From the NCBI GenBank assembly GCA_002105175.1, contig MCGE01000012.1:744001-808000 (forward strand): a stretch of DNA of 64,000 bases. Reading direction: 5' to 3'. Origin of the DNA: Absidia repens. Lineage: Eukaryota; Mucoromycota; Mucoromycetes; Mucorales; Cunninghamellaceae. A program made the position numbers and the translations under genes. The notes beneath the pieces are model-generated. The model was not told the origin of the DNA and did not search any database. It saw only the letters and a list, made by a program, of their open reading frames with translations. Position 1 is the first letter of the stretch. Every line of letters starts with the position of its first letter. This document shows positions 1 through 64,000 of this stretch, piece after piece.

Positions 1-94
1 TAAGTGGTTGTTTGATTTGTGTGTATGCTTTAGGTGTTGTCGCCTTCGATATGAAACCTCGTCCCTCATTAGCCCTTTTATTTAAAACTTTTAG

Positions 95-1206
95 TGAAAA
101 ACATGCCACTTACCACCTGCGTTTTGACTGTGCATGGTATCAACGACAATGTACGCTATACATTTTTTTTTTTTTTTTTTTTTTTTACTAAACAAACAAC
201 TTCTTCTTCTTATAGAATGTCCCTGTTTATAATGCCGCCATGTACGCCAATGCGATTCCAAACCATACCCTGGCTTTACTACCCGATACCGACCATAATT
301 TTACAGGCCATTTTGAAGATGTTGTCAAGAGTAGTACGGATTGGACAAAATCAAAAATGACTTGGATTGTACGTATTTACTTTTTTATTATTATAACTTA
401 CTTGGAAACACTGGAAAATGGAAAGCAATCATTTGGCAATGTCCTCTATCATATCATCAAAGAATTCAAACCCGACACGAGGAACTCAATGCTCGTCCAC
501 TGTACTTCTGGCAAGGTATACGGAAAACAAGATCAAATAATGGATGATGACTGCCCTCATTATTTATTTGGCTAGGACCGAACTGGGTTATGGTGCATGT
601 TACTACTTGGAATATGTGGTGTGGATGATGAAGTCATTGAATATGCACTAAGTAGCTTGGGTTACTGGCGTAAGTCTTGATAAAAATAAAAATAAAAAAT
701 GAAAAAAAACAGTGATATCGCACATTAATGATTTTTTTTTATTGTCTGTCTGGATATATATTGTAGTGAGCGATGAAGAAGTTCAACATCATGGGGATCA
801 TATAAAGATTCCCGTTGAAATAATGAAGTCGACATGCTCTGCTCCGTAAGTCTATATAATGGCGCCTTTCTGTGTGTATGTGATTGTCAAAGCAACAATA
901 CTTATTTCTTCCATATGAATATATATATATTGGGTAAATGATAGATACGAGGCAATGAAGATTTGCTTGACATCCTTGAAAGAACAGTATGGATCCATTG
1001 AGATGTACGTACAAACTGAATGTGGGCTCAGTGTAGATAAAATCAACAAACTGCGACAATTGATGGTGGTAGCTATTCCATTTGCACAAAAGCAATTCTA
1101 CCGTGGCCAAGTGACAGCATCATCCTACGCAAATATTGTTGGTGGTGATGGTCCTCGCTCCCTTTATAACCCATTTTTCGCTCTTAACACTTATATTAGC
1201 TATTAG
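95..1206 (+). CDS. alpha/beta-hydrolase C-terminus joined to tyrosine phosphatase C-terminus (5' partial)
   Basis: Exons read as 95-150, 216-368, 426-515, 576-669, 767-845 and 945-1206; all keep frame and have GT..AG introns. The first two exons give a hydrolase end: the VHGIND strand with the acid residue, VPVYNAAMYA, and the catalytic-His segment DTDHNFTGH. The third exon continues directly into a cysteine phosphatase: VHCTSGK, split by an intron from DRTG, forms the CX5R loop HCTSGKDRTG, followed by a Leu-rich helix and a helical tail. The usual phosphatase N-terminal half (FRDLGG/DLR region) is absent between the two parts. The 5' end is unresolved; upstream exons lie before or near position 1. 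This is either a real two-domain protein or a deletion-born chimera. The domain calls are firm; functionality is not. Confidence 0.7.
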
Positions 1207-1799
1207 GTCTGTAGAATACATAGTGTAGTTTATTTTTAATGTATGAAAATTTTTACATTGACATATTTATGATATTCATTGTTAATCATCCAATAAACAT
1301 ATTCCTACGGACCTTTTGCAAAAAGTAGGATGTATGTGTAAAATGTGGCGGTGTGATCAAATGATAAAAATATGGGAAACATTATGGCTAGTGGGGGTGC
1401 TACGTACATTGACAACGGTTATATGGGTAATGTGCTATGTGAATTAGTATATAAAAAAAAAATGGGTATCATGGAAAATGCTAAGGATATTATTTTATTT
1501 AACAATAAACGTTTCACCGCGTACTATGATAGTGAATATAAACAGGAACATCGTCATGCGGCTGGTGTGTTTTATTCATCTATCAAAGAGAGATGGGGGT
1601 ATAGCTTATCTAATAGCTTAATTCAAGATCCTTATCTAACTTCCTTGCCTAACTTTACATCTATGACTTTGAAATATCGGTCCACGGACATTTCAGGATC
1701 ATTGGCACCACATTTTTTTTTCCTTTTGTGTCTCCACTATTTAACCCCGCTTCAGGATAATTAGACCACTATTGCCACCCAACATAATCCACCGAAGTG
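1207..1799. other. 3' flank with poly(A) signal and a doubtful 130-codon ORF
   Basis: AATAAA at about 1291 fits the 3' end of the upstream gene. An open frame on + at 1372-1764 (130 codons, starting MGNIMASGGATYIDNGY) is not low-complexity but matches no family I know. It ends next to a repeat copy and could be a remnant exon. Confidence 0.35.
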
Positions 1800-2535
1800 C
1801 AAAATGCAGAGGAGACTGACGTCAAAATACTCTGTGGTGGACTGTTTTTCTACACAAGCACATACCTTTTCTCCTACACATAAATACACACACACCAGAT
1901 TTCACTCATGCCCATTCAACGAGACAACAACAAGCATGAAAGAGATTAATGGTAAAAAGACAAGACATTTTTAATTATATATGTATACAGTATAAACAAT
2001 GACAACTAATATTAACCTAAGCTAATGGCACTATTTTAAAATGAAGGCTGCTAATCTAGTGGAAGTTGGAAATCACGAATCCAAAATGAAAGGGTTTCCC
2101 CATAATGTTTGTTTTGCATTTTTAAAAATGCCTCTAATTCAAATTCTAACAGTAATCCTAGATCACCAGTATTCCAATGAGGCTTGTCATCATATCATTC
2201 AGACTTCCATGAAAAAAAAAAAAAAAAAAAAAAGGAAGAAAGAAAGGAGAAGAGAGAGAGCCAAAAAAAAATAAATAAATAAGAATCCATGTGCGCGGAG
2301 CCTGAATTGAATTTTTTAACACGTTCAATGATATCTAAACACTATCCTATATTTATATTTAAACGCACTAAGCACGACAGTCGGGTCGCAAGGGGCTGCT
2401 CACCAAAGTGCGAAATGACGGAGGCTTTAATCCTATCCCATCAAAAACCCACACTTCAATAACTCCCCCTCCTGATACCCAGTAGTCGATGAATTCCAAA
2501 CGCTCCAGCGGAGCGCCAGAGCGTCTATTTCGTAT
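1800..2535 (+). repeat. family A dispersed repeat, copy A1
   Basis: About 735 nt similar to copies at 5770-6436 (same orientation) and, inverted, at 13410-14070 and 51935-52580. Shared landmarks in order: AGACAAGACAT near the left; the core TCCAAAATGAAAGGGTTTCC; an A-rich purine run; GCCCACC(A/G)AAGTGCGAAAT; AGGCTTTAATCCTATCCCAT; and a GC-rich end hairpin GCTCC..GGAGC followed by GCCAGAGCG. Read on the minus strand it has AATAAA-like signals before its end. No coding capacity is visible. It is likely a non-autonomous element or solo terminal repeat. Confidence 0.8.
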
Positions 2536-3094
2536 ACTGTATATACTATATAAAGAAAAACACCTAAAGCATTGGAAATTGGTCAATTTTGGGTAAAGAA
2601 CGGAGGAATTGTAAAGCAAATACGCTTATCAAAAAAAAAGGGAATGTTCTGTGGATAACTTAAACACCTTCTGAGTGTTTTTCAAATTGTCATTGTTCTA
2701 ATGCGTTCGTTACTGCTTATTTCCTTATCTGTCCTTTTTTCATGCGACTGCCAACTTCTCTTTTTTTTTTGAAACCGTTCAATAAATTTCGTTAACCTCT
2801 TGAAGTCCAGTGTACATACAGTAGACTAGACGCTGAGCGCAACGATTGGTCCAAGTCGCCTAACACATAACACCTTTTTTTTTATTATCTACATGCACAT
2901 GCGATGTGCAGTGTAGGATACCCGCTCGAAAAGACAAACAAAACATATAAGAGACGATGTATATAAAGCCTATATCTCACTACTATTTGTATATTATACT
3001 ATATCTAATACTATACCTCACCAAGAAATATTTCTCATTAGTTGGTTGATTGGAGCATTCATGAGCTTACAAGTCAATACTTTGTACCTACAGT
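2536..3094. other. AT-rich intergenic
   Basis: No convincing gene. Contains short homopolymers and a GTATACTGTATATAC-type AT palindrome near 2532. Nothing else recognised. Confidence 0.4.
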
Positions 3095-3420
3095 ACATCT
3101 GAATAAAACATGTACCTTTTTACTACAATGCAAATTTTTGCATCTGTAAGTCTTTCTCATGCCTTGTACAATAGATCCCATTTTACCATCGTCCTTTTAG
3201 ATTAGTATTGCCGCTTGTTATGTTTCAATAAAAGATACCCCATTTGCCTTTTTTATGCCCTGTACTGTATTGTATATAGTGTCAAATACCATTATACAGT
3301 TGTGTCTCTAGATTAGTGGTCACTATCTTTCAATAAAAAGGATCACTAAATATCACTTTAGACTTCTTCATGCTTCGTCCAATGGTTCTTCCATTGAATC
3401 CCATGCTACTATGAACCCTC
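3095..3420 (-). repeat. family B repeat tail fragment
   Basis: Matches the modular tail of the family B repeats: GAATAAAACATG..CCTTTTT, CATGCCTTGTACAATAGATCCC and TTAGATTAGTATTG..., with several AATAAAA motifs spaced roughly 90-120 nt apart. The GGGTTTCCCC core is missing, so this is a 5'-truncated or decayed copy. Confidence 0.6.
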
Positions 3421-5229
3421 GTCTTTAGTTTTAGAATTTACCAATGGCCTTTAATGAGGTATGTCTTGTTATTAACCATCCTCTAATTAATTGTGTAGTC
3501 AACAATGTCGTCATTGTACTGTAGCTAAGTATTTTTCTCTTCCACATACACAAACATATACATACACACATGCACTGGACATATAAAAAGCAATGAGAGG
3601 CAGAGACATTATATATTTTCAAAAGATTTTTATTGAGACAAAAATAATAAATGGATAATAATATCAAATTAAAGTAAGTGATTTGTGTTTTATTGTATCG
3701 AATAATTGATTGTATAAATGTTCTAAGTCTAAGGATAAAGTTGACTGTATCATGGCAAAGGGTATAATGGTGGACTGTTTCCTAGACTTGATTCCGGTTG
3801 TATCTTGAATTGAGGACCCCATGGATGCTGTGTAAACTTGACTTGCGTTGGCAGTAATCGGTAGAATATGACAGAGGTAGAACTTCATTTCCATTTACTA
3901 CCAAGGAAATAATGTATGTAGAGTACATCTTGATTTGGAATCCACCACTACGAGGAAAAAAAAAGGTTCAGTGTTCATTCTTAATAAAGTAATTTTTTTC
4001 ATTTTTTCTTATCTTGCTTCCATCCAGAGTAAAAAGGGATCCAATAGCAAATGGCAGACAAGAAGGCAGACGGTCACACCAGTGTCCAGTTAGTCTTTTG
4101 AGAGATCAGCACAGTAATCTTACTACGTAGGAGTCATAGGTCACCCATATAGAGATCACCACGAGACTAAAGCCCTTTATGGTTTTGATAGCTCCGTTGA
4201 CCAAAGGAGAGGAGTTCAAACGAACCCCCCACCTGAACAATAACGGTTTCCAATTTGCATGCCGCTAGAGATTTGTGCAAAGCAACATCGCAAGAGATTT
4301 TGTGCAAAGCAACATCAGCACGCGGACCCCACAAAGAAGCAAAGAAAGTCAGGAAAAAAGCAAAACTAAAAAGATTTGCCCTTCCCCATACGACCAACTC
4401 TGTTGTGATCCCATCAATGCCAAATCTTGCCTGCCAAATGCAGTTCCGTCAATTCCTATCCGCCTTGATAAAAAAAGTGGCATTAAATCGTAATATAAAG
4501 AAGAAGGTTAGTTAGTATTGCAGTTAAACATGCTGTATAAACTATTCTTTTTAAAAGGAACTGACCTTGATGTTTTCCATACTGGCAGCAGTATGTGCTG
4601 TGCATTTTGTTTGAGAAAAGATTGCAAAAAAAAAGAGTGAAAAAAAAACCTGGGGATTTATATGAAAACTCCAAAACTTAAGAGCAAACCTTAATTCCAA
4701 TCGCTATAAGAGCATGTGTTCCAAAAATGGAAATGAATTCATTCCACCCTTGTATTTAAACCGGTCGTTGCTTGATAGTGAAAAATATTGTCACTTTGTT
4801 AATCTACTTTTTCAATAGCTTTCCAACGATACCAATATCGTCTCATAAGATTGGTTATTTCTCGAGATAGTAAAACCGCCAAAGTTTAGTCTATTATATA
4901 GTGTGATTGAAATTCCGACTTTTTTGGTTCGGTTATAATCCCCCATACACCTTTCAAACTCGATCTAGATCAGCTTATTCCCTTCACCGTAGAATAGTTG
5001 GCCATTCGGCGCCGATGTCAGGAATTGACTAGGCAAGACAGTGATAAGTTATGCTTCACAAGACAGGGGCAAAATAGTAGAATAGAAGACCTTACTAGAC
5101 GTAGTATAGATTACGCAGAAATAAACATGTCGATGTTTGAAATCAATTTAGAAATCAAGACGAAGACGGAGAAAGAGTTGTATATGAATTGGGCAGGGGG
5201 GAATGAGGAATGTAACTATTGTGGAATGA
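3421..5229. other. gene-poor stretch with a short tandem duplication
   Basis: No gene recognised. At 4268-4320 a 26-27-nt unit containing TTTGTGCAAAGCAACATC occurs twice in tandem. Short open frames at 4255-4515 and 4998-5273 have no family features; the second overlaps LTR-like sequence. Confidence 0.4.
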
Positions 5230-5560
5230 ATAGATTACAAGACAGAGATAGTAACAAGAGAGATATTTATTGAGTGAGTATAAGATAGGGTAGACGAGCT
5301 TAGACGAGATAGGGGACAGGACAATAACAGGATAACAGATAAAGGAAAACTAAACTAGAGTGGGGGAGATGGGGGCTATTTATAATAAACTAAGAATATG
5401 CTAAGTACGCCAAGAGGTGTGACAAGAAGGACCAGAGAATTGTCAAGGACAAGGAAGTACAAGAGATGCGGGAACTGAGAAGGACAAGGGATGTGGAAAC
5501 TGAGAAGGTCGGGTAACACAATGTTATTCCTGACATTGATTCATGACAGTCGAATAGCTA
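5230..5560 (-). repeat. LTR-like sequence
   Basis: Read on the minus strand it shares, in the same order, blocks found at 6852-7060 on plus: TTGTCCTTCTCAGTTCCC, GTGTTACCCGACC, TATTATAAATA (TATA-like), CTCTAGTTT and TATCTGTTATCCTGTTATT. The minus-strand edges look like TGTCA...CCACA. Solo LTR is my inference; no TSD was established. Confidence 0.45.
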
Positions 5561-5769
5561 GTCCTTTTAGTTCACATTATACTGTACTATGTTTATTAAT
5601 ATATTAAAAAGAGCATGGTGTCTACTTATCTAAGATAATGATCTATGACTTTGAAATTTCCATCCATTTCCTCCACTCACATCACTGTATCCATGTCGCT
5701 GTTACAATCTTGGGGGTTATTTCTAGATAAACCATAAGTAGCATTTTACTCGACGAGCTGCGGTTTTTT

Positions 5770-6436
5770 TTTCTACGCATAAACCCCCCCTCTACACACA
5801 CACCGGTTTTTTTTTCCACGCACATATGCCATGCCCATTCAGCGAGACAATGAAAGGCATAAAAGAAAATAATTGTAAATAGACAAGACATGTTTAATTC
5901 TGATATAGATGCAATATAAACTATGATAACTAACGCTAAGCTAAGCTAATGACACTATTCTGAAATGAACGCTAATTTGTTGACGGTCAAAGATCACGAA
6001 TCCAAAATGGAAGGGTTTCCCCATGATGTTTGCATTGCACTTTTCAAAAGGCCCCTGATTCAAGTTCTAATCACTAATCCAAGATCACTAAATCCGCAGT
6101 TGAAGTTGATGTTCTAAAAAAAAAAGAAACGAAAGAAAGAGGAAGAAAAAAAAAAAAAGGGCCAACAGAAAATTTAAATCCATGAGAGGCGGAGTGCGAA
6201 TGGTTCAGTCACCCTATTTTTCGACCTTCCATTTTTTTTTAAAAAACGTATCTATTGACGACGCGCTGATCACGACGGTTGGGCCCCAAGGAGCTGCCCA
6301 CCGAAGTGCGAAATTGCGGAGGCTTTAATCCTATCCCATCGAAACCCACACTTTAACCTAAAACTGTGACACCCAGTAAATCGAAAGATTTCCAAAAGCT
6401 CCAGCGGAGCGCCAGAGCGTTTATTCAGCAATAAAA
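5770..6436 (+). repeat. family A dispersed repeat, copy A2
   Basis: Close to the inverted copy at 13410-14070: both share GAACATCAACTTCAACTG (as complement), GGCCAACAGAAAATTTAAATCC, GAGGCGGAGTGCGAATGG and the hairpin end CTCCAGCGGAGCGCCAGAGCG region (6400-6420). The two copies bracket the element nest between 6.44 and 13.41 kb in inverted orientation. Confidence 0.8.
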
Positions 6437-6599
6437 AAATATGCAATATTTTATTGAAGTAAAATGATGGATACTAAATTGATGGGAGGGTGCTAATGGG
6501 TAACCTATTGAGCAAGAGGGGATTTAGAGAGTGGGGGGATCTGGAGAATGATGCATACTAATATGGAAGGAAAATTTTAAAAAAATTCAATTGTGAAAG

Positions 6600-6760
6600 G
6601 CGTGGGAAGGAGGAAATATAGTCAAAATAGACACTCCATAATAATTTGTTTTCCAAATAAGTAGACGGATAGTGCATTTATCCGGCCGAGAGTAGTACCG
6701 ATCGACGCGGAATTGTTTAAGATTCATCGGCCGACATTTTTGTTGTATACCAACACATTC
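6600..6760 (-). repeat. inverted partner of 8120-8285, coding-like fragment
   Basis: On the minus strand it encodes a fragment with CRPMNLK, FRVDRYYS and YGVSILTI. The same fragment occurs on plus at 8120-8285, there interrupted by about 20 extra nt. It is not a family I recognise; I take it as two decayed copies of one transposon gene, or arms of one larger inverted structure. Confidence 0.6.
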
Positions 6761-7770
6761 ACCTATCGGATCAGGTGTAGTATATGTTCTCACCTCAAAA
6801 ATAAGTTCTGGATTATAAATATAATAGTAAATACAAGGAGAAACATATATCCGTTGTCCTTCTCAGTTCCCCTATCTTTTGTACTCCCTGAAAATCTTGG
6901 TAGCTAAGCCCATTTGTGTTACCCGACCTCTCGGCGGCCATACTTTCCAAATATTATAAATAACTCTAGTTTTATTTCAATATCTGTTATCCTGTTATTT
7001 ATCTTAACAATAAACTATCTCTGCTCTCTATCTCTGATCTCCTTGAATTGAATACTCAATCTATGTAAGATTATCTTTGTTATATATACTACATATATCC
7101 TGTCCGGTTATTGACACATTTTTTATTATTATTGATAGAATGACATCTAATCCAGATATTTGGGAAATAACATCTATATGTCGAAATAAAGAAGAAACAC
7201 TTCGGTGGCTAATTCAACAAAACGTATTCTATAATACTACAACTGGATTTGGAGACGAAAAAACAATAATAACGAATGGAACAGTTTCATAGAAGCACTA
7301 AAAAACATATCTATGCAATATAATGACGATAATGTCAGAAATAGTACATATACAGAATTTTAAAAATAAAACGTTTTTATTTTATTATATTGATGAATGG
7401 TATGTAATACAAATTATGTGTGACCTGAAAATATTATTTTTAAAAAAAAAAAAAAAAAATCGGGTGAGAACATATACTACACATTAGCCCACCTATCATT
7501 CCATCTACCATATACCTTTTCATATATACATATTCATATTTATCTATACACTTATTCCTATACCTTAGTTCATGCATATGCGATCATTCCATAATACGTA
7601 ATTCAGACCCCGAATCACACACTACACAAATTCCTATCATATTTATCACCCCTATTTTTACATAACCACATACCATCACATCAGTATAAATAAGACAATA
7701 CATTTGAATAGAAATAAAGAATCATCCAAAAGTTTCACAATACTTGATAACAAGTCCTATTTTATTCTAT
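6741..7770 (+). repeat. 287-nt repeat (LTR-like), split by an insertion
   Basis: Positions 6741-6767 plus 7498-7770 match 14746-15036 nearly base for base, including CATAATACGTAATTCAGACC, a TATAAATA at about 7685 and AATAAAG. The repeat begins TGTTGTATAC and ends near CCTATTT(C/T)A, so an LTR is possible, but I find no flanking duplication. Confidence 0.7.
6768..7489. mobile_element. 722-nt element with 27-bp inverted ends and 8-bp TSD
   Basis: The left end GGATCAGGTGTAGTATATG and the complement of the right end GGCTAATGTGTAGTATATG match at 24 of 27 positions, continuing into TTCTCACC. The flanks carry the direct duplication CACCTATC (6760-6767 and 7490-7497). A related copy of the host repeat near 14757-14775 has a single CACCTATC and no insert, so it serves as an empty site. 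The interior holds LTR-like blocks and a short open frame starting MTSNPDIWEIT at 7140. The 8-bp TSD suggests hAT or another 8-bp superfamily; no transposase is present, so it is non-autonomous. Confidence 0.75.
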
Positions 7771-7789
7771 AATATAACAATTTTGGTAA

Positions 7790-8125
7790 ATTGAAAAATG
7801 GCTTTAAATGTCGATTGCAGATCCTGATGACGATCTATTTGTGTTCCCTGTGTCGATATGCGCACGGAAGTTTGTTCCTGAAATTTAGGAGCCGTTCCGA
7901 CAACATTAATTTTTCAATAATTCTAAAGTTAGTAAAAATAAATAATGAAAACTTGAATTGTCAATATCTCATTTTCCAGAAGTAAAGTCATAAATTTGTT
8001 AATTCAACTCCAATAATTTTGAAACTAACTCAGAATATGTAGCTTCACAAGCCCTTTCGAATGGTGTAACGTACGCCACTGTATCTAAAATATGTAAAAA
8101 GTTAGACATTTAAAGCCATTCTTCG
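7790..8125. repeat. inverted-repeat bounded segment, about 330 nt
   Basis: GAAAAATGGCTTTAAATGTC at 7793-7812 faces its complement at 8105-8124 with one mismatch (19/20). On the minus strand the inside reads as a coding-like fragment containing TVAYVTPFERACEATYSE. It may be a small TIR element or the stump of a larger one. Confidence 0.5.
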
Positions 8126-8285
8126 GATTTCCAAAATGTCGGCCGATGAATCTTAAACTTATGTGTAACATACTCTACACAATTCCGCGTCGATCGGTAC
8201 TACTCTCAGCCGGATAAATGCAGTATTCGTCTACTAATGTGGAAAATAAATCACTATGGAGTGTCTATTTTGACTATAATCCATT
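8120..8285 (+). repeat. inverted partner of 6600-6760
   Basis: Shares ATGTCGGCCGATGAATCTTAA, CGCGTCGATCGGTACTACTC and GAGTGTCTATTTTGACTATA with the complement of 6600-6760. About 20 nt at 8152-8172 are absent from the partner. Confidence 0.65.
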
Positions 8286-8967
8286 AAATCTCCCTTTTAA
8301 AAACAGCTATAACTGCCGTTTACTGGGCGCGGAGTTCAAAAAACTTTTCGGGGTTTAAAAGGATGCTTCTCCGAAGCTTTTGGCAAAAGCGCGGCGAAGC
8401 CGCGCGCTCCGCGGTCGAGCTATTCCCGATTTATTGAATTTTTAGGGGTGTGGCGGGCAGTTTTTGGGGATGAGTAAGGGGGATATTGGAAGAAACAAAA
8501 GGTAAAATGGTGAGGAGGTCAAGTGAATGTTGATGTTGATGTCCAAGTAAAAAATGTGTGTTTGAATGGCGGGCGATGGCTATAGCATAGAGGGGGATTA
8601 TTATGGCTGTAGGCTTTTAGCTGTGAGCTTATAGGCGTAAACTTTAGAGCATTGTACAATTAATTGTATGAGAGATGGATGGTTGGTTTGGTGGCAAAAA
8701 ATGATTGTATAATATTTCTAAAGATGCATGGAAAATTTGAAGTTGAACGGTTTCGTAGTTCGTTTTATATAAAGCGAAGAAGAGTATATTGCAGGTTAAT
8801 TGGATTTTGCAGGCTGTAAAGCCAGATGGGTGTGAATTCAACCGCCGCCGCCGGCAGTCTGGATTGTTGATCCAAAAAAAAAAATGGGAGCGCAAATCCA
8901 AAAAAAAAAAAAAAAAAAAAAAAAAAAGACAAGTCAACGGGAATGAGCCAACATCTGTTCACTGTTT
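8286..8967. other. GC-rich hairpin island in an AT-rich stretch
   Basis: 8389-8405 forms a perfect stem GCGCGGC / GCCGCGC with loop GAA. Just before it GCTTC/GAAGC forms another small stem (8365-8377). A 45-nt block starting GCTCCGCGGTCGAGC (8406-8450) recurs directly at 9572-9616. No gene seen; the poly(A) run at 8907-8928 interrupts all frames. Confidence 0.6.
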
Positions 8968-9120
8968 TTGGCTCATTGTGGACCTGGTGGCTTTGGCTTT
9001 CTGTTTAGAAATAGTTTAGAAGGGTTTTTGAAAAGGGATTTCAAGAAACATGGGGAAACCCTTTCATTTTGATTCTAGAATCTTGGGGAAATGTCTTGAT
9101 TAGCTTAGTACACGTATATA
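8968..9120 (-). repeat. short repeat related to family B (copy C1)
   Basis: About 145 nt share CTCATTGTGGACCTGGTG, GAAGGGTTTTTGAAAAGGG and CTTGGGGAAATGTCTTGATT with 14195-14315 in the same orientation. It contains the GGGGAAACCCTTTCATTTTG core of families A and B. Confidence 0.6.
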
Positions 9121-9853
9121 TCTCTTTTCTTCAATAAAACATATATCTGCTTCCTTAAACCTTGTCTTTGTTTGAAATAAATGTTTGTTTAAGCTTTATT
9201 AGAAGTTTGGAGATCGCCATTTATAGAGATCCCTTTTAGAAATCCCTTTTTTATCGTACATCGTACATCGTTCCTTCTTCTACACCATTCATCAAGTTTA
9301 GTATCTCTCTCAGCTACTATTAGCGGCCCCCTATTTTTACATCTTCTTTCCTATTAGTATAGTATTGACTACGTATCATTATTCAATAAAAGCTTTTTTA
9401 TTTTGCAATGAAACAATGGAATGGCAAAGCTATTCTACTGTGACAGGCTATTGTACATACTATTCTATTGCGGTAGACTATTCTACATACTATTCTATTG
9501 CGGTAGACTATTCTGCATATTATTCTTTTATTGGTTTGGAAAGCCTATAGCGAAATTACCACTTTTGGCAGGCTCCGCGGTCGAGCTATTCCCGATTTAT
9601 TGAATTTTTAGGGGTGGAAGAAAAGAAAACAATGATTCACTTCATGAAATCATTTGGTCTCATAAAATAGAATAAAAGCAAATAAAATACCCTTGCAATA
9701 ATGTCAATCGTATCATCATACACCTAATATCAGAACATCATACGATTATAATAAAAATAATGATGATGATGAAAAATAATAATAACAATAAACCCATGTA
9801 ATATCTATTTACAATGAAACATAAGATATAGTATATAAAGAGTGACATTTTTA
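9121..9853. other. AT-rich spacer left of the piggyBac element
   Basis: Apart from the tandem repeat and the 45-nt duplicated block I see only AT-rich sequence with ATAATGATGATGATG-type microsatellite at about 9756. No gene. Confidence 0.4.
9430..9530 (+). repeat. 30-nt tandem repeat
   Basis: About 2.5-3 copies of a 30-nt unit containing CTATTCTATTGCGGTAGACT; the first copy is diverged (CTGTGACAGGCT). The 45-nt block shared with 8406-8450 follows at 9572. Confidence 0.7.
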
Positions 9854-9873
9854 TTAACAAGTAGTATATGAAT

Positions 9874-9907
9874 CGGACATTTGTGTCCGATCGGACACAA
9901 ATGTCCG
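9874..9907. promoter_or_regulatory. perfect 34-bp palindrome, probable subterminal transposase site
   Basis: Half-site CGGACATTTGTGTCCGA followed by its exact complement. Related sites lie at the other end of the same element (11930-11947 GCGGACA/TGTCCGC with a 4-nt loop; 12115-12130 CGGACATT/AATGTCCG). The transposase-binding role is an inference from position. Confidence 0.6.
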
Positions 9908-10244
9908 CTAATAAAAATCGATTTTTGAAACACTTTTATTGGCTGAAATTCTTTGACCATAATATATGACAATGGCTGTAACGTGTAGAATAATACCGTT
10001 TTTTCCGTTTTCAAATAGCTTTGTTCTTTACAGATCTACATCCTCATCATCTCATCGCGATCTCCGAAAAAAAAAGAAAATGCCCAGAATCAGTAGACAC
10101 CTTAATGTCAACAGTAAGGTCAAAGTTTCCGCTCGCTTTTTGCATAAAACCGACGCCCCTGACCGCCTTACAGGCCTGTACGATTTCAACAGTAGGGCTC
10201 TTAATTTGGTCCCGTCCCGATTATGGTATTGAGAAAAAGTCCTC

Positions 10245-10545
10245 AATACCTGGTACCGATCAATACCAATACCTACTGGCGGTATTGTCTCGCTAAGGTT
10301 TTGGTATTGCTAATCCCGCTAAGAGGTATTGATCAATACCAACTTTTATTGGTGGTACCGTCCCCCTAAGGTTTTGGTATTGCTAATCCCGCTAAGAGGT
10401 ATTGATCAATACCAATACCTATTAGTGGTATCGTCTCGCTAAGGTTTTGGTATTGCTAATCCCGATAAGAGGTATTGATCAATACCAATACCTACTGATG
10501 GTACCGTCCCGGTAAGGAATTAATATTGCTAATCACGCTAACATG
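10245..10545 (+). repeat. 73-bp tandem palindromic array, first block
   Basis: Palindromes start at 10325, 10398 and 10471, exactly 73 nt apart, with a diverged one near 10252. Each unit also has GGTATTGCTAATCCCGCTAA and a GGTACC-type site (variants GGTATC). Confidence 0.9.
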
Positions 10546-10769
10546 GTATTTTTCAATACCTATACTCCTCACTTAGGAATTGTTAAGAGTCCTACTGATG
10601 ATGAACATTCGTTTACATAGCTTTATTATTCCTCCTACGCGTAGCTCACTTGAAACAACCCCCTCTTTAGATTTTAGATTGTTTTATTTTTTTTTACTCG
10701 AAATAAATTAGACATTATTATTTATACAACATATCAACAACGTCGCTTTTTTTTTTATTGTTTGTCACA

Positions 10770-11095
10770 GCAACATGTATTGCTCAATACTAATAGTTAT
10801 TAGTGGTACCATCCCGCTAAAGTTTTGGTATTGCTAATCCCGCTAAGAGGTATTGATCAATACCAATACTTAGAAGTGGTACCGTCCCGCTAAAGTTTTG
10901 GTATTGCTAATCCCGCTAAGAGGTATCGATCAATACCAATACTTAGAAGTGGTACCGTCCCGCTAAGGTATTGGTATTGCTAATCCCGCTAAGAGGTATT
11001 GATCAATACCAATACTTATAAGGGGTACCGTCCCGCTAAGGTTTTGGTATTGCTAATCCCGCTAACATGGTATTGTTCAATACCAATACTCCTCA
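10770..11095 (+). repeat. 73-bp tandem palindromic array, second block
   Basis: Palindromes start at 10849, 10922 (one change) and 10995, again exactly 73 nt apart; the flanking units are diverged. About 200 nt of non-repetitive AT-rich DNA separates it from the first block. Confidence 0.9.
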
Positions 11096-12154
11096 TTTAG
11101 GTATTGTTAAGAGCCCTATTCAACAGTCCTCGGTTGTCGTTTGACGGTCGTACGATCGCGCGATCTACTAATGAGGAACAGAAAGTTGTCTACAAAGTCG
11201 TGCTGGATGTGCTTCCAGACAAGGTTTATACAGTTCTTGGCAACAGTATCAAGTACGTTGGTCTTGTCGAAGACAGAACTGCATCCGAAGAAACTGAAAC
11301 CACTCCCGAAGAACCAGAAACTGACCAACCGGACAATGGAGACGTCCATACCGAAGATGACAAGAAGATCTGCATGATTATTTTTTTTTTTTTTTTTTTT
11401 TTTAGGTGCGGTTGACATCGCCAATAACCGTCGTGATAACCTCAACAACTTCCATGATATTATGTAAAGTCATCGTTGGGAAATACGAACGCTTGCTTTC
11501 TTTTTGGGTATTGCAGAGGTGAACGCATTCAGTGCTTATAAAAAGTTCCATCGCCATGGAGCTTCTATCAAGCACAATGCTTTCAAGTACAAGCTTGCGG
11601 AAGGCATATTGAAATTTGTGACGGATCAGGGGGAAGCAGAGCGTCAAATGCAGCAGTCAAGTGCAATGAACTTCCACAAGTCAGTCAAGTTGGGTAAATT
11701 GGCTAGTGGTAACAATATCCGTCGAAAGTGTTCAACATGCTCAACCAAAACTGAGTTCGCATGCATTTGCACCACCGATACCCTTTGTGTTGAGTGCTGG
11801 CAAATTCATTTCGAAAAAGCATGGACCGAAAAAAATATTTCGTATTAATTTAGATGATCGAATTGCTATGTTTTTAAAAACAAAATAAATTTATCTTTTG
11901 TTTTGCAGTTTTTATGTCATGTTTTATGAGCGGACATTTGTGTCCGCACTCCAAATAAGGAAAATGACCCCTTTTTAAACCTTTTTATTTTTTTTTTCTT
12001 ATTTTTAACAAAACTCCAAATTAATTCCACATAATTTACTAAACTAAAACAATTGATTCATAAAATTTTGTGAATGGATGTTTTTTTATTGTCAAGATAT
12101 CTTATTCTAAAGATCGGACATTAATGTCCGCTGAGTTCATATACCACTTGTTAA

Positions 12155-12523
12155 TTAATAAAAACGATATACAAGAATCTCACTTAATTCTACATGTCTC
12201 ATTTTCTACTTTTTATTATTTTTATTTTTTTTATATACGCTATTTTACACACTCATGTTATTTGCAGACTGAAATATGTGCAAAAGGTACAAGTAAGTGA
12301 TACAATTGGTTACTCTTTTTATTTAGTATTCAAACAGGTCATATTTATATCTTTTTCTATAGCTAAGTGAGTCATAATGAAATGGTTACGAATTGGGATA
12401 ATCTGAAATGATATTGGGGAAGTAATTTAGCGGGTGATGAAGTATGAATAAAATAAGGTATAGAGTAGTACCTGTCGAAATGTCAAAGTGAAGAAATGCG
12501 GAGCGGGGTATAAATAAATAAAG
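12155..12523. other. spacer between piggyBac end and unrecognised gene
   Basis: AT-rich; contains GTGATACAATTG and CTTTTT motifs that recur near 13350 and 51690. No gene seen. Confidence 0.35.
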
Positions 12524-13215
12524 ATGTGGAAGATGGGAAATAGGCTTGGATATCACAAATACAACATAGGCGAAACGATCCAACAAATCTGTACTCTCCT
12601 TCCCCGGTATCATGACTACTTGAAGAACTTGGCGGAAACAAACCATCAAATCATTGGCTAGGTCCGGAAGTCTAAGGGCACCATCAAGGTCGACGAGTCG
12701 CGTCTCCGACTCTTAACCAGGATGTGTGGGAAGATGAAGCAGCGATCATTTGCCAAAAACGTTTTTGCATCTTGTGCTGCAAACGCCAGTGACCCCATTT
12801 CGCATAGAGACCATGTGAAACACGATTTACTTTCTAAAATTCCGGTTGGTGGCGATATGCAAGGTAAGATAACATTTTTTAGCAACCATGGCCTAATGTA
12901 ATTTGCTTATTAGATATGCTTGGTTATATTTCGTCTCAAAAAAAGATCGTTCTTATCACTTTTGATTATGCGGGATTGACAACAGATCCTGATGACTTGA
13001 AAACATTTCTACAGTAAGTACAAGTGCAAATTTAAAAGAAACCATTACTAACAACCAACATTAATAGGAATAACCCCAATGTACACAAAATCATTGTCGA
13101 CAATAGCCCACATACAAACAAAATAATTGACTACACCTCTGATGAATTGATCAATGATTTGGAAAAACGAAATCATTTTAGCTGTAGAAAAGGAACATTA
13201 CAGAGATCCAAATAG
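12524..13215 (+). pseudogene. unrecognised three-exon gene with an in-frame stop
   Basis: Exons 12524-12863, 12914-13013 and 13068-13215 join in frame with good splice signals (AAG/GTAAG, TTAG, CA/GTAAG, ATAG). The product has Lys/Arg-rich VRKSKGTIKVDESRLRLL, then KKIVLITFDYAGLTTDPDD and VHKIIVDNSPHTNKIID. An in-frame TAG at 12659-12661 splits the first exon after about 45 codons, so either translation starts later (for example the ATG at 12722) or this is a pseudogene. The setting among transposons suggests an element-borne gene, but I recognise no family. Confidence 0.5.
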
Positions 13216-13409
13216 CATACCACAAGACTGATAATACCATTTTATTGACAAGAACAAAAACTTAAATAATGAAATATATAAACTACTGCGCCTTGTTTCT
13301 ATTACTTTCTGAAATGGTTGTGAAAATAAAAAGACAAGAGTAAAATAAGTGATACAATTGATCTGGTTTTTTTACTTAATTGACAAAATGTCAAGTCTTT
13401 TTATAATAA

Positions 13410-14070
13410 AATAAATGCTCTGGCGCTCCGCTGGAGCTTTTAGAAATCTTTCGATTTACTGGGTGTCACAGTTTTTGGTTAAAGTGTGGGTTTCGATGGG
13501 ATAGGATTAAAGCCTCCGCCATTTCACACTATGGTGGGCAGCCCCTTGGGGCCCGACCGCCGTGCTCAGCGCGTCGTCAATAGATACTTTTTTTTGTGTG
13601 TGTGGTGAAAAATGGAAGATCGAAAAATAGGGTGACTGAACCATTCGCACTCCGCCTCTCATGGATTTAAATTTTCTGTTGGCCCTTTTTTTTTTTCTTC
13701 CTCTTTCTTTCTTTTCTTTTTTTTTTTTTTTTTTAGAACATCAACTTCAACTGTGGATTTAGTGATCTTGGATTAGTGGTTAGAACTTGAATCAGGGGCC
13801 TTTTGAAAAGTGCAATACAAACACCATGGGGAAACCCTTCCATTCTAGATTCGTGATCTTTGACCGTCATCAAATTAGCATTCATTTTAGAATAGTGTCA
13901 TTAGCTCAACTTAGCGTTAGTTGTCATAGTTTATATTGCATCTATATCAGAATTAAACATGTCTTGTCTTTTTAGTATTATTCTCTTTTATGCCTTTCAT
14001 TGTCTCGCTGATTGAGGATGGCGTATGTGCGTGGAATAACAGACAGTGTGGGGTGGAAAAAAAAAAACCG
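13410..14070 (-). repeat. family A dispersed repeat, copy A3
   Basis: Inverted relative to A2 and very similar to it. The GC hairpin end is at 13416-13440, the GGGGAAACCC core near 13829, and the polyadenylation-like AATTAAACATG..TTTTTA near 13951. A T-rich run (13687-13734) corresponds to the A-rich run of A1 and A2. Confidence 0.8.
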
Positions 14071-14194
14071 GCAGCTCGTTGTGTAAAATGCTACGTACAG
14101 TTGCCAAAAAAAGAAAACCCCACGCAGCCTGGATTATTTTTCAAGCGGCATCGCCTATTTTCTCACTCTCTTTCTCATTTTTTCTTCACTATTT

Positions 14195-14315
14195 TTTAGC
14201 TCGTTGTGGACCTGGTGATTTTGGCTTTCTGTTAAGGCTAGTTTAGAAGGGTTTTAGAAAAGGGAATACAAGATTCTAGGATCTTGGGGAATGTCTTGAT
14301 TAGCTTAGTAATACT
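14195..14315 (-). repeat. short repeat, copy C2
   Basis: Partner of 8968-9120: CTCGTTGTGGACCTGGTG, GAAGGGTTTTAGAAAAGGG, CTTGGGGAATGTCTTGATT. Confidence 0.6.
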
Positions 14316-14745
14316 ATCCTGTTCTGTATGGAACTCTGTAAAAGGCTCTGGATGTTGTTGAACATTGCTATCACATTGTTTTACCAAAAATTATAAAGGT
14401 CATTCTCATTTATAATTCTCCATCATTGAACCATCAGATTATAATAGATGTTGGAGGCACATTGAAGCATGCTCGCAAGGAGTGCCAATTAGTAAAAGTG
14501 ATGCTGGTTGTTCTGAGGTTCTCACACACATTCACAAGTGTCAAAGCAATCATTGAAGTATATCGCACAATATTTCACTCATATCTTCTCATACATTAAA
14601 AAAAAAGGTGGGGGATTGTTCAATATCCGCTGGGTCTGATAGTAGAGCTTGATATGTAAAAAAAATAAAAATAAAAAAAAAAAAAAAAAAAAAAAAGATA
14701 TCTATTTTATTGAAACATAGGCATAACCTATGAAGGTCAGTGTTG
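14316..14745. other. AT-rich spacer
   Basis: No gene recognised. A long A-run occurs at 14663-14697. Confidence 0.4.
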
Positions 14746-15036
14746 TATACTAACACATTCACCTATCATTCAATCTACCATATATCTTTTCATATATATA
14801 TTTATATTTATCCATACACTTATTCCTATACCTTAGTTCATGCACATGCGATCCTTCCATAATACGTAATTCAGACCCCGAATCACTCACTACACAAATT
14901 CTTATCATATTCATCACCCCTATTTTCACATGCTCACATATCATCACATCAGTATAAATAAGACAATACATTTGAATAGAAATAAAGAATTATCCAAAAG
15001 TTTCACAATACTTGATAACAAGTCCTATTTCATTTA
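14746..15036 (+). repeat. 287-nt repeat (LTR-like), intact copy
   Basis: Uninterrupted copy of the sequence split at 6741-7770; starts TGTTGTATAC and ends near CCTATTTCA. It carries a single CACCTATC where the other copy has the 722-nt insert, so it documents the empty site. Confidence 0.75.
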
Positions 15037-15039
15037 ATG

Positions 15040-15640
15040 ATACAGAAGTCATCAGTAGTTAAGGGGTCTAATGGGAATAGCATGAAGGTGAGTAACAGGA
15101 GATCTGGAGAATGGTTAATAATGATTTGAAGGAACGGTTATGAAAAGGGGTATAATATATTTCACTTTACAAGTATGAGAACAACTTGAGGAATAACTTT
15201 TATTGAAGTACTGTACAACATCGGTCAACACTAATCAGAAGCGACGATGGTAGTAAAAAAAACAAAGGATCTATTGCTCAAGACATGAGAGAACTCCTAA
15301 TGGAACGTTTTTCATTGAATCAAGTAAAAATATATGTATTTTATTTAAATATATATACAAACTATGGACAAACTAGTATTTAGCTAAGCTAAAGGAGACT
15401 CCAAAAAGCTAACAAATTGGTGGTTCTAAATCTTGAATCCAAAATGAAAGGGTTTCCCCATGCATCTTGTAATCCCTGTTCTGAAAACGTTTCTAAACTA
15501 TTCCTGTCACTAATCTAAGACCACGAAAACCCCAGAAAGTCATAATGATGAAGAAATGGAAAAAAGAAAAGAAAAGAAAGAGAGCGCGAGAAGAAATGGG
15601 CGAAAATGAAAAGCATGTGGGCGGAATTTGAAATGATCTT
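15040..15640 (+). repeat. family B dispersed repeat, copy B1
   Basis: Modular left part (GGATCTATTG..CAAGACATGAGAG) followed by the core TCCAAAATGAAAGGGTTTCC, then CATGCATCTTGTAATCCCTG, TTCTAAACTA and a GA-rich tail. Matches B2 (30870-31460) and B3 (38480-39125). On the complementary strand it carries AATAAA-type signals just past the core. Confidence 0.75.
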
Positions 15641-16731
15641 CTGTCTGGGACGAGGGCTGGTGGGTATAGAAAAAGAAAAAAGGGAATTTAGAAATTGACA
15701 CCTGCATTGAACAGGGACGAGCGTCGTTTTGACTTTCTTTAAATATTAATGATATTTTTTGGGGGTAATCTCATCTATTCAGTGCACACAGCTCATTCTG
15801 ATGGTGAGATTATTGTTTTATTAAGAAACTGATTGTCCCTGCTGGAACCTTATAAAAGAGGATAAACTGAAAAAGATGACGGATGAGGAACTTCATGTCC
15901 AGTCTTCCTGTAGTAGTAGTTTTACCCTCTTTTAACACGCTGAAAGAGGCACCGAAGTGGATCTTGCCATAAAAAAAAAACATCCTTCAATTTAGGCAGT
16001 TGCAATTACCTTAGCTTGGAGTTAGTTTTTCATAGTATTTATATACATTTGAATAAATTATGCCTTGTCTTTTTACCTTTAGTCTATCTTATACGATTAA
16101 TATCTTGTTGGATAGGATAGAAAACAAAATCAACGGACGTGCGTGTATGGGATGTGACAAAAAAAAAAGTTGCGTATAAGGCGCCTTCTCCCAACCGTCG
16201 TGCTCGTGCTCAGGCTAATGAATATACGCTGCAGATGTGTGTAGAAAAAAAGGTCGTATTCGTGTAAAAAAAAAAAAGCCACTGTGGGTTGGTGTGTTTT
16301 TATGTCGCTTCCGTCATTTCGCACTTTTGTAAACACAACCCTGCGCTCAATCTATGTGGCAAGCGATTGGCAGGCAGTAAGAATTTTGAGTAGGGCAATC
16401 CTTACCGGTCCATTTTCCTTTTAAAATAGAATAAAGAAAAAAATTAATTTTTTTTTTATCTCATTATACTAAAATAGTTGATGGAATCTGGTGGTTGAAA
16501 GGATCATGTCGATGAATTCCCATAGCTTATATTCCGCATGATCACGACTGGCTCCGGATCGGAAATTGAATTTTGGACGCGACAATTTCTGGGTAAAAGA
16601 AAACTTTGAAATGCGCGACAGGCGTACCTCTTTCTTTCTTTTTTATTGAAAAAAAAAATAAATCGTGCCAAAACATAGTCTTGTTGATTTTTATTACATA
16701 AATATTCCTTGACTTTGTTAGCTTTGTGTTG
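15641..16731. other. intergenic upstream of the RING gene
   Basis: Several AAAAAAA runs and short decayed motifs; no gene recognised. The last 200 nt should hold the promoter of the downstream gene; no clear TATA box. Confidence 0.35.
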
Positions 16732-18504
16732 ATGGGAATACAGAAGGATATATTTATCGAGGCAGTGCCTTTGGATCTACTTTGCAACATATGCTCAGGT
16801 TAGCAAAACATAGAAAAGATCAGCGATAATGCTATAACCAACTGACATGAGACTATTTGTTTATTATTTTATAGATGTTTTATATGAACCTGTCCAGGTC
16901 CATTGTGGTGAAGGTAAATTCATGACACTGATGTCATCACAATCTTCCTTACTCAAAAGTTTTAACCTCTCCCTTTAGACCATATGTTTTGTCACCAGTG
17001 TATTCTTCAAGTTTTGGATTCGCAACATACCAGCAATGTATCCTGTCCCACCTGCCAAATGCCTATGAACACCAATGCTTTACAACCATCCAAATTTGTA
17101 CAACGCCAGCTTGGAAGACTTACTATCAGATGCCAATATCACACGTTGGGTTGCACTTGGGTAGGCTTACTCTCTTCTGATCATATAAGCCAGGTATGTC
17201 AAGTTCAAAATAAGGACAATACCGGGATGGGAGGCTTGTGGGTACGGAAAACAATGAAAATTGGTATTGACTTTTTTTGGGGACTGCGATGATAGTGTAC
17301 CTACCAAGCAACACAATGTATGAATGCTGAACATGGATGCACGCAAAGATTGGACAGTAAGACGATGGAACGACACGAAATTGAATGTGAATATGGTGTT
17401 ATGGAATGCCCAAACGGATCGTGCTCCTCTTCCTTTCTCCGCAAAGATATATCACAACACGAATCTACTTGCCCATCCTACCCATGCTCCTACGCTCCCA
17501 ATGGCTGTCAATTCATTGGCACGGTGCCGGATGTGACTACTCACTGTGCAATGTATTGCGGGAGACTACATGATAGAATTCAGCAACTAGAACAGGAATG
17601 CCTTCTGCTTAGTCAACAACTGGAATTGAAGAACATACTGCAGCAATCTGATTATAATCATCACACTACATCCTCTGCATCTGATATCGGCCAAATTCAA
17701 TCAGCATCTACTCATCAATCACAACACAATGCAATGGATCCAGCCAATGTTCCTCTATTGCAGGCGGTCAATGATAGCGACATACTCAAGCTGATGGAAC
17801 CTGCCGGCAAATCCAACAATAGCACCGCAGTGCCAGCATCACCCAACAAAATCCTCTCCTCCCCTGTATCATCCGGAGCACCAAAACGAACGCCAAAAGG
17901 CAAACGAATTCGATACAGTAAGAATACAAAACTGGCTCATGGTGCTTTACGCGCGTCCAAAACTGCAGCAACACCTTCGACACCTGGTGGCGATGATGAC
18001 ATGCCGTTGGATTATTCGACACAGTCACCAAGAGAATCTGTAGTATCAACACCAGGAACAACAGCGGCATTGATTGACGAAGCGCCTTCCCCTGTTTCCG
18101 TTGGCACACCAAATAGTGAAGACTTGACAAGACTAATGGACACATTATCGACAAATTCACAACACGCCCAAAGTCCTCTTTCTTTTCATACTCTTGACGA
18201 TGTCGCCAAATTTTTCGAAACGCTACCTCCCACCTCCTCTCCACAGCATCCTCAACAACAACAAGAACAACAGCAGCAGCAGCAGCAGCAGCAGTATGAC
18301 CCTTCTCCAATTCAATATCAACAACGTCAGCATCAACATCAGCCAATGACTCCAACTGCGATGAAGAAAAAAATACTAGCGTCACCATCGTCGCCCAATG
18401 TGCATTCACCTCTGTCACCTTCCAATTCTACCTCGGACGCCGCCACACAAAAACCAAATCCCATGTTCGTCCTGGCCTCTTCATACTTATCAAATTACAA
18501 ATAG
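16732..18504 (+). CDS. RING finger plus TRAF-type zinc finger protein
   Basis: Exons 16732-16798, 16875-16913, 16979-17193 and 17296-18504 give 509 codons. The N-terminal RING is complete: C18-x2-C21, C33-x3-H37-x2-C40-x2-C43, C58-x2-C61, split by introns after C21 and before H37. Residues about 75-180 are Cys/His-rich with TRAF zinc-finger spacing (GCTW, H..C, GCTQRLD, C..GVMECPN, SYPCSY..GCQF). The rest is Ser/Thr/Pro/Gln-rich with a Gln run near residues 430-445. Known relatives with this layout are E3 ubiquitin ligases; that activity is inferred. An AATAAA at about 18700 fits the 3' end. Confidence 0.85.
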
Positions 18505-19124
18505 CTCTTCTTTTTTATTTTATCACACTATCCATTAGCATTATCTCCTTTTCTCACACATACACCGTCATTGTTTTGTTTTGTTTTTTTTGTTTTTTTT
18601 GTTTTTTTTTGTATTGTATATATAGCATAGTCTTCTCTTCACCAACCTTTTTCTTATTTTTATTTATCTTACTTTATCATCATTGTAATTCTTATTATGC
18701 AATAAAATCTTATTCTTTTATCTTATCTATTGAATGCAACTGATTCTTCGCTTTGTTCCTATCTTTAAGTATACTATTAATGTGGAGACGGGGGAGTTGA
18801 ATGGTTCCAAAAGAAACACCCAAATAGAATTATTGGCGTGATTTTTTTTTTCGGGTGTGGAAATATAGGCAAACATCATGGGGATGCTTCTCCTTTTTTT
18901 TTTTTTCTTTTTTTTTAAATACCCAAGCACAGGAGACCTTGCCTGGTACAAAAAAATATATATCTATAAAATTTTTATCGTCAATAAAGGATGCAATTCT
19001 GAATGCTGATTGTGACTTCCATGAGAGATAGAACCACCATACCACCGTTGTTGAGGTGTTGTTAGCAGTTATCAAAAAAAGGAAGGGTCTCCACTAGGGT
19101 CTTGGAAAAAAAATAAACCGAGAA
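18505..19124. other. 3' flank, T-rich
   Basis: TTTTGTTTTTTTTG runs, AATAAAATC at 18700, and a polypyrimidine stretch near 18890-18916. No gene. Confidence 0.4.
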
Positions 19125-19650
19125 TGTTTCAAATCCCGCCCACGTGAAGTTTTATTTTAATCTATTTTTATTTTCCTCTTTCTTTTTTTTTTTTTTTCAC
19201 CATTCCACTTCTTCGAGAGTATAGTGATCTTAGGTTAGTGTCAGGACTAGCTTAGAAGGGTTTTCAGATCAGGGATTACAAGATGCATGGGGAAACCCTC
19301 GCATTTTGGATCTAGGATCTGACAGCACCGGTAGTTGACTTTTTGGAGTCTTCATTAGCTTAGTCTAATGTTATTTTATCCATAGTCTTTATATACAACT
19401 AAATAAAACATGTCTCTTTTTACACTCTTTAATGAAAAACAGCCTCTCTCATGTCTTATGCAATAGATCCCTTTTATTTATTTTTTACTAGATCCCCCCC
19501 CCTCATTGATCAGCTTAATAAAGACATCCCATTAGTCTTTCTCATGTCTGTACTGAATAATATATTAGGTTCCTTTTCACAGTTGTCCTTTTTAAATTAG
19601 TACCGACTATTCTTTATGTGTCCCATTATTTACCTTCATGTTGTTTCCAT
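19125..19650 (-). repeat. family B dispersed repeat, copy B4
   Basis: Minus-oriented: CACGTGAAGTTTTA, GTCAGGACTAGCTTAGAAGGG, GGGATTACAAGATGCATGGG, core GGGGAAACCC, then AACTAAATAAAACATG and repeated CTTATGCAATAGATCCC modules. The 57390-58010 copy is very similar. Confidence 0.75.
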
Positions 19651-19969
19651 CAAAGACCTTGTCACGATGCACCTTGCTTTTTAGTTCAGAATCTATTATA
19701 TTCCTTCAAATAAAATATATCGCTTTTATCAAACACCTTCTGGCCCATTTAGTAGTAGTCAATTCCATCATTATGATAATTCAGTCCCCATCAACATGAT
19801 TGTGGTTCTTCTCTCATGATTCAACCACCAAGATACCTCTACACTTCCCGGCCCCTGTTAACTACTTCGCCACACACTGTAGAATAACATATCCCTTTCC
19901 CTCCTATGCTATGTGTATTTCACATTAAATAAAAAAAAGTATATATATATATATAAGTTTATTAGATCA

Positions 19970-20300
19970 GTATATTGATGCATTATAATCAAAGCTAAAC
20001 TAAAAGGACGATTATAATAAATAGTTCTATTGTACAAGACATAAGAGAGAATAAATGGGGAGGCTATAGTCAAAAAGGGGAATATTGCACTGAACATGAA
20101 ATAGCATATACAAGGGTTTTCTTGTATTAAGTACAAATGGGGAGAGGTAATGATGCATGTTTTATTGACGTAAATAAAAATAAAAAAAGACATACTTTAT
20201 TCAAATATAGATTCAAGCTATTGTCAAATGGCTACTAAACTGAATTATTGAAGGGTCCGAAAGCCAAACATTGGTGGTTTTAAAGCCTGAATTTAAAACG
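19970..20300 (+). repeat. family B repeat fragment, copy B6
   Basis: Plus-oriented modules (ATTGTACAAGACATAAGAGAG, AAAAAAAGACATACTTTATTC, AGCTATTGTCAAATGGC) facing B4. The core is decayed (TGAATTTAAAACGGAAG). Confidence 0.55.
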
Positions 20301-20708
20301 GAAGTTACAGTCTACATGAAAAAGAAAACCCGAATACAGATATTGATATTGTAAACACAAAATATTTTTATTATTCAAAGATAAAACTAAAAATAAAAAA
20401 GAAACTGTTCTAAAAGAAAATGACATGGTGGAAGGGGAAAAGATAAAACATATAACGAATGAATCAAGGTATACAGAATGCAAGAAACAAACACAAGAGT
20501 AATGAGGGTGGGGACAAAATAATAATTATAACTAAAAAAAAAACAAGGATAAGAAAGTATGACCAATAGGCGATGTATATTGCTGATGAATGTTGTTGAT
20601 GAATGTTATGTATGTGATGAGTTTGGTTGTTTAAGATGATAGATAACAAAGTTGTGTATGCGTGTGTGTGTGCGACTGTGTGTCCGTATGCGTATGTATG
20701 ATGTTGAT
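20301..20708. other. 3' flank of the helicase gene
   Basis: Lies downstream of the minus-strand helicase stop. TTTTTATT at about 20367 is a plausible minus-strand poly(A) signal context. GT-rich microsatellite 20645-20700. Confidence 0.4.
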
Positions 20709-22941
20709 CTAATATCTGTTTCCACCACCATAACCACCACGGCGATTACCACCACCATAGCCACCACCATAGCCACCACCACCACCACCTCCATTTCGGT
20801 TGTATCCTCCGCGACCGCCACCATAACCGCCACCTCCATTGTTTCGTCCATATCCACCACGACCGCCACCGCGACCGCCGCCATAGCCGCCACCACCTCC
20901 ACCTTGGAAGCGACCTTCACGTTCGGCCAATTCGGGTAATTGAGTAGGAGCGGACAATTCAATACGAGTATCATGCCAAGCACGACCGGCCAAGTAGACA
21001 CCATCTTCCTTGACTTCAACCTTGCTTGAGGCAAAATCGGCCACGACACCTGTACGATCAGCAGTCATACGCCAGCCACGAGTTTCTTCATAGGCAATAT
21101 CAGAATATTCTCGGTTGATGATGTTTCGGATGTAGCCAGGATGGTTGACGGGTTGACCGACGTTGAAGTAGAGGGTGATTTGGTTTTCCATGGATGTGAG
21201 TAAAGATCGGCTGGGGATACCTTGGTGATAACCGGTCATAAAGGCCAAAGCAGATGCGACGGCTTCTTCGGCGCCATGCTTTTCAATCAATTGTTGAGCA
21301 GATTCGATGAAAAGAGGCAAGACAGTAGGGTTGACGCTATCGATGGACTTGAAGCAATCTTCGGTGGTAGCCTTGATGATATCTTCAGGACGAGGAGCAG
21401 ACATGGTTTCGAATTGGACACCAGTTTTCTTGGAGATAAAGTTCAAAAGACCTTCTTCTTGGGGCTTGTAGAAGGTAACACAGACACCAGAGCGGCCAGC
21501 ACGACCGGTACGACCAGAGCGATGCACGTAAGATTCAGTGTCCTTGGGGGGTTGACAGTTGATGACCAAATCGACTTGAGGGATATCGAGACCACGGGCC
21601 AGCACATCAGTACACACGATACATTTGTGTTTACCTTCACGGAACGCCTTCATAGTGGATTCACGAGATGTTTGAGCAATATCACCATGGAGTACTGCAG
21701 CATCTTGCTTGATCTTATCATGAGTACCCAATTCATTTGCATCGGACTTGGTGGCGCAGAAGATAACAGTCAATCCGCTCTTTCCGTAAACATTGACAAC
21801 ATCACCAATAATATCGGCACGGGCTTGATACGAGGAGGGCATAGCAATATGACGGATGTTGGTGTTGGTACGGTTCTTGGCGTTTCCGATCAAGTCAATA
21901 CGTACGTAATCTTCCCGGACAAATCGGTTGATGGTTTCCATGACAGATTCAGGTACAGTGGCGGAAAAGAGCAATGTTTGGTAATCATGACTGGTCTTTT
22001 GTTCCTTGATTTTATCCAACACATTGAACATATCTTCTTGGAAGCCACGAGCGTCGAGCCTATTAAGAAACAAACAAACAAACAAAAAACACAATGTCAG
22101 TCAAATCTGGTTGTTGTTTTTTTTTCCTATGCCTCTTTTTTTTTTTTAACGATACTTACATTTCATCAGCTTCATCAAGAACAATGTATTTCAAGTCGTT
22201 TAACTTCATGTTACCAAATTTGATATGATCCATCACACGACCAGGTGTACCCACAACGACATCACAACCTTGACGGAAGACAGAAGTTTGTTCATTATAA
22301 GGAGTACCACCATAAACAGGCAAAGCGGTCAAACGAGAACCAGAGATGTATTCAAAATCACCACAGACTTGCTTGGCCAAATCACGAGTAGGACACAATA
22401 CCAAAACACGGGGAGAGCGACCACGGCGGTTAGTAAAGGCATTATCGGCAGCAAGTTTTTCAATCACAGGTAAAGCAAAGGCCAAAGTTTTACCAGTACC
22501 AGTACGAGCACGGGCGAGCACATCTTTTCCATCATAGATAGTGTCAAAGGTTTTGGCTTGAATTTCAAAGAGAGACTTGATACCCTTGGTAGCCAAGTTT
22601 TGGATCGTACTTTCAGTAATACGGAAGTTGGTCAACTTGAGGTTTTCAGGAATAGCATCTTCTTCTTCTTCTTCTTGATCTTGATCTTGCTGCTCTTGTT
22701 CTTTTTCAACTACAGGTTCTTCCACAGCAGCGCTGTCATCATCAAACTTGATCTTCTTGTTGGCTTTTTTGCTATCTTCAGATCTGTCCCGCTTTTTGGA
22801 GTCCTTGTAGGATTTGCTGTAAGATTTACGATCTATATGAATAAACTAAGGAGTTAGCCAACGTCCTTACTTTGTTATATATTGTCATGTGATTAGTATC
22901 TTACCTTCAGACTCGTTCATGGGCATGGTGGAAGCAGGCAT
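20709..22941 (-). CDS. DDX21: DEAD-box RNA helicase, DDX21/DDX50 type
   Basis: Exons (minus) 22941-22905, 22832-22160 and 22059-20709 give 686 codons. Helicase motifs in order: ARTGTGKT 121-128, PTRDLA 160-165, TPGR 208-211, DEAD 232-235 (the codon after DEADE is split by an intron), SAT 269-271, TDVLARGLD about 387-395, HRSGRTGRAGR 416-426. Residues about 470-570 resemble the GUCT domain of nucleolar helicase GU (DDX21/DDX50), followed by a Gly/Arg/Tyr-rich RGG tail (about 617-686). The N-terminus is basic then acidic, typical of nucleolar proteins. Likely role: nucleolar RNA unwinding in rRNA processing. The family call is firm; orthology to DDX21 rests on GUCT plus RGG. Confidence 0.92.
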
Positions 22942-23570
22942 ATTGTTTTAGATCCGAAAGAAAAAGAAAAGACGAGTGAAAAAAAAAAGGGGAGCAATAA
23001 AAAAACTTTTTTTTTTTATTCAAAAAAAAGTAAGATTTTGTGACCGACAAAAAAAAAAAAAAAAGAAAGAAAAAAGGGCTCGGATTAAACCGCCGTTTCA
23101 AATGCCAAACCCACCCACCTAGGCAACAGAATATCATCACTCCCTCAAGAGGTGGATCCTATCAAATCATCATCGAGCGAAACAAAACAAAAAAACTAAG
23201 TTTCAATATTTTTTATTTGTTCAACAAAATAAAAATAAAATTATAAAATGATGTAAATAAATATAAAGAGGGATGCTATAGTAAGAGTGCAATACTATAC
23301 TATATGGATCAAAAAGGAATGGAGGATTGAATAAACTACACCCACATAAAAATAAGTGAGAACAAACTGATAAAAAATGATACTAAAGGAGAAACTAACG
23401 GGAACGAAAGAATGGTTAATGTATTAATAAAAAAAGTAAAAGGGGGAGGTGGGGAGGGAGGGGGGGAGAATATAGCCAGTGCTTGTAAGGGGAGGGAGGA
23501 GTCCATGTCATGTGTTGGTGGTTGTCATTTGTCGCCTTTTCTATAACTGAGATTTTGTTGATCATCTCGT
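22942..23570. other. intergenic between helicase start and Zn2Cys6 stop
   Basis: Helicase 5' region with T-runs near 23000-23060, then the 3' region of the Zn2Cys6 gene. The G-rich stretch 23440-23470 (GGGAGGTGGGGAGGGAGGGG) could form a G-quadruplex. No gene. Confidence 0.45.
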
Positions 23571-24431
23571 TCATCGCTTCCGTTTTCTATCCATATGAGG
23601 TTGTTGATGGTGATGATGATGATGATGATGATCTGCGGTATCAGGAGATTGTGATGCGGTAGCGGTAGTAGTGGATGATTGACTGTTGTAGTAATAATCC
23701 TGATGACCGCCAAGCGGAGGTAGGTCCCGGTGTTCAGCCGAAGGTGCAGATAGACTATGAATAGATGGTAATCGCAATTCTCTGCCTGTAGTAGACGACG
23801 ATGACGACGTTGAAGTAGTAGGTGGAGAAGAGCGATTGGTTGGCTGATTCAAAGAAGAAGGTGACGAGGGTATGGCATTGCCAACAGTTGTAGGTGGAGT
23901 GGTTGAAGACGAAACTGCAGCGTTGGTGGAAGAGGTAGAAGGAGAGGGCTGCGGTGAGGGTGAAATGTAAAGATGGCGATGATAAGATGAAGTAATAGGA
24001 TTGGATGTCGAAGGTGGTGTGCTAAGCTGTTGCTGCTGTAGTTGTTGGCTAGTAGTAGGTGGAGGCGATGTTGAAGACGGCTTTAGTTGATCCTTGTTCA
24101 GGAATCTATTGACGGCCGCAGGATCCAAATCGTTCATGGACATCTGAGACTGGACAATGGTTTTGAGCATATCTTCAATCGCTTTGAGTCGTTCCTCAAT
24201 AGCTTCTAAAGCCGCTTTGCTAGGTCCGTTTCGTTTGTCGTCAGTATGAGAGGTCGGGTAAACACAAGGGACTGAGGATTTTTGGCAATTGCGACAAGGC
24301 TGTTCACCGTTACATTTCGTCTTTTTCCGTCGGCATTCGCTGCAAGCGCTGACTATCTTGGCCCGCTTTTGTCGAGTTTCAGGAGGAGGCGCTTGTTGTT
24401 GTTGTTGTTGTTGTTCATCAGAAGGCATCAC
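23571..24431 (-). CDS. Zn2Cys6 binuclear-cluster transcription factor, short form
   Basis: Single exon, 286 codons. The cluster C30-x2-C33-x6-C40-x5-C46-x2-C49-x6-C56 is perfect, with basic residues between (RRKKTK). A predicted coiled coil (AALEAIEERLKAIEDMLKTI) at about 73-95 fits the usual dimerisation element. The rest is Ser/Thr/Pro/Gln-rich and ends in a His run and a basic tip (RKRKR). It lacks the large middle homology region of full-length fungal factors, so it is a short protein. DNA binding is expected; targets are unknown. It is divergent from muskelin, with a 750-nt shared upstream region. Confidence 0.88.
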   Translation of the reverse strand: MMPSDEQQQQQQQAPPPETRQKRAKIVSACSECRRKKTKCNGEQPCRNCQKSSVPCVYPTSHTDDKRNGPSKAALEAIEERLKAIEDMLKTIVQSQMSMNDLDPAAVNRFLNKDQLKPSSTSPPPTTSQQLQQQQLSTPPSTSNPITSSYHRHLYISPSPQPSPSTSSTNAAVSSSTTPPTTVGNAIPSSPSSLNQPTNRSSPPTTSTSSSSSTTGRELRLPSIHSLSAPSAEHRDLPPLGGHQDYYYNSQSSTTTATASQSPDTADHHHHHHHHQQPHMDRKRKR

Positions 24432-25180
24432 GTAGTCGAAACAAATAGATAAATAGATAAAGTAGATATAAAAAGAAAGTCAAAAATAAGTATATGAAAG
24501 GTGAATAATAAAATGGGAAGAATATAAGGAAAGACTGGGATAAATCAAATGGGGAGGAGGAAAATGATTAAGGAGTGAACGAGTGAAAAGGAAGAAGATA
24601 AAGAGCGTATGTGATGTAGTGGAAGATAAAAGAGTGAATAAAAAATGAAAAAATATAAAAAAAGTCTAATGTTTTTTTTTTTTCTGAGGAAGAAAAAAAT
24701 GTAAAGAAATAAAATAGAAAGGAACAAAGGGAAAAAGGGAAAGCGAAGGGAAAAAAGAAGCGGCATTTGAAAAACATACCAGACCTGTCCTGTGCCAGCA
24801 AATTTAATTGGATGTCACTTGGCAAGGTAACCCCACAAAAAAATATAAAAAACCATGCTGGGTATTAAAAACAAAAAATCAATGAAGAATTTTGATGCCT
24901 CCATTAACAATGTATATCAAAGGAATCATTCATTCGAGAACACTTCGGCGAATGTGTGATCTACTTCTTACTTATAGACCGCAGATCATATTTGTAACTG
25001 GGCGAAAAAATTCGCCCTTGTGGTCGGTCGATCTATCACAAAAAGTACGGAGCTTTCCCAGCAAAAATTATTTATTTCGAACGGAAGTTTTTTTTTTTTT
25101 TTTTTTCTTATCAATATTTTTTCCCAATATCTTGGATGCTATAATATTATTAATACTTCTTCTTTTCTTCATTTAATTTC
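24432..25180. promoter_or_regulatory. shared divergent upstream region
   Basis: Separates the Zn2Cys6 gene (minus) from muskelin (plus). Strongly purine-rich on plus at 24440-24770 and a T-run at 25088-25106 just before the muskelin start. No TATA box stands out. Function as a bidirectional promoter is inferred from gene orientation only. Confidence 0.5.
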
Positions 25181-28462
<3,282 letters not shown>

Positions 28463-28992
28463 ATTTGATTAGTTCAGTCATTTTTTATTCTTATTATCCA
28501 TTTTGCATAGCTAGTATCTCAATAAAGACGATTATGGCATTTGATGATCATCACGGACGTAGGGGCTTTTTATTCTTATTATTATGCTATTATTATTTTT
28601 AGAGCAATACGGGAATGATTGGATACAATCGGGGGATTTTTCTGGTATGGGTCGATCTACACAAATAAAAAAAAGGAATAGATGAAGATTATGAGAAATA
28701 CGTTTTTTTCGTTATTTTGATAAAAAAAATAACTGACGATTGATGGAAAGCAACTTGATGAATACAAAGTGGCTGTTGTGATGGTATCAACAATGGTCAT
28801 TTATTCTTTTATTCTTCAACAGGATATTGAAGCTTGAGTAGTTTAAAATGTATCCGACTCTTTTTTTTTTTTTTTGCCTCCCTCTCAACATTTTGAACAG
28901 CTAAAAGGATTGAAGGCCGAAACAGAAAAAAAAAAGGGAACTCGCGAGTCCCTCTTTTTTTCCTATTTTTCTATTGCAAAAACCTTGACACG
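28463..28992. other. short spacer between muskelin and cytochrome b561
   Basis: AATAAAG at about 28519 likely ends the muskelin transcript. T-run 28860-28875. The genes are tandem, so the rest should hold the b561 promoter. Confidence 0.45.
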
Positions 28993-29744
28993 ATGGTTGA
29001 AAGAGCAACAAGAAATGAATTACTTTTGATTCATGGGATATTGATGGCCTATGTATGGCTATTTGCGGTTCCAATGGCCATAGGAATTGCTGTTTATGGG
29101 AAAATATTCAACAAGAATTGGTGGGGTAAACTACATATGTGGATCATGTCAGTTGGGGTTATTTTGCCGTTAACTGTAGCTGCTACATTGGGCTTTGTTG
29201 CTTCCGAAACAATAAAATTGCGAACCCACACGGTAAGTGAAAATAAACATCCCAGAAGCCATTCAATTTATGTATTTGTTTTTTTTCTAAAAAAAAAAAA
29301 AAGGTACTTGGCACAATAGTTGTCTTGCTGGCATGGCTACAAATTATACTTGGTATTACCAATCATTATATTTTCAAAAAAAGAGCAAGAGAAAACAGAT
29401 TGCCTTCCAAAAAGCCTTGGCACAATCTATTGCATATTTGGGGTGGGCGTTTTATTTTTATTCTCGCTGTGATTACTGTTCCTTTTGGCATGAAGCTTCG
29501 CCATACACCTTCGGGGTTATACACCGCATATGCTGTCTGGGTATCATTGATGATGGCATCTTTCATAGGATTAATACTGTATGGTCTCCTTAATTCTAGT
29601 CGTATTCGGCTTCGACAGCAGCAGCAGCAGCAACAACAACAAGAGCAACAGCAACAGCAACAACATGACGATAAAGATAATGTAGTGGATGAATCAAGAC
29701 TCCCTGCGGAATTTGAAAACAAAAAATTCGATGGTCGGCGTTAA
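28993..29744 (+). CDS. cytochrome b561-type transmembrane protein
   Basis: Exons 28993-29232 and 29304-29744; 226 codons. Five to six hydrophobic helices. Candidate haem ligands sit where b561 proteins place them: H14 (LLIHGIL), H48 (GKLHMW), H101 (TNHYIF) and H120/H124 (WHNLLHIWGGR). There is no signal peptide or N-terminal DOMON domain, so this is the free-standing form found in fungi. Expected to move electrons across a membrane; the donor is unknown. The C-terminal tail has a Gln-rich run followed by acidic residues. Confidence 0.82.
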
Positions 29745-30869
29745 ACTCTGTCGTTTTCAATCCACATAAACTATTTCTTTTCATTTTTTTTTTTTTTTGG
29801 CTTTTTTAATAAATAAATAACCACCCTCTCATTGATGTTTTTTATTTTGTTCTTGTTTTGAATATTACCAGCACAACACAATCAACAGCTGGATGATCGC
29901 TGTTGACAATTATCCCAACAGATCGCGACAATCTTGATTTCAAATGTCAAAGGCAACTCTTGTGGTGGCATCAGCAGGAACATCATAGAATTTATATCTA
30001 CTACCTCTTGAACATTCTTGTCATTCTTCCAACTGACTACGTTGAAAAGGTCGATAGTGGATACTTGTTATGTGTATGCCCTGGATGCGAATCATTTTAT
30101 GCATGGCGCCTATATCGCCTAACGAATAGCACGAACCCAGTTCAAATGTAAGTGGAAAATTCAAGATCGAGCGAGCGTTTGAAATACGGTGATTTTTGAT
30201 TCGTTTCTAGTCTTGTGTTAGATCTGATGAATAGATGATCACGGATTTATCTGGGGGTTGATGCTTCTAATGTGCCCAAAAGTATTGCTGTCTATATCTA
30301 CTTAGCTACCTCTCCAATCGCATATGACATTGATAATAATGTCCTTTTACTCATGTGGTATTAGTTATAGCATCTTTTCATGCGGAATGTATCATTATTC
30401 CCTTCAAAAGTATTTTGATCAATAAATAAAGCAATATTGTGTTTATTATTCAAAAGGAAGGATGTTGGTTTTTAAATTTGGGTTTTGATGAGAAGGGATT
30501 AAGTGACTGTGACGTTTCGCGCTTTCGTGGGCATCTGTGTCGGTTGGGCATTATTAATTGTGTGTGTGTTGAAAAATAATAAAGTGCGGAATATGCAGTA
30601 AGGTATGTCATGTCTAGTGAATAATATATAATAGGGACGGACACGCAGGTAATATCTTCCAGGTTGATCCATGTGAGAGAGGAACGGAACTACGTTTTAT
30701 ATCAAGTGACCTTGATCTACATATATAAGTGCATGACGCTCTAGGATAAAGAGTAGTCATACTGAGTGAGCTAGAATGCAGCTGTTTGATAAATCACTCA
30801 CAATACAGCTACAATAATGGTTTTGCTCACTATATTTTGTGCCATGGAATTTATAATAATAATTTATAT
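29745..30869. other. intergenic with a weak 82-codon ORF
   Basis: An open frame on + at 29903-30151 (WWHQQEHHRIYIYYLLN, CVCPGCESFYAWRLYRL) has some protein-like composition but no recognised family and no clear exons. AATAAATAAAG near 30420. Otherwise AT-rich. Confidence 0.35.
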
Positions 30870-31460
30870 TTTATTTGAAGGAAGATGACATGTACTATGC
30901 TAAGAGCATAGGTTTTATTACAACAGGACGTCTAATGATGGTAGCTTGGGGGAGACTAAATGGTATTTGAAGAATGACCAACACTAATCTAAAGGGACAA
31001 TTGTAAAATGGGAGCTAATATATTGCACACGGCTTGAAATGGTAGTAAAAAAGAGATCTATTGCACAAGACATTAAAAAAAAAAAAAACTAATGGGATAT
31101 TTTCCATTGAAACAAGTTAAAAGAGACATATTTTATTCAGATATACATTCAAACTATGGACAAACTAATACTAAACTAAGGTAATGAAGGCTTTACAAAG
31201 TCATCTAATTGTGGCTCAAAATCCTGAATCCAAAACGAAAAGGTTCCCCCATGCATGTTGTAATCCCTGTTCTGAAACCCCTTCTAAACTAGTCCTGGCT
31301 CTAATCTAAGTCACCCGAAACCCCAAAATAAGCTGTGAATGGTGAAGAAAAAAAAAAGAAAAAAAAAACTTGAAAAATGAAAATGAAAAGAAAGAATGGA
31401 GCGAAAAAAAAAAAAAAAAAAAAAATTGGGAAATAAAAATCCACGTGTGCGGGATTTAAA
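30870..31460 (+). repeat. family B dispersed repeat, copy B2
   Basis: Same layout as B1 and B3: modules with GGATCTATTGCACAAGACAT, TTTTATTCAGATATACATTC, core near 31240 (CCCCCATGCATGTTG), CTTCTAAACTAGTCCTGG and a long A-rich tail to 31425. Confidence 0.75.
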
Positions 31461-31689
31461 ATGTTTTTTTTTATTTGGCTCTCTTGCGATTAAAATTTTT
31501 TCGCCTCTCTCGCTTTTACAACATCATAGATAATGTAGCCGAAGGGTTTGAATGCAACTATCACCTTTCAACATTGGCGACCTGACGACCCCTTCTTTAT
31601 ACTATAACGAACATCAATATCGTCATTCTGTCTTTATTGGTTTTTTTTTTTCAAAACGTAGTCTTCATTGAAGTCTCAAAAGGCGGTGG

Positions 31690-31915
31690 GTGACGGTGCT
31701 CTTGACTTAGTGGTTAGAAAGTGAATCAGGGGCATTTTGAAAAGTGCAATGCAAACAACATGGGGGAACCTCTTTCATTTTGGATTGGTGATTTGCGATC
31801 GTCATTTGATTAGTCTTCATCTTATGAATAGTGCTATTTGTTTATATTAGCATTAGCTGTCATAGTTAATGTCTACATCTGAATAAAATTATCTTATCTT
31901 CATACCATTAATCTG
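31690..31915 (-). repeat. family A repeat fragment, copy A5
   Basis: CTTAGTGGTTAGAAAGTGAATC, GCATTTTGAAAAGTGCAATG, core GGGGGAACC..TTTCATTTTGG, then ATCTGAATAAAATTATCTT. Inverted relative to B2, only about 230 nt away. Confidence 0.7.
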
Positions 31916-31988
31916 ACTTGTATTTTTGAATTGTCTTATATTGAAGGGATATACTGTACGTACAGTACAGCACAGTACAGTGCATGCG

Positions 31989-32031
<43 letters not shown>
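31989..32031 (+). repeat. poly(A) run of about 40
   Basis: Uninterrupted A run; longest on the plus strand here. It could mark a retroposed end, but nothing upstream supports a specific retrotransposon. Confidence 0.8.
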
Positions 32032-32214
32032 GATGAATATTTGGCGATTTTTGTCAGGCGATCAAGTCAGCGCAATTCCTAATAAACATAATTGTTTGGT
32101 GGCTATATTTATTACCTAGAATTTATTTGTGTGAGATGAATCGATTCAAAGCTCTGTTGATTTTCATTTTGCGTATTGCAAATAATGTACAGGGCTTTCA
32201 GAAAAAAAATATAG

Positions 32215-32287
32215 GTCTTCGTGGTGTAGTTGGTTATCACGTCTGTCTAACACACAGACGGTCTGCAGTTCAAATCTGCACGAAGAC
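32215..32287 (+). tRNA. tRNA-Val (anticodon AAC)
   Basis: 73-nt cloverleaf with no intron. Acceptor GTCTTCG pairs perfectly with CGAAGAC; anticodon stem TCTGT/ACAGA holds the loop CTAACAC (anticodon AAC, reads GTT valine codons); T stem TGCAG/CTGCA with loop TTCAAAT. A T-run right after (TCTTTTTTTG) is a good Pol III terminator. CCA is not encoded, as expected in a eukaryote. Confidence 0.95.
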
Positions 32288-32298
32288 ATCTTTTTTTG
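32288..32298 (+). terminator. Pol III terminator of tRNA-Val
   Basis: A run of seven T immediately after the tRNA, the standard RNA polymerase III stop. Confidence 0.85.
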
Positions 32299-33456
32299 CT
32301 TCATTTTATGTTTATATTTTGTTATTTTTCAACTTTAAACCCAAAGGTTGATGGTGTTATAGCGAAACTTTGATATTTGATAGTAACGAGGTTGTGTTTT
32401 TGTAATTTTTGTTTGAGGTAGCAACAAAAAAAAAAAAAAATCAAACTCAACCTCAACCATTAATAGTTGTATTGAGAAAAAAAAACATTTCCGATAATAA
32501 AATAGGAATTAAATGATCGAAAATTCTTTCCATGCTATTCTGATCTGACTCGACAAGGATGTTGGTGCAATCAAAAGTTAGTCATTGACTTTTATTAAAT
32601 TATATATGTGTTAAAAAGCTGGTTTTACCTTTCTGTCAAATGAAGGAAAAAAAAAAAAAAGTTCCTCATCAATAAAAAGTGTTTGCTGCCAATTTACAAT
32701 TGTTGATAAAGAGATATGTATTGTCAGTTAAAAGTATATTGTCTTTATTTTTCACCTGAATGGAAAAAAATAGAACAGCTGTCTATATATTTTGTTACGC
32801 CCAATTCGTTTGAAGTCTGTTCAATGAAACCCAATGAGATTTCCAAATTAGGAATTTTTATCCGTAGGTTATGAGTGTATGATATTGATATTATAAGATC
32901 AGTACGCTATCCTAAGAAAACTGTATGATCGTCATGACTATTGTAATCTTATTATATTTTAGAAACATGTATCAAGGGATCGTTTTTTTATGTAATTTTC
33001 CCAATTCAGATCATCCGGAATTCATTGCGTTGGCCTATTTCGCATAATATCACAAAAAAAAAAAAAAAAAAACTTCTGCCTATATCACATTGTTTGGAAA
33101 ATATGACCACTCAATCAATATTAATTTCGAAAGACCCCGAATGAGTCCAAAATTTGAGCGACATTCAAGTACACAATGCCACTAGTTACAGTACTAGGTA
33201 CCGCAAGAAGACAATATAGATAATACTACAAAATGATTGATTTTATTTCTGTTTCAAATATACACACATTCAATAGTCATCGACAATAATGATAATAGTA
33301 GTAAAATAAAATATATACAGAAGAATAAGATAATAAATCGTAATGTGAAGGAACAAATAATAGTAATAATAATAGTGTGTATCTGTGTAGGTGGTGATAA
33401 AGAGGAAGAGAGAGGGTATGGCATGAATCCAATAAATAAAATACAAAGAATGAGCT

Positions 33457-33491
<35 letters not shown>

Positions 33492-33526
33492 GGAAAGTAT
33501 AAAATTCTAAATATGTGAAGTGATCA
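32299..33526. other. AT-rich intergenic
   Basis: No gene recognised. Contains A-runs (33052-33071), a (TAA)n-like stretch near 33290-33370 and a purine tract with AAAAG repeats (33460-33495) just downstream of the carrier stop. Confidence 0.4.
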
Positions 33527-35325
33527 TCAGTCGTCACCATCATCGCCATCAAGAGTCATTTGGTTGATAGAGTTGAAAGGATCAAAGTCCATGCTTCTAA
33601 AGTCCACTTCACGCTTGACCAATTCAAACACCAAAAAGCCAACACTTGTCGCCGGCACAACCTTCATGACGGTACTACCAAATTCCTGATACAAAAATTT
33701 CATCCAACTACCACCATTGGATCGCACATTGCGTTTGCATTGTTCCCATGTTCGACGGTAGAGTTCGTTGACTGGTTCCCTTTTCGACTTGTTGGAGAAT
33801 TCGGATTGTTCTTCTTCAATATAGAAAATACTTTGTATTTTGGAGAAAGGATGATCGATCAACTGGTATGCCTAGTAACATTTAGTAAAAATAAGAATAA
33901 GAATCGCCCAAGTTATACCCTTATACATCACATTTTCACATTGTGTTCTTAAAGAGGTCTTACCACTGCCGCTGCTGCACCAGCCAATATAACAAACATA
34001 GGTTCCAGCATCAATGGAGGTCGTTCCTTTTTCAGAGTTTGCGTAGGTGAGGAAGCCACTGAGGAGTCACTTGTTGTATTCTGTCCTTCGAGATGAGTAT
34101 GATGTATGATGTCGCTGATATCCTTTTTCCATGATGATTCTAAGTCTTGGAGAGTTTTCGATGATACCACATGTAGACCGTACATTTCATCCAGATAATA
34201 GTAATAGCCTTGTTGCTTCACCCATTCGAATGTTGCGAAAAACAAACCACAAGCGAGTGAATCCTATAAAAATAAAGACACATGCGTTAAAAAGTCAGCC
34301 TCTTCCCCCTATTGTATTCGTTTTGATTTTTGTTACCCGCATCAAAGTCAATGTGAATCCTCTATAGGCACTAGCCATGCCTAATTCCTTGAATGTTGTT
34401 TTGGCAAATTGATAAAGCGATCGGTGTTTTCCTTCTAGGAGATCGTTGACTTCAAATCGTACCTTGAGAGAGTCTAAGGGAGTTGCCACAATCGACTGTG
34501 CGGCACCAGCCAGACATCCTGCCAAAAATACCGAGCTGTAAGGCGGTGGTGGAAAAGGTCGATGAAGTTGATATGCTGATGGTGGATGAAATAACGGTAG
34601 TGTGGCGATGTAAGTTGTGTATAATATAGTACCAATCACCGTATTGGCAATCAATGGGGGAAAAACGTGCTTTGGTAAGAAGCTCCACTATAAAGATAAT
34701 AATAATAATCAAACGGTCCTTATCAGTATGTTATGTGTATGTAAGACTATCTATCTAACAATATCTTACCCCTTTGGTCTTGACTGCATGTGTGATCATT
34801 CCAATAGAAGTGTATCGAAAAGAGAATCGTTTCGTAGTTTCATCCACAGGCATCAAGGCTCTTGCCATGATAAGGTAGTCCACCCGAAGAGGTCTAAATA
34901 GCTACAGCCAAGTCAAACGTGCCGTTAGCACTGAAGACAACGAAAATGTCACAGTTTCCCAGTTTTTTTTTTTTTTTTTTTTTTTTTGACTGCTGCTTGC
35001 TTACCTTCACTGGTGTGCGATAAAATAAATACATCCCTTGAAGCATCAGGGTTCGAGTGATAGCAGTGGACCCACCAATAGACGTAGCGTCTTTGGCCTT
35101 TTTTCGTTTGGCATGAAGATTTGTGGCATTAGTAGGTGATGGATAAGGTACAAAAGCTGGTAATGTGGAAGAAGATAGCGTGGCGTTATACGGGTACGAA
35201 AGAGAGAAAAGGGAGGCTTTTGATAATACAGGTTTGCTGTAAAAGCTTGTATTCTTTGTCGCTACGGGGGTTGCATTTGCTGCCTTTTCTACAGTTGCTG
35301 CTGGAGGAGCTGGAGCAACAGACAT
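33527..35325 (-). CDS. mitochondrial carrier (SLC25 family), long form
   Basis: Five exons (minus): 35325-35005, 34901-34770, 34687-34337, 34263-33964, 33871-33527; 482 codons, all phase 0. Carrier signatures: FYRTPVKLFRPLRVDYL in the first third, the repeat motif TPLDSLKVRFEV with the P-x-D-x-(K/R) core preceded by AGCLAGAAQSIVA, ASAYRGFTLTLMRDSLACGLFFATFEW, and a last helix VMKVVPATSVGFLVFE. Normal carriers are about 300 residues; the extra length comes from a Ser/Ala/Pro-rich N-terminus and a polar loop in the second half. Substrate unknown; the degenerate signatures make transport itself an inference. Confidence 0.85.
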
Positions 35326-36101
35326 AGAATTGTGAAAAAAAAGTTTTCAGTCGTAGTAAAAAAAAAAAAAAAAAAAAAAACAAGGAACAGAAAATGACAG
35401 TGGGAGGGGTTGGGGTATTTTTTGAATTTTTAAAAGCGGAGATTTAAAAATAGCGATGAAAAGTAGATCGGCCGTTGTATCCCTATTGTTTGAGAGATAC
35501 AGAGTGGAAATCTTGCAGTGACCAAAATTCCATTTTCATTTCATTTTCATTTTATTTCGTTATATTCAATTTATTAGTTATGATAGTTTATCAAAAAAGG
35601 CCTCAGTAGGATCAATTGGAAAAGTTTAGTTTTATGGCGCATGTTTTGACTAGCCAATTATATACTTCATCCTCGACCTTTTAAGTACAAGAGATCAATA
35701 TTGTTCCGTTGTCGATCGGGGGAAGCATTTCATTTTCAGAATGCACTCAACTTGTGGTACATTATTAGCATTTAAGGCGCCTTTTTTGGGTGAATGTCTC
35801 ATCTACCACTTCAAAATGATCTTTACCATAGAGCGATAACGGAATGATATTCAAACAATGGGGTTGCTCATAAATATCGAGTAATGCCCCCTTGTTTTAG
35901 CCATCACAACAAGAGTAAAAGCTGAATTTTGTCCATCAATCCAACCACTTAAGAGTATGGTCTATCATTTTTTATAAGGAATTATAACGCCGCATCTGAG
36001 TTTGCAAATTTGACATTCAAACAAATAAAATAAAAAGGACAATGAAAGTAGCTATACCTATACTTTATTGTGTGATAAAACAAATCAATATAAAAATATA
36101 T
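35326..36101. other. intergenic upstream of the carrier gene
   Basis: A-run 35360-35380 then AT-rich DNA. CATTTCATTTTCATTTTATTTC (35537-35558) is a short repeat. No gene. Confidence 0.4.
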
Positions 36102-37570
36102 CTATTCTACGGTAAAACTAGTTCTAACCAAAGGGGTAATATATTGTCCAATAAGTTGAGCATTGATGGATGTCTGTCAATTTTAAAAAGGAAATGACAT
36201 GTTAATATATAAATTGCGATTCTTCACTCTCACCACCCTTTTTTTTTTTTTTTTTTTTTTTTGACTTGCATCGGGCTCCGAAGAAAGGGCGTGATTCAAG
36301 GATTTTTCCATTTTGTACAAAATGTCAATAATATCGTCATCAGGATATATTGGCGAAACAAGGACGACCTATATATGAATAGAAGATAACCCCCCAATCC
36401 AACGAATGAATTAGCCATATAATTTTCCCAAGTTTTTTTTTTTTTTTTTTTTTTTTTTTCCCTTACCAGATTCAAGTCTTGGTTTCCAGAGAATGAGTTT
36501 AGGACAGAAGGCCATAGTGCTACCTTGAAAGAGCCCAAACCAATAATGGTAAATGGACAGGGCGGTAGATCAGAGTGGTAGTGACGGTGGCGATGATGGT
36601 GGTGATGATCACTGTTCCGAAGGGTATAGGTTGAAGTAGATGATAACGTGGACGTGGATGGTTTTGGATAAGCATGTTGAGTAGGAATAGATGATAAATG
36701 CTGCTTTTGTTGCTGAATATCAGTATAAGATGGTATTGTGAATGGAGGCCGTCCTGTTGAGGATCCAGTAGGAGACGACGGTTGTAGGTTTTCAGGTGAT
36801 GATGACCTTGTGTTGAATCCCAAACCATTTTCTTTGTCAATATTGTTGCCTTCCCAAGTATCAGTCGCTGCCATTGTATGTACATCATCTTGATCCATGT
36901 CAAATGTATCGACACCCCGTCCATCAATCTCATCATTGTCATCGTCGTCGTCGTCGTCGTCACCATCATCATCATCTCGGTCGGTGTCCTGTTCTTCATG
37001 TTCTGTATCGTTCGTCAGAGCTCCTGAAGATCCGTCGTCATCTGTTATACTGGTTGGGATATCATCCACCACACGCACAAGTGATTCCAGTACTCCGGCA
37101 ATCAATGTCGCCTGATCCAGAGCAAGCGTGGGCGGTTCCATAAATGGTATGATGGTGTCTTCTTTAGCATATTCATCGGCTAAGGCATCACTGGAGAAGA
37201 GATAAAATAAAGGGAGTGTTTGGAACGCCGTGTTAGAGTCTATCCCGCCGTCGTTAATATCACGATTGTCCAGTTCTTTGTTGTTGGTGTTATTGAGGTT
37301 TATTTCGCCGTCATTGTCATTGCCGCTACTTATGCCGTAATTGCGTGATGTATATTGTTGCTGTGAGCTGGACTTTTTCATAGAGATGGTCGATGGAATG
37401 ATCATACCATTATGTGCATGTCCACCGTCTTGGTCCACTGATAAATTGTTGGAACTAGTTGTGTCTGCCGGCAGGCAGGTTTGTCGTGTACCTGAAGACG
37501 ATGATGGGGTTAGCATAGTGGGAAGAGAGATGAGAGTTGACCATGATTTCGATTTTTTATGTTGCCCCAT
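36102..37570 (-). CDS. unrecognised protein with acidic central tract
   Basis: Exons (minus) 37570-36467, 36368-36270 and 36173-36102; 424 codons. The second intron appears to use a GC donor (GAT/GCAAGT), because only that junction keeps frame into the last exon. Two conserved-looking blocks, LPLFYLFSSDALADEYAKED and FTIIGLGSFKVALWPSVLNS continuing into VVLVSPIYPDDDIIDILYKM, flank a low-complexity middle with an Asp run, Ser/Pro-rich parts and a His run. I recognise no family; the alpha/beta pattern of the end suggests a small folded domain. Confidence 0.72.
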
Positions 37571-38479
37571 AAAAATAAAGTAAAAAAGAGTGCACGGAGT
37601 TGTGAAAGGTGTATCAAAAAATTTATTGTTGCAAAGAGTCCAGAAAAAAGAACATATCGCCAGCCCATTTCATTGGTGGATAAATTAATGGCCGAAACGT
37701 ATCTGTATGTATGTTCCTTTTTTGGGCTATTTGATCTACTTTAAATGAGAAACGACAAGATGTTGCGGCGAAGCCGTCCATGGTGTTCATGTATTTTGTA
37801 AGTGTCCTGCAATTTTCTTATGTACCCAAAATTTGTATGATACTATATCGTACAGTTTATCACGAATGTAAATTAAAACCTTAATTGTTGCAATTATGTT
37901 CAAATTCAAAACATTCTCACACTTGAAAAAATTGATCTAGCGGGTGTCAGGGAAATTATTGAAATGTGGTTTTTAATTGAATTAGACATCCCTACCATTT
38001 TGCATCTTAATATGCGACTCTCTTGGAGCTTAACTGCCTTCAATTTGAACTTCATTTTTTTTTATTATACCACACAAAAACAAAAAAAAACAAACAAAAA
38101 TAACAAGCAGGGCATATACAGTATGTGCAGACTAGCGGAGTATACTCTGGTGGCGTGGTATAGGTTGATTGATATGAATGAGGCGGGGAATACGGATACG
38201 TTTCATATAAGTGACTTAGAACTGTCAACCAGTCTCCAAGTCTCATGGGTGGGGAAAGTAGCCATACATAAGCTAAAAAACAGTACAAAATGCTCTATCA
38301 CCACGGCATGACTCTCAGCGCGGTTTTGATTTATTTATATAACCGGTAAAGCAGGAATATGGTTATATTTGATAGGAAGCGAGAAGCCATAGTGGGTGAA
38401 TTAGAGGACAAGCAATTATCAAGACACTCACAAGGCATCGAAAGTTGGAGCAATGATAAATATTCGCTGGGTCAAAGTC
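37571..38479. other. AT-rich intergenic
   Basis: GCGGCGAAGCCG at about 37767 repeats the GAA-loop GC hairpin motif of 8389-8405. No gene recognised. Confidence 0.4.
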
Positions 38480-39125
38480 TGAATAATATTAAAAAAAGGT
38501 ATATTTTATTGAAGTATTGGTAGATACTAATACTAAATACGGGTGGGGTATTGTAAAGATGGATTTAATGGAAGGGTCTACTGGAGGCATGAGGCAGACC
38601 AAAGTGAGATCTGAAATATGGTCAACAATAACCTAAATGGACAATTATAACATAGGGACTAATGTAATGCATAGTAAAAGATAAGAGAACGAGTAAAGGA
38701 ATAACGGTTATTAAAGCACAACATCAGTCAACGCTATTCAAACGGTGATGGTAGAAAAAAAGGGATCTATTGTGCAAAACATGAGGGACAAATTGGACAT
38801 ATTTCATTGAGATAAGTAGAAGGAGACATATTTTATTTCAGATATAGATACAAAACTGTGGGTAAACAAACATTAAACTAAGCTAATGAAGGCTCCAAAA
38901 AACCCTGGATCCAAAATGAAAGGGTTTCCCCATGCATCTTGTAATCCCTGTTCTGAAAACCCTTCTAAACTAGTCCTGATCCTAATCTAAGTCCACCATA
39001 ACTAAATAGGCATCGCAATTGTAAGAATTAAAGAAAGAAAAAAAGAAAAAGAAAAGAAAGAGAGAGCAACAGGAGATTTTTTTTTGCGTAAATAAATATT
39101 CACGTGGGCGGGTTTTGAAATCACT
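38480..39125 (+). repeat. family B dispersed repeat, copy B3
   Basis: Modules with GGATCTATTGTGCAAAACATG and GACATATTTTATTTCAG, core TCCAAAATGAAAGGGTTTCC at about 38911, CATGCATCTTGTAATCCCTG, CTTCTAAACTAGTCCTGA, then GA-rich tail and CACGTGGGCGGG, as in B1 and B2. Confidence 0.78.
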
Positions 39126-39943
39126 TTTTCAGTCACTCGTGAGGTGTCTAGTTTATATTCACATCTCAATAAAATAAATCGTATATTTTATTATTTTGCT
39201 TTGTAGAATGGGTATATCTACCATGTCCGGTATACTACAGAGCTGTGTTTGTGCGTGTAAAAAAAAGAAGTTGATGTGTGCGTGTGAAAGAGTTAGGTCG
39301 GGACAACATCGATCAATTGTCGTACCCTAATAAGCTACAAAAAATAGGAGAGAGAGGGATTTTATGAAAAGTTTAAGAAAATGGATGTAGTGAGTGCATG
39401 AAAAATGGACAGTGAAGGACGTATAAAAATAATACAGCGATGAGCGTATAAAATATTGATGATTCAAGTGTATTGGAAGATATTGAGTTTACTGGCATAC
39501 CATTCCTTTTGATTTATTTAATATATATGCGTTCAAGATACAATTATTCTGCAAGACAACAAATAATGATATAAAATGAGTATGTTCAAACATAAAAATG
39601 TTATCCCGTACCATACTTCTTCTACAAAACCACCCCACCGCATTACCGATCCATATTTCCCCGCTTCATAATATACTATTTGTCCTTTTTTCTTTCTTCG
39701 AACACTTGAATGGTAAAGCGAATTGTCTTTATTATTGTGAAAAGCTTATATAGCCCTTAAAAAAATGAATGGAGAGGGACTTGTATAATTGGTATAAATA
39801 ATAGCAATAGTGTAACTAAAAAGGAAATAGGGATATGAATAAAATAATAAGATTGGGAATTGTAATAATAAAATAATAATAATAATATAAATAATGATAA
39901 TAATGATAATAATAGTAATAGTAACGATGAGGAAGGGGGAGAT
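39126..39943. other. 3' flank of the RhoGAP gene
   Basis: AT-rich with a (TAA)n/(ATAATG)n microsatellite at 39860-39920. No gene. Confidence 0.4.
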
Positions 39944-40893
39944 CTAAGATACTGCGCTTGAGGCGATATTCCAGCTTTCCATCATTGATTGTGGTATATC
40001 ATGTACCGGGAGCTCATCAAAATCAGCCATATCATCGTCATTGAAGTAGTCGTGGTCTCGGTCACTGTGATCATTTTCAGAGTCGCCATCATCATTGTGT
40101 GAATCTATCATATCCATGTCTCCACCAACATCATCATCTTCAATTACTACACCTGTTATAAAAAACAATATAAATATGAGAACGGGTCTTACGCGAACCA
40201 AACCCCGGCATTTTTTTTTGGGATGGAGATTTACCTTTTTGACATTGGCCTTCAATCCCTACAATGCATTCGGGAGCTCCATCAGTATATTGGACACTGT
40301 TTCGATTGCTTCTTCCATTGAGATCTTGGTTCCATTGGCGATTGGGACGAGGAATAACAGCACCCGAGGGCAATGGGTCCACCTGTGTTGGATGGATGGG
40401 ATCGTACGGATGCGAGCCCAAGTAGATACGTTGTTCGTCAGAGACGGCATTGGTAGTAGCATGGTTGCGGTGGTCGTCATATTTCTTTGCAGTGGTAGTG
40501 TTGTCGTCAACCTCGACGCTGTCTTGCTGAAGGGGACTTGGGGAGGAAGTCGGTGTGGGTGTAGTTGGTAGGGAGGCGGGCAGGACAACAGCAGGGTGCT
40601 TTTCCATGATCCAAAAGATATAATCGAATTCACATAAAAAGAGGTTAAATATACCAGTGGGGATTCCAAGAGTTGGCGAGAAAACAATACCCATATTCCG
40701 TAATGTCATTTTGTTGGTTTCAGCGTTTTGAACTACGCGGAGTAAATGAGCCGTCAGTGCGCGAAGGAGAGTATAATTGGCAAGAGGAAGCATGGATATC
40801 AGCCGGCCTAATTCATTCACACACTTTTCCCGGTTGGTAAGATCTAGTGATTCACCAAAAAAAGGTAGATTAGTTATCAGATTGCTACTGGAC

Positions 40894-40944
<51 letters not shown>

Positions 40945-43900
40945 AATGACAGGGAGAAATTCTTTTAACAGATTTTCAGTTAAAACATTGCTTGGGAGTT
41001 CACGAAGCCATAGTTTTAGTAGACCTGAAATGGCATGAATATCACAATCTTGATGTTCTTCCGATGCCAATAAATCCACATCCCCCTCTAATGCAGCGTT
41101 AATAATAATAATAATAATAATAAGAAATAATGAGTACCTGCAACCTTCATTTTCCAATTATACCCTCATTTTTTTATTACTTACTTTCATCAAATTCGTT
41201 ACGCAAGGACTTGATTTTGACGGCGCTTCCAGAGAGCCGATAAATGCCTTCTTCAAAAATAGCGTTCTTGTTTTCGAGGAATTCGATGCACCTAAAGACA
41301 ATGGCCGGTAGTTCATACGTTTCAGAGATCTTGGAAATTCGGACAGCCTCCTCCAAAGGAACCCCAAACACAGGCGCTGTGGCATTGTTGTTGTCTTGGT
41401 AAGGTGATGGATAACCGTGTTGTTGAGACAATCGCCGCTGAGAAGATGAAGATGAGGCAGTATCGTCACTTGAATGACGTGATAAAAACCCACGGAACAC
41501 ACCGGTGTCATTGTTGTGATTTCCTCCGCTACCACCCCCACTGTTCATGCCGCCATGTGAGAATATTTTCTTCGGCCAAAAGGTTCGTCGGTTGGATCGT
41601 GTTCTTGTCTTCGGTTTCTTCGTTGCGGCCACTACACCGCAGTCAATGCCGCTGCCGCTACTGCCAATGGAGCTTCCTGTTGCATTGCTATTGATGGTGA
41701 GCATTGACGTCTGAGGTTTCTGCTCAGTATCTTGTTGTTGTTGCTGATGGTGATTCGAATAGAAAATAGTATCAAGACTTGATCTTTGTCGTAAGTGGTC
41801 CCGTTTCAATGATAATGTCGAATGAAGATGACGATGCGGCTCTATGGTTGTCGATGCGGGCGATAGTGTGCCATCCAGACTATACATATGCCGGCAAATA
41901 GTGTCGCTGCTGCCGCCCCTGAATAAAATAGAGTTGTTGCTGCTAGGTTCCCCAGGATGAATCGACGTATCGGAGTTAGAACGTTGTGGTTGATAGTGCG
42001 GAGTGGTTGTTGTTGCTGCAGTACTGACGCTCGATTCTGTGGTGGTGGTAAATTTGCCATAATTGTTGTGATTTTCAGGACATATCGGTAATGCTGAAAG
42101 TGCCTTGATCTGATCCTTAGACACCCTGTTTCGGGAATGTTCATTGTGTCCATTGTTTTTTCCAAATGAAATGCCATTAACGGAAGCCGGTGGTGATGTG
42201 ATGCAAGTTAAACGAGAAGGTTGCAGAGATGCCTGGCTAGAAGTAGACAACACTTGCATCCAACTATCCAATCCAGTTTCAGATTCCATGCGAAGTGTAT
42301 GTTGTTGTGGGTAAGTTGCTGATGAAGAAAATCGTTTCACTTCGGTGATTGTTAAGGTTGATTGCTGTGAGCTTGCTGTTGTTAAGGATGATGACGGTGT
42401 GGGACATTGTATGGCAATTTGGGTATCAGCCAGCTGAATGGTTCCAATCAAAAGCCCTCCTTTCTGCATTGATAAATGAGCGATCAGATACATAATTAAA
42501 TTTTTTGCTTTTTTTTTTTTTTTTTTTTTTTTTAATTACCGAGTCATAATAGTCCAGTGCGGATCCATGGAGCATAAAGTAATACGAGTGCCAGACACCA
42601 GGTCGTGTTCCAAGTAATGATAGATAACCCTCTTTTTGACACTTTATAGATAGAAAGTATATATGAGTATTAATAAACAGTATATATGTATACATATATA
42701 TATATATTAACTTACATCATGATTGGGCGGAGAAGACCGATTTGATTGTTCAAATGAACCAGATGATAAAAATTGCACCAAATCAGTCATTTCAGGTAGG
42801 GGCAGGCGGCTAGCATGGGTCAGATACTTTTCAATTAACTTCTAAACAAAAACAAGCAAAACTGTTAAACCCTTTTTTAACCGAAATACAATTTGATGAG
42901 GATATACCTTTTTTTGTTCCATTTTGGCATTGGTAGCATGAGTTGTAAATAACGACATATCAGGCAATGATCCCATTTTCACTGTAGTTTTACTACTGTT
43001 CGTCAAAGTTTTGATTTGAGCTTGAAGCTATCCAAAAAAAGTAAAATAATAATCAGTGATATCGCCGCGCCAACTTTATAATATAAATTCCTTACCGAGA
43101 TATCTAAAGTCACAAAGTCCGAGTACGCTTTTTTGATACGCCATAATTCATCTTCCACATTGCCATCGGTATAGTTTGCTGATACTAGAGTAGATGAAGC
43201 AGCTGCGTTATTGCAAACGGAAATGACAAATGATACCACAGGATTGTTGTTTACGTTTTGTTGACTGTAGATATCCACAACTTTGATGATGATATTAGCA
43301 AAAAATGAATGCTGTTCACTCGTTGAGGCTGCCGTCATCATATACGGTTGCGAGGGCACACGTTTCACGACTTGAGAAGTTGTTGGAGGAGAAGATTGAA
43401 TTGAGGAGGAGGAAGAGGAAGAACCAGAAGTAGCCGATGAATTTGTCGATGAAGGTAATCTTTTGGCGGATTGTTGATATTTTGCAAATACTTGAGCGTC
43501 ATTATCCAATATGGCGTGTATAGGTGAAGTAATGCCACTTGAAGAGGAATACGTCCTGCCTAGTGTTGATGACGAAGATCGGTGCCGAATAGCAGAGGAA
43601 TTTGCCGCTACAGTAGATGAGGTACCTGTTGTTGTTGGTGTTGTTGTTACTGTTGTGGCTGTTGTCATTGTCGCAGATCCATCGTGAGTATGGTAGTGAT
43701 GATGTTGGCGAAAAGGAGATCGAGGAGGAGGAACAGGTTCTTGGGAAGGAGTGGGACTAGGGGAGGGTGTGGAAGGTTGCTTTTTTAGCAGGAGGAGAGA
43801 GTCACGATCTTTAGTCATGTTTGCCAAAGCCATTTCCAAATCCTTGATAACATTCCGTTGTTTTGAGATAATAGACCATAGTTCATCATTCTGTGCCGCC

Positions 43901-43965
43901 AAGTCCGTTTCAGATACCAAAGTAGCGTTACTACCAGTAGTTATCGACACCACCTTGGTTGACAT
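39944..43965 (-). CDS. BEM3: Rho GTPase-activating protein with PX and PH domains, BEM3 type
   Basis: Eight exons (minus): 43965-43096, 43027-42908, 42841-42716, 42641-42540, 42463-41185, 41087-40944, 40843-40235, 40152-39944; 1152 codons. N-terminal coiled coil (LWSIISKQRNVIKDLEMALA), Ser/Thr-rich linker, a PX-like region (about 235-370), a PH domain beginning KEGYLSLLGTRPGVWHSYYFML at about 375, another low-complexity linker, then RhoGAP from about 775 with the arginine finger R815 in EGIYRLSGS and PSNVLTENLL, LPLANYTLLRALTAHL, NKMTLRNMGIVFSPTL. This order is that of fungal Bem3, which turns off Cdc42 at growth sites. An upstream in-frame Met at 44046 exists but its extension is low-complexity. 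A T-run of about 46 sits in the sixth intron. Confidence 0.93.
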
Positions 43966-44570
43966 GATTGAAGGAAGAAACGAAAAAGGAAGAGCGGAGG
44001 GGTCGAGATAAAAAATATATATATGAGGGTGCGTATGTTTGTGCAAATGTTTGTAAAGTATAAAGAATTAAAGGTAGAAGAAGAAAAAAAATACGGCAAT
44101 ACAAAAAAAAGAAGAATAATAAGGAAGAAAGAAGGAGGCAAAGGGGGAAGGGAAGGAAAAAAAAGGAGGTGAAGTGAGCAAAATGGTTACAACACATATT
44201 TTAAAACACCGCCACTTATGCCGAAGGGCATAGGGACACAAAAGCGTCTGGATTCAATGAAGCAAAACAAAAAAAGCCAATGTCAAAATCATACAGTAAA
44301 TGAAGCATTCCCCTAGCTTCATCCATATAAAAAATAATTCCGTTTGGTGATGCATCAATGGTGTAACTTTATTTTTCTATAAACAACAAGTCTACATGCT
44401 ATAATATAAACTACTAAACTAAGCTAATGAATGATGTAAAAATGGGGAGAGAAGGGAGTTCTAATTATTAAAGCACAGGATATCACTAGTAAAATAACAA
44501 TAACAATAACAATAACAATAACAAAAGAGTGAGTATATGCCTGATATGAAGTAGGATGCTAATGATCAAC
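43966..44570. other. spacer between BEM3-like and ADCK2-like genes
   Basis: Purine-rich region 44065-44175 upstream of the RhoGAP start, then a remnant of repeat sequence (CTACTAAACTAAGCTAATGAATG at 44409) and an (AATAAC)n microsatellite 44493-44524. Confidence 0.45.
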
Positions 44571-47026
44571 TTACCAAAGTTTCAGCCATTCATTTTCTCT
44601 TGTATTTCTAACCAACCAGTTACGTAGTTCCAAGAAGATCCACACCTTGATCCAATGTGGGGACATAAAGCCATGTTCTTGCACGTCCTTCATACCTTCA
44701 ATTGTATTTTTGCCACCATTTTGAATACTGTATTTGCGTAAGACTGGTAAGGCATTCTTAAACAAATCCAAGTCAGGATCCAATTGACGTCCAATGCCTT
44801 CGAGTAACATGATCCCTACAACCACGTTAATAAAATCACCTTCCAATTTGACATGATGCGACCGGACCATGTTCCTGACCTCCGATAACAAGGAACCAAT
44901 TTTGATGGCACCAAGGTGGAAGGTATGTTGTTTAAGTCCCAATATCAAATTCTGCATGCGGAGAGCAAACAATTCTGGCTGAATCACCTGTTGTGGCGAT
45001 TGACACCGCTCCACCATCAGTTGACCCACACGGTACCCATCGAATTTAGCCACTGCAGCAAAAAGATCTAAAAAGTTCCGCCGATTTGTTTCATTCAATT
45101 CGTTCACCAATCCTGTATCGATCATCACCAATTGTGGTACATAGCCTTCTTGATCCAGATCAGAGAGCACTTTTTGGAATTGATCAGGTTCCCTTTCCAC
45201 TGCCAAAACCCGTTCCACCGCCACGTCACCATCATCTTTGAGTTCACGTTGCCACAGTTTGGACCATGCAATTTGGAATGGATGATACGCCGAAGGCTTG
45301 AAGAACCTTATCATGATGTTGCCAGGGTGGAGATCAGCATGGACAAAGTTATAGACTATCAACATGTACTAATGATAATAAATAATCAAAGAGAGAGAGA
45401 GAGTGAGGGACAAGAAGAAGAAATATGGTTTTCTATTTTGTTAGTATATCATACGAAGATGAGAGATGCAGGTTTGATGATGATCTACTTACCAAAAATG
45501 TATTTAGCCCTAAACCAAGACAATAAAAGTAAGTAATCAATTTGCATAAGGAAAATAAAATAAACTCCATTGTTTTTGTTGACTTACCAATACTCGCTAT
45601 TTTGCGATCAAATACGCCGCCATCGTCAGCAGAATGGTCCCCTTGTTGTTGTTTCCTTTTCAATATAGCGGCTTGCTGTAAAAAGATACCCAGCGGTACA
45701 CCCTTTTCATATTCCTCGACCAATATATCCCTTGATGAAAAGTACATGAATGGTTTCGGGAATCGAATTTGATTGTCGTCCTGAAAATAGTCGTTGAATC
45801 GTTCCAAATGGTGTCCTTCAATCCGTAAATCCAATTGATCTTTCATCATCGATCCAAAAACGCGCACTTCGTCCGGTAGTGAGAGCCAATGCATGGTAGG
45901 AATCCAGTCCAATAATGTTGCAAAAGTGATCATAATTTTCAAGTCACGGTGTACAATCTGTCTAGCTTTGGGATGTATCACCTTGATGGCCACAGCTGTA
46001 TGCACGTCAATTTGTCGCCCTGTCTCTTGATCCAACGTCGTAAGACAATCCATCGTTGCTGCCCTTTCATCCACCATAAAATCGTTGCGAATATCTGCCC
46101 TTGTCACTACAATTTCAGGTCGTAGCTTGGCCTTGTACACCTGCGCAATCGCACCTACACCAAGAGGTTCGGGATCAAATTCCAAAAATATGTCGTCGAG
46201 TGATCGTCCAAACGCCGCTTCCAAGACCTTTTTTGTGTAGCTGAACGAGTGCGGATCGACATTGGAATGAAGTTTGGAGAGTATTGTACATAGTGCCATA
46301 GGAAAGAGATCAGTACGGGATGCAATCCATTGAGCCAACTTGAAAAACAACAGCAACAATAATATATCAACGTCAATAACCCAATGCTACCTGACTGTCA
46401 TCGCCATCTCTCCCTCCATTGCTTCTACTTTTACTTACCTTGATAAAAGAAGGACCAGCCTTTTCCATTCGAGTAGCTAAAAATCCGTACCACCATAAGC
46501 TGCCGGTTGTGTCTTCCTCCGTTACATCAGCACCAAGGACCAAAGCAGGGGCTGTAATAATGACAGGGGCAAAGAGGACAATAATATGTAAGAAACGCCG
46601 TAGAGTCAATATAGGTTCCAGCATCCATTCGTCCAAAAATCGAAGTAATCGCCTGATAAACCGTTTTATCTCGGAAGGTTCCTTAGCATCCTCTACATCA
46701 TCGCCCATCATGGCATCGAGTGTTGATTCAGCTTCCTTGTTCGTCCGTTTCGTCGTTGAGACCAAAGGTATCAACATCAATGTTCCGAAAGAGTGGGTGG
46801 TTGTTGGTATCAAGCAATGCCTTCGTTGGTGATGTAAAAAGCGTGGAGTAATATAATGACAGGAATGACGTAAAAGTAATAGTGAGGACGGATGTCGGTG
46901 TGGTAAAGCATGTGTCGGTTTTAGGACTGACGTTGATGACGAGTGTACGAGAGAAAAGGCGCGGCGTGTCATAAGATCACTGGAAGACCGAAAAGGGCAC
47001 GTTGATTTTGTCCCCAGTCTGATCAT
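44571..47026 (-). CDS. ADCK2: ABC1/UbiB atypical kinase, ADCK2 type, mitochondrial
   Basis: Exons (minus) 47026-46439, 46338-45588, 45509-45493 and 45368-44571; 717 codons. The third exon is only 17 nt and restores frame between ASIG and YMLIVYNF. The N-terminus is Arg/Ser-rich without acids, fitting a mitochondrial targeting peptide, followed by a hydrophobic helix. UbiB features: KLAQWIASRTDLFP at 196-209, PLGVGAIAQVYKAKL, VAIKVIHP, and the catalytic segment VHADLHPGN (D464). The normally invariant KxGQ motif reads KLAQ, a Gly to Ala change. The family acts in coenzyme Q and mitochondrial lipid metabolism; the substrate is unknown. Confidence 0.9.
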
Positions 47027-48243
47027 AGTATATTGGTATACAAAAAAAGAATAAGTTTATCAAATCAATAAAGAAAAAGGGATAATGGAAAAAGAACTAG
47101 CCAAAGAAAAAAAAAAAAAGGAAAGAGATCCTCGAAAAAAAGACCGGGGTCTGAAATTCTTCATTTATTGCAGGCAGCAGCAGTATCAAAGCATTATAAC
47201 CGCAAGAGCCAAATAGATACATTATTCTGTGGGGTATCATAAAAAAATGTACATTACAATATGATATAGTAAAGTACAATGCTGTAAAGGCAATAGTGGA
47301 TGTACCCGACTGTATGTACGCCTTCGATAAGGATTGGACCTACTACGCCTCAAAACGGAATATTAATTCGTCGAGTCTTTCCCATGTCAAAAGATTAAGC
47401 CTCCGACCAGGCACCGCTAGTAGTTTCTCTTTCATCTTCTTCTTAGCTTCTTCTTTCAGTTCCCTTTTTCACTCCTAAACTTTACCTGATATTCAACGGA
47501 ACGATTAAGTAGGTTTTTATAAAGGAATAAATAAAATATATATACTCATATCTGTTGTGATAATATTTTTTTTTTTTTTTTTTTTTTGGCCAATAGACAT
47601 CCAAAGCTTTGAGATAAACGGAAACTATTTTTTGCGTTAATATTTACTGTTGGACCGCGTGAAAGCTATCATATTTTCAGGATCAGGATGAATACAAGTC
47701 AAGGCGATCAACATGGAGCCAAGTTTTTTTCTGGACTTTCGGTTAAAAGCTCTACATTATTCGTCGGTTGGTGTATACATATAAGTAATCTCTAAAAAAA
47801 AAAAAGGATAAAAACGGTGATGCTATCATTCATTTTTATTTTATGTTTAGGTCAATTGGTGGCAGAAATTCTCATGTCCTCCAGGAAGTATGACATAAAA
47901 GCAGTGCAAAACAAAAAGGGCCTAATTTTAATTCACGCCAATATTAATTAGATAGGGACGACACGGACAAAAGACCGGAAAGCTTTGTTGAACCGGACAC
48001 ATCATTTGTACTGGATGACAACAGCAAATATAACACCACTAGCAGTAAACACCCCCCCTCCTCTTCCCAAATTAGGTGAATTATCAACACTTTTACCCCT
48101 ATTCACACGCCATACCCAAATCAGATTCGAAAAACCTTATACATATATACTTCAATTTTAGTTACTATTTGTTTCGTGTACAAAAAACGATTTCCTTAAT
48201 CTTTATTTATTCCATCCTTCTTCTTGTTTTATCTCTCTTTAAA
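47027..48243. other. intergenic between ADCK2-like and ceramidase genes (divergent)
   Basis: T-run at 47565-47587. An open frame at 47296-47478 has no family features. The 60 nt before the ceramidase start are pyrimidine-rich (CCTTCTTCTTGTTTTATCTC), common near fungal transcription starts. Confidence 0.45.
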
Positions 48244-48359
48244 ATGTTTATCTACTGGATTCAGTTGATTGTATGCCTTCTATCTTATATTAATATCATT
48301 CATGCTTACAAGGTCGGCACTGGGTATGTATGGCATTGATGATGAAACTTGCTCTGTTT

Positions 48360-48404
<45 letters not shown>

Positions 48405-51282
48405 CATGCAATGTATGATGATAGTATTGCAGATATTACTGGACCTTGTGCCCAAATTATGTTTATGGGGTAAGCCAATTGATGTCTATTGGGAGTCAAT
48501 TGATTGGCATTAAGGACAGCTTACACTCCTTTTTTTGTATAAAATAGATATGCTGAACTTGGCCAAACAGGTGAAGGGATTCGCCAACGTATTTGGGCTC
48601 GAGCATATATAGTTGCCGATGATCAAGATGATACCAAGCGCATTGTTTTCGTCAACACTGAAACGCAAAGCATGGGTGATATTGTGAAAAAACGAGTCAT
48701 TCAAAGCTTACAAAAGCAATATGGCAAATCACTCTATACCGAACAAAATGTTATGCTTAGTTCTACCCATTCTCATTCTGGTCCTGGTGGATATCTTCAA
48801 CAAGGTAAGCTTTAAAATAGTTTGCCCCTTAACCGGACTTTGAAAGAATACATCTGAAAACTGTTTCAACTATTTTTTTTTTCTTTTCGTTTCTCTTTCA
48901 AAAAAAAAACAGCGCTTTATGAACTGTCTGTTTTAGGATGGATTGAAGAAACTACACAACCTATGGTGCAAGGGATTGTCCAAGCCATTGCCCGAGCTCA
49001 CGACTCTGTTCAACCTGGAAAACTCCATCTTGCTGTCGATGAACTACTGGATACCAACATCAATCGCTCAGGTGCCAGTTACCTCATGAATCCTTTGGAA
49101 GAACGCAAACAATACAAATACAACGTCGACAAAAACATGACAGTACTTGGCTTCCACAGCTCCGCCGGGGAACCTTTGGGTCTTATTAGTTGGTAAGTAT
49201 AAACAGTGATATATGTAACGTAAAAGCACCCTTACTGACGATATTTAATTATTTCCTTTTAGGTTCGCAGTTCATGGCGTATCAGTCAATAATACCAACC
49301 GCTTGATCAATGGTGACAACAAGGGCTATGCGGCATATGTGACGGACCGTAAAATAAATCCCCATGGAACGCTCTCAGGAAAAGGGAAATTTGTCGCTGC
49401 ATTTGCTCAATCCAATGAAGGTGATGTTAGTCCAAATACATTGGGCTCCTTTTGTACCGGTACGACAATCTCTTGTGATGGTTCAAAAAATGATAAATGC
49501 CCTACTGGATCATCGTGTAATGGAAGGTAACTTTTTTATTTAAAAAAAAAGTGATACAATATTATTTGAACAAACATTCATTTTTTCTATATTTGTATGT
49601 TTTTTCTGCTATCTTTATGGCTAGGGGACCCGGATGGAAAACTAGCGATTACGAATCAAATCGAATCATTGGTCAACAGCAATCGGACAAAGCGCTCGAG
49701 TTATACGAGAAACAAGAAAATCAACTGAATGGTATTATTGATTCTCGAAGCAAGTTGTTTGATATATCGAAGATGGTCATCAATGGCACGAAAAAATTAT
49801 GTCGTCCTGCCATGGGTTATGCTTTTGGTAAGTTTCGTATTCAACGTTGCATTGGTGACACAATAAATGCAAAAGACAAAAAAACCATGTAACTAACAAC
49901 TTTGTTTTTAAAATTCTCATAGCTGCTGGTACGACGGATGGTCCTGCCCTTACTACGCTAGGCTTTTATCAGTAAATTAAACCTTTTGTCATATTGCCTT
50001 ACGTTACCATTTTAATAGAACTCACATTTTTCCTTTCTTTTTAGAAACATGACACACGGTACACTAGGATGGGATATAGTCAAGGATATTCTCAGGACGC
50101 CCACCAAAGAGCAAACGGATTGTCAACAACCAAAACCTATTCTACTCGACACTGGCGAAATCACCATTCCTAATCCGTGGCAGCCCACCATTCTGGAAAT
50201 CCAACTCTTCCGACTTGGGGATGTTTTTATTGCCTCCACTCCTTCGGAACTCACTACTATGAGCGGTCGACGCTTACGCCGCGCCATTAAATCAAGATTA
50301 AACTCCCGCGGTATTCAAGTGCAAGATGTCATCTATTCGGGTCCTGCTAATGGTTATGCTGTAAGTACTTGATCTCCTCCCTGTTTCTTTTAAAGATTCT
50401 TCGTAAAAAAAAATATTCTAACATATCTATTTATTTAAATAGTCTTATTGCGCCACATACGAAGAATACCAGAAACAACGATATGAAGGTGCAAGGTAAA
50501 TTGTCAGGGAAGAACAAGGGAAAAAGAGATACGTTTATCATCTTTTTATTTTATTTTATTTTAATACTGACACTATTTCTTTTTCTCATGGAATATTACA
50601 CAGCACTCCATATGGACCACACACATTATCTGCTTACATTGAAACATTCAACGAGTTGGTGGATGCTATGGCCAACGGATCCCCTGCGTCAAGTGTACCA
50701 TTACCTGATTATACCAACCAGGCTTTTAATCTTTCCCCACCGAAAATAGCAGATTTTAAACCTATCACACACCAATTCGGCGATATCGTGACAGACGTGG
50801 TAGTCAAACCCAACGGTTATTCCAGTGGTCAAACGGTATCGGCATCTTTTGTGGCGGGTAATCCTAGAAACAATTTGATGCTGGACAAGACCTATTTAAC
50901 TGTGGAACGATATATGCCATCCTCAACCAGCACGAAAACCAACACCAACGCAGACTCCTCTTGGGTTGTTATTCGCACGGACAATGACTGGGATACTCGA
51001 TTTAATTGGAAACGAAATCAAGTGTTGCTTGGAAGATCAACGGCAATTATAGAATGGGATGTCGATGATACGGTAGAAGGTAAGTTCCCATGTTATTAGA
51101 GAAAACAAAAAGCTAATATATATTTACTAATTGACCTGTGTGCCGGGGGGGGGACGCTATCTTCTTCATTTTTCCTATTAGCTGGCACATATCGATTGGG
51201 CTACTTTGGACATCACCAGTCTATTCTCAAAAAACGAGTTACTGCTCATCATGGCTATTCAACCCCATTCGAGGTGCAATAA
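48244..51282 (+). CDS. ASAH2: neutral/alkaline ceramidase, secreted
   Basis: Eleven exons: 48244-48323, 48425-48469, 48548-48804, 48913-49192, 49263-49526, 49625-49827, 49923-49971, 50045-50360, 50443-50495, 50604-51079, 51182-51282; 707 codons with frame kept throughout. A signal peptide (1-21, ending IIHA) precedes KVGTGIADITGPCAQIMFMGYA, the family N-terminus. STHSHSGPGG (about 113-122) holds zinc-ligand histidines, FAVHGVSVNNTNRLINGDNK is conserved, and NEGDVSPN carries the catalytic serine (about S277). A C-terminal beta-type domain ends the protein. The enzyme cleaves ceramide to sphingosine and fatty acid outside the cell or in the secretory route. It is convergent with a sphingomyelin-synthase-like gene. 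Confidence 0.95.
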
Positions 51283-51934
51283 TCCTATATCCATTTTATT
51301 TAGTTTATTTAATATATCTAGTGTTATTTAGTCAATTTAGTTTATCTAGTTATCTACTTTGTTTTAGTTTAGTTTGTTTGATCAATATTATATTTTTATC
51401 TTTTTGCTATAAAGTGTTATGCGACCATTGTACTCATGTTTGACTTCATATAGTATCTTCTTCTTCCATTACGAAATAGATACAAACTGCCATTGCTTTA
51501 ACCATCATTGGCCTTTATTTCCATTTATTTTATCGTTCTCTCTTTAAGACATCATCTCCATTGAAGGATTTAATGGGATAATAGTTGACTAGAATTAGCG
51601 TTAGAACACGGATAGGGGGAGGGGGTTCGAAAAAAAAGCTATGTAAACATGCATAGGGAAATGAATGGGGAGGATATAAAACAAAAAGTAAATGGTGATA
51701 CAATTGACATGGTTTTCATTTAATAGAATGAAAACTCTTTTTATAATAAAATAAAGATATTTGAGGTTGTATATAGGTTGGGGATGTGTGTGTAATCTGA
51801 TGTGTGAAATGACAAGTGTGAGAATAGGTGGAAGATTCAGGGGTAGAATAAAATAAAGCGATAAGCTGGACACACAAATGATGAAGATATTGGTGCTTTG
51901 ATATATATATTTCTTATCAAGGAACCAGGAATAC
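51283..51934. other. 3' flank of ceramidase
   Basis: TTTAGTTTA-rich sequence, then GTGATACAATTGACATGG and CTTTTTATAATAAAATAAA, shared with the stretch next to A3 (13350-13412), so the repeat unit may extend here. No gene. Confidence 0.45.
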
Positions 51935-52580
51935 AACACGCTGGAGCTTTTGGAAATCTTTCGACTATTTTATTAAAGTGTAGGTTTAAATGGGACGGGA
52001 TTGGAGACTTCGTGATTTCGCACTTTGGTGAGCAGTCCCTAGGGGGCCCGACCGTCATGCTCTACGCTCGTTATTTTTTCAATTTAAACGCCGCACACAT
52101 AATTTCTGATCTTTTTAAGCTCCAATTTTTCCCTCTCTTTTCCTTTTCTTTTTTCTTTTTTTCCTTCTCATGAAAGTCTGAATGTCATGATGGCAAGGCT
52201 CATTGGGATACTGGTGATCTAGGAATAGTGTTAGAACATGAATTAGAGGCATTTTAAAAAATGCAAAACAAACAACATGGGGAAACCCTTTCATTTTGGA
52301 TTCATGATTTCTAACTTCCACGATTCACCTTCATTGTAGAATAGTGCCATTAGCTTAGCTTAGCGTTAGTTGTCATAGTTTATACTATATACATATCTGA
52401 ATTAAACATATCTTGTCTTTTTACAATTAATCTCTTTCATGCCTTTTATTTTCTCGCTCAATGGACATGAGTAAAACCTGGTGTGTGTATTTATGTGTAG
52501 GAAGAAAGGAATGAATGTGCTTGTGTAAAAAAAATTCCACTACAGAATATTTTGTTGTCTGTCTCCTCTGTATTTCACGA
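51935..52580 (-). repeat. family A dispersed repeat, copy A4
   Basis: Starts CTGGAGCTTTTGGAAATC, then GGGACGGGATTGGAG, TTTCGCACTTTGGTGAGCAG, T-rich run, core ACATGGGGAAACCCTTTC at about 52275, TTAGCTTAGCTTAGCGTTAG, and an end shared with A1 (TCCTACACATAAATACACACACC, read as complement). Confidence 0.8.
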
Positions 52581-53205
52581 TTGAGTGGATTATTATAGGG
52601 TAGCAATGGTAGGATTAGTAATAATGTTAATTATTCTGGAGAGGGATTAAATACTGGTGACTCAAAAGGAAGAAAATTGCAGCGATATTGATCTAGAAAT
52701 TCCAGTGGAGTGATATTGCCGAATAGTTTGTCTCTTACCGTATAGTCGCTTACCTTTTTAGTTTAACCTAATTATGTTTATTCTACGATAAAAGAAATAT
52801 TGTACATGTTTCCATTGAATATATTTATTAGTATATAGCGAGCGAATCATACAGTATTTTTAGGAGATATAAAAATTGTTTTCTGTTCAATAGCAAAATG
52901 TAGAAAAATAGTTTTCATACCATATACAACACGCACCATACACACCACATGCATCATACACACTACACATATCATACAAAGCCGCACGCACCACTTCAAA
53001 TTACAGCATCCTCAGTATATTTGTAAAAAAAGAACTTCATTGATGTCGCATGAAAAAGTTTTCAACACCTTAGTTTTATTGTAGTACATAATAATAAAAG
53101 ATATAAGTAATAATCAATATAAATAGGGTAGGGGATATATACTAAATGTAACAAAAACAAAACAACAACAACTATAACAAATACTAGAGGGAAAATTATA
53201 TGGGA
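52581..53205. other. AT-rich spacer
   Basis: CACATGCATCATACACACTAC-type CA-rich repeats at 52930-52990. No gene. Confidence 0.4.
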
Positions 53206-53345
53206 AGGGATTGTCTGTCTGCATACAAAGGAGCATCCAACACAATATCATGACCTTGACGAGAATAGCCGCTACGTTTCCATTGACCATGCCGATCAAA
53301 AGCGCCGAAGGCCCGTAGTCGAATATCTAGGCCATCAGCATACAT
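53206..53345 (-). other. probable lost C-terminal coding tail of the SMS-like gene
   Basis: On the minus strand a protein-like frame (DGLDIRLRAFGAFD, YSRQGHDIVLDAPLYADR) runs on to a TAA at 53206-53208. It is out of frame with the exon above by an amount that one extra TATG unit at about 53339-53350 would correct. Confidence 0.55.
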
Positions 53346-54517
53346 ACATACCCATAATAGCCAAGTAGAGCCAAGGGATTGAGTTGCCAGTTCAGATAAT
53401 CATAGATTGCAATTGCATCAGTTGTATTCCCTTGCGAAGGTCGAATCACATCCATATTCAGATGACGAGGTGTGTGTTCTGAGGTATATCTAAGAGTGGC
53501 ATCTTGAATATACCGCATGTATATATTCCAAATTGTATAAACGATAACTAGAAGAACAGAACAATCAAAAATTCGAGATTAGTGGTAGATAAAATCGAAT
53601 AGTAAGATAAGCTGGTACTTACAAATAGCCAAGATAACATCAATAGTATAGTGGAAGTGAGTCGCAATAATCATCAGCATACCAGCCAGTGCCAGAGCAT
53701 AAAGAATCCAAGTATAAACAATCCGCATCCTGGAATGGATCCGCCAAACCATGACACAAGACATCATCGCAGAGGTATGACCTGAAAAGATTTGGTCAGT
53801 ACAGGGATTGATAGAGCCACCAATCATTTGAAAAAGATATCCAAATCGTTCGCCAGCCGAGCCATTTAGTGTAATCCTAGATACTTGACAATACGCTACA
53901 AGAGGAGAAGGTAATGTCGTCACAACCAGAGTGATTCCACGAAAGATGTAGATAACGCCCGAGATGATCAGCCATCTACGTAATACAATCCAGCGTGTTG
54001 ACCAATCTGGAGACTGGAAGGCAAACAAAATAATGGTATAGAGAAGACAGGCCGTCAAGAAGTAGTTAACAATATGATAGTCATACACGTATGGTAAGCC
54101 ATCGTGTAGTAAATCACCCAACGGATACTATAATAGAAAGAGTTTGACGACGCAAAAAAAAAAAAAAAAAGAATTGGTTTGAGCGGAATTTAAATAACTA
54201 CCCAAGACATATGCACATACATTAGAGCCATACTGCGTATTATATCTTGCTTCACTAAGCTGTGTAAAAAAGGATTCGATCAGCCCACAGCATATGAAAA
54301 ACAAAATAGCTATGACGAGTCTTAAAAAATCATGGTTTGCAAAAATATGAATGCAATCATTGATGGTATGTATAGTGGTTGGAGGTTGTAGTCTTAGATC
54401 GATTCCGAAAATAGACTGATAACTATCCGCCCAAGGTGCAATGGTTGTGCTACCAGACTCTTTACTTTTATGTCCAGTGACATCTGATGATAAAAATATA
54501 TATGTCAAGTTCACCAT
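53327..54517 (-). CDS. sphingomyelin-synthase-like PAP2 membrane enzyme
   Basis: Exons (minus) 54517-54221, 54127-53623 and 53547-53327; 340 codons as read. Multiple hydrophobic helices (VIAILFFICCGLIESFF, TACLLYTIILFAF, IYIFRGITLVVT). The lipid phosphate phosphatase/SMS catalytic triad is visible: H216 in FSGHTS, H258 and D262 in HFHYTIDV. The first intron uses the strong donor GTATGT at 54220. Expected to move a phospho-head group between a phospholipid or diacylglycerol and ceramide. The stop at 53327 lies just after a three-copy TATG repeat; a different repeat number would extend the protein by about 45 residues to 53206. Confidence 0.85.
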
Positions 54518-54767
54518 TTAAAAAAATATATAATGGTATAAAGTTATTGAAGAAGAAAAGAAAGTATAAAAAAAATCATCAATATATCAATCATCAAAAT
54601 AAAGGAGACATCATGATAGTAATTCAAACCATCTTTGAAGGTTTTGGGTGGAAAAAAAATTCAATTTTATTGACACAACAAAATCAAGATAAAATGCATA
54701 ATAAATTAAGATAAACTAAACTAAACTAAACCACAATCTAAACTAAGATAAACTATTTCTGTAATTT
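54518..54767. other. short spacer
   Basis: AT-rich, with ACTAAACTAAACTAAACC repeats at 54714-54732. No gene. Confidence 0.4.
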
Positions 54768-56090
<1,323 letters not shown>

Positions 56091-57389
56091 ATAAAAAGAG
56101 GTTTCTAAATAACGAAGAAGAAAGGAAAATTCGAGAGGGGGAAAAAAAAAAAGAAAAAGAAACCAAGTTCAAACGCCGACCAACAAAGCCTTAGATCAAC
56201 TTGGAAGAAACCAACAACAGTAAATGATCAGTCAACGGCTACATATATTCAAAATGGCTTGGAAAGGGTTCAGTTCCGGTTTTTTAGACAAAATATATAG
56301 ATTTAGACTTTACATTTAGATTTCATTGAACCGCACCTCACTTACTAATCCATTACCCCTTTGGTCCTTTTTATGATTAAACTATTGGCGGCATAGTACA
56401 GATGTATCATACACATTACAACTGCCGTCTTTATTTTCTTTCCCCTCCCTCTTCCTCCTTTCTTACCTAATCATTTTAATAAAAACTTCTTTTGAACGCA
56501 TCTCTCCTATATCGACTTTTTTACACATGTGTAATTGCATAAAAGCACCATCTTTCTTTGTTGATGCCAAAAATCACGGATATTGAAAACCTGATATGAT
56601 ACAGTTTAGCAGGAAAGGTAAAAATAAATAAATTGGGTGTTACGGAAGATGATAAGAATATATTTTAACTTGACAATACACAAGTTAACCATATAATATG
56701 GCAGTAAAGGTGAAAAAATGAAGCTACGTGTTTGAGGAGGGGGGGTTACTACATAAAAAAGAGGCCTCGGACCTAGTCCCTCTTATTTGTACAAATACAC
56801 CAGTTTTTTTCTTTTTTTCTCTTTCTAAACACACATGAACTGTATCGTGTGGCTATGCCCATAAGACAAACTAAACGTATGAGAGACGATCTAAAATCAA
56901 AACTACAAGACATACTTTATTTCTGTTGTAGAGATAAGCTATAATAACTAAACTAAACTATGCAATCGGACGATAGTAGCCCCATTACACCTGTTTGAAG
57001 GGGAGGCGTTTAAATGGGTATATGGGAGACCGTGGAGTATATGGCAGTGAGTGCATCTTGTTATAGAATAAACATAATGTAAAGTAACCTAGATAAACAA
57101 AGGAGGGAAAGATGTTCTGCAGTAGATAACAGACTAGTCTACAGTGAAGGGAACAAACTAAACTTTGCCGAATTGCGCAATCTTGACCGCAAAGACATCA
57201 AGAGAAGATAACAACCGCGCAGTCATTGCTAAATGGTGGTAACTAATGCTGTGAGAAGAGAGAAATAATGTGCATGATGTTGTATAGTGTTGATTATTGT
57301 AAAGAGAAAAAAATGAGAGAGATTTCTTTTCTGTATTCACCAAAAAAAAACCACCAATGAGAGACCAACGTTATTTTTCAAAATCCGAC
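56091..57389. other. intergenic
   Basis: A-rich run at 56140-56160, then AT-rich DNA. GACATACTTTATTTCTG..GATAAGC near 56912 resembles a decayed family B left module. No gene recognised. Confidence 0.4.
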
Positions 57390-58010
57390 CACGTGAAATT
57401 TTTACTTTTGTCTCTCCCACCAGTTTTATTTTTTTCGGCTCTCTTTCTTTTTTGATTATTTTTCTTATCCTTCATTTTTTTCTTCACCATTCAATTACTA
57501 TGGGGGGTTTTTTGGACTTGGAATAGTGTCAGGACTAGTTTAGAAGGGGGTTTCAAATTAGGGATTACAAGATGCATGGGAAAACCCTTTCATTTTGGAT
57601 CTAGGATCTGACGACACCATTAATTAGCGTCTTAGAGTCTTCATTAGCTTAGTGTAGTATTAGTTTGTCCATAGTTTGTTATCTACAACTAAATAAAATA
57701 TGCCTCTTTTTGATTGCTTCAAATAAAAATGCCCAATTAGTTATTTCATGTCTTGTGCAAGAGATCCCTTTTTTACTACTATCAGCTCTTTAGATTCGAG
57801 TTGACTATTGTTGTACTTGATCAGCAGTTGAACTTTTAGTCTTTCTCATACCTTGCACAATATCTGAGCTCCCAATTTACAATTGTCCCATTAGATTAGC
57901 ATTGACCATTCTTCAAAACCTACAATGATTTCCCTCATGCCTGCTCTACTAGATCCTTCCATTGTGTCCCTTGTTACAAATGAACCACTCGTAGTTAGTT
58001 TTAATATCCA
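57390..58010 (-). repeat. family B dispersed repeat, copy B5
   Basis: CACGTGAAATTTTTAC, GTCAGGACTAGTTTAGAAGGG, GGGATTACAAGATGCATGGG, core GGAAAACCCTTTCATTTTGG, AACTAAATAAAATATGCC, then at least three modules with CTTGTGCAAGAGATCCC-like and TTAGATT(A/C)G motifs. Confidence 0.78.
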
Positions 58011-58559
58011 CCAATACCCTTCAATAATATATATATATATATATATATATGTTAATTATCATATGACTCATCGTACAGTGAACATGTCGCTATTGTAGTT
58101 GTTTTGTGAGTGTCTCTGTGCCTACCAAACACTGGCTTTCTCGCTCGCCAACTATGACTATTTTTCCCCTCTAAAGATTTAGGGGCTGATTGACAGTCTA
58201 ATTCATCCACTAGTAAAATGTGAGAATCTTTTGAGCAATTAAGGTTTAATTTATGTCCTTGCAGAACTGCACCATACAATGCCTTTCTTTTTGATAAAAT
58301 AATAACACACCTTATTCAAGTAGTTGATATGGTCGATTCTCTTTGTTCCCAGTCAAAAAAGGAGGGAGGACTTTTAATCTTGTTTTTCTCCTGAAAAAGA
58401 AGAGGTAGTTTTCCTCAATTGGAACATATACAAGCCTGCAACGTTGGACAAATGAACAAGATCGCAGGCTGGTTTCAACATAAATGGTTACGCAAGGATT
58501 TGAATAAGTATATATTTCTTTTTCTTTTATTTTCTCTCACCATATAACGTACTACACAA
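58011..58559. other. spacer with AT microsatellite
   Basis: (AT)n run at about 58027-58051. A short plus-strand frame MNKIAGWFQHKWLRKDLNK (58452-58508) is protein-like but no acceptor links it to the gene at 58560. Confidence 0.4.
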
Positions 58560-59147
58560 ATGCGATTATTTCAATCAAAAACTGTCGAAGATAATGATTT
58601 ACTTTCTTATCATTTTAAAGAGCAGTGTAAGGTACAACGACGGATCAATGCAACTATGCCACATTTGAAATCCCTTCATGATCAACCATCTGTTCGTGTC
58701 AAGGCAAATGGTGCCATTGTACTAAACAGATATCATCATCATCATACATCCATACCATCCGATTGGGTTCCGACGGTAGTATCTTGCATTAAAGATGAAG
58801 ATATCGATGGCGATTATGCATATGACGGACCTAACAATGATTTTGAGAATTCAGTATCCGAATTTTCTACAATATCATCATCACAATCATTTTTATCTGC
58901 CACACCACTTCGGAAACGAGCATCGTCCACTTCATCATCATACGACTATCATTTTCCTTATGAAAGAAAACTAGATATTTTGCTTGAAGAAATGGAGGAT
59001 GTGCAACAGGAAGGGGCACGCATGAAGAAAAACTATCTCCTCATGGAACAACGAAATACATTACTTGAAAAAGAGCTAAATCAACGTGATGAATTGATTA
59101 ATTCACTTCAATCTAAAATTCAATCGCTCATGGATCCTAGCAGTTAA
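58560..59147 (+). CDS. hypothetical protein with C-terminal coiled coil
   Basis: Single exon, 195 codons. No recognised family. The last third is strongly helical with a heptad pattern (KLDILLEEMEDVQQEGARMK, NTLLEKELNQRDELINSLQ); the middle is Ser-rich (SVSEFSTISSSQSF). A poly(T) run and AATAAACTAAAATAA-like sequence follow the stop (59205). The composition and length argue for a real gene; whether an upstream exon exists is open. Confidence 0.55.
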   Translation: MRLFQSKTVEDNDLLSYHFKEQCKVQRRINATMPHLKSLHDQPSVRVKANGAIVLNRYHHHHTSIPSDWVPTVVSCIKDEDIDGDYAYDGPNNDFENSVSEFSTISSSQSFLSATPLRKRASSTSSSYDYHFPYERKLDILLEEMEDVQQEGARMKKNYLLMEQRNTLLEKELNQRDELINSLQSKIQSLMDPSS

Positions 59148-59171
59148 TTTGAAACGACACTATACACACTT

Positions 59172-59203
<32 letters not shown>

Positions 59204-59643
59204 GAAAATAAACTAAAATAATGGAGATAATTATATTGCAATCATATCTAATTTGCAGGAGGACTATGATCTCAATAAGATTCCAGAAAAAGACATGTAT
59301 TTTCAAATGGCGACGGTGCGCCAATGATTCTGCATTGGGTTACTAGAAAAAAAGACATGAATGACGGTGCAACTAATGACCATTACTAGATATGTATGCT
59401 CATATACACTATGTTGCTTTTACTTTTTATTTTATCGATGAAAATTTTCACTTTGTATTAATAATCGAAGGCGATAAACTGCATTTATGTAGTGTCTCAT
59501 TATGGCTGAACTCACACGAAGATTCGATGACTAACGCTAATTCCAACCAGTGGAATTTGAAAATCCTAGGTACAAATATCTGAGGTTCCTTTTTTTTTTT
59601 TTTTTTTTTATAACCACTTCTTTCCTTCAAGCAAAAATTTATC
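59148..59643. other. intergenic
   Basis: T-run of about 29 at 59172-59200 and another at 59590-59608. No gene recognised. Confidence 0.4.
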
Positions 59644-61260
59644 ATGGCAAGGTGCAGTATATATTCAAGGCAATCATATCAAATATCGTAAACTTATTCC
59701 TTAACCTTCTTTCTTTCGTTTTTAAAAACAAACAAACCAGCTTACAGAAACCCACCACATTCCGAAAAATCCAAGCCATCGCGATTGGAAATGAATTTGA
59801 CAAAGTAACCGACATTGTTACTGTGAACTACGATACCTTCTCTCAAAAACTCAAACCTCATCAAGTCATCATCAAAGTACTTTATGTTGGTATTAATGCT
59901 TCGGATGTCAACTATACCAATGGCAAATATACTCCTGGTGTGAAACCGTAAGTGGAATATTGTTGATGAGAGATATTTATGCTTAGGTATTAATAATTTG
60001 ACCATGTATTTTTTCTTTCTTTCTATAGTCCTTTTGATGTTGGGTTCGAAGGCTTAGGCCAAGTGGTGGAAGCTGGATCAGCCGTGCCCAAGGAAAAGAT
60101 TGGACGCTACGCTATTTTCTCGTACGTCCCTGACTATCTTCACAACGGTGCTGCGCAAAGTTTTTTACTGACTCGCTTTTTGTTTCTCTTGTATATATAG
60201 GCAATACGGAGCTTTCTCCGAATATTTGACTATCTCTGTTAAGGGCCTTATTCCAGTACCCGTAAGTAGCACTCACTCTTTGGTATTTAAAATGAGCAAT
60301 TCTTCTTTAAATATTCTCATCTGTCTCTCTTGTTTTTTTTTTTTGTTAGAACCCCAAACCTGAATATATTGGTCTTCTCACTTCTGGTTTGACTGCCTCT
60401 ATTTCTTTGGCTGAAAAAGGGCAAATGAAGTCTGGGGAAACGGTTTTGGTTACTGCTGGTAGGGGCCGCATCCAAATGAATAGAGCTTTTTGAAAAGTGA
60501 CGTTACTAATTCTCACTCTTTGTTATTACTGAAATAGCCGCCGGAGGTACAGGTCAGTTCGCCGTACAACTTGCAAAGCTCGCCGGAAATCATGTCATTG
60601 GTACTTGCTCCAGGTAAGGCGTTCTCTATATTATTTATGTAAATCACTCTTTAACTGACTTTTAACCCCTTTTGCGCTCGATTTATGATGGGTTTGTAGT
60701 GATGACAAGGTGGAAATGTTGAAAAGAATGGGCTGTGACCGCGTGATCAACTATAAAAAGGAAGACTTCAAAAAGGTGCTCAGGGATGAATACCCCCGTG
60801 GTGTGGATATTGTGTTTGAAAGTGTTGGCGGCCAATTTTATGATATTTGCTTGAACAGGTAAAAGTGCTAGAACTTATGGATTAAATAATGTACGACAGA
60901 TACTCATCTTTTACTCTCCGTTCTAGTCTTGCTGTGAAGGGAAGATTGATTGTTATTGGTATGGCGTCCACTTACTCATCAACAAATGGTATGCAAGGAA
61001 ACGAGTTTAGCACAATCAAGTTACTTGGTAAATCTCGTACAGTCACTGGCTTCTTCTTGCCTGATTATGCAGAATTGTTTGGCAAGTACTTGCAGGAATT
61101 GATTGGCTTGTCTAGCCAACGCAAATTGGAAGTGGAGCTCGACATTATTGGACAAGGCGACATTCAACAAGTTGCCAAAGGCGTTGCTCATTTACAATCT
61201 GGCAAGAACAAAGGCAAAGTAATCGTTCCTTTATTACCCATTCCTTCCTCTCATCTGTAG
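59644..61260 (+). CDS. zinc-type MDR quinone/enone reductase, ZADH2/PTGR3 type
   Basis: Exons 59741-59947, 60029-60121, 60201-60261, 60350-60458, 60538-60613, 60700-60858 and 60927-61260 are clear. A first exon of 8 nt (59644-59651, ATGGCAAG with a weak GTGCAG donor) is the best fit for the start but is uncertain; with it the protein has 348 codons. MDR features: [34 protein letters not shown], the substrate/cofactor hinge [12 protein letters not shown], the Rossmann glycine motif [17 protein letters not shown], and [13 protein letters not shown]. No structural-zinc cysteines are seen. Expected NADPH-dependent reduction of an alpha,beta-unsaturated carbonyl; the substrate is unknown. Confidence 0.87.
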
Positions 61261-61389
61261 TTTATTTGAAGCGGCTCTTGAAAAATAAAAAAAACTTTAT
61301 TCTCACTGTGTTTTTGTATTTTACATTTTTTCTTTCTTCTTTTTGTATTTGTTTTTTTGTGGGTGAACAAACTGGGGTAGTTGTCCATT

Positions 61390-63117
61390 ATGGTGTCTGC
61401 AATTATGGAGCCAACTAAAAAACGAAACCATGAAAACGTCGAAAAGAGTCACAGAGAACGAAAAAATGCTCGATATGAACGCAGAGTAAACAAGGCAAAA
61501 GTGAAAGCTCGTGGAGGTAGGTAAAACTCCAGAAAAAAAAAAGACCACTGATTGTTTTGACTTCAACCGACTTTTCTTCTCTTTTAGAAATCGACCTTTT
61601 TGATTGGAACAAGTGGAAGTTTGCCAATAAGGACTTTTGGATTAGCGCTTTTGTTGACACCGTCCCTCGTATTGACTGCCGCAAGGTGCCAAAGCAAGAA
61701 TTTATTGACAAGTATGAAGCGCCCAATATACCCGTGGTTCTCACTCATGCTACTGATCACTGGAAAGCCAACCAAAACTGGACTGAACAGGTAAGGATGA
61801 AGGACGGAGTAGCAAACGCTTTCGCAATTCTTTTTTCCTGTATACTAACCCCCTTTGCCATATAAGAATTTTTTAGCTCGGTACAGTAAGGACCTTTACA
61901 AGGTGGGCGAAGACGACGATGGAAATAACGTTTATATGAAAATGAAGCACTTTCTTCACTATTGCCACCATGACGCCAAGAAAGATGATTCGCCTTTGTA
62001 TATATTTGACAGTGGATTTTACAAGGATCGGAAGAAGAAGAAAACGGTACGCCATTCCTCCTCAGATGATGATAACGACAACGACAACGACAACAGTGGA
62101 CTCAAGAAACAACGACTAGAATCTTGCTCTTTGTTGAATGATTATCAAGTACCACACTATTTTGAGGATGATTTATTCAAACTGACTGGCAGCCGCCGAC
62201 GACCTCCATATCGATGGCTGGTAATGGGTGAAGCAAGAAGTGGTACTGGGTAAGTCATGAAAATCTGATGGAGAAAAAAAAAGTGGGCTGATTTTTTTTT
62301 TATTTTTGTTTTCAGTATACACACGGATCCCCTCGGAACATCGGCATGGAATTCTCTTCTGAAAGGACACAAGCGCTGGGCCCTGTTTCCCCCTGAGACC
62401 TCTAAGGCTATTGTTGACCCTCCTATGAAACCTTATGACCATGAAGGTGTTTCTTGGTTTAGTCAAGTTTTCCCCAAATTCCAAGTCAGAACGAACGATC
62501 CATCCGATATCCGCACATTAGGTGAACAATTGGGCATGATTGAAGTCCTGCAACGTCCCGGTGAAACAATATTTGTCCCTGGTGGTTGGCATCATGTCGT
62601 AATGAATCTCGGTAAGTTGTTTTGAAGAAAAAAGAGCAGAAAAAGGACTAATTTGGAAGTTTTATGTTTGTTAGATATGACGATCGCTATCACGCAGAAT
62701 TTTTGCTCTCCAACCAATGCAGAATATGTGTACCTATCGACTCGACACTCCCGTCCAAAATTAGGTGCCAAGCTTTACCAGCAATTGCAGAAACTCGGAA
62801 AGAAATACCCCGAAAGCATCTATGCATCGGTCGCGCGACAACTGGATACATTACAGCATACACCACAAATTCCACCAAGCAGCAGCGACAGTAGTTCATC
62901 ATCATCATCAACGTCATCATCAAGCGGCAGTAGCAGTTCATCCTTCTTATCAGACTTGGACAGGGACTCAACGACACCAAAATCCGCATCATCGAAACCT
63001 GCCAAAATAGTCGTCAGCTCAACCGACTCAGAAACAGACCTCAGTGATGGAACCTGTATGTGCCAAAAGTGCAAGAAGAAGCGGAAAAAGAACCTCATCA
63101 GGTCCAAGAAAAATTGA
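61390..63117 (+). CDS. JMJD6: JmjC oxygenase, JMJD6 homologue
   Basis: Exons 61390-61516, 61588-61790, 61867-62249, 62316-62611 and 62675-63117; 483 codons (an in-frame Met at 61405 could also start it). The N-terminus is basic (KKRNHENVEKSHRERKNARY), then FWISAFVDTVPRID, and the JmjC core GEARSGTGIHTDPLGTSAWN with the Fe ligands H and D of HxD, GHKRWALFPP, and the third ligand in GGWHHVV. A charged insert (DDDNDNDNDN) and a Ser-rich C-terminal tail with a CxxC pair (CMCQKC) complete it. JMJD6 hydroxylates lysines in splicing factors and has been reported to demethylate arginine; nuclear action is expected. Confidence 0.94.
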
Positions 63118-63819
63118 CCCCCTCCCCCTTAAAAACTTAGTAGATAGTCTTATCTTGATTAGTTTTATGCATTTAGTTTAGATTTACATACTCATATTCA
63201 CCAATTTGCTTTACATACATTATTATTTGAAATAAAATTCTCTCTTTTGCCATTTTATTTATTCATGGACTATTATTGCTCATTGACTTGCATGTATTGC
63301 CACATAGCAACCATTTTTTTACTTTTAAAAAAACGACCCCTTGTATCCTTTTTTTTTTTTCCTGTAACATTGTAACCAGTAACGGAAATTCTCCTACTAC
63401 TATGATAGAAAGATATTTGTTCGTGTCCTTACTATCCACCTATATACTACACTTAGGAGACAGATACACAAGAACAGCCTCCTTTTTTTTTTTTTTTTTT
63501 TCGTACATCAAAAAATAACTGGAAATCATGAAAATCTTGCTCCTCTTTCTGTAAAACATACAGCCATCATAATTTCTTTGTTATTATTAACAACCATGAT
63601 CACTCTTCTTTCTCCTTTTCATCACCTCCTTCTCCCCCACTTTCATCCTGAGAAGAAAAAAAAAAAAAGCCGGCTTATTTTCGGATTTCCCCTGAATGTT
63701 TGCTATTGAGTTTAAAACAGTGACATTTTTTTTCTCTTCCGCTTTTCATTTTATACTTTTTTTTTACCTTTTTTTTTTATCTTATATTCGTCATATTCAT
63801 TTTCATCATCATCATTATT
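63118..63819. other. intergenic
   Basis: AATAAAATTC at 63231 fits the JMJD6 3' end. T-runs at 63482-63501 and 63728-63780; pyrimidine-rich leader before the next start. Confidence 0.45.
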
Positions 63820-64000
63820 ATGCTAGACTTTGTACCTTTGAAATGGGCGTTATTCATGTCAATTATCATCTTCAGTAGTGTCAGAGCAGATCCATTAGTG
63901 CTAGGTTTCACAAAATCAATGCCACCACCGAATCAGGTAGCCAACTTCCTTTCAAATAGAGCTTCTGGGCTTGCCCGACAAGAGCGTTTCTTGGCAGAAA
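63820..64000 (+). CDS. start of a secreted protein, possibly aspartic protease (3' cut by window)
   Basis: ATG at 63820 opens a frame that runs off the window (about 60 codons). A hydrophobic signal peptide (WALFMSIIIFSSVRA) is followed by DPLVLGFTKS, which resembles the propeptide start (PL-L-FTK) of secreted pepsin-like proteases of these fungi. No catalytic motif falls within the window, so the family is a guess; secretion is better supported. Confidence 0.55.
   Translation, partial: MLDFVPLKWALFMSIIIFSSVRADPLVLGFTKSMPPPNQVANFLSNRASGLARQERFLAE

Follow-up and report, generated by a model that had tools for sequence, protein, structure and literature searches.

Subterminal 73-bp tandem arrays in a non-autonomous hAT element of Absidia repens and in its full-length relatives

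Subterminal repeats are a feature of several hAT transposons, among them Hermes, Ac, Tol2 and Tag1. In Hermes, according to the sections of the published study used here, several BED domains are gathered on the subterminal repeats of the left end, a quasi-palindrome is bound cooperatively, exact phasing is important, and no BED domain binds at the right end (PMC10368747). End-near tandem repeats of variable unit number, and chimeric copies without target-site duplications (TSDs; Galileo) are already known as a convergent pattern, for which Galileo, Muta1 and Tetris are precedents to judge from the excerpts of their descriptions cited below. In this study, we analysed a 64,000-nucleotide stretch of contig MCGE01000012.1 of Absidia repens (hereafter the window), in which an initial annotation had described a hAT-like element with an interior of 73-bp palindromic units. 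No hAT of this make-up turned up in open-access full text.

The element, its insertion site and its copies

A 926-bp element lies at 10193-11118 of the window, with the perfect inverted repeats and perfect 8-bp duplication that had been described (Table 1); its ends and TSD are real. The terminal inverted repeats (TIRs) of hAT transposons start with YA(A/G)NG, and TAGGGCTCTTAA fits this pattern at both ends of the element. Its identity as a hAT transposon is almost certain.

Table 1. Parts of the 926-bp element and its duplicated target site in the window.
Feature	Position	Strand	Basis or detail
Left target-site duplication, TTCAACAG	10185-10192	.	Exact match to 11119-11126; single copy at the uninterrupted paralogous loci L061-L064
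Left terminal inverted repeat, TAGGGCTCTTAA	10193-10204	+	12 bp, perfect; sequence
Left subterminal segment	10205-10251	+	Sequence; same segment in other copies
9-bp inverted repeat GGTATTGAG/CTCAATACC inside left subterminal segment	10225-10233, 10242-10250		
Left block, five palindrome-like sites	10252-10560	+	Starts 10252, 10325, 10398, 10471, 10545; spacing 73, 73, 73, 74
Internal right-end copy	10561-10594	+	Inner TIR 10583-10594, one base off outer TIR
hAT transposase gene-tail relic	10595-10775	+	DDEHSFT and stop at 10597-10620, then 3' UTR
Right block, five palindrome-like sites	10776-11084	+	Starts 10776, 10849, 10922, 10995, 11069; spacing 73, 73, 73, 74; oriented as left block
Right subterminal segment	11085-11106	+	Sequence
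Right terminal inverted repeat, complement of TAGGGCTCTTAA	11107-11118	-	Exact
Right target-site duplication, TTCAACAG	11119-11126	.	Exact

Joining the flanks without the element (window 10080-11400) yields a continuous frame, which the element interrupts. Five other places in the genome hold this frame with 86-90% identity across the site, and a sixth holds it at 50%. The four paralogous places that were fetched (L061-L064) carry a single TTCAACAG and no insert; small deletions lie a few bases beyond the empty site in L061 and L062, and the frame stays open for longer in L063 and L064. The L063 ORF matches DDE_Tnp_1_7 in a Pfam profile search, and the two window halves of the interrupted frame alone gave no Pfam match; we read the frame as the N-terminal start of a piggyBac-like transposase.

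The interior had been described as an array throughout, without a gene and with the palindrome GGTATTGATCAATACC in each unit. A 73-bp period was detected by TRF and also appears as direct repeats in two blocks, but the 215 bp between the blocks (10561-10775) are non-array sequence: a right-end copy, the tail of a transposase gene and its 3' UTR. The element contains no stop-free stretch of 90 codons or more, which agrees with the absence of a gene, except that a relic of the gene tail has been kept between the arrays. Palindrome-like sites (at most 3 mismatches) number 11 in the window versus 0.40 expected by chance, and none of 100 shuffles reached 11. Ten of them lie inside the element, in the two 73-bp blocks, though only five are exact. 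In all, the element holds 30 occurrences of GGTATTG or its complement. A separate tandem repeat reported by TRF (30-bp unit, 3.2 copies) lies at 9430-9526, about 660 bp upstream.

The exact 12-bp TIR was found at 85 sites in the 47.4-Mb genome, versus 2 for a reversed control. Genome loci that were fetched, such as the stretches around all 85 sites, are given L numbers here; ends were paired when the TIR had at most one mismatch and the ends lay no more than 7000 bp apart. Perfect hAT-type 8-bp TSDs, all different, flank 22 elements (21 from the genome pairing plus the window element), so the duplication in the window is no coincidence. Ten end-paired elements are without a perfect TSD (L009, L011, L013, L014, L016, L017, L027, L029, L030, L031), of which L016 has a near match. 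The initial annotation had allowed that other copies might lack the array; at least two palindrome-like sites were present in all 34 end-paired elements measured.

The window-type composite, defined as a match along most of the element length including the right block, occurs at 15 places (L010, L015, L016, L018, L019, L020, L024, L025, L028, L030, L033, L034, L035, L045, which is without the left part, and the window), and 12 of these copies have perfect TSDs. They are 97-100% identical to the window element, the nearest of the same length being L033 and L024 with 2 and 3 substitutions. The family, whose copy counts are lower bounds, has been recently mobile. With no transposase frame, ends in common with a full-length relative and many copies, the window element is a non-autonomous, MITE-like hAT derivative. 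Two other arrangements were seen: a diverged 229-bp member with a perfect TSD (L038, 501-729), perhaps of an older subfamily, and an outer TIR pair at 501 and 8777 of L035, which is 8.3 kb apart, beyond the 7000-bp pairing limit, and encloses an 855-bp element.

At another set of loci (L036, L037, L041, L043, L046, L047, L049, L051, L056-L059), a truncated composite without the right array lies inside a larger multi-kb repeat. These loci were considered as a second mobile composite and rejected, as the homology runs into both flanks. The multi-kb repeat multiplied on its own, and its copies add nothing to the TSD counts; nothing recognisable emerged on reading the ORF lists of L058 and L047. 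Downstream of the composite piece, a second hAT right end in inverted orientation was seen in L036 (about 2926-2998) and L051 (about 3484-3556).

Full-length relatives and the subterminal array

A search for an autonomous hAT with the same ends led to L022 (3936 bp) and L023 (3938 bp), which carry the window element's ends and different perfect TSDs, and differ from each other by four one-base gaps and 0 substitutions. The L023 gene model has nine exons on one strand, introns of the GT-AG type plus one GC-AG, and an open frame of 732 aa (six gene models for L023 in all, 732-750 aa). The predicted transposase matches Dimer_Tnp_hAT in Pfam at 66.6 bits against a cut-off of 21.4; zf-BED, with a cut-off of 20.6 bits, scores 22.4 when the N-terminal exon piece is searched by itself and 20.4, just under, with the whole protein. 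The shared ends and the BED and hAT dimerisation domains of this partner bear out the label hAT-like. Hermes is among its relatives with solved structures, the best Hermes match spanning only C-terminal residues 637-707, and candidate D, D and E residues of an RNase H-like catalytic domain can be picked out by eye in the predicted protein. Among 7996 candidates scored, 11 homologues were obtained, the nearest named ones being DAYSLEEPER/RICESLEEPER-like proteins of Rhizophagus clarus.

In L022 and L023, five palindrome-like sites lie on the left and six on the right, both arrays being outside the gene. Five more copies of full or greater length, L011, L013, L014, L026 and L031, likewise carry an array at either end, and of these L026 alone has a perfect TSD; in total, 7 of the 7 such copies examined have both arrays. 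Because the full-length partner carries one subterminal array per end, the 73-bp array is an end structure of the full-length hAT and not an oddity of the gene-less copy. The motif CCCGCTAA occurs 10 times forward and 0 reverse in the window element, 15 and 0 in L023, and 10 and 0 in L026. Since it lies on one strand at both ends, the left and right arrays are direct and not inverted repeats of each other; a foldback element, with long inverted repeats of tandem units, was rejected on this ground. Some full-length copies have irregular ends: L011 and L013, which lie on one contig, agree in the 12 bases of their left flanks and differ in their right flanks, which suggests duplication or ectopic exchange, and in L014, which has no TSD, the left TIR meets the array in a phase unlike that of other full-length copies.

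The array is highly regular. In the 34 elements, 175 gaps between neighbouring sites measure 70-76 bp, namely 73 bp in 132, 74 bp in 41, and 72 and 75 bp in one each; gaps outside this range (67, 68 and 78 bp) occur in L038, L021 and L014. On inspection, the 74-bp gap is the one preceding a right end, inner or outer. A site starts at position 60 in 32 of the 34 elements and is the first site in 30; a weak extra match precedes it in L040 and L041, and L009 and L038 differ. On the other side, the distance from the start of the last site to the right end is 50 bp in 33 of 34. Perfect TSDs also flank L021 and L054, which are 177 bp long and carry two sites each, so movement does not depend on a long array.

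Across 57 distinct 73-nt units, the commonest base has an average frequency of 0.929 in the palindrome, 0.802 in spacer 21-35, 0.938 in GTCCCGCTAAG and 0.976 in GGTATTGCTAATCCCGCTAA, and the palindrome is perfect in 25. The palindrome was tested as the most conserved core of the unit and found no support, as it ranks 34th of 73 circular 16-nt blocks and GGTATTGCTAATCCCGCTAA is better conserved. Given this rank, the palindrome is conserved, but no more than its neighbours, which counts against the simplest docking reading.

Comparison of the full-length copies points to an exchange of modules between two transposase lineages, A (L022, L023, L013) and B (L026, L014, L011). Between L023 and L026, the left 150 bp are identical at 150 of 150 positions and the right end at 128 of 129, versus 85% identity in exons, 77% in introns and 74.5% in the 3' UTR, which has 75 gap columns. 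Other A and B ends are less alike: the left end of L014 matches that of L023 at 115 of 150 positions, and the right ends of L013, L014 and L011 are 89-93% identical to that of L023. Along the gene, 100-column windows of the L023/L026 alignment give 92-100% identity at 515 to 1418 and 72-87% at 1361 to 3470. Residues 101-248, which include the BED finger, have a dS of 0.106 and agree at 145 of 148 positions; residues 249-732 have a dS of 1.33, near saturation, and a dN/dS of 0.065. The BED and catalytic parts give dS values of 0.105 and 1.31 for L014, and of 0.20 and 1.30 for L011, in the same comparison of lineages. Because dS is low in the BED exons and high in the catalytic half, we conclude that the 5' half with the BED exons was exchanged between A and B, and that the catalytic halves stayed apart. 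The low dN/dS, a pairwise estimate and not one per lineage, indicates purifying selection on the catalytic half since the split. Protein constraint as the cause of the common 5' half was rejected, as dS and the first introns are close there too; constraint is also an unlikely cause of the near-identical right ends of L023 and L026, since L011, of L026's own lineage, is alike there at only 114 of 128 positions.

The window element is in our judgement very probably best explained as a non-autonomous hAT moved by a transposase that its full-length relatives in this genome supply, with the arrays as docking sites and recombination substrates. By analogy with Hermes, a function of the arrays in transposition is probable. 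Each unit would offer several short sites, namely CCCGCTAA and the palindrome, in which GGTATTG abuts its complement. As in Hermes, the BED zinc fingers of a multimeric transposase may bind these short sites, and a spacing of 73/74 bp, about seven helical turns, would keep them on one face.

Arrays without any role in transposition, which arose by chance beside the ends like a satellite and persist by unequal exchange and gene conversion, would explain why the palindrome is not specially conserved, why elements with perfect TSDs carry anything between 2 and 11 sites, and why the L023 and L026 ends are nearly identical across diverged lineages, which looks like homogenisation. This is unlikely, however, in view of the strict 73/74-bp length and fixed distances of the terminal sites, kept while the adjoining 3' UTR gained its many gaps between L023 and L026. 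Moreover, the arrays occur at both ends of every full-length or longer copy examined, the BED exons travel with the left end, and subterminal repeats matter in other hATs as far as the cited sections of two studies describe (PMC10368747, PMC4763223).

Unit number, gene-less copies and the composite

Copies in this one genome show what appear to be the separate steps of unit gain, array-to-array deletion, fusion of a MITE into a gene, and amplification. L010 is a window copy with one extra unit and a single substitution in 926 aligned bases. The extra unit is a hybrid, the first part of unit 3 being followed by part of unit 2, which has the appearance of a mark of unequal exchange inside a unit. 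In L015 and L035, the right block is one unit shorter, with 24 and 17 substitutions relative to the window. Unequal exchange between units would thus add or remove them, a process that the observed pattern suggests. Array expansion had been proposed to drive copy growth; L010 bears it out as an event, but gives no support to a role in raising copy number.

As the two arrays have one orientation, recombination between the left and right arrays could remove the gene. Such recombination in register would yield pure-array MITEs of 183+73k bp, and the lengths follow this pattern: 7 of the 12 short gene-less elements fit exactly (L032, L040, L060, L029, L017, and L041 and L043, each the inner part of a composite). 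Among the others, L012 and L009 miss the series by 1 bp; L021 and L054, 6 bp too short, and the diverged L038, 27 bp too short, do not fit it. In L017, units 1-3 are those of a window-type left block with one base different in unit 2, and the later units are those of a window-type right block, one of them twice; the junction keeps the register. As L017 is without a TSD, its recombination may have joined two copies at different places and not ends within one.

Most sites are in gene-less copies: 188 of the 238 palindrome-like sites (at most 4 mismatches) sit in the 27 gene-less elements among the 34. RNA folding prediction for the window element gives z = -11.8 relative to 20 shuffles. Both figures would suit arrays that are mainly parasitic, either by titrating transposase with gene-less copies or by folding as RNA and triggering silencing. 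We consider this quite improbable as their main role, as the same arrays end the full-length copies and hence were not acquired for that purpose, and folding is expected of any dense palindrome array. Titration and RNA folding, both raised in the initial annotation, are possible by-effects of the arrays.

The internal copy of the right end noted in the initial annotation is present and recurs in other copies. Its inner TIR, TAGGACTCTTAA, has one mismatch to the outer TIR. Matches to the 12-bp TIR with at most 2 mismatches number 5 in the window versus 4.72 expected, which is no more than chance, and the reality of the inner right end consequently rests on the flanking 400 bp and the recurrence in other copies. 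The first 402 bp of the element have the form of a complete pure-array MITE, and L029 is a free-standing 402-bp element, without a TSD, that is 94% alike. The last seven codons, stop, 3' UTR and right array of the transposase gene follow the inner TIR in this order; the same tail sequence also follows the coding frame in L011, L014, L026, L022 and L023. By eye, the tail of the composite is closer to lineage B (L011, L014, L026) than to lineage A, to which it is about 80% identical. Of 34 listed places that match a search pattern for the MITE-gene junction, 30 were judged real and 4 due to chance, and all 30 share the base change of the inner TIR; two more junctions, in L037 and L057, lie outside the search pattern.

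The simplest history would be that the internal right end came from a short pure-array MITE fused to the tail and right array of a transposase gene. A MITE would have inserted at the end of the gene, its left end and the right end of the host would have moved jointly, perhaps favoured by the damaged inner TIR, and the resulting composite would then have spread. We found no transposase gene in which the MITE is still in place, and we infer this intermediate from its products. Slippage or gene conversion within one element could also produce an internal right end, given that arrays recombine in this family and that the supposed inner insertion survives on one flank, too little for a check of its TSD. 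It is an improbable source for an end that stops exactly at the last base of the TIR and runs straight into the gene's last codons, and the free 256-bp MITE L040, which is flanked by a perfect TSD, shares its unusual last (right) unit and GGTATTTTTC site with the inner MITE of the window element.

Insertion of a MITE into the gene thus remains the preferred origin of the composite. More tentatively, and with somewhat less than even confidence, we propose that the arrays are a BED docking platform and also serve as recombination substrates, through which diverged lineages would keep a common binding module (left end, arrays and BED exons). Several transposases would then share one MITE pool, and the arrays would generate gene-less copies of set sizes, differing by 73 bp, in a single step.

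Gene loss in transposons is usually attributed to random internal deletion; here, the architecture predicts the deletion products, at 183+73k bp. The dS values of about 0.1 for BED exons and about 1.3 for catalytic exons make joint movement of an end-binding module and its sites between lineages directly testable. This hAT also offers a countable ladder of sites, suited to dose-response assays.

Comparison with described systems

Tandem repeats near the ends are found in elements of other kinds, described here from portions of the respective papers. Galileo of Drosophila, in the P superfamily, has end-near tandem repeats that expand and contract and reportedly contain secondary transposase sites, and ectopic exchange gives rise to chimeras that lack matching TSDs; its repeats lie in long inverted repeats, and its transposase is of another superfamily (PMC3573991). 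Muta1 of Aedes aegypti is an active MULE with subterminal tandem repeats whose number varies in non-autonomous relatives, but these consist of a 12-bp repeat present nine times within 145-bp inverted repeats, and the transposase is Mutator-like (PMC5225508). Tetris of Drosophila virilis is non-autonomous and has an internal tandem array of variable unit number; unlike the Absidia element, it is a foldback element with a unit of about 220 bp in its inverted repeats, and it also seeded a satellite (PMC4079207). Here, 187 of the 200 palindrome sites in the genome (at most 1 mismatch) lie within the fetched loci and the window.

Among hAT elements, Kat1 of Kluyveromyces lactis is a domesticated fungal relative in which short subterminal repeats may help activity; it differs in its domestication and in having six copies of a hexamer, with no tandem array mentioned in the portion of the text at hand (PMC4763223). 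Hermes shares with the Absidia family a hAT transposase with an N-terminal BED finger, short TIRs, an 8-bp TSD and subterminal repeats, and its quasi-palindrome, bound by two BED domains in the sections cited (PMC10368747), resembles the palindromes of the array. The short motifs of Hermes are arranged differently at each end, whereas the Absidia element has regular 73-bp tandem arrays of the same orientation and of variable unit number. The BED-bound left end of Hermes fits the palindromes found here every seven or so helical turns; the presence of arrays at both ends sets the Absidia family apart.
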